Shown piece by piece: positions 1 through 46,711 of a DNA stretch of 46,711 bases. The notes beneath the pieces were generated by a model. The model saw nothing but the letters and a program-made list of their open reading frames with translations, was not told the DNA's origin and searched no databases. The stretch comes from Methanobacteriota archaeon (lineage in GTDB: Archaea > Thermoplasmatota > Poseidoniia > Poseidoniales > Thalassarchaeaceae): assembly GCA_002722735.1 (NCBI GenBank), contig PBMR01000007.1, positions 35,143 through 81,853 of the forward strand, read 5' to 3'. Numbering within the stretch: position 1 is the first letter of the stretch; each line of letters opens with the position of its first letter. The position numbers and the translations under genes are program-made.

Positions 1-62
1 CGCTTCCTGATCGGAGGGCATCACGCGTCACCTTTCAAGTGGTGAAGCGTTGGCGACGATAC

Positions 63-857
63 ATGGCCGAAACGCTCTCCGAGCGCCTCGAGCGCCTCCT
101 GCCCGGCGGCAGGGGGGTATGGGTTCCGATGGACCACGGCGCCTCAAGGTATCCAGAAGCCGGCTTGGGGGATACGGACGCTGCCGTTGACGCTGCCATA
201 GCCGGCGGCGCAGACGCCGTCGTCCTCCAGAAGGGGGCTGTCAGCCACCACGTCGAACGAACGGGCTGGGGGGGCTTTGTATGCCACGTCTCTGCTTCCA
301 CTGTCCACGGTGGCTCGCGCTCCCAAGACAAGGTCAGCGTGGCTACAGCCGGAGAGTGCCTCTCGCGCGGAGCCTCAGGCCTCTCAGCCCAAATTAACCT
401 CGGAGAGGATGCTGAGGCAGACATGATCGAGCGCATGGGCTCACTGACCTCTGATGCGCATCCCCTCGGACTTCCAGTCCTGGGGATGGCATACCCTCGT
501 GGCCCCAACCTCGTGCTCGACCCGACCGACTCCACCCATGGCATCGCCCATGCTGTCCGCTTGGCATGGGAACTGGGATGTCATATCGCAAAGGTCCCGT
601 GGACCGGCTCTCCAGAGTCATTCTCCGTCGTCGTATCTGCCGCGCCGATTCCGGTCCTCATCGCTGGTGGGCCTAGGGGCGCAGACTTCACTGGGCTATT
701 GGGCATCGTCGAGCAGGCGATGGGCGCAGGCGGAGCCGGGGTCTGCATTGGGCGCCAGGTATTCGGAGCCGAGGATCCTGCAGCCCATGTCAGGGCTCTC
801 AGCTCGATAGTCCACAATGGGGAAAGCGCATCCGAAGCAGCGAGTCATCTGGGGTGA
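63..857 (+). CDS. aroA': 2-amino-3,7-dideoxy-D-threo-hept-6-ulosonate (ADH) synthase, class I aldolase family
   Basis: Likely condenses L-aspartate semialdehyde with a deoxy-ketohexose phosphate, the first step of the archaeal route to 3-dehydroquinate. It is 264 aa, the usual size for this family. Visible are the N-terminal PMDHG motif (Asp24), a Tyr in AYPRG (Tyr144) and a Schiff-base Lys in HIAKVPWTG (Lys177), matching the aldolase residues of the Methanocaldococcus enzyme. The ATG at 63 aligns with family N-termini; an in-frame GTG at 39 is an alternative and would add eight residues. It is the first gene of a tightly packed operon with DHQ synthase II, its partner enzyme, which makes this assignment much more likely than a plain fructose-bisphosphate aldolase. 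Confidence 0.88.
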   Translation: MAETLSERLERLLPGGRGVWVPMDHGASRYPEAGLGDTDAAVDAAIAGGADAVVLQKGAVSHHVERTGWGGFVCHVSASTVHGGSRSQDKVSVATAGECLSRGASGLSAQINLGEDAEADMIERMGSLTSDAHPLGLPVLGMAYPRGPNLVLDPTDSTHGIAHAVRLAWELGCHIAKVPWTGSPESFSVVVSAAPIPVLIAGGPRGADFTGLLGIVEQAMGAGGAGVCIGRQVFGAEDPAAHVRALSSIVHNGESASEAASHLG

Positions 858-861
858 ACAA

Positions 862-1797
862 GTGGAACTCTGGCTCGATGCTTCAATCGCTGGGCAGGAA
901 GTGATGAATGGTGCCAGCCGTATCTGGAAAGGCAGGGCTCACGACGTAGCAGAGGTGGCACTAGACGATTTCCGGTCCCAAGAAGAGGCACTCTCACTCA
1001 TTGGCATGGTTCCGTGGGTATTGGTCAGATGCTCGGATTGGACGATGATACCCCTTGAGAACCTCGTTGCGGCATCCAGAGGCAGTGGTACTAGGATAGC
1101 TGCTGCGATTGCCAACGAGACCGATCTCACTGGTGCCGCCTTCGCCCTCGATCATGGGGTTGACGCGATACTCGTAGCAGACGACCTATGGGGGCCAGCT
1201 AGCGAGGTGGCGGGACTGCCGGGGGCCTCCAAAGACACCCCCCACTCGCCCCCCGCGAAAATCTCCACAGCCGAAATCACCTCGATTGAGAGTGGAGGAA
1301 TCGGCGAGAGGACCTGCATCGACCTGACGCAGAGACTGGACGATGGCGAAGGCATGGCCATCGGTTCTGTTTCTGGATTGCTATGCTTGGTTCATGGCGA
1401 GACCGTCCCCAGTGACTACGTCCCCACTAGGCCGTTCAGGATCAATGCGGGAGCTGTCCACTCGTACGCTCTCATGGCTGACGGCTCGACCAAATACCTC
1501 AGCGAACTCAGCGCTGGCGATGATGTAGCCATCGTATTGCCCGATGGTTCGCAGAGGCCGGCTACCATAGGCCGCCTCAAGATTGAGCGTCGGCCATTCC
1601 TCCTGATCAGATACCTCTCGCAAGAATACGAGGGACAGATCATCGCCCAACAAGCCGAGACAGTACGCCTAGTGACTCCGGGTGGTGGATATATATCAGT
1701 CACCGATGCCGCTGCTGGGGATGAGATTTCCGTTCTGAGCGACCTGCGAATGAGGCACATGGGACTCGCACTCGAAGGGGGGACGATTGAGAGATGA
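862..1797 (+). CDS. aroB': 3-dehydroquinate synthase II (archaeal type)
   Basis: NAD-dependent oxidative deamination and cyclisation of ADH to 3-dehydroquinate, the second step of the archaeal shikimate entry. The protein is 311 aa from GTG 862. The family hallmark GAVHSY is at residues 197-202, followed by a small beta domain with TKYLSELSAGD. I chose GTG 862 because VELWLDAS aligns with the start of family members and GGGGTGA (851-857) lies just upstream; an in-frame ATG at 817 would overlap the preceding gene by 41 nt and add fifteen residues unlike the family. It follows the ADH synthase stop by 4 nt and its own stop overlaps the next start (ATGA), so translation is probably coupled. Confidence 0.88.
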   Translation: MELWLDASIAGQEVMNGASRIWKGRAHDVAEVALDDFRSQEEALSLIGMVPWVLVRCSDWTMIPLENLVAASRGSGTRIAAAIANETDLTGAAFALDHGVDAILVADDLWGPASEVAGLPGASKDTPHSPPAKISTAEITSIESGGIGERTCIDLTQRLDDGEGMAIGSVSGLLCLVHGETVPSDYVPTRPFRINAGAVHSYALMADGSTKYLSELSAGDDVAIVLPDGSQRPATIGRLKIERRPFLLIRYLSQEYEGQIIAQQAETVRLVTPGGGYISVTDAAAGDEISVLSDLRMRHMGLALEGGTIER

Positions 1798-2651
1798 CCG
1801 TACTGGGGGTTGGAACTGCCAACGGAGGGGTCTCCATCCTCCACGCCCTTGGTTTGGGCAAGGGCTGTGCGGTGGGTGTGGATCTGCTGACTACCGTAAG
1901 TCTACTCGATGAGTCATGTGCAGTCGAGGATGACGACCACGGTTTGCTTGATTCCGTACTGGCATGCTGGCGCTTAGCCGGACTACCCTCTGCTGACTCG
2001 TACGGATGGATCGTCGATAGTGAACTTCCAATGGGTCAAGGTCTCAAGTCCAGCTCATCTCTAGCGTGTGCTGCTCTACGAGCGCTGAACGAGTCTTCGT
2101 GGGCCGGCCTATCTGACCACGAAATCGCAGATCTAGCTGTTGCTGCCCAGAGGAGGGCCAAGTGCACTCTCACAGGCAGTTTGGATGACGTCTGGGCTGC
2201 GCTCTGCCCTGGATGGAAGCTAGTCGATCCGGAACAGAAATCATCCGAGTCAGTATTGCTTGAGGGCGACATGGAACATGGCCTGATTGTCCTACTCGGG
2301 TTGCGTGGAGGGAGGAAGTCCAGAATCGAACCCGACTCGTTCAATCAGTACCATCAGCTCTTCGAAAGGGCCATGGCTTCTCTTGCCAGCGGTTCTCCAC
2401 TGGAGGCCCTGTCCGCCAATGGGATGGCGGTGGCCGCAGCGACCGACGACTTCGAAGCCCTTCGATTATGCAATCTTTGCATCGCCACCGGGGCCATAGC
2501 AGCCGGTATCAGTGGCTCTGGCCCGGCAATTGCTATTATCTGCTATCCCCAAGACTCACAGACCCTGATCTCAAACCTATCCGATGCTGGACTCGAAGTC
2601 ATATCAACAAGGTTCGTCACCTCGGAGACTATCAGCGAGGAGGTATTGTGA
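1794..2651 (+). CDS. aroK: Shikimate kinase, archaeal GHMP superfamily
   Basis: Phosphorylates shikimate to shikimate 3-phosphate; unrelated to the P-loop bacterial enzyme. It is 285 aa. The GHMP ATP-binding motif ELPMGQGLKSSSS is at residues 77-89, a conserved GSLDDVWAAL segment at about 128-137 corresponds to the substrate/catalytic Asp region, and a C-terminal glycine motif GISGSGPAIAI closes the fold. The start codon overlaps the DHQ synthase stop (ATGA at 1794-1797) and the stop overlaps the chorismate synthase ATG by one base. The dehydratase, shikimate dehydrogenase and EPSP synthase genes are not in the window and presumably lie upstream or elsewhere. Confidence 0.9.
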   Translation: MTVLGVGTANGGVSILHALGLGKGCAVGVDLLTTVSLLDESCAVEDDDHGLLDSVLACWRLAGLPSADSYGWIVDSELPMGQGLKSSSSLACAALRALNESSWAGLSDHEIADLAVAAQRRAKCTLTGSLDDVWAALCPGWKLVDPEQKSSESVLLEGDMEHGLIVLLGLRGGRKSRIEPDSFNQYHQLFERAMASLASGSPLEALSANGMAVAAATDDFEALRLCNLCIATGAIAAGISGSGPAIAIICYPQDSQTLISNLSDAGLEVISTRFVTSETISEEVL

Positions 2652-3757
2652 TGGGAATGACTCTGGGTGATCGGCTACGCGTGACCCTATTCGGCGAGAG
2701 CCATGGAACCTGCGTTGGAGCACTCGTCGAAGGAGTCCCTCCGGGTACTCTGATTGACCCAGCGACCCTAGCGAGTTACCTCGCATTGCGCAAACCTGGA
2801 CGAAGGGGGCTTACGACCCGTTCAGAATTGGACGATTGTGACATTCTATCTGGGATTTACGAGGGGAAGGCAACTGGCTGGCCCATCTTGATGATGGCAC
2901 GAAACTCGGACGCCCGCTCTTCGGATTACGAGTTCCTTCCTGATCATCCCAGACCCGGGCATTCCGATATGGTCGAGACCATCCGCTCTGGTGGTACGAA
3001 CGATCCCAGGGGCGGGGGTTCGCAGTCCGCTCGCTTGACCCTAGGCCTCGTGGCTGCCGGAAGTCAAGTACGAAGCATGCTGGACTCTGCTGGCTGGTCG
3101 TGCAACGCGCATTTGCACAGGATCGGTGAGATTGCCACTAGCCCGCTCTTCGAACTGGACCTAAACACGCCCTTGGATCCCGATAGTGACATGGGGCGAC
3201 TGAACTGCAGGGATCCTGAGGCTGCCTCTCTGATCTCCGACTATCTGGATTCCATCCGCAGGGATGGTGACTCCATAGGGTCAGTCGTCGAACTCCTGAT
3301 CGAAGGCCTCCCCGTCGGAGTCGGTGAGCCTTGGTTCGATGGCATCGAGCCAGCATTGGCGCGTGGTCTGATGGCGATTCCGGGTGCTCGTGCCGTAGAG
3401 TTCTCACATGGCTTCGAATCGTCCAGAATGCGGGGGTCGGAGCACAACGATGCATGGCTCCCGGGAGGTGAATCGCCCATTCCTACAGGGTCCGACACCG
3501 GTGATGCTGATGGGGCGCTGGGAGGACGTTCAACCGGAGCGCCTATCCGTGTGAGAGTCCACTTCAAGCCTCCGAGCAGCATTCCAAGAGAGCAGTTCAC
3601 ATTGCATCTTCCCAGCAATGAGGTACGTGCTCTCAAGGTTGGTGGCAGGCATGATCCCGTCATCGGGCCAAGGGCCGTTCCAGTGGTGGAGGCCGTTGCC
3701 ATGCTTGTGGTTTGCGACCTTGGTATGGTGGGCGGCTTCCTGGGCGATCAGGACTGA
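2651..3757 (+). CDS. aroC: Chorismate synthase
   Basis: Anti-1,4-elimination of phosphate from EPSP to give chorismate, dependent on reduced FMN. 368 aa from ATG 2651, which has an excellent ribosome binding site (GAGGAGGT at 2637-2644, 6 nt spacing) and shares a base with the kinase stop; the open frame extends upstream to 2468 but that part overlaps aroK in another frame. GESHG (15-19, catalytic His) and RPGHSD (101-106, second conserved His) are intact. The glycine signature reads DPRGGGSQSAR (118-128) where most enzymes have a Tyr in place of Pro and an Arg after GGG, so this is a divergent member. It converges with the gene on the minus strand, the ends overlapping by 10 nt. Confidence 0.92.
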   Translation: MGMTLGDRLRVTLFGESHGTCVGALVEGVPPGTLIDPATLASYLALRKPGRRGLTTRSELDDCDILSGIYEGKATGWPILMMARNSDARSSDYEFLPDHPRPGHSDMVETIRSGGTNDPRGGGSQSARLTLGLVAAGSQVRSMLDSAGWSCNAHLHRIGEIATSPLFELDLNTPLDPDSDMGRLNCRDPEAASLISDYLDSIRRDGDSIGSVVELLIEGLPVGVGEPWFDGIEPALARGLMAIPGARAVEFSHGFESSRMRGSEHNDAWLPGGESPIPTGSDTGDADGALGGRSTGAPIRVRVHFKPPSSIPREQFTLHLPSNEVRALKVGGRHDPVIGPRAVPVVEAVAMLVVCDLGMVGGFLGDQD

Positions 3758-4680
3758 CGTTCGAGATACTGCTGAATCTTGAGTGGCAGGTTGATTGCGA
3801 ACATGGATGCGATTATCATGAAGACCAGAATCGTTCCCAAAGCAACCCCGTAGACACTAGTCAGCTCGACACTCTCCTTCAGCCTGTTTGCCGCTACTTG
3901 GTCGAAAATGCCCACGAAGGCCGGTACGATGAGGTTGATGAAGAGGGTCAGCATCGCCACGAATCCTGCAATCGTAGGTGTGATGCCCAGAGCTCGACTG
4001 TATCTGCCCGAGATCTTGTTGACGTTCATCACGTATACCTCCCCAGTTCGGATGGAGGTATCCAGAATGGAGAATCTGATGATCCCACTGGAGATCTCGA
4101 TGTACATGACTAGGAAGATGGCATAGAGAATCAGGAGAATCTTCTGTACAACCTCTCCCTCGGGCAGGAAGCTCAAGCCAAACTCAACCTTGCTCCCAGC
4201 GAACCTGATGGTTACGACGATGAGTGCGATGTACGACGCCAGCATCGCACGTTGATCACGCTGGAATATCCCATAGAATCCTCCAACCAGACCAATCAGT
4301 ATGAGCCCCAGATGAAATACCATGCCCAATACATCCATCCCGACGATGTTCGAGACGGCGAACCATGCGGTCCCGGACACAGGAGTAAGCATGAATGTAA
4401 GGAAGCAGAGGATCAGAAGGGCAGCCGAGGACCATACTTGCAGTGAGACAACCATCCTGTCGGGTGCTAGAAAATCCCTCTTCGCCACCACCGGTCCACC
4501 GAAGATGGTCTCGACCCAGCTTGGTACGAGTACTTCGGGAACGGCGTCTTCGGGTATGTCCGTGCTCTTCTTTAGTGTGCCAGCGGCCTTTCTACGACTG
4601 GGGGCTGAAGACCGGACCACTTTGCCCTCGTATAGGTTAGAGGTATCCACAGGTCCCTTGCCTTCGACCTCCTCTGCCAT
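3748..4680 (-). CDS. Polytopic membrane protein of MoxR/DUF58 operon, function unknown
   Basis: 310 aa with a charged, soluble N-terminus of about 75 residues followed by roughly six hydrophobic segments (about 77-98, 116-138, 144-161, 179-200, 233-257, 275-298). I recognise no named family. It begins 9 nt after the DUF58 stop, so it is almost certainly the last gene of the operon running DUF4350, moxR, DUF58, this gene. In such operons the membrane partners usually anchor or receive the action of a MoxR chaperone; any such role here is inferred from position only. Its 3' end overlaps aroC on the other strand by 10 nt, leaving no room for a separate terminator. Confidence 0.82.
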   Translation of the reverse strand: MAEEVEGKGPVDTSNLYEGKVVRSSAPSRRKAAGTLKKSTDIPEDAVPEVLVPSWVETIFGGPVVAKRDFLAPDRMVVSLQVWSSAALLILCFLTFMLTPVSGTAWFAVSNIVGMDVLGMVFHLGLILIGLVGGFYGIFQRDQRAMLASYIALIVVTIRFAGSKVEFGLSFLPEGEVVQKILLILYAIFLVMYIEISSGIIRFSILDTSIRTGEVYVMNVNKISGRYSRALGITPTIAGFVAMLTLFINLIVPAFVGIFDQVAANRLKESVELTSVYGVALGTILVFMIIASMFAINLPLKIQQYLERQS

Positions 4681-4689
4681 TATCCCACC

Positions 4690-6009
4690 TCAGAATCCCC
4701 TTGCACCTGCGAGTGCTGTGTACAGAAGCATGTCCGGCTCCCAATCCATCACATACGCCCCCAATCCGCGAAGCTCGGTCATCAGGATGTCACGCTCGGT
4801 CTTGAGGACCTCATAACCCGTCCTGTCGAGCCTCCTAGCATCGAACTCGAACTCGAGGCTGCTAGGGGAGAGGATTGTGACCTCGAAACTCCTAGCCCTG
4901 AGGTCACGCACCGCATCTACGATAGTAGGGTCGTCCTCGAGGGGCGAGAGGATGATGATAGGGCTGCCCCGGTGGATATGGGGCATGATTCGATTGGTGA
5001 CAATCTTGAGCGGAGTGTTTCCCTTAGCCATGGCACCGGCTAGTTTTGTCAGAAGTATGTACAACTGCTTCTTGCCGGTGTCCCTGTCGACTGAAACTAT
5101 CTCGTCTCCATAAACCACCAGTCCGACGGAGTCACGTCGAGAGAGGAAGTACTGGGCGAGACTCGCTGCGGCTCGGGTGCTGTAGACGAGCGAGTTTCGG
5201 CTGACTGGGCCGGTCTCACTCACCTCTCTGCTGTCGACGATGAGAATCACGTCACTGACTGCGTCTCGTTCGAACTCATTCACCATCATCTTCCCATCCT
5301 GCCGAGCTGTAGCTTTCCAGTTGATCTTCCTCATCGGATCCCCAGGGAGGTACTCCCTGAGGTTGTAGAAGTTCGATCCTTCACCGGGGTTCCTGATGTT
5401 CACAGCTCCGGTGAAAATTTTCGGGACCCTGCTTTTGATCATCGCATCCTTGATGTCTTCCATCTTGGGGAATACGAGGAAGTCATCGTAGAGTTGTATC
5501 TCACGCTCGTTGTGGAACAGCCCGAACTCATCTTGGACTCTGATGCAAACTGGACCAATGGTGTAGAAACCCCTGAGTGGGGCCTCGATGGTATAGGAGA
5601 TTTCGGTCTCCCTCTGGGGGCCTATCTCCATCAGCACGTAGTTAGCACCCTTCTTTATTCTCATAACCTCGGGCACGCGATCGCGCAACTCTAGGACCTT
5701 GGAGATGTTTGAGCGATTCTGCAATCGCAGTGTTACATCGATCTCCCCATCCTCAAAGACGCGAGCAGCCGATATCTTGCGCAGGGCGGCGATGTTCTGG
5801 AGTTGGATCCCCTCGTCTATTTTCGAGTCCTCGATCCTCCTCCCGGTAGAGGAGACGTCGCCGTGGGCAGTCCTCATCGCAGCCCATGTAAGGAATGAGA
5901 GAAGTACGACAGCGACGGTAACCAATTGCTGGTTACGCAGAACGAGGCCCAAGAGGTACATGGCGATCGACAGCGATGCGAACATCGCTGACTTCCTGCT
6001 CCATGCCAT
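4690..6009 (-). CDS. DUF58 domain protein (vWA-like), MoxR partner
   Basis: 439 aa. Two N-terminal hydrophobic segments (about 7-45) anchor it; an immunoglobulin-like region follows, then the DUF58 signature GEGSNFYNLREYLPGDP with RKINWKATAR (about 209-236). VILIVDSRE (254-262) marks a von Willebrand A-like fold with a partial MIDAS. DUF58 proteins are nearly always encoded beside MoxR AAA+ ATPases and are thought to be matured by or work with them at the membrane. The start lies 25 nt past the moxR stop and the downstream membrane protein starts 9 nt after this stop. No transglutaminase-like gene, often present in such operons, is seen here. Confidence 0.9.
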   Translation of the reverse strand: MAWSRKSAMFASLSIAMYLLGLVLRNQQLVTVAVVLLSFLTWAAMRTAHGDVSSTGRRIEDSKIDEGIQLQNIAALRKISAARVFEDGEIDVTLRLQNRSNISKVLELRDRVPEVMRIKKGANYVLMEIGPQRETEISYTIEAPLRGFYTIGPVCIRVQDEFGLFHNEREIQLYDDFLVFPKMEDIKDAMIKSRVPKIFTGAVNIRNPGEGSNFYNLREYLPGDPMRKINWKATARQDGKMMVNEFERDAVSDVILIVDSREVSETGPVSRNSLVYSTRAAASLAQYFLSRRDSVGLVVYGDEIVSVDRDTGKKQLYILLTKLAGAMAKGNTPLKIVTNRIMPHIHRGSPIIILSPLEDDPTIVDAVRDLRARSFEVTILSPSSLEFEFDARRLDRTGYEVLKTERDILMTELRGLGAYVMDWEPDMLLYTALAGARGF

Positions 6010-6034
6010 TGCTCCCTACTCCCGAATGGACTCC

Positions 6035-7090
<1,056 letters not shown>

Positions 7091-7106
7091 TTTCGCCTCT
7101 CCATTG

Positions 7107-8717
7107 TCAGTTTTCCTTTCCCCATCGCCTAATGGCCTGCATGAGCCTGCGCAACTCTTGGGGCGAGTACGTGCGGCTTTGGCTATAAGCCAATTCCACA
7201 AGGCGGGGGTCCCCGATTAACGCCTGAACTTCAGGCGGAGGCTTTGCTGCCATCTGATCACGAGTAAGATCGTTTTGGACCCTTATCTTGGTGAAAAGGG
7301 CCTGTTGAACTCGTTTACGATAGGTACTGGGATCGAGTTTGTTGGGTCTCCTGTTGAATCTAGTTAGATCAAAAACGTGCCTCCAGTTCTCCTTTTCAGG
7401 CACAACCATCATCGCTACGAGGAGCAGGAGGCCCACATTCAGCACGACGAGCCACTTTAGGAACTCGTTCGATGTCAACAGGACTACAGTCCCCATCGTC
7501 TCCACGAATGGTGCCGAGACCACCCCAGTAACATGACGGCTCTCGTCGAAAACAACCTGAAAGTTTGACTTGTCACCAGGGGAACCGCCCTGTCTCACCT
7601 GAGCAGAGAGGTTGACGTTATCGAATTCCATCATGTCATAGACCAGGAGGCTGAAGTATCGCTCATTACCACTCCACTCGTTGTTGTTCAGAATCTCCTT
7701 GGTCCAGCAATTGTTCAGAGTGTAGTCTCCCACGGATTTACAATCCGTGCTGAGACCTTCTTCCTCAGCAACATCGAGAGACCACAGGAGATTCGAGAAC
7801 ACCTCCTCGTCAGACACGAAAACTATGCTACCGGTGACTTCGAGTTCTCCCAATCCGGTTGAGAATGCCCCCCTCTCCTCGATTGGCAACTCGTCAAATA
7901 CCTCGATTCCCGGGTAGTCGAACCTCATTACCAGCCGCAAGTCGCCGGGAGCCGGGTTCAGTGGGTCCGTGCCGTCGCCACTGCCCACAACGTCGATGAA
8001 CGCCGATGTGGACGCCTTGCCCAAGGTCATAATCTTGCGATGACCGGGGTCCTCGGTATCACGGAGCAGTGGCTCGAACCTCAGACCTGTGGGGGACCTG
8101 AACATTAATGGGATGCGGCAGTCGATTGGGTTGTAGTTCTCGATTTGGAAGGCCGTGCAACCCTGCATCATCGCACCAGGGGACATCTTGTCGATGTCTT
8201 GCATTACAGATGAGGCGCTCCAGACGTTCTTCCACGATATCGTGGGTGTCTGACCTAGTTGGTCATGAACCACCCAATGCTGCTTCTCGTCCAGCATCGG
8301 GTCGTTGAAGAAAGTGACCCCGAACTTGTTGGCGAGCCTATTCGCGTTGGTGTTGTCAGCGGCCACGATGACCTTGCCACCCCGCTCTGTGACGAACTTG
8401 TAGATCTCATCTGCCTCGGTATCGTCAATGGGCTTTTCCGGCCCTATGATTGCGAGCAGTGTCCTATGGGGGTCCTTCCAGTCGTTCACCAGCATGGGTG
8501 TGGACATTGTGTTCGCAACGAAGTAGCGCTCTTCCTCTGAGAGCGTGTCTCTCATGTCGGACACTTGGTAGAGCTCCTCAACTTCGTAGGCAGAGTAGGC
8601 CGTGTCCTTGCCCATGACGAATAGCATTGGAAGCAGAAGTAACAATGCTGAGGTCACCGCCAGCGACGAGATGATGTAACGGTTGAACCGACCCTCCTCT
8701 TCTTTGTTGTCAGACAT
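7107..8717 (-). CDS. Membrane-anchored DUF4350-like protein
   Basis: 536 aa. A transmembrane segment near residues 14-35 is followed by a long extracytoplasmic region with a GATase-like beginning (LLAIIGPEK, then KVIVAADNTNANRLANKFGV), the pattern of DUF4350 proteins that accompany MoxR/DUF58. A second hydrophobic span lies at about 423-445, then a cytoplasmic tail rich in Arg/Lys/Gln that ends with a short helical stretch. It is the first gene of the operon and 134 nt separate it from the previous minus-strand gene. Function is not established for the family; the domain may bind a ligand or partner outside the cell. Confidence 0.85.
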   Translation of the reverse strand: MSDNKEEEGRFNRYIISSLAVTSALLLLLPMLFVMGKDTAYSAYEVEELYQVSDMRDTLSEEERYFVANTMSTPMLVNDWKDPHRTLLAIIGPEKPIDDTEADEIYKFVTERGGKVIVAADNTNANRLANKFGVTFFNDPMLDEKQHWVVHDQLGQTPTISWKNVWSASSVMQDIDKMSPGAMMQGCTAFQIENYNPIDCRIPLMFRSPTGLRFEPLLRDTEDPGHRKIMTLGKASTSAFIDVVGSGDGTDPLNPAPGDLRLVMRFDYPGIEVFDELPIEERGAFSTGLGELEVTGSIVFVSDEEVFSNLLWSLDVAEEEGLSTDCKSVGDYTLNNCWTKEILNNNEWSGNERYFSLLVYDMMEFDNVNLSAQVRQGGSPGDKSNFQVVFDESRHVTGVVSAPFVETMGTVVLLTSNEFLKWLVVLNVGLLLLVAMMVVPEKENWRHVFDLTRFNRRPNKLDPSTYRKRVQQALFTKIRVQNDLTRDQMAAKPPPEVQALIGDPRLVELAYSQSRTYSPQELRRLMQAIRRWGKEN

Positions 8718-8738
8718 TGTACCAACAATCCCAGTTCA

Positions 8739-8800
8739 GTGAGGGCAATAACTCACCAATAGCATCAGTCGCGACCAATGAATCACGGTTATATGTTGCT
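8739..8800 (-). promoter_or_regulatory. Probable promoter and 5' UTR of the DUF4350-moxR operon
   Basis: The 134-nt gap 8718-8851 holds a TATA-like element (CATATAACC on the minus strand, 8787-8795). A start of transcription about 26 nt further would leave a leader of roughly 45-50 nt before ATG 8717. A 5-bp inverted repeat (GTGAG 8739-8743 with CTCAC 8752-8756) would fall in that leader. No Shine-Dalgarno is seen before ATG 8717. Prediction from sequence only. Confidence 0.4.
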
Positions 8801-8851
8801 GAGTAAAGTGCGTTCCCATTGCCACCAAAGTAGCCGCAGCCTCTTTTTTAC

Positions 8852-9799
8852 CTAGTTTCGTGGTCGCTTGGAGGTCTGAGGCAGGGCCGCGATGAACCCG
8901 AGGAGTGATATTAGCAACCCGGGGGCTGGAAGGTTGGAGCTTAGAACCTCCTCGGGGTCATCTGGATCGTCTTCCTCTGGAACCCCCTCATTTGTTGGTG
9001 GGGGCTCTACAGAGACTCGCACTTCATCACTCACTACAACCGATTCACCAGAGTTCATGGCCCCGTTGGAAGAGATTGTCACCGTGATGTCGCAGTGCCG
9101 TTTGGGGTGGCTCTGTGATGCCATGACCTTCAGATTGGCCTGTTTGGCCTTTCCAGGCATTATGTTGCCCATCATCAGCTCATCGAGGCCATTATCAGCG
9201 GTGAGAAGGGGGCAGTCGTCAGAGACTTCGACGTCCCCCACCTTGTCTTGGACGTTCCCTGTGTTGGTGACAGATACCCTTAGGATTGTATCCGTACCAG
9301 CATTCATTGGGCCAATAGGGTCATCGACGTCAATGCTCAAGTCATAGATCGTGGGAATGACGAGATCCCCCTCCTCACTCTGCTGTGTGTTGAGTGGATC
9401 AGGGATGCCCTGCCGCGCAATGACCGTCGCTGTAATGGAGAACGAATCCTCCTGCCTCGCTTCGAAGTTGAACACGTCGATATCACTCACCTTTAGGTCG
9501 AACGTCTCGTTCGACCCGGCGGCGACGGTGGCACTCTCGGGTGCATCATGCCCCCCCTCGAAGGGGATTTCGTACTCAAATTCCAATTCTATTTCCACTA
9601 GTCCGGAGTTCTCTACAAAGAACTCGACCCAAATGGTGCCATCCCTGGAGATTTCGAAAGGCGTCTCCGCATCATCCCCGAGGTATATTATCCCTAGATC
9701 CCATGCGTCGAGATCCTGCCCCATTAGAGGACTTGCTGGAACCAGAAGGGCAAGTATTGCCACCGAAAGCAACAGCGAGCGTGCGCTTCGCTCCATCAC
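8852..9799 (-). CDS. Secreted, C-terminally anchored Asp/Glu-rich beta-sandwich protein (CARDB-like)
   Basis: 315 aa with an N-terminal signal peptide (about 1-27, cleavage probably after SPLMG) and two or three beta-rich repeats of the kind seen in CARDB/NEW3 domains (for example VSVTNTGNVQDKVGDVEVSDDC). The C-terminus is an acidic Pro-rich stalk, then PAPGLLISLLGFIAALP and a basic tail, which resembles archaeal PGF-CTERM sorting signals though with PGL rather than PGF. Its ATG overlaps the FAD-subunit stop by 4 nt, so it is translationally coupled to the molybdenum hydroxylase genes; an extracellular adhesin or substrate-binding role linked to that enzyme is an inference. Confidence 0.82.
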   Translation of the reverse strand: MMERSARSLLLSVAILALLVPASPLMGQDLDAWDLGIIYLGDDAETPFEISRDGTIWVEFFVENSGLVEIELEFEYEIPFEGGHDAPESATVAAGSNETFDLKVSDIDVFNFEARQEDSFSITATVIARQGIPDPLNTQQSEEGDLVIPTIYDLSIDVDDPIGPMNAGTDTILRVSVTNTGNVQDKVGDVEVSDDCPLLTADNGLDELMMGNIMPGKAKQANLKVMASQSHPKRHCDITVTISSNGAMNSGESVVVSDEVRVSVEPPPTNEGVPEEDDPDDPEEVLSSNLPAPGLLISLLGFIAALPQTSKRPRN

Positions 9800-10773
9800 C
9801 TCACCAGTAGGCCCCTACTCGCTCGCTTTGTTAAGACCTTGACCATCTTTCGTCTGTATGTGGGGGAGAACCAAGTATTCAGAACCGGTTTTACCGCCTT
9901 TCGGATGGATTCTGCCAACGCTTCAACACTGGCCTCGCCCTCCCAATGATCTAGCACGGCGGAGGCCTCTTGGTGCAGTACGGGAACGACTCCCAGACCT
10001 GTTGTCGCCACTCGCAAGTCTATTGGGGACCCCCCCTCCCCCTTCCATGCGACCACAACGCCGGCTTCAGGAAAGTCCCAAGCCTCACGCTGCCTGAGTT
10101 TTTGATAGTCCCCTTTCCACTCTGATGCGTCTATTGGCAGTTTCAGGTGGGTGACGAGCTCTCCGGGCTCAAGGACGTTTTTTGTGATGCCATCCTCTTG
10201 GAAGAACTCTGAAAGTGCCATGGAACGAGTCCCCCTTGGTGAGGTGAGATGTACTGATGCTCCGAGGCACATCAGTGCTGGAGCGAGGTCGGCTTGGTAG
10301 GTGGCAACGCAGCGCTCGTTCTGGTTGGCTATGACCCTACAGTTGGCTCCGCTCCCGCAATCACACTTGTGACACCAATCTATCGACTCGCGCCATTCTT
10401 CAGACTGGTTGAACCAGAAACACCTGGTATCTAGGCAGATGTTCCCCCCGACCGTTCCAGAGCGTCGCAGCATGACACTGGCAATCTTGCTGGAAACATG
10501 GGAGATCAACGGATGCACGGTTTCGGACTCCACTAGATCCTGGAGTCTGACCATAGCGCCTATGTGGGTGTCTGAGAGTTTGGAGAGTTCCGAGACCCTT
10601 GCTAGGGAGATGACGTGAGACTTTGCATTCAGGTGCCACTTGTAGTTGGGCAATAAGTCGGTTCCGCCTGCGACCCAGTCAAACTTCTGGTCTGAGTCAG
10701 TTAGCGCGCCGGAGATGGCCAGTGCTTCATCCAAGGTTCGAGGTGTATGAAGCGAGAACGGAGGCATCCGCAT
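9796..10773 (-). CDS. Molybdenum hydroxylase FAD subunit with 4-hydroxybenzoyl-CoA reductase-like Fe-S loop
   Basis: 325 aa, CoxM/HcrB class. The FAD-binding pattern AGGTDLLPN (35-43) and SGTVGGNIC (105-113) are present. After it comes an insertion with many cysteines (Cys113, 118, 134, 137, 139, 145, 155) and the phrase FNQSEEWRES, as in the beta subunit of 4-hydroxybenzoyl-CoA reductase, where this loop binds a [4Fe-4S] cluster that ordinary xanthine dehydrogenase and CO dehydrogenase FAD subunits lack. The Cys118 to Cys134 spacing of 16 agrees with that family. It begins within the stop of the large subunit (TGATG) and its stop overlaps the next gene's ATG. Electron transfer subunit of a hydroxylase or reductase acting on an unknown, perhaps aromatic, substrate. 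Confidence 0.88.
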   Translation of the reverse strand: MRMPPFSLHTPRTLDEALAISGALTDSDQKFDWVAGGTDLLPNYKWHLNAKSHVISLARVSELSKLSDTHIGAMVRLQDLVESETVHPLISHVSSKIASVMLRRSGTVGGNICLDTRCFWFNQSEEWRESIDWCHKCDCGSGANCRVIANQNERCVATYQADLAPALMCLGASVHLTSPRGTRSMALSEFFQEDGITKNVLEPGELVTHLKLPIDASEWKGDYQKLRQREAWDFPEAGVVVAWKGEGGSPIDLRVATTGLGVVPVLHQEASAVLDHWEGEASVEALAESIRKAVKPVLNTWFSPTYRRKMVKVLTKRASRGLLVR

Positions 10774-13532
10774 CAGGAATCACCCCCGTATCGTCGCTCG
10801 GCATGCTTCCACGCACTGCCGGCCAAGCGGGGGCTGCCGATGTACTCGGCGCTCGGTGTCACGCTGACAACCCAGCCCTCATCCTGATCGTCCGCCGGGA
10901 TTTCCGGGTCGAACCCGAATAGTGCTCCGTTGTGGTATGGGGTGGGGTCCGAGTCAGTGCTGCGAGCACGGTCACGCTTTTCGTGGTTTGCGGCACGAGC
11001 CTCCAGGGTGCCTTGTAGGCCCGAGAACTCCAGCCTGGGGGAGGGTAGGTCCAGCGGACAGGAGACTCCTTCTTCCTTGCAGCGCCCCTCGATCATCTTG
11101 TGCAAACGATCTGGCGTGATCGGCAACTCGCTGGTTCTGATTCCTACTGCGTCGTACACGGCGTTGCACACCGCGGGCAGTATTGGCAGAAGAGGGCCCT
11201 CTCCGGCCTCCTTGGCACCGAAGGGGCCCTCTGAGTCCCTCGACTCGACGATAATAGGGACTATTTCAGGCATCTCGTGAACGGTCGGAATCTTGTAATC
11301 AAGGAGGCCGGGGTTGATCAGGTGGCCGTTTCGGCTGTACTTCATCTCCTCGCTCAGGACCTGGCCTAGGCCCATGTGGCAAGAACCAATCATCTGCCCC
11401 TTGACCGATAGGGGGTTGAGGGCCTTGCCGCAGTCGTGAGCGGCCCACACCTTGAGCACCCGGGTCTGACCGGTCTCGATGTCGACCTTGACCTCGGCGA
11501 CGTAGGCCGAGAAGGAGTATGCGGGGGAGATTCCCGCGCCGGCACCCTTGTGAACTCGTCCCATTGGTGGAGTCCGGTAGGAACCAGAGGAAACAAGTGC
11601 GCCCCTGTCCTCCTGCGCCTTGTGCAGTGCTTCTAGGTAGGACACCCCCACTGCGGGTTCTTTCTTACTGTGGATGCGACGGTCTCCGATAACCAGACTC
11701 TCGACGGGCGAGCCAGTAATTTCAGCAGTCGCCTTCAATAATTCCTGCCGAATCCCCATAGCTGCGGAGATGGCGGCGTTAGCGTTCATGAAAGTCACGC
11801 GAGACGAGTAAGATCCGAGGTCGACAGGGGAGGTGTCCGTCTCCCTGCTCCGAATCCTGATCATGTCGAGGGGCAGGCCGAGTACCTCGGCCACTGACTG
11901 GGCAACTACGGTGTCAGAGCCCTGTCCGATGTCAGCAGCCCCGGTGTGGACGGTTACCCCTCCATCCATGTCGACCTTGAGGTGGACCGTGGCGTGGGGG
12001 AACTTGTTGGGTTCCCAGTGAATTGGCAGCCCGCTGCCGGAGATGAAGAAGCCGCAGCCGACGCCGATTCCGTGCCCGTCGGGCAACTTGCGGAACTTGT
12101 CGTCCCAGTCAGAGGCCTCCCTTACGCGCTCTAGGCACTCACGCATACCGATACTGGTCACTCTGAACCCTGTAATCGTGGCTGAGTGAGGGGGTAGGAG
12201 GTTGGCCAGCCTCAGAGTGAAGGGATCGACACCCAGCTCCTCGGCGAGGCCATCCATCCCGACCTCAACGGCGCAGCGCGAGTTGACAGCGCCATGGCCA
12301 CGCATTGCCCCGCTCGCCGGCTTGTTGGTCCATACCCTGGCTCCGGTGTAGTGGAATGCTCCGATTTCGTAAGGGGCGGTGTGCAGGACTCCGTTGTAGT
12401 AGGTGGTGACGTGACCGAAGGAGGCGAAAGAACCGCCATCGATCAGGGCATCTGTCTCGATGCCGCAGAGCCGACCCTCGGAGTCGGCGTGCAGGTTCAT
12501 CTCGATGCGCGAGGGATGGCGCCCACGATTTACCCAGAAGACCTCTTCGCGGTCGAAGTTGATTCTGACCGGTCTGCCAGTCTTGCGAGATAGAATAGCA
12601 GCACACATCTCGTGAGGGAATGGATCGGATTTGCCCCCGAAACCCCCACCGACGAATGTCCTGTGGACGTTGATCTGGTGCATCGGGATTTCCAGCACGT
12701 CAGCCAGCGCCCTGTGCAAGTAGTGCGGAGCCTGCTGGGGGGTGAACAGTGTCAGCCTACCGGACGGGTCCCAATTGGCAACCACGGCGTGGGGTTCGGT
12801 GAACCCGTGATTGGCACCGGCGAACAACCAGCTCGAGTGGTGGCTGGCGACGGCGTTGGCGGTCATTCCCTCGATGTTCCCGAACTCCTGGAAAACTCTC
12901 TTCTGGATATTCGACGAACCGATGTGATATTCGCCCCTGTCATGGATTGGTTCGGCAACGTCATCCAGCCCCCCCCTCATGTCGTGGACTGCTTCAAGCT
13001 CCTCGTACTCGACTTCGATGAGGCGTCCAGCCTCCCTCGCAGTAGCCTCGTCAACGGCAGCGACACAGGCAATCAGGTCACCGACGTGGCGCACCTTCTC
13101 GCGAGCCATAGCATGCTCGTCCTTGGTCACGGGCAGAACGCCGAATTCTCCACTGGCATCTTGCCCGGTAGCCACAGCGATTACCCCGGGTAGCTCCATC
13201 GCAGCCGAGGCATCGATGGACAGTACCCTTGCGTAGTGGTGCTTCGAGCGCACGATCCTGCCAATCAGTTCTCCGGGTAGGCGGATGTCGTCACCAAACT
13301 GCGCCTGACCAGTGACCTTCCAGCGACCATCAATCAGAGCCGTGGGCCTGCCGATGCTCGAACCGGTCACGAGGTCGTCATGCCTGTGACCACCAGCCCC
13401 CATGCCGCTCACTATGGCATCCTCGTCGCGAGGCTCGCTGAACTTGCTGCTGCCGCCAGATCCCGGTCTGGGGAAGGGCAGCTTGCCGCCCTGCTGCCGG
13501 TACCCAACTACCCTGCCCTTGTCCTCAGTCAT
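10773..13532 (-). CDS. Xanthine dehydrogenase/CO dehydrogenase family molybdopterin-binding subunit
   Basis: 919 aa from ATG 13532, 10 nt after the stop of the [2Fe-2S] subunit (the frame is open to 13712 but that part overlaps it). The N-terminal a/b-hammerhead domain begins near GRWKVTGQAQFGDD; molybdopterin contacts GGGFGGK and AMRGHG are present, and the C-terminal GAKEAGEG carries the catalytic Glu of this superfamily. The AYRXCSFR-type signature of aerobic CO dehydrogenase is absent, so CO oxidation is unlikely. Two oddities: a Gly/Pro-rich N-terminal extension of about 60 residues and a C-terminal extension of about 100 residues after the Mo domain with no known motif. Substrate is not deducible. 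Confidence 0.92.
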   Translation of the reverse strand: MTEDKGRVVGYRQQGGKLPFPRPGSGGSSKFSEPRDEDAIVSGMGAGGHRHDDLVTGSSIGRPTALIDGRWKVTGQAQFGDDIRLPGELIGRIVRSKHHYARVLSIDASAAMELPGVIAVATGQDASGEFGVLPVTKDEHAMAREKVRHVGDLIACVAAVDEATAREAGRLIEVEYEELEAVHDMRGGLDDVAEPIHDRGEYHIGSSNIQKRVFQEFGNIEGMTANAVASHHSSWLFAGANHGFTEPHAVVANWDPSGRLTLFTPQQAPHYLHRALADVLEIPMHQINVHRTFVGGGFGGKSDPFPHEMCAAILSRKTGRPVRINFDREEVFWVNRGRHPSRIEMNLHADSEGRLCGIETDALIDGGSFASFGHVTTYYNGVLHTAPYEIGAFHYTGARVWTNKPASGAMRGHGAVNSRCAVEVGMDGLAEELGVDPFTLRLANLLPPHSATITGFRVTSIGMRECLERVREASDWDDKFRKLPDGHGIGVGCGFFISGSGLPIHWEPNKFPHATVHLKVDMDGGVTVHTGAADIGQGSDTVVAQSVAEVLGLPLDMIRIRSRETDTSPVDLGSYSSRVTFMNANAAISAAMGIRQELLKATAEITGSPVESLVIGDRRIHSKKEPAVGVSYLEALHKAQEDRGALVSSGSYRTPPMGRVHKGAGAGISPAYSFSAYVAEVKVDIETGQTRVLKVWAAHDCGKALNPLSVKGQMIGSCHMGLGQVLSEEMKYSRNGHLINPGLLDYKIPTVHEMPEIVPIIVESRDSEGPFGAKEAGEGPLLPILPAVCNAVYDAVGIRTSELPITPDRLHKMIEGRCKEEGVSCPLDLPSPRLEFSGLQGTLEARAANHEKRDRARSTDSDPTPYHNGALFGFDPEIPADDQDEGWVVSVTPSAEYIGSPRLAGSAWKHAERRYGGDS

Positions 13533-13542
13533 GCAATCGCCC

Positions 13543-14148
13543 TCAATCTCCTCCGTAGCCCGGATGCGGGTCGCTCTTTGCCGTCGTCGAATCCGCGCCC
13601 CCTCTTCCAGAAATGAGAATCTCGGAAGCAGCCCGAACCGAGTCGACGATCTGCTGGTAGCCGGTGCACCTGCAGAGGTTCCCCTCGATGGCGGTCTTGA
13701 TCTCGTCGTCATCCGGAGTCGGATTCTCCTCCAGAAGCGCGGAGATGACTACGAGGAAGCCGGGCGTACAGAAGCCGCACTGGCTTCCCCCGAATTCGGT
13801 AAAGGCTTCTTGGATTGGATGAAGGTGGTGGCCGTCTGCGAGTCCTTCGACCGTGGTGATATCGCTTCCGGACGCCTCTTGAGCAAGAGTCAGACACGAT
13901 AGCTTCGGGGTGCCGTTCACAATAACGCTACAGCATCCGCAGGTTCCCAAATCGCAACCACGCTTGGTACCGAGGCTACCCACCTGGTCCCTAAGCACGT
14001 CCAGAAGGATGGCATTGCTCTCAATTGGCACGGAGACGGTCATGCCGTTGACAATAGCGGACCACGGCACCCTGTCAGACAGAGGAAGCATAGGTAGCCG
14101 ATACTGCACCATGTCATGCCGACACAAGCGCAACCATCCTTTGAGCAT
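13543..14148 (-). CDS. Molybdenum hydroxylase [2Fe-2S] subunit
   Basis: 201 aa (CoxS/HcrC class). The plant-ferredoxin cluster motif is GCDLGTCGCC with the later SC, and the second cluster motif is CGFC...CRC in GSQCGFCTPG and GNLCRCTGY. Such subunits pass electrons from the Mo site to FAD. Family members usually begin shortly before a VNG motif (here IVNGMTVSV), so the ATG at 14091 may be the true start and the first 19 residues non-coding; no ribosome binding site decides it. A C-terminal Gly/Asp/Ser-rich tail is longer than usual. It follows the HTH_10 regulator by 22 nt. Confidence 0.9.
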   Translation of the reverse strand: MLKGWLRLCRHDMVQYRLPMLPLSDRVPWSAIVNGMTVSVPIESNAILLDVLRDQVGSLGTKRGCDLGTCGCCSVIVNGTPKLSCLTLAQEASGSDITTVEGLADGHHLHPIQEAFTEFGGSQCGFCTPGFLVVISALLEENPTPDDDEIKTAIEGNLCRCTGYQQIVDSVRAASEILISGRGGADSTTAKSDPHPGYGGD

Positions 14149-14170
14149 TCGGTAGGGGTGGCCGTTGTAT

Positions 14171-14818
14171 TCAAACCAACTCTTCGGCCACTCTCTTCAT
14201 AATCTCGGTCTCGACCCTCTTCAAATGCTCTCCGAGTGTGCTTCGGGCAATGTCCATCTCATCAGCAAGCTGCTTGAGGGTAACTTTCGAGTCATGTTCG
14301 TAGTACCCCTTCCGAACAGCAAGAATCAGCACCTCCCTCTGCTTGGGTGTGAGGAAATCAGACCATCCGTTGCGATTCTCTGACTTGAAGGTCTGAACGC
14401 TGATACTGTCTGGGGGCATGACGGCTCGAATAAGTCCAACGAATCTACGTATCGAGTCAGAGCGTCCCGTAATTCGGAGCTCCAATCCCCGTTTTGAGTC
14501 AATCCCATACGGTGGGTGTACGTGAATGTTCGAGAGCTCGATGGCAGTCTTTGCGAGAGGGTGCGTGCATAGAATGCTGGCTAGTATCCCATCCTCGTCC
14601 TCCTCATGCTTCTCCAGCACCTCAAAACTATCCAATTCGGATAACTCATGGAGTTCGTGCCCCTCGCGCATCTTGACCTCAACCAGTTGGGTGACACCAT
14701 CCTCCCCTAGTGAAAGGTGACCTAGGACTTCGAGACGTTCAGCCATTTCCACGATGCGAGCAATCTCCTTGGAGCCACCTAGTGAGGTGATTTTCCATCT
14801 CAGGAGAACTTTTCTCAT
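14171..14818 (-). CDS. HTH_10 (bacterio-opsin activator type) transcriptional regulator
   Basis: 215 aa. The C-terminal 60 residues match the archaeal HTH_10 domain: LTPKQREVLILAVRKGYYE, then TLKQLADEMDIARSTLGEHLKRVE. The N-terminal 150 residues form a beta-rich region seen in Bat-like regulators of haloarchaea and Thermoplasmatota that may sense a ligand or partner. It sits inside the molybdenum hydroxylase run, 42 nt after the S8 protease stop and 22 nt before the [2Fe-2S] gene, so it is the obvious candidate for controlling the cluster. No PAS or GAF domain is apparent. Confidence 0.9.
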   Translation of the reverse strand: MRKVLLRWKITSLGGSKEIARIVEMAERLEVLGHLSLGEDGVTQLVEVKMREGHELHELSELDSFEVLEKHEEDEDGILASILCTHPLAKTAIELSNIHVHPPYGIDSKRGLELRITGRSDSIRRFVGLIRAVMPPDSISVQTFKSENRNGWSDFLTPKQREVLILAVRKGYYEHDSKVTLKQLADEMDIARSTLGEHLKRVETEIMKRVAEELV

Positions 14819-14860
14819 AGCACTGGGGGGCGAACCACGACTTTGAATCCGTCGAATCGA

Positions 14861-16075
14861 TCAAGTCCAATATGCCTCGCGAATCGCTTGGTTGGCTTCC
14901 ATGCACATCACGACGTCGCTTGACCGCTGAGTCATCGATGCCGTTCCATTCAGATGCTCAATGATGGGTAGCACGTTACTCTCGTTTACCACCCCCCAAC
15001 CTACTTGGGAACAAGGTGCGATTGGTGATATTGGGGTGGTTCCCGAGAGCGGGTCCCAAGTTGAGAATGAGGGATACCATCCGGATCGGTTGAGCGCGTT
15101 TCTGAGATCGTCGTTGGTAAGTGTGAAGTTGGTGCCATTAACCAGCAGTCCGTCTCTGATGGCCGGATCCGCTCCCGAGGAGTCATCCCCGAACTCGGCT
15201 CGCAACCGCATTAGCACCCCTGACAGCAATCCTGCAGTGCGTGGTGTGGCAAATGAGGTTCCGGAAGTCTCGTGGTATCCATCAATGTCGTCGTGGTTCG
15301 GAAGCACTTGCGTCCAATCGGCCGCCACGTCGGGATACGACCCGCTCATCGTCTCCTTCTGGTCGTCCCCCTCCTCTGCGTATCCCGAAACCCCGATGCT
15401 CCAGGGGGGGCCGGCAGTAGAGTCCTGCACTGCGGGCGAGGGGGAGTTGTCTGCCGCACCCGTGTGGAGCTTCTTCTTCTGGATGACGGCAACCTTGGTG
15501 GCATCTTCTATTCCGGGGACTGGTACCGAAAGAATGGGCCCGAAGCTGGTAGTTATGATGTCTACGAGTGGCTGGTTTGCCGCTGCGAGCACCGCGGCAT
15601 CGCTGAAACCTTCGACGAAGAAAATCACGGCATCCGGATTGGCATTGAGAACCGCGCCTGTGACAGCGCTACCATGGCCGTCGGTTGGATCGTCCAGAAT
15701 GGGGATGTCGGTATTGTCATCGGGGGTGGTCCCAATTATCCGAGATCCTTTGAACCAGACGATGTCACCCGCCCCGATGACATCCCAGCAACTCTCCCGG
15801 TCAGCTTCGTAGCGCTCCTGCCAGGTGCCGTTCTTCGCGATTTCGCAAACCATGTTCACCCCCATTCCGTCAAGTAGCCAGTTTGGGTAGGAATCGTTCA
15901 TTGCGAAGTGATTGTGATAGACGTTAATCCCTGTGTCTATGGGTGCGACCACACTGAAGGCACCGAAGTGAGGCGGCTCCTCTATCACTTCTGGGGGTGG
16001 CTCTTTCTCCCAGAGGCAGCCGCTGAAGGGTGCCGAAATGACGAGAACGACCATGAGCACTGTCCACAGGCGCAC
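14861..16075 (-). CDS. Subtilisin-like (S8) serine protease, lipoprotein
   Basis: 404 aa. The N-terminus has a lipobox (ISAPFSGC, Cys20), so the mature protein is probably lipid-anchored outside the cell. Catalytic triad: Asp47 in APIDTGI, His134 in DGHGSAVTG, Ser274 in GTSFATP; Asn210 in GAADNS is a candidate oxyanion residue. No separate propeptide is obvious. It lies between xdhC (26 nt upstream) and the HTH_10 gene (42 nt downstream) on the same strand, an unusual place for a protease; it could process the secreted partner of the cluster or simply be a passenger of the operon. Confidence 0.88.
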   Translation of the reverse strand: MRLWTVLMVVLVISAPFSGCLWEKEPPPEVIEEPPHFGAFSVVAPIDTGINVYHNHFAMNDSYPNWLLDGMGVNMVCEIAKNGTWQERYEADRESCWDVIGAGDIVWFKGSRIIGTTPDDNTDIPILDDPTDGHGSAVTGAVLNANPDAVIFFVEGFSDAAVLAAANQPLVDIITTSFGPILSVPVPGIEDATKVAVIQKKKLHTGAADNSPSPAVQDSTAGPPWSIGVSGYAEEGDDQKETMSGSYPDVAADWTQVLPNHDDIDGYHETSGTSFATPRTAGLLSGVLMRLRAEFGDDSSGADPAIRDGLLVNGTNFTLTNDDLRNALNRSGWYPSFSTWDPLSGTTPISPIAPCSQVGWGVVNESNVLPIIEHLNGTASMTQRSSDVVMCMEANQAIREAYWT

Positions 16076-16101
16076 GAACTAGTCGCAACACGGTCGCGAT
16101 T

Positions 16102-16947
16102 TCAGCCTTCGGCTGGATTGACCCCTCGTTCCAGTGAGAGCAGCTCCGCGCATACAGACAAAGCGATTTCCTCTGGCGAGTCAGCGCCGATATCCAGGCC
16201 GATGGGGCATCTGACTGAATCCACCGCCTTTTCTGCAAGCCCAGATTCGATGGCCGCCTTCCTGAACGAAATCCACTTGGATTTGGATCCTATAGCACCA
16301 ATTCTAGGCCTTTCCGACTCTCCGCGCTTTTTGAGAAGCCCAATCAGCATCTCCTGATCGACAGCCCAGTCATGCCCAAGCAGAAGCACGTCCGAGAATC
16401 TGCCTAGCGTTTGCTCGTCCTCTAAATCCAGGAATTCGGCGACGGAAGAAGCATGCAACTCACTTGCGGCGGGATAACGATCCTCCGTGGCGTACTCGGG
16501 CCTGACATCGAACACACTGTGGGCCCAATCCAGAGTGTCACTAACGGTGACTATGGAGCGGCAGACATGCCCACCCCCTATGATTAGTATGTGTGGCATC
16601 GGCTCAATGACCTCCATCGCGACGGTTACGCGACCCCCGCAGAGACTGTCCAACGCCCTCACTTCTTTTCCCTTCCCATCCTTGTAGAGGACAAATGTCT
16701 GCACCTTGCCTCCCTTTTTGCGTGAATGCCCTCTGTCCTCGCTTAGCAGATTGCTCAGCGCGTCTTCGACCTCGAGCTCCAGACCCGCCCCCCCTACAGT
16801 GCCGAACTTCGAACCATCAGACGTCATAGCCAGTCTAGCCCCCGGCTTTCCCGGTACGCTGCCCCTTGCCTCAATCACCGAGGCTATGGCAACCCGCTCA
16901 CCGACATCGAGCCTATCCAGCACCCATGTTAGGACAGCACGGGTCAC
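16102..16947 (-). CDS. xdhC: XdhC/CoxF family molybdenum hydroxylase maturation factor
   Basis: 281 aa from GTG 16947. The N-terminal XdhC domain (IEARGSVPGKPGARLAM, then GTVGGAGLE) and the C-terminal Rossmann domain with ILIIGGGHVCRSI are both present. XdhC proteins bind and hand over the sulfurated molybdenum cofactor to xanthine dehydrogenase-type enzymes. GTG 16947 is chosen because it directly precedes the conserved TRAVLTWVLDR helix and lies 47 nt past the ZIP gene stop; the frame is open upstream only through that gene. Its presence strongly supports a functional Mo enzyme encoded downstream. Confidence 0.9.
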   Translation of the reverse strand: MTRAVLTWVLDRLDVGERVAIASVIEARGSVPGKPGARLAMTSDGSKFGTVGGAGLELEVEDALSNLLSEDRGHSRKKGGKVQTFVLYKDGKGKEVRALDSLCGGRVTVAMEVIEPMPHILIIGGGHVCRSIVTVSDTLDWAHSVFDVRPEYATEDRYPAASELHASSVAEFLDLEDEQTLGRFSDVLLLGHDWAVDQEMLIGLLKKRGESERPRIGAIGSKSKWISFRKAAIESGLAEKAVDSVRCPIGLDIGADSPEEIALSVCAELLSLERGVNPAEG

Positions 16948-16994
16948 GTCCCTGAGAGAGGGTTGTGTGCCTTTGTGCTTGCGCAGGGGGGGGA

Positions 16995-17813
16995 TTAGCC
17001 GAAAGCGACGTCGAGTACCATCATCACGGCGAACCCCAACATCACTCCCATAGTAGAGATGTCCCCATTGCCCCCTCTGTGGGATTCCGGAATCAGCTCT
17101 TCTGCGACCACGAAAATCATCGCACCTGCTGCGAAGGATAGGGCATAGGGGAGAATCGGTGTTGCGACGATTACCAGTGCAGCCCCTAAGACGGCCGCTA
17201 CAGGTTCGACGGTAGCGGATAACTGCCCCCACAGGAAACTGGACCTCCTAGAGAGTCCCTCACGCCTGAGTGGCAGAGAGACTGCAGCGCCCTCCGGGAA
17301 ATTTTGGATGCCGATCCCTATTGCCAGAGCCACTGCGGCGCCCACGGTCGCACCCTCGAATCCCGAGGCGGCCGCACCAAAGGCGACACCGATGGCAAGC
17401 CCCTCTGGGATGTTGTGCAGTGTTATCGCCGAGACCAATAGCATGCTCCTGCGCCAGCTGTTCTCGATGCCCTCTGCCTCTTCGGGGGGGGCTCCGGGAT
17501 GGAGGTGAGGCAGGAACATGTCAATCAGCCTCATGCAGATCCCCCCCAGAAGGAAACCAACGAGCGCTGGGAACCAGACTGGAAGATCCCCCCCCTCCGA
17601 CATTTCCAGAGCAGGGGAGAGCAGCGACCAGAAGCTGGCAGCTATCATCACTCCAGCTGCGAAGCCGAGCATCGCATCGAGGACCTTCCTGTCCAGTTCC
17701 TTGAAGAAGATAACGAGAGCCGCTCCGGCCGCGGTGAGGAACCAGGTGAATAGGCCTGCTATCAGGGCTTGTTGAATCGGACTGAAACCCTCGATGAAGC
17801 CAACGACATCCAT
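16995..17813 (-). CDS. ZIP family metal (zinc/iron) transporter
   Basis: 272 aa from ATG 17813, eight predicted membrane helices. Conserved metal-binding motifs are HNIPEGLAIG in helix IV and NFPEGAAVSLPL in helix V, with a His-containing loop (LPHLHPG) between helices III and IV, as in ZupT-like proteins. ATG 17813 has a clear ribosome binding site (GGAGGG). An alternative GTG at 17873 would overlap the upstream stop (GTGA) and add 20 residues that are partly a direct repeat of the N-terminus. ZIP proteins carry divalent metals into the cytoplasm; why one lies inside a molybdenum enzyme cluster is unclear. Confidence 0.9.
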   Translation of the reverse strand: MDVVGFIEGFSPIQQALIAGLFTWFLTAAGAALVIFFKELDRKVLDAMLGFAAGVMIAASFWSLLSPALEMSEGGDLPVWFPALVGFLLGGICMRLIDMFLPHLHPGAPPEEAEGIENSWRRSMLLVSAITLHNIPEGLAIGVAFGAAASGFEGATVGAAVALAIGIGIQNFPEGAAVSLPLRREGLSRRSSFLWGQLSATVEPVAAVLGAALVIVATPILPYALSFAAGAMIFVVAEELIPESHRGGNGDISTMGVMLGFAVMMVLDVAFG

Positions 17814-17840
17814 ATTATGTCCCTCCGAGAAGCCAACGAC
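17788..17840 (-). repeat. 33-nt in-frame tandem duplication at the ZIP gene start
   Basis: Two 20-nt segments, 17788-17807 and 17821-17840, match at 17 of 20 bases and are offset by exactly 33 nt (11 codons). They would encode VVGFSEG and VVGFIEG in the same frame. The upstream copy carries the GGAGGG ribosome binding site used for ATG 17813, so the duplication may have created or moved the start. Confidence 0.6.
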
Positions 17841-17869
17841 AGAAGAATATTTTCGCATCAACCAACCAA

Positions 17870-18448
17870 TCACAGTTCGGCGAGAGAATCTGATAGTTCG
17901 ATCAAATCGTTCGGAGAGTCAACGTTCAGGTGCAGGAGCGGATCGTTGACTTCGAATCTTTCGGGCTCCACCAAGTCGCGCAGAGGGACATCGGAGGGGG
18001 AATCCCGAATTCTTCCGACGTCATCTGCTGAGATAATCAGAGGATGCCCCCCCCTCCCGTCTTTCTCCGGGCAACGGGTCCGCTCGGAAGAGACGAGCGA
18101 CCTCAGGGTGGAGTCCGAGAATCCTGGACGGTCTATTGGGGCTACCAGCAGCCTGTAACCAGTCCCGATTTCAGCATCGAGTTCGGCGATTCCGATTTGT
18201 AGGGTTCCGGTTCTACCGGTATCCGGGCTTGGGTTGACAAGTACCTTGCTGGATGGGGCCGCTTCCGCAATCTCCCTCTCGATGTCCGATCTCGTAACCA
18301 CTACCGGCGATAGCCCATGCGCCGCCAGTCTGCGTACCGTCAAGCCCACTAGGGTCTCCTCTCCGATCTTGACAAGTGCTTTGTCTCGCCCCATGCGTTC
18401 GCTTGATCCAGCGGCCAAGACGATGCACTCGACTCGTGATTCGACCAC
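17870..18448 (-). CDS. MobA/MocA-like molybdenum cofactor nucleotidyltransferase
   Basis: 192 aa, GTG start at 18448. The nucleotidyltransferase motif is VLAAGSSERMGRDKALV at the N-terminus, with NPSPDTGRTGTLQIG and VAPIDRPGF further in. Such proteins attach CMP or GMP to Mo-molybdopterin; given the xanthine dehydrogenase-type enzyme and XdhC nearby, the CTP-dependent MocA role (molybdopterin cytosine dinucleotide) is the likeliest, but the specificity residues cannot be called with certainty. The stop overlaps an alternative GTG of the ZIP gene, and the gene begins 24 nt past the antiporter stop. Confidence 0.85.
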   Translation of the reverse strand: MVESRVECIVLAAGSSERMGRDKALVKIGEETLVGLTVRRLAAHGLSPVVVTRSDIEREIAEAAPSSKVLVNPSPDTGRTGTLQIGIAELDAEIGTGYRLLVAPIDRPGFSDSTLRSLVSSERTRCPEKDGRGGHPLIISADDVGRIRDSPSDVPLRDLVEPERFEVNDPLLHLNVDSPNDLIELSDSLAEL

Positions 18449-18472
18449 GACCGTAGGGCAGAGTCGCCCGTA

Positions 18473-19429
18473 TTAGAGGTATAGAATGATGATGTAGGAC
18501 AAGTAGCCGAAGATCATCGTCGAACCGATGCCCTTGCCGATTTCTCGTTCCCCCAATAGCATGCCAGCAATGGCTCCCGAGGTTGCTAGGACTACCCAGA
18601 CGTCCCTCTCGGCAAAGGATCCGGAGATTCCCAAGCCCCCACCGATGATAGCCGTCAAACCGAGTATTCCGAGGATGTTGATTACATTCGATCCGAGGAC
18701 ATTGCCTATTGCCACCCCGCCCTGACCGCGCAGACCGGCTACCAGGGTCACTGCCAGTTCGGGGAGGGATGTGCCCAAGGCTACCATTGACAGCCCGATC
18801 ACCGCTTCGGAGATGCCGTAGCTCTCAGCAATTCCAGTAGCACCTTTGACGAGCAACTCAGCCCCAATCCAGATCATCCAACCCCCCGCAATGCAAGATG
18901 GTATGGCCAGATCCAAGCGATCGGGTAGCCAAGAGTGGCCGACCTCGACCTCCTCTCCGGTCCTAGTTGCATCGATGTATGCGTACCAGTAGTACCCCCC
19001 TAGAGCGATAACCATGCCGAAGCCAACCATCCGCGATAATTCCCCAATCAACACAATCGCCAGTAGAACCAGAGTTGCGACCATAACCGCAACAGAGTCC
19101 CTCTTGATTCCTTGATCCGGGTCGGAGCACACCCCGAGGACGGCAGCGGTTCCCAGGACTAGCATCACGTTAGCCACATTTGAGCCAATTACGCCACCCA
19201 CAGCAATCTCAGGCGAATTTTGCTTAACAGCCTCAAGTGCGACTGCAAGCTCGGGCAGTGACGTACCTACAGCAACTACAGTGAAACCGACCAGCAGAGG
19301 GGGAATCTGGAGTCTGCTTGAAATTCTAACTGCACCTTGTACAAGCCCCTCGCCCCCTCCCATCAGGAAGATGAAACCTATCAGGACGTACGCTGCATCC
19401 ACATCGCATTCTGCCGAAGTGGTACACAT
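18473..19429 (-). CDS. Calcium/sodium antiporter, CaCA family (YrbG-like)
   Basis: 318 aa, about ten membrane helices in two inverted halves. The two alpha repeats are clear: GTSLPELAV with GSNVANVMLVLG in the first half, and GTSLPELAV with GSNVINILGILG in the second. These proteins exchange Ca2+ (or other cations) for Na+ or K+ at the cytoplasmic membrane. The ATG at 19429 lies 31 nt past the E1 gene stop and 24 nt separate its stop from the MocA-like gene, so it may be part of the long minus-strand unit. Confidence 0.92.
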   Translation of the reverse strand: MCTTSAECDVDAAYVLIGFIFLMGGGEGLVQGAVRISSRLQIPPLLVGFTVVAVGTSLPELAVALEAVKQNSPEIAVGGVIGSNVANVMLVLGTAAVLGVCSDPDQGIKRDSVAVMVATLVLLAIVLIGELSRMVGFGMVIALGGYYWYAYIDATRTGEEVEVGHSWLPDRLDLAIPSCIAGGWMIWIGAELLVKGATGIAESYGISEAVIGLSMVALGTSLPELAVTLVAGLRGQGGVAIGNVLGSNVINILGILGLTAIIGGGLGISGSFAERDVWVVLATSGAIAGMLLGEREIGKGIGSTMIFGYLSYIIILYL

Positions 19430-19460
19430 GACTGTTTGCTAGGTGAGCTCGAGAATCAGG

Positions 19461-22358
19461 TCAAGCGCATGCTAACTCGATATGGCGCGAGACCAGTTCA
19501 GCCGAAGGAATCGTGTGATCCTCCAAAGTGGGGGAGAAGGGCACAGGGGTGTCTAGAGCCCCAATGACCACGGGAGGGCATTCCAAGCTCCAGAAAGCCT
19601 CTTCGATGACTCTGCTGCTGACTGTATGCCCCAGTCCCCCTGACCACTGCGACTCCTGCAGGACAAGCAGTTTTCCCGTACGACGAACCGACTCTACACA
19701 AGTCCTCGCGTCAAAGGGGACGAGCGTCCTGAGGTCAACGACTTCGACCTCAACACCCTTCTTGGAGGCCTCTGATGAAGCCTCCAAGGCAACGTGAACC
19801 ATCGCCCCCCAGGTAACTATGGTCAGATCCCTGCCCCCACGCACAATTCTCGCCTCACCGACAGAGGTCTGGCCCGCAGAGAGCCTCTGGTGTACGGATT
19901 CAGTGTCAACGAGCTGGTTGACCGACTTCCCCCACCCAGTCTTACCCCCTCTCAGACCGTACAGTCCGATGTGCTCTAGGTAGACTACCGGATCCGGCAA
20001 GGCGTGTGACTCGACCAGCAGGTCGTACGCGTCCTGAGGGGTGCTGGGGAACACGATAACGAGCCCGGGGTCGTTGATGAACCACGATTCGATCATATTG
20101 GCATGGAAGGGGCCACTGCGAGTCTTGGCTCCCAGGGGAATCCTCACGGTCATTGGAACCTCGCCGCCCCACCTCCACCGGAGTTGGGCAGCGTTGTTGA
20201 TCAATGGATTCATCGCAAGAGCCGCGAAGCCACCAAATTGGATCTCGGCCATGGGGCGCATCCCACCTAGTGCGGCTCCGGTAGCGGAATGGATTATGAT
20301 CGCCTCGGAAATGGGCATGTCCAGTAGTTTGTCCCGATGTCCCTTTGCCTTGAGAGGGAGGGTCATGCCGAAGGCCCCAGCAACCTCCATGTCCTCTCCC
20401 ATGAAGACGACCTTCTCTCCGTACTTCTCGGCAACAGCGGCCATTCCATTCTGGATGGCCCGACTGTATGTCCAGGAATTCGGGGCCTCGGAGAATTCCA
20501 TTGCCATCTCACCGGGGGCGAGAGGGGCTTCTCCACAGCCCCCCTCGAACTGAATCCTCTTGAGTTGCTGATCATGGCTGGGCGCATCGTGCAAAGAGGT
20601 GACACCCTTGGTCACCGAGTGCCCCACAGGCCATTCCATGTCCTCCAGTTCAGCCCTCGCGGCCTCGACCATCTCCTCCTCTTCTGCTGCCATTTCCACT
20701 AGGGAGCCCTCGCTCGCACCCAAGTGAATCAGGAGTTCCCTATGTTTGGGAACGGGATCCTTGTCTGCCCAGTAGGAGAGCAGTCCACGGTCGACGTAGC
20801 CAGGTGGATTGCCACTTGCAGCACCCAGATAGAGATCATCGTGGTGGTGCGCGTGACCGGAGCCCCGCATCGTCTCGACGTGAATCAGGGTGGCTCCACC
20901 ACCAGCCATGGCGAATTCACGAGCCACCGCTGTAGAGGAGTAGAACTTGGCTGGATCCGAGCCGTCGATAGTCCATGAGGGGATTCCCATAGCGTGCCCC
21001 TTGTCGCCGAAAGTCTCGGCTCCAGACTGGCATGAGACGAAGGTATCCAGTGCAATCTGGTTGTTCTGTATCATGTAGCAGATGGGGAGGCCACGGGCTC
21101 CGGCGAAGTTCATCGCCTCCCAGAACTCTCCACTGCTGCTGCAACCCTCGCCCACTGGAGCGAGGTGAAACCTGTCGATCCCTAGGCGCTTGGCGGCCAG
21201 AGCCAAGCCCGTGGATGTGGCGCTACCCACGGGAAGCGGTGCGGTGGGAGGCAGGACTCCCTTCTCCCAGTTACCGATATGCAGGTCCCTGCCACCACTT
21301 CCCGGATGACCGCCATCCATGCCGGAAGCGGATTTTCCCACTTGGGAAACCAGTACCTCGGAAGGGGTCTGACCCATTGCTAGCGCGAGTCCGAGATCAC
21401 GGATCATCGGTGCCACGATATCAGCTCTGTGACGTTCTTCAGGAGGTAAATCGACAGCCCTCCTTAACGAAGAGGCACATGCAGCAATGCCCTCCTGCCA
21501 CGTGGAACGGAAGCCCTTGCCACCGAAACTCCCACCGCCCGGAGTCGGCAAACCTGCGCCGAAGAGGTCCTTCAGATGCTCGTCTACCAACCTTGTCCGC
21601 GTCATCCATCGCTGCCATTCCATCCGTTGTTCGAGTGTTATGGAGGAATAGTGCGCAATTCTTCTCAAGCACAGAGAGACATCCAGCAAGAATCGCGCAG
21701 CACGCCGATTTAGGTAAAGCCCCCCAGACCTCATAGGAATAATTTCAGCCTTCTCAAGTGTTGCTAGTTGTGGTCCCAGAAGACGATCTGCCAGATGCTC
21801 ACTGATCTTATCCAGCAGACTGTTCGAGAACTCGTGGTACCCCCTCCCATCGAAGGTGGCAGGTGCACATCCCATATCCCAGCACTCCGCTATGGCATTC
21901 AGATGCCCGTCGTGTCGTTCAGCGATGAAAGTCAGCAACTCCCCTCTTGCCACACTGGAGCCAAGGGGCCGTGGAAAGGACAGTGGCGTACCCGCCCTCC
22001 AACCAGCACCCCAAATGACAGGCAAATCTGCTTGAGTAACCGCCTCAAGCAATTTGTTCGCCTCTCTGCCAAAGCGCTCAGACCGACCCCCCTCTCCTCT
22101 GTCCCTACGCCCTACTTCATCTTCCAGCTCATCCAAGCCTATTGCTGACCCCCTCTCCCAAATCTCGACGGTTCGCAAACGTCCCTGACCGGAACCGGAG
22201 CGATTGAGCGTCACTCTGATCCTTTCATCGCAGTTTCCGCACCTCCTGTCGAGATGGTTGATTCCTGCGTTCCTCGTCTTCCATACTTGATGCTTCGAGC
22301 AAGAGGGACATCTCCAGATGCCTTGACGTGCATAACTCATGTTGGAGCGATGGAGCAT
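19461..22358 (-). CDS. 2-oxoacid dehydrogenase E1, alpha-beta fusion with N-terminal zinc ribbon
   Basis: 965 aa from ATG 22358. Order of parts: a four-cysteine ribbon (Cys17, 20, 40, 43), a region of about 200 residues I do not recognise, E1 alpha (about 290-590) with the thiamine diphosphate motif GEGCSSSGEFWEAMNF ending in QNNQ, and E1 beta (about 625-965) with GEDMEVAGAFG and a transketolase C-terminal domain (LTIVTWGAMVHVAL). It would decarboxylate a branched-chain or other 2-oxoacid and acylate an E2 lipoyl domain, but no E2 or E3 gene is in the window. Start: ATG 22358 lies about 26 nt downstream of a TATA-like stretch (leaderless); ATG 22340 is possible and also keeps all four ribbon cysteines. 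Confidence 0.87.
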   Translation of the reverse strand: MLHRSNMSYARQGIWRCPSCSKHQVWKTRNAGINHLDRRCGNCDERIRVTLNRSGSGQGRLRTVEIWERGSAIGLDELEDEVGRRDRGEGGRSERFGREANKLLEAVTQADLPVIWGAGWRAGTPLSFPRPLGSSVARGELLTFIAERHDGHLNAIAECWDMGCAPATFDGRGYHEFSNSLLDKISEHLADRLLGPQLATLEKAEIIPMRSGGLYLNRRAARFLLDVSLCLRRIAHYSSITLEQRMEWQRWMTRTRLVDEHLKDLFGAGLPTPGGGSFGGKGFRSTWQEGIAACASSLRRAVDLPPEERHRADIVAPMIRDLGLALAMGQTPSEVLVSQVGKSASGMDGGHPGSGGRDLHIGNWEKGVLPPTAPLPVGSATSTGLALAAKRLGIDRFHLAPVGEGCSSSGEFWEAMNFAGARGLPICYMIQNNQIALDTFVSCQSGAETFGDKGHAMGIPSWTIDGSDPAKFYSSTAVAREFAMAGGGATLIHVETMRGSGHAHHHDDLYLGAASGNPPGYVDRGLLSYWADKDPVPKHRELLIHLGASEGSLVEMAAEEEEMVEAARAELEDMEWPVGHSVTKGVTSLHDAPSHDQQLKRIQFEGGCGEAPLAPGEMAMEFSEAPNSWTYSRAIQNGMAAVAEKYGEKVVFMGEDMEVAGAFGMTLPLKAKGHRDKLLDMPISEAIIIHSATGAALGGMRPMAEIQFGGFAALAMNPLINNAAQLRWRWGGEVPMTVRIPLGAKTRSGPFHANMIESWFINDPGLVIVFPSTPQDAYDLLVESHALPDPVVYLEHIGLYGLRGGKTGWGKSVNQLVDTESVHQRLSAGQTSVGEARIVRGGRDLTIVTWGAMVHVALEASSEASKKGVEVEVVDLRTLVPFDARTCVESVRRTGKLLVLQESQWSGGLGHTVSSRVIEEAFWSLECPPVVIGALDTPVPFSPTLEDHTIPSAELVSRHIELACA

Positions 22359-22376
22359 TAGTACAACAATTAATCG

Positions 22377-22513
22377 GTAGTTTAAGTCTAATTTAACCAC
22401 AACTAATCAATAATATTGTAAATCAGTAGCCAAAGTTTCACAATAATGTGTGTAATACAATCAATATTACCACAAATAAACATTGTATTATTGGAATAAT
22501 TACCACAATTAAT
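22377..22513 (-). promoter_or_regulatory. AT-rich intergenic region with repeated ACCACAA motifs and promoter of the E1 gene
   Basis: About 150 nt between the E1 gene and the MoeB-rhodanese gene is far more AT-rich than anything else here. ACCACAA followed by an A/T-rich tail occurs three times on the plus strand at 22396, 22469 and 22502 (the last overlaps the upstream stop codon). CAATAATATTG (22408-22418) is a perfect odd palindrome, and related CAAT/ATTG half-sites recur around 22439-22494. TATA-like sequence at 22379-22396 suits a start near 22358. It could be an operator cluster for the E1 gene and the genes behind it. Confidence 0.5.
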
Positions 22514-23639
22514 ATTTAGGAAAACTGGAATCTACGGTTTCTGACCATGCATAGATGCCCCCACTGAGGTTGTAGACCATGTTCCCCGGCCACCCATTAT
22601 CCGAGAGAAACTGGGCTACAGCAGTGGACCTGCGTCCAGTTCTACAGTAGATGACCACATCCCTGTCCTTTGGAATTTCCTCGATCCTCCCGGGAATCTG
22701 GCGATGTTGGATTCGCAGATCGGTGCCGTCTATCGAGACAATGCCCTCCTCGGCTGCCTTGCGGACGTCTAGGAGAAAAGGCATCCAACCGTTCTCAAGG
22801 CGGCTAACGTAGTCCGTAGGGCTAATTTCTGCGAACAAAGATTCTTTTGGCTTCTCGAGCGATGAAATTCGCACCCTATCCGGGCCGGCAGAGAAAGAAA
22901 GAGTGCGCATTTCCATAGTTAATGCGTCTATGGTGAGGAGCTTGCCACAGAGCGGGTCACCAATGCCCAGAACCGTCTTGATAGCCTCCGTTGCCTGTAT
23001 CGTCCCCACAAGTCCGGGAAGCACCCCAAGAACTCCTGCCTCTGCGCAGTTCGGGGCAAACTCAAGTGGTGGGCGTTTGGGGAACAGGTCGCGGTAATTC
23101 GGCCCATCATCAAAATTGAACGTCGAAACCTGCCCATCGAACCTGTGGATGCTTCCGAACACCCATGGTTTGCCTAAAACCTCACAAGCATCTCCTATCA
23201 AATATCGCGAATCGAAGTTATCGGTCCCGTCCAGCACCACATCGTATCTCTCGATGATGCCGAGGGCGTTGTCATGATCCAGCCTCTGCTCGATTGCCTC
23301 CACTAGGACGTCGGGATTGAGGTCTGAGACTCTCCTTGCCGCGGAAGACGCCTTGGACTCTCCAACTGTGGAAGTGCTATGGATGATCTGCCTCTGCAGA
23401 TTCGATAAACTGACCACATCGTGATCTACAATCCCAATCTTACCCACCCCAGCCGCTGCGAGATACAGCAATGCTGGGGAGCCAAGACCCCCCGCACCGA
23501 CAACGAGAACGGACGCCTCCAGCAGACGAGATTGTCCCTCTTCGCCGACATCTGGAAGGACGAGATGCCGAGCGTAGCGCTCTCTCTGAGCTTCATCAAG
23601 TCCATCAGGCACGGTTTGTCGAGGGTGTGTTCTGTCCAA
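22509..23639 (-). CDS. moeB: MoeB/ThiF-type E1-like adenylyltransferase fused to rhodanese
   Basis: 376 aa from TTG 23639 (GTG 23612 is an alternative). N-terminal Rossmann domain with GAGGLGSPA (48-56) and DGTDNF (137-142), catalytic Cys198 in APNCAEAG, and a C-terminal rhodanese domain with active site CRTGRRS (Cys332). This is the MOCS3/Uba4 architecture: it adenylates the C-terminus of a ubiquitin-like sulfur carrier and supplies sulfur, for molybdopterin synthesis or tRNA thiolation. The usual zinc CxxC near CYRCLFP is lost (NYRDLFP, 181-187) and I see no second CxxC. Its closeness to a molybdenum enzyme cluster favours the cofactor role. Confidence 0.9.
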   Translation of the reverse strand: MDRTHPRQTVPDGLDEAQRERYARHLVLPDVGEEGQSRLLEASVLVVGAGGLGSPALLYLAAAGVGKIGIVDHDVVSLSNLQRQIIHSTSTVGESKASSAARRVSDLNPDVLVEAIEQRLDHDNALGIIERYDVVLDGTDNFDSRYLIGDACEVLGKPWVFGSIHRFDGQVSTFNFDDGPNYRDLFPKRPPLEFAPNCAEAGVLGVLPGLVGTIQATEAIKTVLGIGDPLCGKLLTIDALTMEMRTLSFSAGPDRVRISSLEKPKESLFAEISPTDYVSRLENGWMPFLLDVRKAAEEGIVSIDGTDLRIQHRQIPGRIEEIPKDRDVVIYCRTGRRSTAVAQFLSDNGWPGNMVYNLSGGIYAWSETVDSSFPKY

Positions 23640-23663
23640 GTGTGCTTCGGTCAGACTGACTAG

Positions 23664-24077
23664 TCATGGCACGCCTGGTACGAGGAGCCGAACGGATGCA
23701 ACAAGGAAGCCAATTCGCCCCCATGCCCTTGTAATTGTCTTGGCCAACTCTGGGGCAATGTCCTTGCGGAATAGCAACAGGAGCAATCTGCGGATGAAAT
23801 TCTGCTCAAGGAACGAATCCGGCTTTGGTATGCCGCGTAGGTATCGTTCGAGGTCAGTAAGTATACAGAAACTGTCCCTGAAAAGCCACAGAAGCTCGGT
23901 TGAGCCGTAGATGATCACGACCCCCCAGAGCATCCAATCGTGGGGGCCGAGCCATGCGAAAGCACAGTAGAGAGTAATGCTGGTATGCAGGAGGTATACC
24001 CCATCGGCTATTTTGTGGCTCAGCCAGTTCCTTTCCTGCCAAGTGCTGGCGTCACCGAACACGTCGACGCGATCCAT
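23664..24077 (-). CDS. Small membrane protein, possibly DUF2784-like
   Basis: 137 aa with about three hydrophobic segments (roughly 27-45, 49-67 and 120-134). The middle part, STELLWLFRDSFCILTDLERYLRG, recalls the conserved core of DUF2784 proteins, but I hold this loosely. It starts 9 nt after the thioredoxin reductase stop and ends 24 nt before the MoeB-rhodanese gene, all on one strand, so it probably belongs to the trxB transcript. No catalytic motif is visible. Confidence 0.75.
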   Translation of the reverse strand: MDRVDVFGDASTWQERNWLSHKIADGVYLLHTSITLYCAFAWLGPHDWMLWGVVIIYGSTELLWLFRDSFCILTDLERYLRGIPKPDSFLEQNFIRRLLLLLFRKDIAPELAKTITRAWGRIGFLVASVRLLVPGVP

Positions 24078-24086
24078 TACAGGGCC

Positions 24087-25082
24087 TCAGCACTGGTCTT
24101 CCAACCACTTCTCGGCATCTATGGCTGCCTGGCAACCCATTCCAGCGGCTGTAATTGCCTGCCGGTAGCGCTTGTCGACGACGTCGCCAGCGGCAAAAAC
24201 TCCGGGCACGCTAGTCATGGTGTTCTCACTGTGGACGATATAGCCCTCTGCGTCGGTCTCGATTTGATTCCCAAGGAATCCGGTAATGGGCTTATGACCG
24301 ATGGCAATGAAAGCACCAGTGCATGAGATCTCCTCTATCGAGCCATCTCTGGGGTCCTCCATGATGGCCCCAGTGAGGCCGTTGTCGTCAGAGAGCCATC
24401 TCTTCACCTGTCTGAATGTCTTAATTTCGATATTTGGATGACTGGCGGCCCTCTCGTACATCACCTTCGAAGCCCGGAACCCCTCACGTCGGTGGACGAT
24501 GGTGACCTTGCTGGCGAAGCGAGTCAGGAATGTGGCCTCCTCCATGGCCGAGTCCCCTCCGCCGACGACGATAACCTCCTCCTCGCGGAAGAAAGCACCA
24601 TCACATGTGGCGCAGACCGAAATCCCCCTGCCCTTCTGCGCATCCTCACCCTCGACTCCGAGCCAGACAGCCTCGGCCCCGGTACAGACGATGATAGCCT
24701 CCGTCCGGATTTCCTCCCCCTCGACCCAAACGCCGAACGGTCGCTCAGAGAGGTCGACCCTCTCCACGTTCCTGTCTTGCACCTCAAGCCCGAAGCGCTC
24801 GGCTTGTTCTCTCATGTGGGCCATCATGGCAGCCCCCTCCACTCCTTGGGGGTACCCCGGGAAGTTCTCAACCTCGGAGGTGAGCATCAGTTGGCCGCCG
24901 GACATATATCCGGCGAACATGAGGGGGTCCAAGAGGGCCCGGGAGGAATACAAGCCAGCAGTGTATCCAGCAGGTCCAGATCCGATGATCACCAATTTGC
25001 GCACACCGTCGTCCACGAGCGTCCCCAATGGTGGGATGTCCTTCAACCCTGCCTCCGAAAAACTTCCGAAAACAACTCGCAC
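24087..25082 (-). CDS. trxB: Thioredoxin reductase
   Basis: 331 aa, FAD/NAD(P)H disulfide reductase. FAD motif GSGPAGYTAG (34-43), active-site CATC (Cys157, Cys160), second nucleotide motif VVGGGDSAMEEATFL, and C-terminal FAD contact GVFAAGDVVD are all intact. The GTG at 25082 opens the frame, but homologues begin close to KLVIIGSG, so GTG 25016 or GTG 25004 may be the real start and the first 22-26 residues may be leader. It is divergent from PEP synthase across 80 nt. The glutaredoxin at 35641 and this enzyme are the thiol-redox genes of the window. Confidence 0.92.
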   Translation of the reverse strand: MRVVFGSFSEAGLKDIPPLGTLVDDGVRKLVIIGSGPAGYTAGLYSSRALLDPLMFAGYMSGGQLMLTSEVENFPGYPQGVEGAAMMAHMREQAERFGLEVQDRNVERVDLSERPFGVWVEGEEIRTEAIIVCTGAEAVWLGVEGEDAQKGRGISVCATCDGAFFREEEVIVVGGGDSAMEEATFLTRFASKVTIVHRREGFRASKVMYERAASHPNIEIKTFRQVKRWLSDDNGLTGAIMEDPRDGSIEEISCTGAFIAIGHKPITGFLGNQIETDAEGYIVHSENTMTSVPGVFAAGDVVDKRYRQAITAAGMGCQAAIDAEKWLEDQC

Positions 25083-25128
25083 CGCTTTTCAGACTCAACA
25101 ATTATCTGTCTCCTATCGATGGTGCCGG

Positions 25129-25147
25129 CTAGGTCGCATGCGACTAG
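25129..25147. promoter_or_regulatory. Palindrome in the trxB-ppsA divergent intergenic region
   Basis: CTAG-G-TCGCATGCGA-CTAG: a perfect 10-bp palindrome flanked on both sides by CTAG with a single extra base. It lies 16-34 nt before the ppsA ATG and just downstream of an AT-rich TATA-like element (CAATTATC, about 25099-25106), so it would sit at or just after the likely transcription start of ppsA. Operator-like position; function inferred. Confidence 0.4.
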
Positions 25148-25162
25148 GGGAATTGGGAGATT

Positions 25163-27820
25163 ATGGGAACTGATTCGCACGTGCTCTGGTTTGGGGAGGT
25201 GGGCCGCGAGGATGCACTTTCAGTGGGTGGAAAGGGGGCCTCCCTCGGAGAGATGTTCTGCAGCCTGAGCAAATCTGGGGTGTTAGTGCCGAACGGCTAC
25301 TGCACCACATCGCATAGTTACCGGGAGTTCGTCGATGCCGAGATCCCTCGGGGAATCTGGGACCAAGTAGTAGAGATCGAAGGACTGGATGACATCAGAA
25401 TCGAGGCTATCTCCCAACTCACGCTTGCAGAGGCACTGCGGGTATGCCTCGAAGGCGCCGACCAAAGTGACTCACTGGGGATGCATGGTAGGGCAGAGCT
25501 GGCCAGGGCCCTGGTTCTCGATACGCCGGTCCCCGATTCGATAGCCAATGCCATCGGGGAAGCGTACAGGGAATTGTGCGTGCAATATGGCAAGGGAACT
25601 GACGTGGCAGTCCGTTCCTCGGCCACGACCGAGGACTCAGAGGATGCATCCTTCGCAGGCCAGTATGAGTCATACCTCAATATCAACGGCGAGGCCAACG
25701 TTGTCCTCCATTGGAGAAAGTGCGTAGCCAGCCAGTTCACCGAGCGAGCCATCTGCTACCAGCTCGATAGGGGGATGGACCCCCTTGCCAGCCCCTTGTG
25801 CGTCGTAATCATGAAGATGGTCCGTTCCGATCTCGCTTGCTCGGGGGTTATGTTCACCATCGATCCGGACTCTGGTCACGATGGAGTCATCCACATTGCC
25901 GCCTCATATGGACTCGGCGAACTGGTCGTACAGGGAACGGTCTCGCCTGATACCTACACCGTGTGGAAGGGGGGGCTGGAGAAGGACAAGCACTCTGTCG
26001 TACACAGGCATCTAGGTAGCAAGGAACAGAGAATGGTCTACGCCAGCGACGGCCTTCGAGCCACCGTTATTGACGAGGTACCCTTTTCGGAACGTCGTGA
26101 CTGGGTCCTTGATCATCGTGAGTGCAAGAGACTCGCAGGCATGGCGCTGCGCATTGAGAAACACTACGAGATGCCAATGGACATCGAATGGGCCAAGGAC
26201 GGCATCGACGGCAGCATGTATATCGTACAGGCCCGCCCCGAAACCGTCCACGCCAACGAGACTAGGGGGATTGTCCGGTACGAGATGGATGCAGGCCTAA
26301 TTGAGCGATTGAAGCGTGGTTTCGTTCTTGCAAAGGGTCAGGCTGTTGGCATGCGAATAGGGTCCGGACCAGTTCGCACCTACCAGTCATACCAGGAGGT
26401 CCTGGAGCGCCGACGGTCCCTCCAGAACAGGCTGGCCGATGGCGAGAGGATTGAGGACTTGACATGGGGGGAACTCGTTTTTGAGAAGGGAGACGTCCTT
26501 GTCACCGAAATGACCACTCCTGACTGGGAGCCGATGATGAAGGAGGCATCACTGATAGTCACTCGCAAGGGGGGGAGGACTAGCCACGCTGCGATCATTG
26601 CCCGCGAGTTTGGGATTCCTGCTATTGTCGGATGCGCGGATGCGCTAAGCCTGGATAATGGGCAAAAGGTGACCGGCTCATGCTCGGAGGGGGATACCGG
26701 ATACATCTACGACGGAGTGCACCCATTCGCTATTGTCGAGTACGGGGTCGACACATCGACCCCCCTCAAGACCAAGATCAAACTCAACGTCGGATTCCCC
26801 ACCAAATCGCTAGTCGACTCACAACTGCCAGTTGAGGGGGTCGGGCTGGCACGTATCGAGTTCGTGCTCTCCGGAGAGATAGGCATCCACCCCCTAGCCT
26901 TCGTGCATCATTCCTCTCTCAAGAGATACCTCAGGACCGGCGAAGTCCCCCCTCCTCTGGGGCCCTTCGCTCGGAATCTTGAGGATGAGCCCTTGGAGAC
27001 TATCAGGGAACTCGTCGAGGCAATCGAACGGCGATGCTGGAACTACGACCACCCGAGGGGACTCTTCATCGACAAGCTGCGCGAGGGAGTCGGCCTGATT
27101 TGTGCAGCCTTCCATCCACGTCCAGTCCTAGTTCGTCTCTCGGACTTCAAGTCGAACGAGTACAGGGACCTCCTCGGCGGGCGCGTCTTCGAGCCAATCG
27201 AGGAGAATCCGATGATTGCTTGGCGCGGGGCCTCTCGCTACCTCGATCCGATCTTCAAATCCGCCTTTGAGATGGAGTGTGAGGCCATGGCCTCAGTATT
27301 CCATGACTTCGGCCTCGAAAACCTCCAGTTGATGGTGCCGTTCTGCCGCTCTCCAGAGGAGGGTGAGGCGGTCAAGAATCTGCTTGAGGAGCATTCCATC
27401 GGACCCACCAGTGGGGTGCCACTATTCGTAATGGTCGAACTGCCCTCCAACATCATCGAGGCAGAGGCATTCATCGAGAGAATGGGGCTGTCCGGTGGCT
27501 CAATCGGCACCAATGATCTCGTTCAGACCGTCTACGCTGTGTCGAGGGATGACTTGGAGGGATACCAGCATCAGGTGGATGCTCGAGCCCCCGCAGTCAA
27601 GTCGATGATTCGCAGCGCCATCGATGCGTTCACATCAAGAGGGCTAGAAATCGGCATCTGCGGCCAAGCGCCAAGTGACTACCCGGACGAGTTCCCCCCC
27701 TTCCTCGTCGATTGCGGCATCACTTCCATCTCAGTTACCCCGGACACTGCTATGGTGGTGCGCCAGACTGTGCTCGAGGCAGAGATGATGATTGCCCAAG
27801 GTATCGAGATCGGTGAATAA
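25163..27820 (+). CDS. ppsA: Phosphoenolpyruvate synthase (pyruvate, water dikinase)
   Basis: 885 aa. Converts pyruvate and ATP to PEP, AMP and phosphate for gluconeogenesis. The N-terminal ATP-grasp domain has AVRSSATTEDSEDASFAGQ; the phosphohistidine domain has GGRTSHAAIIAREFG with His475; the C-terminal PEP/pyruvate TIM barrel ends with the catalytic Cys833 in ICGQAPSD. Length is somewhat greater than typical archaeal PpsA (about 750-820), the extra residues lying mainly around the linker to the PEP domain. Start ATG 25163 has GGGAGA upstream. Transcribed divergently from trxB. Confidence 0.93.
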   Translation: MGTDSHVLWFGEVGREDALSVGGKGASLGEMFCSLSKSGVLVPNGYCTTSHSYREFVDAEIPRGIWDQVVEIEGLDDIRIEAISQLTLAEALRVCLEGADQSDSLGMHGRAELARALVLDTPVPDSIANAIGEAYRELCVQYGKGTDVAVRSSATTEDSEDASFAGQYESYLNINGEANVVLHWRKCVASQFTERAICYQLDRGMDPLASPLCVVIMKMVRSDLACSGVMFTIDPDSGHDGVIHIAASYGLGELVVQGTVSPDTYTVWKGGLEKDKHSVVHRHLGSKEQRMVYASDGLRATVIDEVPFSERRDWVLDHRECKRLAGMALRIEKHYEMPMDIEWAKDGIDGSMYIVQARPETVHANETRGIVRYEMDAGLIERLKRGFVLAKGQAVGMRIGSGPVRTYQSYQEVLERRRSLQNRLADGERIEDLTWGELVFEKGDVLVTEMTTPDWEPMMKEASLIVTRKGGRTSHAAIIAREFGIPAIVGCADALSLDNGQKVTGSCSEGDTGYIYDGVHPFAIVEYGVDTSTPLKTKIKLNVGFPTKSLVDSQLPVEGVGLARIEFVLSGEIGIHPLAFVHHSSLKRYLRTGEVPPPLGPFARNLEDEPLETIRELVEAIERRCWNYDHPRGLFIDKLREGVGLICAAFHPRPVLVRLSDFKSNEYRDLLGGRVFEPIEENPMIAWRGASRYLDPIFKSAFEMECEAMASVFHDFGLENLQLMVPFCRSPEEGEAVKNLLEEHSIGPTSGVPLFVMVELPSNIIEAEAFIERMGLSGGSIGTNDLVQTVYAVSRDDLEGYQHQVDARAPAVKSMIRSAIDAFTSRGLEIGICGQAPSDYPDEFPPFLVDCGITSISVTPDTAMVVRQTVLEAEMMIAQGIEIGE

Positions 27821-27873
27821 TCACACCCTCGCGCTGCCGATAGGGTTTCATCAAGAATCCCTGCCCTACGGGC

Positions 27874-28734
27874 ATGTCTTGGAGGGCTGCCCCGCCGCCA
27901 GCGGACGATGAGGAGGCGATTCGTGAGAACCTAGAGTCTTGGGATGCGTTGGCTCACTTGCATGCGCAGGGTAGCGGTGCAGAATTCTACCGAATAGAAC
28001 AATGGCTGGCAGGGGAGTCGAAGTTGGCCCCATGGGAGATCGAGGAGATGGGTTCGGTCGAGGGTAAGACGCTGCTCCACATGCAGTGCCACATAGGGAC
28101 CGACACGCTGTCATGGGCACGCGAGGGCGCACAGGTGACCGGCCTCGACTTCTCCTCGAACGCTATATCCGAGGCCCAGCGATTCGCCAACATCCTCGGA
28201 ATCGATGACTCCAGGTTCATCGTCAGCAGAGTCAGCGACGCCATCGAGGTACTGGAGGGGGAACGCTTCGACATACTGTACACTGGTCGTGGGGCATTGT
28301 GCTGGCTTCCTGACCTAGACGAGTGGGCACGAGTGTGCGCTACGCTGACAAAACAGGGGGGGGTGCTGTATCTCGAGGAGAGCACTCCAATGCTTAATGC
28401 GCTCGATGTGGAGGAAGAATCTGATGGATCTCGACTGGTTCTGAAGTACGATTTGTTCAACGAGGGCCCGGTATCAGAAACCGGTGAAGGCAGCTACGCT
28501 TCCGAGGAGGCTGACATTGAGCGCACTACCCACTGCTGGGAGTTCAGGTATGGCACAATCATGAACGCACTTATTGAGAATGGCTTCCGCATCGACCTCC
28601 TCAACGAGCGTGACGAGTTATTCTTCGACCCTTGGCCCGAGCTCTTCGAGCCCTCTCAACCGAATTATTGGAGGCTCAAGAAGGGACATGTGGCATTCCC
28701 CCTTTCATTCACCCTCAAGGCGTCGAGGCTATGA
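27874..28734 (+). CDS. Class I SAM-dependent methyltransferase
   Basis: 286 aa. The SAM-binding motif is KTLLHMQCHIGTDTLSWA followed by AQVTGLDFSSNAI, with the acidic residue at the end of strand beta-2, typical of a widespread uncharacterised methyltransferase group. The substrate cannot be read from sequence. It begins 53 nt after ppsA on the same strand and could be read through from it; its stop codon abuts the stop of ribH on the other strand with no gap. An acidic N-terminus with a Pro-rich start (RAAPPPADDEEA) is present. Confidence 0.87.
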   Translation: MSWRAAPPPADDEEAIRENLESWDALAHLHAQGSGAEFYRIEQWLAGESKLAPWEIEEMGSVEGKTLLHMQCHIGTDTLSWAREGAQVTGLDFSSNAISEAQRFANILGIDDSRFIVSRVSDAIEVLEGERFDILYTGRGALCWLPDLDEWARVCATLTKQGGVLYLEESTPMLNALDVEEESDGSRLVLKYDLFNEGPVSETGEGSYASEEADIERTTHCWEFRYGTIMNALIENGFRIDLLNERDELFFDPWPELFEPSQPNYWRLKKGHVAFPLSFTLKASRL

Positions 28735-29130
28735 TTACTCGACCATCGCTGCTACCGCCCCGACAGCGGCTCTTGCATGCGGCTCCAGACGTGGCCCGAT
28801 GTGCTCTGGTTCGGCACCGGGCCCGATAATTCCGAGCCCTATTGGTTTATTGTGCTTGATTTGAAGCTCGATGATAGCCTGGGTGACCGACTGACCCATA
28901 ACCAGTCCGTGATCAGTCTCTCCCCGCTCGATAATTCCGAGAACTATGGCGCCTTGGATGCCCTCATGTCGAAGCAGCCGGTCAAGCGCCAGAGGGGACT
29001 CCATCGAGCCCGGAACCCAAACTACCTCGGCAACTTCCCAGTTCTTCGACGCAGCCTCGTCCTTGGCGAATTCCAGCATCCTCTCGACTTCCTCACGATG
29101 GAAGGCTCCGCACACAATGCCCAGATTCAC
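28735..29130 (-). CDS. ribH: 6,7-dimethyl-8-ribityllumazine synthase
   Basis: 131 aa, the short archaeal size. Condenses 5-amino-6-ribitylaminouracil with dihydroxybutanone phosphate. Motifs: VPGSMESPLAL (substrate loop, usual form PGa.E.P), GIIERGETDHG with the catalytic His, and MGQSVTQAIIELQIKHNKPIG corresponding to the phosphate-binding helix. Its ATG overlaps the ribE stop by 4 nt (coupled). Last gene of the rib operon. Confidence 0.92.
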   Translation of the reverse strand: MNLGIVCGAFHREEVERMLEFAKDEAASKNWEVAEVVWVPGSMESPLALDRLLRHEGIQGAIVLGIIERGETDHGLVMGQSVTQAIIELQIKHNKPIGLGIIGPGAEPEHIGPRLEPHARAAVGAVAAMVE

Positions 29131-29780
29131 GAATCGCCCCCCATTTCGAGTTGATTCTGAGGGGCAGGGTAATCGGGTGGCGAGAGAGACAGCCCTCTCA
29201 TCACCGTCTCAATAACCGCCTGAGTCCTATTATCCACCTCTATGTTGACGCTGTCACCTACGTCTTTGCTACCTATCGTAGTCACTCTCAGGGTCTCAGG
29301 GATGATGTGCAGTGCGAAGTCTTCTTCTGAAACCTCGCCTATAGTCAGGGACATTCCATCGATACCGATGAAACCCTTCTCAATGATGAAAGGCAGAACA
29401 TTGGCCGGATTCACCACCAGCAGGTCCAGCCCCTCGCCGCGCTCTTCCCTACTGATGATTCTCGCAGTTGTCATGACGTGACCCGACATTATATGCCCGC
29501 CGAGCTCATCGCCAACCTTCAGGGATCGCTCAACGTTGACCATCTCCCCAGGGCCGATCTCCCCAAGTGTCGTCCGCCCCAAAGTCTCCTCGATAGCATC
29601 AAAGCGGACTTCCGTTCCATCGATGGACACAACCGTCATACAAACCCCGTCCAGCGCCACGCTTGCACCAATCAGAAGCCCTTCGCAGAATCCATCCATG
29701 TCGATAATCAGAGTACGAATTCCTTCATCATCATCAACTCCGGTAACCGGTGCGGTGCCAGCGACGATTCCAGTGTACAT
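29127..29780 (-). CDS. ribE: Riboflavin synthase, bacterial trimeric type
   Basis: 217 aa with two tandem lumazine-binding barrels. It starts with MYTGIV (family usually MFTGI) and carries GVDDDEG, ASVALDGVCMTVV in repeat 1 and GIDGMSLTIGEV in repeat 2. Dismutates two lumazines to riboflavin. Methanogenic archaea use an unrelated riboflavin synthase, so the bacterial form next to an archaeal RibL gives a mixed-origin operon. It follows ribL by 5 nt. Confidence 0.92.
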   Translation of the reverse strand: MYTGIVAGTAPVTGVDDDEGIRTLIIDMDGFCEGLLIGASVALDGVCMTVVSIDGTEVRFDAIEETLGRTTLGEIGPGEMVNVERSLKVGDELGGHIMSGHVMTTARIISREERGEGLDLLVVNPANVLPFIIEKGFIGIDGMSLTIGEVSEEDFALHIIPETLRVTTIGSKDVGDSVNIEVDNRTQAVIETVMRGLSLSPPDYPAPQNQLEMGGDS

Positions 29781-29785
29781 ACTAG

Positions 29786-30244
29786 TTAGTCCTCCTCGTA
29801 GGGGCCACCTTCGTCACTCGGCCATAGGTCTAGAATTCGAGAGATGATTTTCCTAGTCCCGTCGAGGTCGTCTGACAGCCCCTCCACGCGTAAAACCTCG
29901 ATGTGCCCGTAGCCATGCTTCGATAGTCCTTCATGAATCGATTCTATTGAGTGCTTCTGATCATATCCGAGAGCGATTAGGTCGGGCTTCACGGTCTCCA
30001 GAATCTCGAAGATGGGGACTTTGGGAGGATTTCCCACAATGGCCTGATCCACGGGCTTGAGCCCTTCGACCATTCTTCGACGCAGTTCCTGACCGGTGAT
30101 GGGCTCGTGCTTCTGCTCACGAACAGTATCATCGTGTGCCACGACAACTACGAGCTCATCGCCCAGTGATCTAGCCCGCTCGACATAGTGCAGGTGCCCT
30201 GCGTGGAGCAGGTCGAAGATTCCGACAGCCATCACCCGTACCAT
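29786..30244 (-). CDS. ribL: FAD synthetase, archaeal RibL
   Basis: 152 aa, glycerol-3-phosphate cytidylyltransferase-like nucleotidyltransferase. The HxGH motif is in GIFDLLHAGHLHYVERA, with RRRMVEGL and GYDQKHS further on, matching archaeal RibL, which adenylates FMN to FAD. The context inside a riboflavin operon supports FAD synthetase over a lipid-headgroup enzyme. It lies between ribB (30 nt upstream) and ribE (5 nt downstream). Confidence 0.9.
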   Translation of the reverse strand: MVRVMAVGIFDLLHAGHLHYVERARSLGDELVVVVAHDDTVREQKHEPITGQELRRRMVEGLKPVDQAIVGNPPKVPIFEILETVKPDLIALGYDQKHSIESIHEGLSKHGYGHIEVLRVEGLSDDLDGTRKIISRILDLWPSDEGGPYEED

Positions 30245-30274
30245 GGTCCCAATCCTCCAGTTGTTTTCTCTGCC

Positions 30275-31006
30275 TCAATCCTTCGCATCCATCACCCCGG
30301 TGATGTCGCTCCCTGTGATCATTGGTACGCCGTACCGTGCCGCGTAGCGCCGGGCCTCGTCGACCGAGAGCGCACCATCACCGTCTGGCTCCAGCATCTC
30401 GGCTCCGATTGTGCATGGAGTTCGACCCGCAAGCCTAGCGATTGCCACGGCTAGTTCTGTATGTCCTTGGCGCGTCTTCAGGCCTCCCGGTGATTCCCTG
30501 CATACTGGTATGTGCCCCGGTGTCCTAAATTCTGAGCCCAGAGCGGTGACCGCAGCATCACTGCCGAAGCCCCCCTTCATCAGATCCCGGGCCAACTCGC
30601 CGAAGCGCCTGGTGGTCAGGGAACGGTCCTTGTCGGTGATTCCCGTGTATGTCTCGCGGTGGTTGAGGGAGAGGGTGAAGGCTGATCGAGTGTCATACTG
30701 CAAGTCATCAGTGATCAACTGGCCGAGCACCGGGTACTCTGCCACCAGCGCCTTGTGCGCGTGGATATCCTGTAGCCACGGAAGTCCGAACAACTCCCCT
30801 ACCTCGTTGCCTATGGCAAGGAAGAGCAGCCCTCCGCAATCCCTCCGCAGCCTCCTCATTACCTCGGGGGTTGCTGCTGTTGCAGGCCACAACAGATCCG
30901 TCTCCCGTTCCCTGAATGCCGAGTCGAAAATCATCACTGGCTTGCCTGCGGCGAAGGCCGCTATCGCTTTCTCAAGGATGGACGCCATGCTATGCGGAGG
31001 GGCCAT
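30275..31006 (-). CDS. ribB: 3,4-dihydroxy-2-butanone 4-phosphate synthase
   Basis: 243 aa from ATG 31006. Makes the four-carbon precursor of lumazine from ribulose 5-phosphate. Motifs: AGKPVMIFDSAFRERETDL (acidic metal/substrate loop), the GFGSDAAVTALGSEFRTPGHIPVCRE segment with TPGH, and RQGHTELAVAIARLAG. Monofunctional, with no GTP cyclohydrolase II domain. ATG 31006 sits about 30 nt from a TATA-like box (31032-31041) and is probably leaderless; ATG 30988 is an alternative. First gene of the rib operon, divergent from the sugar kinase. Confidence 0.92.
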   Translation of the reverse strand: MAPPHSMASILEKAIAAFAAGKPVMIFDSAFRERETDLLWPATAATPEVMRRLRRDCGGLLFLAIGNEVGELFGLPWLQDIHAHKALVAEYPVLGQLITDDLQYDTRSAFTLSLNHRETYTGITDKDRSLTTRRFGELARDLMKGGFGSDAAVTALGSEFRTPGHIPVCRESPGGLKTRQGHTELAVAIARLAGRTPCTIGAEMLEPDGDGALSVDEARRYAARYGVPMITGSDITGVMDAKD

Positions 31007-31031
31007 TGATACCCGATATTTTCGGTCGCAG

Positions 31032-31041
31032 CACATATCTA
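31032..31041. promoter_or_regulatory. Shared TATA-like element between ribB and the GHMP kinase
   Basis: CACATATCTA lies almost midway between the two divergent starts: centre about 28 nt from ATG 31064 (plus strand) and about 30 nt from ATG 31006 (minus strand). Neither start has a Shine-Dalgarno. One near-symmetric TATA element could therefore direct two leaderless transcripts, with direction set by flanking BRE sequence. No other AT-rich stretch fits either start as well, except AAAATATC (31014-31021), which could serve ATG 30988. Confidence 0.45.
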
Positions 31042-31063
31042 TGCGTACGGCCCCCAAGGTTTC

Positions 31064-31936
31064 ATGGCACCCCAAATCGAAGCCTCTGCACCAGTCAGAG
31101 TGGATCTCGCTGGGGGCTGGACCGATGTGGGCCCGTACTCCGATGACTTCGGCGGCGAGGTGGTTAACTTCGCAATCAATCGTTACGTACGTGTAACAGG
31201 AAACCCCGGCAGTGAAACGGGGGACTTTGAGAGCAACTTCGAGATTCCTCGGGGATCTGGCTTAGGGACCAGTAGCGCGATGAACGTCGCTATGGCCGCC
31301 ATAATGTCATGTGGCGAGGACAAGCCTCCGGAGGAGTTGGCCGAGATTGCTTTCCAGATGGAGACTAATGGGGGCAATTTCTGTGGCAGGCAGGACCAAT
31401 GGGCCTCGGCCAGGGGTGGGTTCAACCACCTGCTCTTCTTTGGGGACTCAGTCGAGATAATGCCCTTCGAGCCGATGCGATCAGCTAAGATTTGGCTGCG
31501 TAAGCACCTGCTTGTCGTGTATTCTGGAACCAGCCGATGCTCCGGTGACATCCAGGACTCCGTTTGGGTGGATTACGCGAAGGGCAATCCAACAGTCATC
31601 GAAGGCCTTCACAAGATTCGTGCCGCGGCACGTCCGATGGCCAATGGCCTGCAGCAGGACCGCAGAAATCTCGTAGTCCAGTCCTTCAAGGATGTCTGCG
31701 AGGGGGTCGACATGATCGACACCTCCTTGCACGACCCCTTCAGAGAGGTGGTGGAGCCACTACTCGAGAGTGGCTCCATAGCTGCCTGGAAAGCGCTGGG
31801 GGCAGGTGGTGGGGGATGTGCTGCCCTTCTCTGTTCCCCCTCGGGTAGAGACGATACCATTGCCTCGGTTGAGGGGGCCGGCTGGGAACTCATCGAGTGG
31901 GATTACGACGGCGAGGGCGTGCGAATTGCCCATTGA
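31064..31936 (+). CDS. GHMP sugar kinase, heptose/fucose kinase-like (HddA group)
   Basis: 290 aa. The N-terminal APVRVDLAGGWTDVGPY and GGEVVNFAIN match the substrate region of D-glycero-D-manno-heptose 7-phosphate kinase and fucokinase-type GHMP enzymes; GSGLGTSSAMNVAM is the ATP-binding motif and GAGGGGCAALL the C-terminal glycine motif. It is shorter than bacterial HddA (about 330-340 aa). It would phosphorylate a sugar or sugar phosphate for nucleotide-sugar synthesis or catabolism; no partner nucleotidyltransferase is nearby, so the substrate is open. Confidence 0.88.
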   Translation: MAPQIEASAPVRVDLAGGWTDVGPYSDDFGGEVVNFAINRYVRVTGNPGSETGDFESNFEIPRGSGLGTSSAMNVAMAAIMSCGEDKPPEELAEIAFQMETNGGNFCGRQDQWASARGGFNHLLFFGDSVEIMPFEPMRSAKIWLRKHLLVVYSGTSRCSGDIQDSVWVDYAKGNPTVIEGLHKIRAAARPMANGLQQDRRNLVVQSFKDVCEGVDMIDTSLHDPFREVVEPLLESGSIAAWKALGAGGGGCAALLCSPSGRDDTIASVEGAGWELIEWDYDGEGVRIAH

Positions 31937-31982
31937 GTTGCAAAGTCCGAATCCTCAAACAGGACCATGGGTCCGTAGGCCC

Positions 31983-34900
31983 ATGAGCGGACGCCGTGTT
32001 CTCCTCGCTTCCTTCTTGGTGCTCACACTAGTCGCGCCGCTCTCCGCCTCCTCCATCGCACCCGAGTCGAACGAGAGGGGTGGCTACGATGCCGATGGCG
32101 AGTGGGCAGTTAGCGTGGAGTCTGAGATCCATGCCTCATGGTGGATGCACTGGAGCAGGGACAAAGACTCAAACTCCCTAGACGATCGCCTCGAGTGGCT
32201 GCTCGAGCAGCCCGCGGAGGTTCAGAAGGACTGGTGGCGACGTGCGCCTGCAGGCAGCGCTAGGGTCTTCGTGGACTACGACCACCATCCCTCCGACGCA
32301 GACGTAAGGGCAATCGAGAATATGGGGGCCGAGGTCACTTTCAGGGCGAAGTACCTAGACACCGTGGCAGCGACAGTGCCCTTCGAGATCCTCCTCGATC
32401 CCGAGGGCGTGCGCGCTCTACCTGGCGTGGTGATGGTCGAGGATCTGGGCCTGGCTGAGCCCGACATGCACGAGGCGGTTCCCACGATGGGTGTCGATGA
32501 CGTCTGGATGGATCTCGGTCTGGATGGGACGGGCTCCGTGATTGCGGTCCTAGATACGGGAATCAGGGGTGACCACGAGGGCCTCAACGACATGGATGAC
32601 GACCCCTTCACCTGCCTAGACGACCCTCCTGACCCACTCGACCCTGACCCGGGGCCGATACCGAGGGACTGCGACCCGAAGATCATCGCGTTCTACGATG
32701 CTGTCTTCACCGACGAGGAGCAGGACCCGTCTACTTCCTACGACTCCAGCACCCATGGGTCCCACGTCGCGGGCATCGCCGCTGGCACCGGAGGCGGCCA
32801 GACCGACCCCGAGAGCGGCCTACGCTACGTCGGAGCCGCTCCCGGAGCCTACCTGATCAATATCCTCGCCTGCTGCGACGGCGACATAGAGGATGTCATA
32901 GAGGGCGCCCAGTGGGCCATTGACAACAGGGACAAGTACGGCATTGACATCGTAACCTCCTCCCTGGGCGAGCAGCAGTTCGAGATCCACGTCGACAACG
33001 ACGGAAACTCCGCCTGGAGCCGACAGATGGACATGGTGGTCGAGGCTGGCATCATCACCACCCTCTCTGCCGGCAACGAATTCGGAGGCGCTACCTTCGT
33101 CGGCTGCAATACCATAGACAGCCCCGGCGACGCGCGCCTGCCGATTACGGTGGCGAGCCTGGACAAGGACCTCAGCCTCGCTATCTACAGCAGTCGCGGG
33201 TACACCTCGGACCTCCGCGTCAAGCCGGACGTCGCCACCGTCGGCTCCAGCATCATGGCGCCCGACGCTGCCACCCAGGACGGCTATACAAGCAAGTCCG
33301 GCACCAGCATGGCAACCCCTCTGATGGCTGGCATTGCCGCCCTCATGGTCCAGGCCAATCCAGACCTCACTCCCTCCGAGTTGAAGGCCATCGTCTCCGA
33401 CAAGGCGATCGAGCGGGAGATCTCCCTGTTTGGGGATGCGGGCCTCAATGACTGCAGTCTGCTGGAGACGAGGCCAGACAACGAGTTCGGATACGGTCAG
33501 GCCGACCCCATTGCCTTCGTTGAGGCCGCTGGGAGCATTGACCGGTCCCTGAATGTCTCCATGGAGATCCACTCGATGGCTGAGGTACTCAACCAGAGCT
33601 ACCTATCGGGTACCGCCTCGGGGGCGTCCCCCGGTCAGGGCGAGGTACAGATCCGCGTCGGTGGTAGCCAGTGGAAGACAGCGGAAGACTCCTCCCCGTT
33701 GGGCGACTGGGCTCAGTGGGGGATCAAGCTGGACCCACACAACGAGTCTGGAAACACGACCATCTACGCACGTCTGATTATCGATGACGACCATATTTCT
33801 CCCGTGGATGCCCGTAGGGTCATCCTTCTGGATATGCAAGCATCGGCGGAAGCAACCGGTTCGAGCAACTCGAGAATTCTGATTGTCGGGCTGTCGCTAA
33901 TCTTACTGCCACTGTTAGCATACGTGCTCTACAACAGAGAGCAACTTGTTGAGGAGTGGTTTGACGGACAGAGCCTGACTGAGAACAGACTCAGAAGGAT
34001 GGTTTCGCTCTGCGTCCTCTACTTCGCCCAAGGCCTCCCATGGGGGTTCGTGACTGTCGCCTTCGTATCATATCTCTCGGACAACGGGTTTACCCCTCAA
34101 GAGCTTGGTACGTTGCTCGCTACCGTCGCCTTGCCTTGGACCTTCAAGTGGATTTGGGGCCCCGTCATCGACACGTTGAGCCTACCGCAATTCGGTACCC
34201 GCAGACTGTGGATCTTATTCGCCCAGTTTGGAATGGCCGTCACAATAGGGACCCTTCTATTTGTCCCGGACTTGACGGGTCATATTGACCTAGTGATCAA
34301 GCTAATGTTCGTGCACAATATTTTCGCTTCTCTGCAGGACGTCAGCACCGACGCCCTCGCAGTGGATGTTCTTCGGGATGACGAGGTCTCGAAGGCGAAT
34401 GGGTACATGTTCGCGTCCAAGCGAGGAGGCATGATAGTCGGGGGCGCGGTTCTTGGTGGATTCGCCAAGACGATTGGCATCAAGGGGATGCTCTCCATCC
34501 AACTGCCTATCCTCCTTCTGATTATGGTTCTTCCAATGTTCCTGTACGAGAAGCCAGGCACCCGCCTCTTCCCATGGTCAAGGCCCTCTGATCAAGATTC
34601 ATTAGATTCTGGATCCACGGATTCTTACGGGGAATCTGAATTTGAAGTGGATCAGATGCTTTACTGGGAGGAGCCAGAGGAGTCCAGGTGGTGGGCGGCT
34701 CGGGCGGTGGGTAGGTCAACGTTTGACGAAAGGATCCCACTAGCAGCCCTGCTGACTATCGTATCCCTTGCCATCTTTGTCGCCGGACTGATCTTCGCGA
34801 TTTTTTCAGTTGACCTGACCGTTCCACTATACACGACAGCAAAGAAGATTGCATTCTTCGGAATCGTTCTGGCCATTTTAACTGCCTTTGTCGCTAGAGT

Positions 34901-35678
34901 TGTCTCAATACCCCGAGTGGTGAACCCATTCTCGATATTGCCCCAAGGTTCTCGTAGGACTCTAGCACAGACAAGCTTCAATCTCACCAAGGCATTCCAC
35001 TTGAGATCCTCTTTCATGCTGATCTTCTTGTGCCTCTTGTCCGAACTGTACCTTTTCATAGACCCAATCGTGATTGACATATTCATCAATCGAGCAGGGT
35101 GGGAGCAGGAGGATTACAATGTCATTGTTGGCGGTATCGTCATCCTCGCAATCATGACCGGCCAGATTGCAGGGGGCATGCTGGGGGAGAAGTTCGGAGT
35201 CAGAAGGGTGGCAATGATCGGCTTCACATGTCTTGCTGTGTGCAATGGAATGCTGGCGGTCATGGAGCCATTCTGGACCAATACGGTGGTAATGACGACA
35301 TATCTGATTATCCGGGGCCTAGTCAATGGGGTGGCTTGGATATGCGTGATTGCGGTCTGCATGAAGATGACATGGAGCAAGGTCGGGGGGACTCAATTCA
35401 CCGCCTACATGTCCATGTTCAACCTCTCGGGGGTAATGGCATACACCTTCACTGGCAGGATGCTGGAGATATTCGACAATGATTACAGCACTACGATATA
35501 CGTGGGGGCAGCACTCACCATGTTCACCGTTTTCTTCCTAGTTTTCATCGATCCAGAAGAGTGCAACAGAGTTCTCGAGGAGAAGGATGCCTTGGACGGT
35601 GTCCTTCTGGACGATTTGGGAGAGTCGGGATGGTGGTCCGATGAAGAAGGAGGCGGTGAGCCTGTCGCAGCTTCGTGA
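31983..35678 (+). CDS. S8 subtilisin-like protease fused to AmpG-like MFS permease
   Basis: 1231 aa in one uninterrupted frame from ATG 31983. Order: signal peptide (about 1-24); pro-region; subtilase domain with Asp191 (VLDTGI), His258 (THGSHVAG) and Ser442 (GTSMATP); an Asp/Pro-rich insertion between Asp191 and His258; a beta-sandwich (about 520-625); one transmembrane helix (about 630-650); a charged linker; then a 12-helix MFS permease (about 667-1210) that opens with YFAQGLPWGF and resembles the AmpG/PAT group. The topology is consistent: protease outside, one crossing, then the permease begins inside. Base composition falls from GC-rich in the protease to lower GC in the permease. Alternative: two genes joined by loss of a stop codon, which would need a sequencing check. 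Confidence 0.85.
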   Translation: MSGRRVLLASFLVLTLVAPLSASSIAPESNERGGYDADGEWAVSVESEIHASWWMHWSRDKDSNSLDDRLEWLLEQPAEVQKDWWRRAPAGSARVFVDYDHHPSDADVRAIENMGAEVTFRAKYLDTVAATVPFEILLDPEGVRALPGVVMVEDLGLAEPDMHEAVPTMGVDDVWMDLGLDGTGSVIAVLDTGIRGDHEGLNDMDDDPFTCLDDPPDPLDPDPGPIPRDCDPKIIAFYDAVFTDEEQDPSTSYDSSTHGSHVAGIAAGTGGGQTDPESGLRYVGAAPGAYLINILACCDGDIEDVIEGAQWAIDNRDKYGIDIVTSSLGEQQFEIHVDNDGNSAWSRQMDMVVEAGIITTLSAGNEFGGATFVGCNTIDSPGDARLPITVASLDKDLSLAIYSSRGYTSDLRVKPDVATVGSSIMAPDAATQDGYTSKSGTSMATPLMAGIAALMVQANPDLTPSELKAIVSDKAIEREISLFGDAGLNDCSLLETRPDNEFGYGQADPIAFVEAAGSIDRSLNVSMEIHSMAEVLNQSYLSGTASGASPGQGEVQIRVGGSQWKTAEDSSPLGDWAQWGIKLDPHNESGNTTIYARLIIDDDHISPVDARRVILLDMQASAEATGSSNSRILIVGLSLILLPLLAYVLYNREQLVEEWFDGQSLTENRLRRMVSLCVLYFAQGLPWGFVTVAFVSYLSDNGFTPQELGTLLATVALPWTFKWIWGPVIDTLSLPQFGTRRLWILFAQFGMAVTIGTLLFVPDLTGHIDLVIKLMFVHNIFASLQDVSTDALAVDVLRDDEVSKANGYMFASKRGGMIVGGAVLGGFAKTIGIKGMLSIQLPILLLIMVLPMFLYEKPGTRLFPWSRPSDQDSLDSGSTDSYGESEFEVDQMLYWEEPEESRWWAARAVGRSTFDERIPLAALLTIVSLAIFVAGLIFAIFSVDLTVPLYTTAKKIAFFGIVLAILTAFVARVVSIPRVVNPFSILPQGSRRTLAQTSFNLTKAFHLRSSFMLIFLCLLSELYLFIDPIVIDIFINRAGWEQEDYNVIVGGIVILAIMTGQIAGGMLGEKFGVRRVAMIGFTCLAVCNGMLAVMEPFWTNTVVMTTYLIIRGLVNGVAWICVIAVCMKMTWSKVGGTQFTAYMSMFNLSGVMAYTFTGRMLEIFDNDYSTTIYVGAALTMFTVFFLVFIDPEECNRVLEEKDALDGVLLDDLGESGWWSDEEGGGEPVAAS

Positions 35679-35928
35679 GATAATTCAAGGGACTGAGACC
35701 GACTTCCTGGTCTTCACCCAGACCAACTGCCCCTACTGCTCACTTGCCTTCAGGGTCCTCGAATCCAAAGAGCTGACCTTCACCGATTTCAATCTCGATA
35801 ATCACGATGGACTCAGGCAAGAGGTGGTCAGTCAGACAGGACATCGAACAGCTCCTGTAGTGTTCGACTTGAGGGGCGAAGAGCCGGTGTTCATAGGGGG
35901 CTCGGACAACCTTCTCGATTACCTCTAG
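35641..35928 (+). CDS. Glutaredoxin-like thiol-disulfide protein
   Basis: 95 aa from ATG 35641, which overlaps the end of the fusion gene by 38 nt; GTG 35656 is another possible start. Thioredoxin fold with the redox motif CPYC (Cys30-Cys33), cis-Pro in TAPVVF and the C-terminal glutathione-site pattern GGSDNLLDYL. Reduces disulfides with glutathione or another low-molecular thiol. Its stop overlaps the stop of the lipoprotein gene on the other strand by 4 nt. Confidence 0.9.
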   Translation: MKKEAVSLSQLREIIQGTETDFLVFTQTNCPYCSLAFRVLESKELTFTDFNLDNHDGLRQEVVSQTGHRTAPVVFDLRGEEPVFIGGSDNLLDYL

Positions 35929-36875
35929 AGGCTCCACGTCTCGGTGATGCCGCCCGCAATAATGACTCGCAGGAATGCAGTGCCGGTGAATGTCGCTGTC
36001 AGGGTGTACTCTCCCGTGGGGTAGGGAATCGTGCCCAAAGTACCCATCTCGCTTGCCCCGGGCCCCCAAATTCGCTCCAGAGCAGATACGGATAGGTGAT
36101 CCCTGAGGGTGAGTGAGATGGTGGAGGAGCCGCTGCCGCACTCTGCGTCAATGAAGTAGACCATCTCGTCCCACTCGCCATCACTAGGGTGGTCACTGAC
36201 GAGGAATGTGTCACGGAACTCCACGTCTATGCCGGGGTCCTCCCATGTATCGCTAAACAGGTCCCCTCCCCTGACGAAGTAGACGTCCCCGGTATGCCCA
36301 GAACCATGGTCGGCCACCATCATCCTGAGTTGCTCCGTTCCCGAGGCATCCGTCCAGATGAAGGAGGAGAGGTAGCCGACCCCGCTGTCGTACACATAAT
36401 CCAACCGCGAGCCGTCGGACGTGGCACCGGCAATGATGGCCGTGCCACCCGTGACCCCCGTCACCGATGCGACCCACTCAGTGGAGAATAGTGTGAAGCC
36501 CCATGACCCCCCCTCCTCTATAGGGAATGACAACACTGGCTGGGCCACCCCGTTCTCGAAGGCGCTCAGGTCAGAGTGCATGACTCTTCCGAGGAATGGA
36601 TTGTGGTTGAGGACGGAGTGTCGTCTGGCCTCAGTCAGGCTCGAGATGGCCAACATGTAGGCCGCACCACTCTCTTCACTATCGCTCGCAACGACGAGCC
36701 TAGCGGTATCGTCGCTGTAGTCTGGAGTCGAGAAAGTGTAGAGCCACCAGTCCCCAACCTGCCAGGTCGGGACGTCAATGGAATCGGAACCAATCTCGCC
36801 ATCCGAGTCCGCGCAGCCCGCCATGCTCGCCACGAGCACGAGCATCGCCAGGGCCAGTGCCGGGACTGAGCGCAT
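35925..36875 (-). CDS. Lipoprotein of unknown function
   Basis: 316 aa with a lipobox (LVASMAGC, Cys21) after a short hydrophobic signal, so probably membrane-anchored outside the cell. The mature part is acidic, rich in beta-strand pattern, and starts with VGDWWLYTF, a phrase common in secreted archaeal proteins. No enzyme motif is visible. Two halves look weakly similar in pattern but not clearly repeated. It converges with the glutaredoxin gene and follows hppA by 49 nt on the same strand. Confidence 0.8.
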   Translation of the reverse strand: MRSVPALALAMLVLVASMAGCADSDGEIGSDSIDVPTWQVGDWWLYTFSTPDYSDDTARLVVASDSEESGAAYMLAISSLTEARRHSVLNHNPFLGRVMHSDLSAFENGVAQPVLSFPIEEGGSWGFTLFSTEWVASVTGVTGGTAIIAGATSDGSRLDYVYDSGVGYLSSFIWTDASGTEQLRMMVADHGSGHTGDVYFVRGGDLFSDTWEDPGIDVEFRDTFLVSDHPSDGEWDEMVYFIDAECGSGSSTISLTLRDHLSVSALERIWGPGASEMGTLGTIPYPTGEYTLTATFTGTAFLRVIIAGGITETWSL

Positions 36876-36924
36876 GATATGCCGTCCTCAGCCTCGGCCA
36901 AGAGGCTGACGCTGTCCAGAGCGC

Positions 36925-38964
36925 TCAGATGAGTCCGGGCGCGATGACGACTGAGACGATAGACATCAGTTTGATCAGGATGTTCAGCGATGGCCCGCTT
37001 GTGTCCTTGAACGGGTCCCCTATGGTATCGCCAATGACAGCGGCATCGTGAGATGAGTCTCCCTTGGCAGCGCCTTCGATGTGCCCTTGCTCAATGGCCT
37101 TCTTCGCGTTGTCCCATGCGCCACCTGCGTTGGCCATGAAGAGGGCCATGAGGACCCCGGTCACCAGCGCGCCAGCAAGCAGGCCGCCGAGGGCGGCCGG
37201 GCCGAGAGCGTAGCCGACGATTACTGGGGCCGAGACCGCAGTCAATCCTGGCATCACCATCTCGCGCAGGGCAGCCTGGGTAGAGATGTCTATGCAGGTC
37301 TTGGAATCGGGCTTGACGCCTTCTCTGCCTTCCAGAAGCCCCTCGATCTCCCGGAACTGCCGACGAATCTCAATCACCATCTCGCCGGCTGCCTTTCCCA
37401 CCGAGGTCATGGTCATTGCAGCGACTACGAATGGCAGCGAGCCACCGATTAGCAGCCCGATGACGACCATCGGGTCTGTGAGGGTTAGGTCCGAGGCCTC
37501 GAGTTGGGCAGCGGTACCGAAGGCGGCGAAGAGCGCGAGTGCGGTGAGAGCGGCACTGCCTATCGCGAAGCCCTTGCCGATGGCAGCAGTGGTGTTGCCG
37601 ATGCTGTCGAGGCTGTCTGTAATCCCTCTGACATCAGGGCCTAGCTCACTCATCTCGGAGATGCCGCCCGCGTTGTCAGCCACCGGACCGTATGCGTCTA
37701 CTGTCATCGTGACGCCGACCGTAGCAAGCATGCCCATCGCGGCCATCGCGATGCCGTAGAGCCCCAAGTCGCCGCCGCCCATCACATCGTTGGAAACGAA
37801 GATGCCCCCCGCGATGAGGAGTATCGGCATGAAAGTGGACATCATGCCTACGGAGAGTCCGGCGATTGCGTTGGTGGCAGGACCCGTCTTGGACATCTCC
37901 CCAATGTGGGGGATGGCCTTCACGGGAATCCCGAAGACGGGCTCTATCCCCGTGTAGAACTCGGTCACGAGGCCGATGAGGATTCCGACGATCGAGCCAG
38001 CAATCACTGCCTGCATCGGTTCTGTACCGGTTTCCAGCCCCAAATAGCCGATGCCGAACCAGCCCGCGGCCCAAAAGAGAGCTGCACCAATGAAGGTCGT
38101 GTTTCGAAGTGCTGCAGCGGCATCGCCCCCCTTGAACGCCTTCATGCTGAATACGCCAATGATTGAAGCGGCGTATCCCACGAGTCCGAGGAAGATTGGG
38201 AGGGTGATGTAATCGGAGTGCATTCCCGAGGCCTCGGCGATCACCATGGCAGCTATGATCGAGCCTACGAAGGACTCGAAGATGTCGGCACCCATTCCAG
38301 CGACGTCCCCAACGTTGTCACCCACGTTGTCGGCGATGACGCCGGGGTTGCGCGGGTCATCCTCGGGTATTCCTGCCTCGACCTTGCCGACGAGGTCAGC
38401 ACCGACGTCAGCAGCCTTGGTGTAGATGCCACCGCCCACGCGGGCGAACAGGGCTATCGAGGATGCGCCCATGCCAAAGCCGGCGATGTTCTGCACCTCT
38501 GGGCCGGTTCCAAGCCACATGGCCATCAACGAGATTCCGAGCAGCCCGAGACCACCGACTGAGAGCCCCATCACAGCGCCCCCGTTGTAGGAGACCTCCA
38601 GAGCGGCTGGCTGGCCGCCCGATGCGGCAGCCATGGCGGTACGCCCGTTGGCGCTGGTGGCGGCCCGCATCCCGCTGAAGCCAGCTACCACGGAAGCCAA
38701 AGCGCCAGCTAGGAAGGCGAGCACGGTCTGATTGCCCGTATCGGGGTTCACGAAGAGCAACCCGGCTACGATTGCGATGAAGACTGCCAAGTATCGGTAC
38801 TCGGCAAACAGGAAGGCCATCGCTCCGTCCCTAATCTGCTGGGTGATGTCAGCTACAGTGGGGTTGTCAATCTTAATTTTCTCTATCTGGGTGTAGAGCA
38901 GCACAGCGATTGCAAGTCCTAGTGCTGCCGTTCCAGCTGCAATTTCCGGTATGTTCTCGATCAT
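36925..38964 (-). CDS. hppA: Membrane-bound ion-translocating pyrophosphatase
   Basis: 679 aa, about 16 helices. Hydrolyses pyrophosphate and pumps H+ (or Na+) out of the cytoplasm. The substrate loop is [13 protein letters not shown] (187-199) with [20 protein letters not shown] (201-220). The potassium-specificity position reads [10 protein letters not shown] with Ala460 and Gly463, the K+-dependent pattern (Lys and Thr in K+-independent enzymes). Start ATG 38964 has GGTGAG a few nt upstream; the frame stays open to 39147 only through the neighbouring gene. H+ versus Na+ cannot be decided by eye. Confidence 0.94.
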
Positions 38965-38998
38965 GCTCTCACCTGTGTCGACCCGGCGACCCGAGTTC

Positions 38999-39028
38999 CG
39001 TATATAATCCGAATCCACCATATTCGGA
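38999..39028 (-). promoter_or_regulatory. hppA promoter with adjacent inverted repeat
   Basis: A TATA box (GATTATATAC on the minus strand, about 38999-39009) would place transcription start near 38979, giving a 15-nt leader that contains the GGTGAG ribosome binding site. Directly upstream and partly overlapping the box is a perfect 7-bp inverted repeat, TCCGAAT (39008-39014) and ATTCGGA (39022-39028), at the position of the BRE element. It could be an operator, or a hairpin ending the amidotransferase transcript whose stop is at 39045. Confidence 0.5.
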
Positions 39029-39044
39029 GGTATCGGGCAATCAC

Positions 39045-39947
39045 TCAGCAACCAGTCGTGACCACGGCTGCGAATGATTCGAGAATACCGGCCCCATCGT
39101 GTTCCTGCTGGAAAGCCATTAGCTCCTCGCGAGTGATGTGCCCCCAATCGAAGGCCCGCTCGATACGAGCCTTGGCCGCCTCGGGATGGAACTGGACGCC
39201 CCAGACCGGCAGGGGCAAACCATCCTCGTCGTTGACTCTCACGGCGGTGACGCCATTGTGATTCGTGCTACCCAGCAGGGTGCAGCACTCCGGCACCGAC
39301 ATCACATGGTCCCTATGCGTGAAGAGGACGAGTGGCGAGCCCCCTTCGCCCGAACGCCTCGAGGCGAAGAGCTCGTCGGACCCTCCCTCCTCAGTCAGAT
39401 CAAGGTCCCAGACACCGTTGGATAGCGATTCGGACCTCTCCACGGTCGCTCCAAGTGCCTTACAGAGGAGTTGGTGGCCGAAGCAGATTCCCAATGTGGG
39501 AATCCCCATTGCGATCGAGGACCTCAACAAGGAGGCACCGCAATCCATCCAGTCCTCCCAGATTGAGACGTTCCGACGTGACCCGGAGCAGATGACCGCA
39601 TCAGGTGCAATTCTGCCCAACCACCCTGTAGTCAGTGCGTCCTCGCCGTGCAGAGGCATGGCTATTCGCCTGAACGAGACCTGGTTGCCACTCATATCGA
39701 CTTCGCATTCGGCCCAGAAATCGAAGTCATCGTCCCAGTGGGGGACATCCTCCTTGGTGATTGCGACCTCACCAGCATCCTGAGCACGCTGACCGGCTTC
39801 CCCGGACTGCATCTGAGGAGTCACCAGTAGCACCTCAACACTTCCCGAGTCAGCAAGAGGGCGTACAATCTCCTGATTCCCCCCGTGTCCGAACTCCGAG
39901 CGCTCGACCAGCAGGTCGATGAGAAGAACCCTTGTTCCGTCTCGCAT
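39045..39947 (-). CDS. Class I glutamine amidotransferase (GMP synthase subunit-like)
   Basis: 300 aa from ATG 39947; a TTG at 39965 would add six residues. Triad: Cys155 in GICFGHQL, His254 and Glu256 in GVQFHPEA. The layout matches stand-alone GuaA-like class I amidotransferases that remove ammonia from glutamine or hydrolyse gamma-glutamyl bonds. It has an N-terminal region of about 60 residues (45-105) that is acidic and not typical of the plain domain. No acceptor-domain partner is adjacent, so the physiological substrate is unknown. Confidence 0.88.
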
Positions 39948-40009
39948 GCCTCCCCGAGAGGGCAAGCGTTTGAAAGTCCCCCGCCCGAGAGCGCTACAGG
40001 AGGGGGCGC

Positions 40010-40285
40010 ATGGTAGACAAGCAACTAATTCTGGACTCGGTTGGTCCCGTCCAATCGGTATTGGATGCTCATGAGGGCGTGGTCAACGTCGTAGACACTG
40101 CCGATGGGGTGATAATGATCTCCCTCGAAGGCGGCTGCTCAGGCTGCAGTGCCACTCCGATGACTGCGATGCAGATATATTTCTCATTGATGAAATTGGA
40201 CGAGGTAGAGGACGTCGTTTTCGTCAATGGCGAGCTTCCCTCTTACATGCGCTCCTTCATCGATGACAAGCTGAACTCCGGGTAG
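40010..40285 (+). CDS. NifU-like Fe-S cluster protein
   Basis: 91 aa, a stand-alone NifU C-terminal domain. The cluster-binding motif is GGCSGCSA (Cys43, Cys46), which in dimers holds a [4Fe-4S] cluster for transfer to client proteins. A good ribosome binding site (GGAGGGGG) precedes ATG 40010. It may supply clusters to the several iron-sulfur proteins of the region, such as the molybdenum hydroxylase subunits, but there is no direct link. Confidence 0.9.
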   Translation: MVDKQLILDSVGPVQSVLDAHEGVVNVVDTADGVIMISLEGGCSGCSATPMTAMQIYFSLMKLDEVEDVVFVNGELPSYMRSFIDDKLNSG

Positions 40286-40287
40286 CC

Positions 40288-40701
40288 TCATTCCTCCTCT
40301 CGACGGCTCCTCCTGATTGAATGTGGGTTCGCTTCCCCTTGGACGTCCTTGCCCTTGATGTTCATCATTGAAGCGAGAGCCACGATAACCGCGATGACAG
40401 CGAAGGGCCTAGCGACGTTCCTCGAACCCCAGAGATATCCACCAGAGTGGTGTTGGGCGAACAGCAAAACGGCAGAAATGAGGCACATGGCAGCGATGGT
40501 ACGCTGGACCAGCATCTCGTGTTCGGTCGTGCGCGAGAGCGTTCCAATCGACATCCAGAGAATCACTGCGAGCCCGCAGAGGCTGAGGGAGGCCGTCTGA
40601 ATTGCACTCACGTAATCCACATCCGTCCGCAGCCGTATGGACTTGATTATATTCTCCCAGCTTGAATAATCTCTAGTAGCCCCACCACTACCGAACTTCA
40701 T
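40288..40701 (-). CDS. Small membrane protein, function unknown
   Basis: 137 aa if it starts at ATG 40701, with three hydrophobic segments (about 38-54, 69-83, 97-112 of that numbering) and a basic tail. ATG 40701 shares the palindrome CATG with the ATG of the divergent gene, and there is no promoter-like sequence where its transcript would need one. GTG 40620, about 29 nt from the TATA-like element at 40645-40653, would give a 110-aa protein with all membrane segments intact and is a serious alternative. I recognise no family. Confidence 0.65.
   Translation of the reverse strand: MKFGSGGATRDYSSWENIIKSIRLRTDVDYVSAIQTASLSLCGLAVILWMSIGTLSRTTEHEMLVQRTIAAMCLISAVLLFAQHHSGGYLWGSRNVARPFAVIAVIVALASMMNIKGKDVQGEANPHSIRRSRREEE
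40645..40653. promoter_or_regulatory. TATA-like element between two divergent membrane-protein genes
   Basis: GATTATATT reads as a TATA box in both directions. For the plus strand it would give a start of transcription near 40676 and a 24-nt leader before ATG 40700; for the minus strand it would give a leaderless start near GTG 40620. A second AT stretch, GAATAAT (40664-40670), could instead drive a nearly leaderless plus-strand gene. Confidence 0.35.
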
Positions 40702-41110
40702 GACAAATTCTCAGTTGCTTGCTACTGCTCAGTTCGACAGGAGGCCGTTTCTCTACTGGTGGTTGATGTCCAGTTTCATGCTTCTAATCACAATGGTCGG
40801 AATCTTTTTGATACCGGTTTGGCCCGTCTTCGGGTACTTCGCCCATAAGAAACAGTACGAAAACCTCGGGATGGATCTGACGGATCGCTCCCTAAACGCC
40901 CGCAAGGGATGGCTGTTCAAGAAGCAACAGAACATCCCCCTCGATAAGATCACGGACATGGCCGTAATCGAGGGGCCGATCCTCAGCGCCATGGGTCTCT
41001 GTCACCTAACAATCGAGACCGCAGGGGGCAGTGGCGGTGGTGGAAGCGCTCAACTATCTGGTGTCTCCGACGCCCTCGGCTTCCGCGACCTCGTCCTCAG
41101 GCAGCGCTGA
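40700..41110 (+). CDS. Bacterial-type PH domain (YdbS-like) membrane protein, probably frameshifted at its end
   Basis: 136 aa to the TGA at 41108. Two hydrophobic segments (about 18-36 and 37-48) are followed by a bPH2-type pleckstrin-like domain (LTDRSLNARKGWLFKKQQNIPLDKI in pattern, then AMGLCHLTIETAGG and SGVSDALGFRDLVLRQR). Homologues usually continue after LRQR with Asp and a helix. Removing one T at 41108 restores such a continuation (see the next entry). The domain itself is complete, so the short product could still fold. Confidence 0.75.
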   Translation: MTNSQLLATAQFDRRPFLYWWLMSSFMLLITMVGIFLIPVWPVFGYFAHKKQYENLGMDLTDRSLNARKGWLFKKQQNIPLDKITDMAVIEGPILSAMGLCHLTIETAGGSGGGGSAQLSGVSDALGFRDLVLRQR

Positions 41111-41234
41111 TGGAATTGCGCACAAGGGGATTGAAGCTACCTCGATGCTGCCCCAGACCTCATCTGCCGAGACAGTTCTAGTGGGGATCAGGGATATCCC
41201 GAGGCGAATCGAGGCAAATTCATCCGAAGAATGA
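41111..41234 (+). pseudogene. Out-of-frame C-terminal tail of the PH-domain gene
   Basis: In the next frame the sequence continues as DGIAHKG, then ETVLVGIRDIPRRIEANSSEE to a stop ending at 41234. The last part resembles the short helical C-terminus (EIRD-x-RRIE pattern) of archaeal PH-domain proteins. Dropping one base in CGCTGATGGA (41105-41114) joins it to LRQR as LRQRDGIAHKG, giving a protein of 177 aa. It may be a sequencing error, a real mutation or recoding; I cannot tell which. Confidence 0.5.
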
Positions 41235-41292
41235 GGGTTTCTGTGAAGCCTCCACGGGCAAGCCAATTAAGCACAGTCTTACTTTACGGTCC

Positions 41293-41745
41293 ATGGGGAC
41301 CTCCCCAAGGTCGCGCTGGTCTAACCGTGACGACTCCTCCTATCGAAAGCAGGGGGACGAACGTCCCAAATCCAAGCGAGCCCCGATTCATAGATGGAGT
41401 GGGGGGCGCGGCGATGCCTCATCTTCCTTCTTGCTGATCGGGCAGGTAACTAGCATTGTCGCCCTAGCTTTGCTCTTTCTGGGGGTGAACGCTGTCGAGG
41501 ATGGTGCTGGTGAGGGAGAACTTCTGGATGAGGGCACCAGCTCGACAACCTCCACGACCGACGAGGGTCTCCCTTGGGGGATGGGGTCGAACGCACTTGT
41601 GGTGACCTTCGGTTTCGGAATGATCTCTACTCTGACCCTGTTCAGGGTCACGCTCTCACGAAACTCGCCGCGACGACGCAAGCGAATGGCGAAGCTGTGG
41701 ATCCTAGCGATGTTGGTAGCGGCTTATGCAATCGCCTTCCAGTAG
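41293..41745 (+). CDS. Small membrane protein, function unknown
   Basis: 150 aa. A basic, Ser/Arg-rich N-terminus of about 45 residues is followed by three hydrophobic stretches (about 46-66, 97-116, 131-149), with an acidic Thr/Ser-rich loop between the first two. ATG 41293 lies 26 nt from an AT-rich TATA-like element (AATTAAG, about 41264-41270), consistent with a leaderless transcript. No family recognised. It belongs to a string of unassigned membrane genes on this strand between 40700 and 42709. Confidence 0.65.
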   Translation: MGTSPRSRWSNRDDSSYRKQGDERPKSKRAPIHRWSGGRGDASSSFLLIGQVTSIVALALLFLGVNAVEDGAGEGELLDEGTSSTTSTTDEGLPWGMGSNALVVTFGFGMISTLTLFRVTLSRNSPRRRKRMAKLWILAMLVAAYAIAFQ

Positions 41746-41815
41746 GGAGGTCGTATGATGGCCTACCAACGTAATGCCCTTGAGCATTGACCCTATGCGG
41801 CTGACGGGAGAAGCC

Positions 41816-42709
41816 ATGCATCCTGTAGCAAACCTGACTGTGGCAGTCGGCGTGGTCGGGCTATTCATCAGCACCATTTTCGTCATCACCGGAATCGAGT
41901 TTCCTATCGATGAAGCTAGCGATTCGGATGATTCAGAGGTCACATTTGTGTTTGGCGGCGTGAACGGGACTTTGTACTTCAATGACTCGTTAGGCACCGC
42001 TAATCTCGGTTGGGCGACCTACGTCTTCGGCGATTACATCGACCTCGACGAGGACGGGATGTGGGACTCGTGCCAAGACCTCGAGATACTGGTGTGGCCG
42101 GTAGGCGCAGAGAAGCCCTCTGACGTCAACCACACCAACAACACCTTCAATTCACAGTGCGAGAAGGGGTTCGAGAGGACTGGATTGGTCGATTTGGTCT
42201 ACGTAGGGCAGATCTGCCATCATCCCGTCAATGAGTCAGAATCGCAGTGCAGCAGCGGGAACTACAGCCTGGAGTCCAACGATTTCATCAGACTCGTCGA
42301 GGAACACGAGGAGGAACTGGAACCGGAATCCTTCCTCTCGGGTCTGTATGAGATGGCCATTGACGGAATCAGAACGGGCCATACTTCCATGTGCTGCTCA
42401 GTATTGTTATTGGCCTTGGGCGCTGTTCTTGGATTGACTATGGGGGATGAGGAGGAAGCCGTCGTCGTGAAGAGTTCGGGGTCCAAAGCTGAATGGAGGG
42501 CATACTCCCTCTCACAGTCTGAACGAGGTGCAGACGGTCTCCCAAAATCATTCAGCCGCCACCTATTGGCTCGCAATCAAGACAGGAAACCTCGGAAGGG
42601 GAACGTGAGAGGCGGCGTTCACAAGGGCGGCGGGGTCTTCTTGGATGGGTGGACCGAAGCGGACTCCACAGCGGCATACAAGAAGAAAGTCGAAGACAAG
42701 AGGAAATGA
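41816..42709 (+). CDS. Two-pass membrane protein with Cys-containing ectodomain, unknown
   Basis: 297 aa from ATG 41816, chosen because GGGAG (41806-41810) lies 5 nt before it and the protein then starts straight into a hydrophobic segment (about 5-27); ATG 41774 in the same frame has no ribosome binding site. The ectodomain (about 30-185) is acidic, with DLDEDGMWDSC reminiscent of a calcium loop, several cysteines that may pair, and possible N-glycosylation sites (NHTNNT, NYS). A second helix (MCCSVLLLALGAVLGLTMG) is followed by a basic cytoplasmic tail rich in Lys, Arg and Gly. I do not recognise the family. Confidence 0.72.
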   Translation: MHPVANLTVAVGVVGLFISTIFVITGIEFPIDEASDSDDSEVTFVFGGVNGTLYFNDSLGTANLGWATYVFGDYIDLDEDGMWDSCQDLEILVWPVGAEKPSDVNHTNNTFNSQCEKGFERTGLVDLVYVGQICHHPVNESESQCSSGNYSLESNDFIRLVEEHEEELEPESFLSGLYEMAIDGIRTGHTSMCCSVLLLALGAVLGLTMGDEEEAVVVKSSGSKAEWRAYSLSQSERGADGLPKSFSRHLLARNQDRKPRKGNVRGGVHKGGGVFLDGWTEADSTAAYKKKVEDKRK

Positions 42710-42717
42710 GGGGAGCA

Positions 42718-42867
42718 TCAAAGCAGGGGGCTGAACATGGCTAGGAAACCAATCATCACCACGACCACGATTGCGCCTCTGAGCGCCCAGTACAAGGACT
42801 GCAGCAACATACCACTGTAGGTCCCTGGCTCCTTTCTGAAATACTCGGGCGGCCCGTCCTCGTCCAT
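42718..42867 (-). CDS. Small single-pass membrane protein (49 aa)
   Basis: 49 aa from ATG 42867: an acidic, hydrophilic N-terminus (MDEDGPPEYFRKEPG) and one transmembrane helix (about 26-46). The ribosome binding site GAGGTAGG overlaps the nadE stop codon, 9 nt before the ATG, so it is probably co-translated with nadE. The frame is open upstream to 42996 but only inside nadE. Too short for family assignment. Confidence 0.6.
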   Translation of the reverse strand: MDEDGPPEYFRKEPGTYSGMLLQSLYWALRGAIVVVVMIGFLAMFSPLL

Positions 42868-42875
42868 GTGAAAAC

Positions 42876-44600
42876 CTACCTCTTGACGGCCAGCGGCTGA
42901 CGCCAGCCCTGCCCGAAAGCCCTCTCGCTTACTCTGGGTGCCGGGGGCATCTGCCAGCGCTTGTGCTCGCTCGCCTCGAGGTGCTCGTCCACCCATGAGA
43001 CCGTAGATTGATCATGACCTGTCGAAACGATTCTGCCAGGCGAGGCACCGTCCTCTATGAGGGCCCTCAGAATGGCATCGAGGATGTCGTACGGGGGGAG
43101 TGTGTCTTGATCAACTTGGTCGGGTGAGAGCTCTGCTGAGGGGGGCTTAGTCATCGTGGATGCGGTGATGGGAGGTGATCTGCCCGAGGACTCAGCATCC
43201 TCATTTATCGCCTTCGCCAACTCGTAAACCTGAGTCTTGTAGAGGTCACCCAGTGGCGCGTATCCCCCGTTCATGTCTCCGTACAGGGTGCAGTATCCCA
43301 CGGCCAGCTCGGACTTGTTGCCCGTGGCCACGGCCATCGAGCCCCTGGCGTTCGCCGCCCCCATCACCAGCATGCCGCGTATCCTTGCTTGGAGGTTCTC
43401 TGCGGCGACGGGATTGCCATCCTCAAGCTCGGCTGCTAGGGTCTCCTCGGCCTCCTCGTGGAGATCGTTGATCGGCATTGACAGCAGTTCGATTTCCAGG
43501 GCTCGCGCGGTCGCGGCCGCATCGTCGATGGAGTGCTGGCTGGAGTGCCTGCTTGGCATTGAGAGCCCGAGAACGTTCTCTGGACCAATGGCCCTCGCTG
43601 CTATGGCAGTGCACACGGCTGAGTCTATCCCGCCTGACATTCCGAGAACCAGGCTCCTTATTCCGGACTTCCTGCAGTAATCCCTGAGACCGCAAGTGAC
43701 TGCGCATAGCAGGTCTCTGCCAGCCTCGGGAACTTGAGGAAAACCGTTTTCGACGATCTGGCAGCTGCAGTCACAGCCATCGTGAGGCGTCGCTGTTACT
43801 AGGGAAACCCACTCCGATGAAGCAGGATTGTCTATTTCGAACAGAAGTATGCCGCTACACCAACCAGGGGCTTGGACAATCGCCCCATTGGGCCACGCCA
43901 CCACCGAGCGGCCGTCGAAGACCAGATCATCGTTGCCACCCACTTGGTTGCAAAGGGCGAAGGGATGGCCCAGAGTAACTGCAGCAGTCCTAGCCAGAGT
44001 CGCTCGCTCTCCCTCCTTGGCTAGGTGGTAGGGGCTTGCAGACAGGTTGACTGTGAGGTTCAGCGGACCAACGTTCTGCTGCCATTCAGCCAACTGCTCG
44101 ATGGGATCTGTGCGGTAGTCGCTGGGGACGTCCCCTGCATGCTGCCACGCGTCCTCGCATATGGTCACCCCGAGGTGCATGCCCGCGGCGTTAGCGATAC
44201 CAGCATCGAGGTTCGGCTCGAAGTAGCGGGCCTCGTCGAACACATCGTAGGTTGGGAGCAGCTGCTTACGACAGACCACTTCGCTCGAGCGGGCGGGTCC
44301 GATGCGCATCGCGCCGTTGGCCGGCTTGGTGCGCTCGGCGCCAGAATCAATCGGCGTCCCCACTAGTGTTGGAATGGGGGATCGGACCGCGCTAGCAGCG
44401 TCTTGGCACCGCTCCACGAACCCTTCCTCGAGCAAGAGGTCGCGCGGAGGATAGCCACACACTGCCAGTTCGCTGGTCCAAGCAAGCACAGCGCCTCTTT
44501 CAGCGGCTAGGGCACTTGCCCGTTCGATCTCAGCGACGTTGGACTCGATATCGCCGACTATCGGGTTCAGTTGCAGGAGTGCGACGAGCCCAGCCATCAA
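42876..44600 (-). CDS. nadE: Glutamine-dependent NAD+ synthetase
   Basis: 574 aa, two domains. The N-terminal nitrilase-type glutaminase has Glu44 (SELAVCGYP), Lys112 (RKQLLPTY) and Cys148 (VTICEDAW). The C-terminal synthetase has the ATP pyrophosphatase motif LGMSGGIDSAVCTA and NKSELAVGYCTLYGDMNGGYAP in pattern. It amidates nicotinate adenine dinucleotide using glutamine nitrogen, the last step of NAD synthesis. ATG 44600 and ATG 44597 are adjacent; either fits. It lies 43 nt after the HMA-DUF4396 gene on the same strand. Confidence 0.94.
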   Translation of the reverse strand: MMAGLVALLQLNPIVGDIESNVAEIERASALAAERGAVLAWTSELAVCGYPPRDLLLEEGFVERCQDAASAVRSPIPTLVGTPIDSGAERTKPANGAMRIGPARSSEVVCRKQLLPTYDVFDEARYFEPNLDAGIANAAGMHLGVTICEDAWQHAGDVPSDYRTDPIEQLAEWQQNVGPLNLTVNLSASPYHLAKEGERATLARTAAVTLGHPFALCNQVGGNDDLVFDGRSVVAWPNGAIVQAPGWCSGILLFEIDNPASSEWVSLVTATPHDGCDCSCQIVENGFPQVPEAGRDLLCAVTCGLRDYCRKSGIRSLVLGMSGGIDSAVCTAIAARAIGPENVLGLSMPSRHSSQHSIDDAAATARALEIELLSMPINDLHEEAEETLAAELEDGNPVAAENLQARIRGMLVMGAANARGSMAVATGNKSELAVGYCTLYGDMNGGYAPLGDLYKTQVYELAKAINEDAESSGRSPPITASTMTKPPSAELSPDQVDQDTLPPYDILDAILRALIEDGASPGRIVSTGHDQSTVSWVDEHLEASEHKRWQMPPAPRVSERAFGQGWRQPLAVKR

Positions 44601-44643
44601 TCCTTAGGGGGGAACGGGGGCATTCAAGGTTGCCGGGCCTCGC

Positions 44644-45312
44644 TCAGTGGCATGCCACTCCGAACTTCTTGAGCCGCCAGTAGTTGTACGGCCAAGGTGT
44701 CAGGAAGCCGACGAGAAGCATGAAGGGAATTGCGATGGGGTTCATGCCCAGTTCGCCCCCAGTGAACCACAGATCCGTGATCTCCATCGCTATTTCCATC
44801 ATCAGCATGGAGATGAACGACATTCCTAGTGCGGTGGAAAGCGCATTCCCGAAGTCCATCTGGCTGCGCATCAGTATTCCAGTCTCCAGCATCACGCTGG
44901 TTATCAGGCCGTTTATGAGGGGGAGAATCAGGAGTAGGTAGTAGAGGTTGGAGCCAGTCACGACCGAGGCGCCTATCGAGAATGCGGAATAGGCGGCCAA
45001 AGTTCCGAACTCGCCTATGGAGCACCCAATCAGGCACCACTTTGTGTTGTGAGCCGACTGTAGCCACATCGAACCATCCCCCCAGCTAAACTCCATGTCC
45101 ATGGACTCGCCATCCGCGGAGTAGCCAACATTCGTGATGGCCCCCACTAGGGCCGGCCTGCCCACCCCATCGTGAGTCACTATCGCTTGCCCCGTCTCGT
45201 GAGAGACTTCAGCGCCTAGTACCCCTTCCAGCGATTCTAGCGCCTCCCTCACCCTCCCCGAACATCCAGTGCAGGTCATTCCACTGACAGATATGGTTGC
45301 AGTGTCGGACAC
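44644..45312 (-). CDS. Heavy-metal-associated domain fused to DUF4396-like membrane protein
   Basis: 222 aa from GTG 45312. The HMA domain binds soft metals through GMTCTGC (Cys14, Cys17). The rest resembles DUF4396: WCLIGCSIGEFG, several helices with a Met-rich stretch (GMSFISMLMMEIAMEITD), and a C-terminal ACH. A copper or similar metal role is suggested by the HMA domain and the methionines but is not shown. GTG 45312 is preferred because a TATA-like CAATAATGG lies about 25 nt upstream; earlier ATG codons lie in promoter sequence. It is divergent from ileS across about 100 nt. Confidence 0.82.
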   Translation of the reverse strand: MSDTATISVSGMTCTGCSGRVREALESLEGVLGAEVSHETGQAIVTHDGVGRPALVGAITNVGYSADGESMDMEFSWGDGSMWLQSAHNTKWCLIGCSIGEFGTLAAYSAFSIGASVVTGSNLYYLLLILPLINGLITSVMLETGILMRSQMDFGNALSTALGMSFISMLMMEIAMEITDLWFTGGELGMNPIAIPFMLLVGFLTPWPYNYWRLKKFGVACH

Positions 45313-45331
45313 GCTCTGACCGTTCAGACGG

Positions 45332-45393
45332 CCATTATTGAAACCTGCTAAACGATAAATCTGCCCTATGGGCAAACGAGGCATATTCAATAC
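45332..45393. promoter_or_regulatory. Divergent promoters of the HMA-DUF4396 gene and ileS
   Basis: Minus strand: TTCAATAATGG (about 45331-45341) is 20-29 nt before GTG 45312. Plus strand: GCATATTCAATAC (about 45381-45393) is about 27-36 nt before the ileS ATG at 45417. Neither start has a Shine-Dalgarno, so both transcripts are probably leaderless or nearly so. The two boxes are separate, unlike the single shared element at 31032. Confidence 0.45.
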
Positions 45394-45416
45394 AGCGCCA
45401 TTGGTCGAATGACTCG

Positions 45417-46711
45417 ATGGGCGTACCCAATCCACCCGGTGACCTCGACCCGGTCGCCCTAGAGAACGCCTTGATGGAGACCTGGAACGAAGAGGGGACC
45501 TTCGAGGCGACCATCGAGGCTCGCCGAGACGGTGCCAGCCCTTTCACCTTCCTCGAGGGGCCGCCCACGGCAAACGGCCGGCCGGGCATCCACCACGTCA
45601 TCTCGAGGCTGTTCAAGGACATGGTATGCCGATGGAAGACCATGGAGGGGCACATCGTCGAGCGCAAGGGGGGCTGGGACACCCACGGCCTGCCTGTCGA
45701 GATAGAGGTGCAGAAGAAGCTCGATCTGATGTCCAACGAGGCAATCGAGGCCTACGGCATGGAGGCCTTCAACGAGCAATGCAAGGAGAGCGTATGGACC
45801 TACGAGGAGGCTTGGCGCGAGATGACCGAACGCATGGGGTTCTGGATCGACATGGACGACCCCTATGTCACGCTGCACGACGAGTACATCGAGTCGGCCT
45901 GGTGGTCGCTCAAGCACATGTTCGACAAGGGCCTGCTGTTCCGCGGCCACAAGGTCCTGCCGTACTGCCCCCAGACGGGGACCAGCTACTCCACCCACGA
46001 GGTATCGCTTGGCTACAAGGAGGTCTCGGAGCCTGCTGTCTACATCAAGTTCGGACTCGTCGATGACGATGCCTCTGTCCTCGCTTGGACGACAACACCG
46101 TGGACCCTGCCCGGCAACGTCGGCCTAGCCGTCGGCCCTGATGTCACCTACTGCCGCATCCGCATCGTTGAGCCGCCCTCGGGCTCATGGGACGGGCGCG
46201 GTGGGGCTGAGGTCGGAGAGGAGTTGATTCTCGCCAAGGACCTGCTCGCTGATGTGCTACGCCATCAGATCGAGGTGATCGAGGAGTTCCCCGGCTCGGC
46301 ATTGGTAGGGAAGGCCTACCATCCCCTGTTCCCAGACGCAGTCGATAGAGGGGATTCCGAGAGCGCCTGGACAGTTGTCGCAGCAGACTTCGTGACCACG
46401 ACTGACGGGACCGGCGTGGTCCATACCGCAGTGATGTACGGCGAGGAGGACTACAACCTCGGGATGGAAGTCGGCTTCCCGGCTCAGCACACAGTTGGCA
46501 TAGACGGCGCCTTCGTCACCGGGACCCATCACCTGCTCGACGGTCGCTACGTCAAGGACTGCGACTCGGACATCATAGACCACCTCTCCGACGAGGGGAT
46601 GCTGTACCGCGAGCACACCTACACTCACGACTACCCTCACTGCTGGCGGACTGACCACCCGCTGCTATACTACGCGATGGACAGTTGGTTCGTTCGCATG
46701 ACCGCTGTGCG
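45417..46711 (+). CDS. ileS: Isoleucyl-tRNA synthetase, N-terminal part (cut by window end)
   Basis: 431 codons of an open frame that runs off the window. Class I synthetase: the HIGH-type motif is PTANGRPGIHH (Gly57-His60), as in archaeal and eukaryotic-type IleRS, followed by the conserved GWDTHGLPVEIEVQKKL segment. The editing domain begins with AWTTTPWTLPGN and includes the GTGVVHTA motif. KMSKS would lie beyond the edge. ATG 45417 is used; the out-of-frame ATG at 45409 is not in this protein. Confidence 0.95.
   Translation, partial: MGVPNPPGDLDPVALENALMETWNEEGTFEATIEARRDGASPFTFLEGPPTANGRPGIHHVISRLFKDMVCRWKTMEGHIVERKGGWDTHGLPVEIEVQKKLDLMSNEAIEAYGMEAFNEQCKESVWTYEEAWREMTERMGFWIDMDDPYVTLHDEYIESAWWSLKHMFDKGLLFRGHKVLPYCPQTGTSYSTHEVSLGYKEVSEPAVYIKFGLVDDDASVLAWTTTPWTLPGNVGLAVGPDVTYCRIRIVEPPSGSWDGRGGAEVGEELILAKDLLADVLRHQIEVIEEFPGSALVGKAYHPLFPDAVDRGDSESAWTVVAADFVTTTDGTGVVHTAVMYGEEDYNLGMEVGFPAQHTVGIDGAFVTGTHHLLDGRYVKDCDSDIIDHLSDEGMLYREHTYTHDYPHCWRTDHPLLYYAMDSWFVRMTAV

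Follow-up and report, generated by a model that had tools for sequence, protein, structure and literature searches.

A single gene in the stretch of DNA analysed here (46,711 nucleotides, hereafter the window) encodes one chimeric surface protein in which a secreted subtilase and a beta-sandwich are tethered by a membrane helix to an AmpG-fold permease. Its most likely role, to which we give a probability of about 0.5, is that of an importer equipped with an outer head for catalysis or capture. The same permease occurs with at least five different outer modules, the protease among them, and, since several modules share one permease, the device is not definable as 'protease plus importer' alone. 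This five-module picture was absent from the first-pass annotation of the window because relatives are needed to see it. The host genome (1.40 Mb, 20 contigs) belongs to the Thalassarchaeaceae, designated f1 in the following; the lineages f2 and f3 presumably correspond to the Poseidoniaceae and to MGIII, respectively.

The gene is a single open frame on the forward strand (31983..35678, ATG to TGA, 1231 codons, 1231 aa), and all features listed below with coordinates lie on the same strand. An alternative in-frame GTG start at 31806 would extend the product to 1290 aa, but it would overlap the upstream neighbor, a GHMP sugar-kinase-like gene (31064..31936; PF00288, 41.1 bits, cut-off 22.3), which is not part of the polypeptide. 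Downstream, a glutaredoxin-like gene with a CPYC motif overlaps the frame (35641..35928; PF00462, 47.8 bits, cut-off 22.9). The window also contains two ORFs of the same length, 979 aa, which are unrelated to each other.

The 1231-aa protein comprises, in this order, a signal peptide, an S8 subtilase, a beta-sandwich, one membrane helix, and an AmpG-fold MFS permease. The signal peptide assumed in the first-pass annotation fits a hydrophobic stretch at aa 7–25, by which it is predicted, and has a length of approximately 23 aa with a putative cleavage site at its end (31983..32051; MSGRRVLLASFLVLTLVAPLSAS). The segment at aa 85–160 (32235..32462) is located just upstream of the Pfam S8 match and is, judged by this position and the anatomy of the subtilase family, presumably the propeptide; none of the propeptide models matched it. 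The catalytic domain (aa 182–505, 32526..33497) covers the complete Peptidase_S8 profile (PF00082, positions 1–288 of 288, E 4.4e-45, 154.7 bits, cut-off 21.8) and matched 9ues and 3afg in phmmer searches (E ~1e-36). The motifs of the catalytic triad, described earlier as complete, are indeed intact (D191, H258, and S442), and the oxyanion asparagine N365 is present as well. The protease is followed by the beta-sandwich (aa 520–620, 33540..33842), recognized by strands in an AlphaFold model (model residues 497–592 plus 27), and by the single helix TM0 (aa 628–650, 33864..33932), which links the ectodomain to the permease and is seen both as a helix in the model (same offset of 27) and as a hydropathy maximum of 2.56 at aa 632–650. 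The permease occupies aa 661–1231 (33963..35675) and was identified by the Pfam families MFS_1 (from aa 676, E 1e-25, 90.9 bits, cut-off 33.4) and Acatn and by Foldseek. Its central part carries an insertion with two extra helices (34632..34937, model helices 893–914 and 921–946), which is missing from the f2 and Phycisphaerae rows of alignment A1.

In the structure prediction for the full protein, strands lie N-terminal of TM0 and the permease helices C-terminal of it, in agreement with the earlier description of a beta-sandwich followed by one membrane helix; the mean pLDDT of this model is 61.0, with low values in the protease part and mostly 70–90 in the permease. MFS proteins have their N-terminus inside. 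Because of this rule, the signal peptide, and the single crossing, the protease would face the outside and the N-terminus of the permease the cytoplasm, a topology that had already been proposed and that we judge to be right.

The proposal that protease and permease form one polypeptide was borne out by the recurrence of the open frame in related genomes. A search with the entire protein gave some match in 60 of 60 relatives; since many of these matches represent one half or paralogues, the number of fusions cannot be read from this figure. The subtilase part matched in 89 of 148 f1 genomes at E 1e-100 or better. Frames of 1014–1350 aa, corresponding to the fused length, were found in 69 of the 89 genomes, frames of 663–726 aa in 13, and short or cut pieces in seven, although frame length alone is no proof of a permease. 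The two halves are therefore not always encoded separately in the relatives. One of the 13 genomes with a standalone length, G235, has a TAG within the match. A profile-confirmed S8 domain together with a near-complete permease was present in 35 f1 genomes among those for which permease ORFs were fetched. Full-length fused orthologues of the subtilase retained all four triad motifs in 96 of 98 rows, which include duplicate loci; the remaining two deviate solely in the exact His motif string. The architecture extends to f3, an outer lineage of the class, in which the permease search gave matches in 13 of 21 genomes. All 11 matching genomes of g23 carry an S8 fusion with a subtilase identity of 51%–55%, and two genomes of g25 have another head outside the assigned classes, which gave an E-value of 0.077 and a probability of 0.7 against the X module (see below) in hhalign.

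Both halves are under purifying selection. The dN/dS values (NG86, window versus L035) were 0.082 for the subtilase from aa 216 on and 0.107 for the permease, and the junction (aa 619–660) evolves faster than either half (0.337). Since frames of 1014–1350 aa occur in 69 f1 genomes and both halves are under such selection, chance or misassembly is unlikely, and an assembly or frameshift artefact is ruled out by the recurrence of the fused frame in many genomes. We thus regard it as virtually certain that the fusion is real. The contrast in base composition between the two halves, also noted in the first-pass annotation, exists in the window (protease: GC 0.624, GC3 0.782; permease: GC 0.524, GC3 0.641) but is not general. 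In all six relatives for which it was computed, the GC difference is smaller than in the window, and the permease half has the higher GC3. Composition is consequently no general mark of the fusion, and its interpretation as a mark of recent joining is unsupported by these six relatives.

The designation of the permease as AmpG-like was judged right by fold and sequence. Foldseek placed AmpG entries on ranks 1–3 (9j9z at the top, E 1.5e-12), while other MFS families matched, too, and phmmer identified the AmpG 9c3f (E 1.4e-9). Seven PDB sequences matched at E 0.001 or better, all of them AmpG or SLC33A1 (the latter with E ~4e-6); PepT is not among the seven, and a relationship to the POT family was not recovered in this comparison. 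AmpG thus ranks above SLC33A1 by both sequence and fold. The scores are below the cut-offs of the AmpG families (TIGR00901, 112 vs. 350 bits; NF008867, 63.4 vs. 656; NF008238, 49.1 vs. 756), and the permease, nearest to AmpG but under these cut-offs, is therefore termed AmpG-like. AmpG (TC 2.A.1.25) carries disaccharide-peptides; to our knowledge, a murein role is not to be expected in the archaeon of the window. Besides fold and sequence, the QGLP and QD motifs align between AmpG and the window permease. G24 and Q125, which are invariant in the 26 rows of alignment A1, correspond to G29 (TM1) and Q131 (TM4) of Pseudomonas aeruginosa AmpG when mapped by motif. Substitutions of AmpG Q131 retained an MIC of 1024 as tabled in PMC5154545. 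In contrast to AmpG, the window permease is archaeal, carries an N-terminal ectodomain and an extra helix, and scores below the family cut-offs. The Acatn family (PF13000), which includes SLC33A1, is matched above its cut-off (31.4 vs. 23.7), but only over profile positions 5–87 of 546, and the PDB matches to SLC33A1 are weaker than those to AmpG; we know of no ectodomain module in this family. The catalytic domain and triad are shared with secreted archaeal subtilases (Tk-SP, 3afg), which differ in that the window protein continues into the permease.

Used as a query, the permease matched in 209 of 318 genomes of the order at E 1e-30 and in 222 of 339 genomes of the class at E 1e-20. Module classes were assigned only in the 159 of these 222 genomes that have a near-complete permease ORF. 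A module was assignable in 154 of the 159: a subtilase in 46, the modules termed X and Y in 42 each, and a cupredoxin and an M28 peptidase in 12 each. In the other five, the permease ORF runs to the contig end, and one of these (G058, L105) represents a short naked paralogue. When the N-terminal parts of 210 ORFs with at least 150 aa before the permease (loci partly duplicate) were clustered, five clusters resulted and none was left over. The X module consists of a signal peptide and a cysteine-rich beta-domain, the Y module of a lipobox domain, and neither matched a known family. For the cupredoxin and the M28 module, one member each was scanned, which matched PF00127 (plastocyanin, 49.1 bits, cut-off 21.2) and PF04389 (64.8 bits, cut-off 21.3), respectively; of 12 distinct rows, 11 have the full set of M28 ligand motifs. 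The structure model of X (mean pLDDT 59.7) had a single match at E 0.001 or better, the CBM4 1gu3 (E 6.8e-4, TM 0.33). Given the weak model and the low TM score, this match hints at possible carbohydrate binding. Descent of the five modules from one ancestor was considered, but no supported profile link was obtained among X, Y, cupredoxin, and S8; weak cross-matches between the cupredoxin and M28 profiles (E 6e-5 to 4e-4) may stem from common signal or linker stretches. Permeases without a head were limited to the shorter paralogue (L103–L105) and the relatives in Phycisphaerae. The genes next to the Phycisphaerae permeases differ (ApbE in L086, a glycosyltransferase in L089), and a derivation of the function from these neighbors was rejected for this reason. 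Other phyla may hold the same layout.

The linker between module and permease measures 11–68 aa. Subtilases process themselves, and the fusion could be a polyprotein whose linker is cleaved by the subtilase itself or by an enzyme of the signal-peptidase kind; the protease would then be secreted or anchored, the permease would be free, and the fusion would couple nothing but expression. The linker length and the elevated dN/dS of the junction compared to 0.08–0.11 in the halves would suit such a cut; however, the X, Y, and cupredoxin heads bring no protease of their own and show the same layout, and the cytosolic linker of the window protein is short and located inside. We consider this processing quite improbable, and the two halves probably remain joined in the mature protein.

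The modules appear to have been exchanged repeatedly on the permease, which we regard as highly probable. With a careful tree inference based on 63 representatives of the permease, at least 11 module changes are required for the five classes, the least possible number being 4; a FastTree of 153 permease rows gave 10. Trees with one clade per module were rejected for f1 S8 (p 2e-8), cupredoxin (p 7e-7), and X (p 5e-6), and weakly for M28 (p 0.029). The exact exchange events are uncertain because long branches meet in the permease tree. In this tree, the f1 X permeases of g4 and g18 are nested within S8 forms. None of the 159 genomes with a near-complete permease ORF contained both an S8- and an X-permease. 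Among f1 genomes with enough flanking sequence, a glutaredoxin gene is located within 500 nt downstream in 28/28 S8 and 14/14 X genomes, and a GHMP kinase gene within 400 nt upstream in 21/22 S8 and 13/13 X genomes. These common neighbors rule out that the S8 and X forms of f1 are non-orthologous loci; since both forms are found at the same locus, the head was exchanged in place. Glutaredoxin also adjoins the M28 form in 6/6 f1 genomes (on the opposite strand at the g3 loci), and GHMP kinase in 0/6. Outside f1, the linkage to glutaredoxin is nearly absent (f2: X 0/18, Y 0/34, cupredoxin 0/7, M28 1/5; g23: 0/11). Judged by eye, the window clade has a short linker and a joining helix like that of the standalone g4 subtilase, and the other f1 fusions have a helix and a long linker in common with the X-permeases; according to these two patterns, the fusion has two junction types.

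The adjacent glutaredoxin gene raises the alternative that the permease, as a relative of SLC33A1, moves a disulfide compound which glutaredoxin reduces, with the heads releasing or binding thiol material. SLC33A1 has been reported to export oxidized glutathione (PMC12889552), and the Acatn match, the SLC33A1 chains among the seven matched PDB sequences, and the constant adjacency in S8, X, and M28 genomes of f1 are in line with this idea. It is very unlikely in view of the missing linkage in f2, save for one M28 genome, and in g23, and of the higher rank of AmpG by sequence and fold.

A further alternative concerns the surface itself. In cells lacking a murein wall, selection might act on holding secreted domains at the surface, while the permease serves a substrate of its own and the joining is incidental. 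The standalone subtilases speak for this explanation. In the subtilase tree, calculated with a quick method, those of g4 and g18, which terminate in a membrane helix, are placed inside fused clades, near the g1 and g10 forms, respectively, which indicates that the tether was dispensable. Of the 23 f1 genomes with an X-permease, 11 hold an S8 orthologue, and all nine full-length ones are standalone proteins (cross-tabulated by hand) with a C-terminal membrane helix of their own. That profile comparison shows no relationship between the module classes would likewise suit this explanation. Such an incidental joining is nevertheless hard to reconcile with the rare loss of the head, as evident from the modules in 154/159 genomes and the contig ends in the other five, with swaps that repeatedly restore a head, with the strong purifying selection on the permease, and with the restriction of naked relatives to the short paralogue and Phycisphaerae. 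We regard it as rather unlikely, although less so than the other two alternatives.

We therefore return to the importer with an outer working head. The outer module would act at the cell surface, where the subtilase head would cleave proteins or glycopeptides, and the permease would import small products near their point of release, which should lower their loss to the sea water. We infer the membrane orientation, the protease activity, the transport direction, and the supply of the permease by the head, and the permease presumably takes up the products of the protease. Chances are about even that head and permease act on one nutrient stream. A surface-tethered head that prepares or catches substrates fits the two peptidases among the five modules and the strict retention of heads, and high transcript levels have been reported in the order for genes of subtilases and other peptidases (PMC9723583). 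Several observations run against a working head: the cupredoxin is no obvious feeding enzyme and X and Y belong to no known family; the anchored standalone subtilases in nine f1 X-permease genomes show no strict need for a tether; the subtilase could cut its own linker; and the glutaredoxin synteny is not general.

Known systems offer partial parallels. The closest working analogues are the mammalian PepT1 and PepT2, MFS transporters that bring a protease to the site of uptake but belong to a different MFS family. Their outer domain interrupts the MFS fold, and the protease bound to it is a separate protein, whereas the window protein carries the protease itself at its N-terminus. Some ABC importers have substrate-binding domains fused to the membrane subunit and so combine an outer capture domain and a transporter in one chain; they differ in being ABC rather than MFS transporters and in that the binding domains are not enzymes. 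For PepT1 and PepT2, the outer domain was described to bind trypsin and proposed to cluster proteolysis at the transporter, and PepT deprived of this domain still transports (PMC4597091).

No report of this permease with an outer-module fusion was found in the literature search, which covered articles without their supplementary files. Extracellular peptidases and transporters are named in the searched sections of a survey of archaeal fusions (PMC11237513, the supplement of which may list it) and of a survey of MGII genomes (PMC6336850), but a subtilase–permease fusion is not. According to PMC9723583, the abundant and uncultured Marine Group II archaea are assumed to feed on proteins and lipids. 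Tentatively, and with somewhat less confidence than for the role of the single protein, the family can be seen as class-wide chimeric importers, in which each head prepares or catches different dissolved organic matter and swaps in place retune the diet, for example, to protein, glycopeptide, or cell-wall fragments; the heads in question are the subtilase, the M28 peptidase, the cupredoxin, the weakly carbohydrate-binding-like beta-domain, and the lipobox domain. A tethered protease–importer encoded by one gene would make the uptake of secreted peptidase products in Marine Group II testable with single proteins, and the naturally occurring forms with S8, M28, cupredoxin, X, or Y heads could serve directly as a panel for finding out what the permease transports. 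The family would be one of transporters with catalytic and binding heads exchanged in evolution, and the different outer pieces on this importer in related species point to an uptake machine with an outer working part that has been replaced over evolutionary time.

The permease part of the fusion contains a central insertion with two extra helices (window 34632-34937, + strand), which was seen in the alignment of permease rows. According to this alignment, the insertion is present in the permeases of Thalassarchaeaceae (f1) carrying an S8 or class X outer module and absent from the rows of f2 (presumably Poseidoniaceae) and Phycisphaerae. A similar insertion seems to be present in the permease of genus g23 as well, as judged from one sequence. 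In genomes of g25, which like g23 belongs to the outer lineage (presumably MGIII), the permease carries a further ectodomain, weakly X-like and assigned to none of the module classes (L279, G336:C52; L278, G334:C47).

The fusion was found on two contigs each in genomes G209 (L051/L052) and G218 (L072/L078), which may reflect duplication or assembly redundancy. The window's own genome encodes a 1136-aa frame with several MFS stretches (G000:C14:9125-12292), perhaps two joined transporters. Downstream of the glutaredoxin-like gene that overlaps the 3' end of the fusion, a lipoprotein-like ORF of 316 aa (window 35928-36875, - strand) yielded zero matches in searches of Pfam and NCBIfam; it occupies the same place at many S8 and X loci of f1.

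In the permease trees, the permeases of the f1 genera g7 (L102, L218) and g3 (L192, L195, L203, L208-L210) cluster with those of f2, representing either old lineages or gene transfer. Part of the f2 genomes encode a second, naked copy, an AmpG-like paralogue of approximately 450 aa without ectodomain (L103, L104, L105). Naked relatives were also detected in marine Phycisphaerae (L086, L087, L089). The first half of the permease is 47-49% identical to these bacterial proteins; their occurrence and similarity hint at an ancient transfer between bacteria and these archaea.
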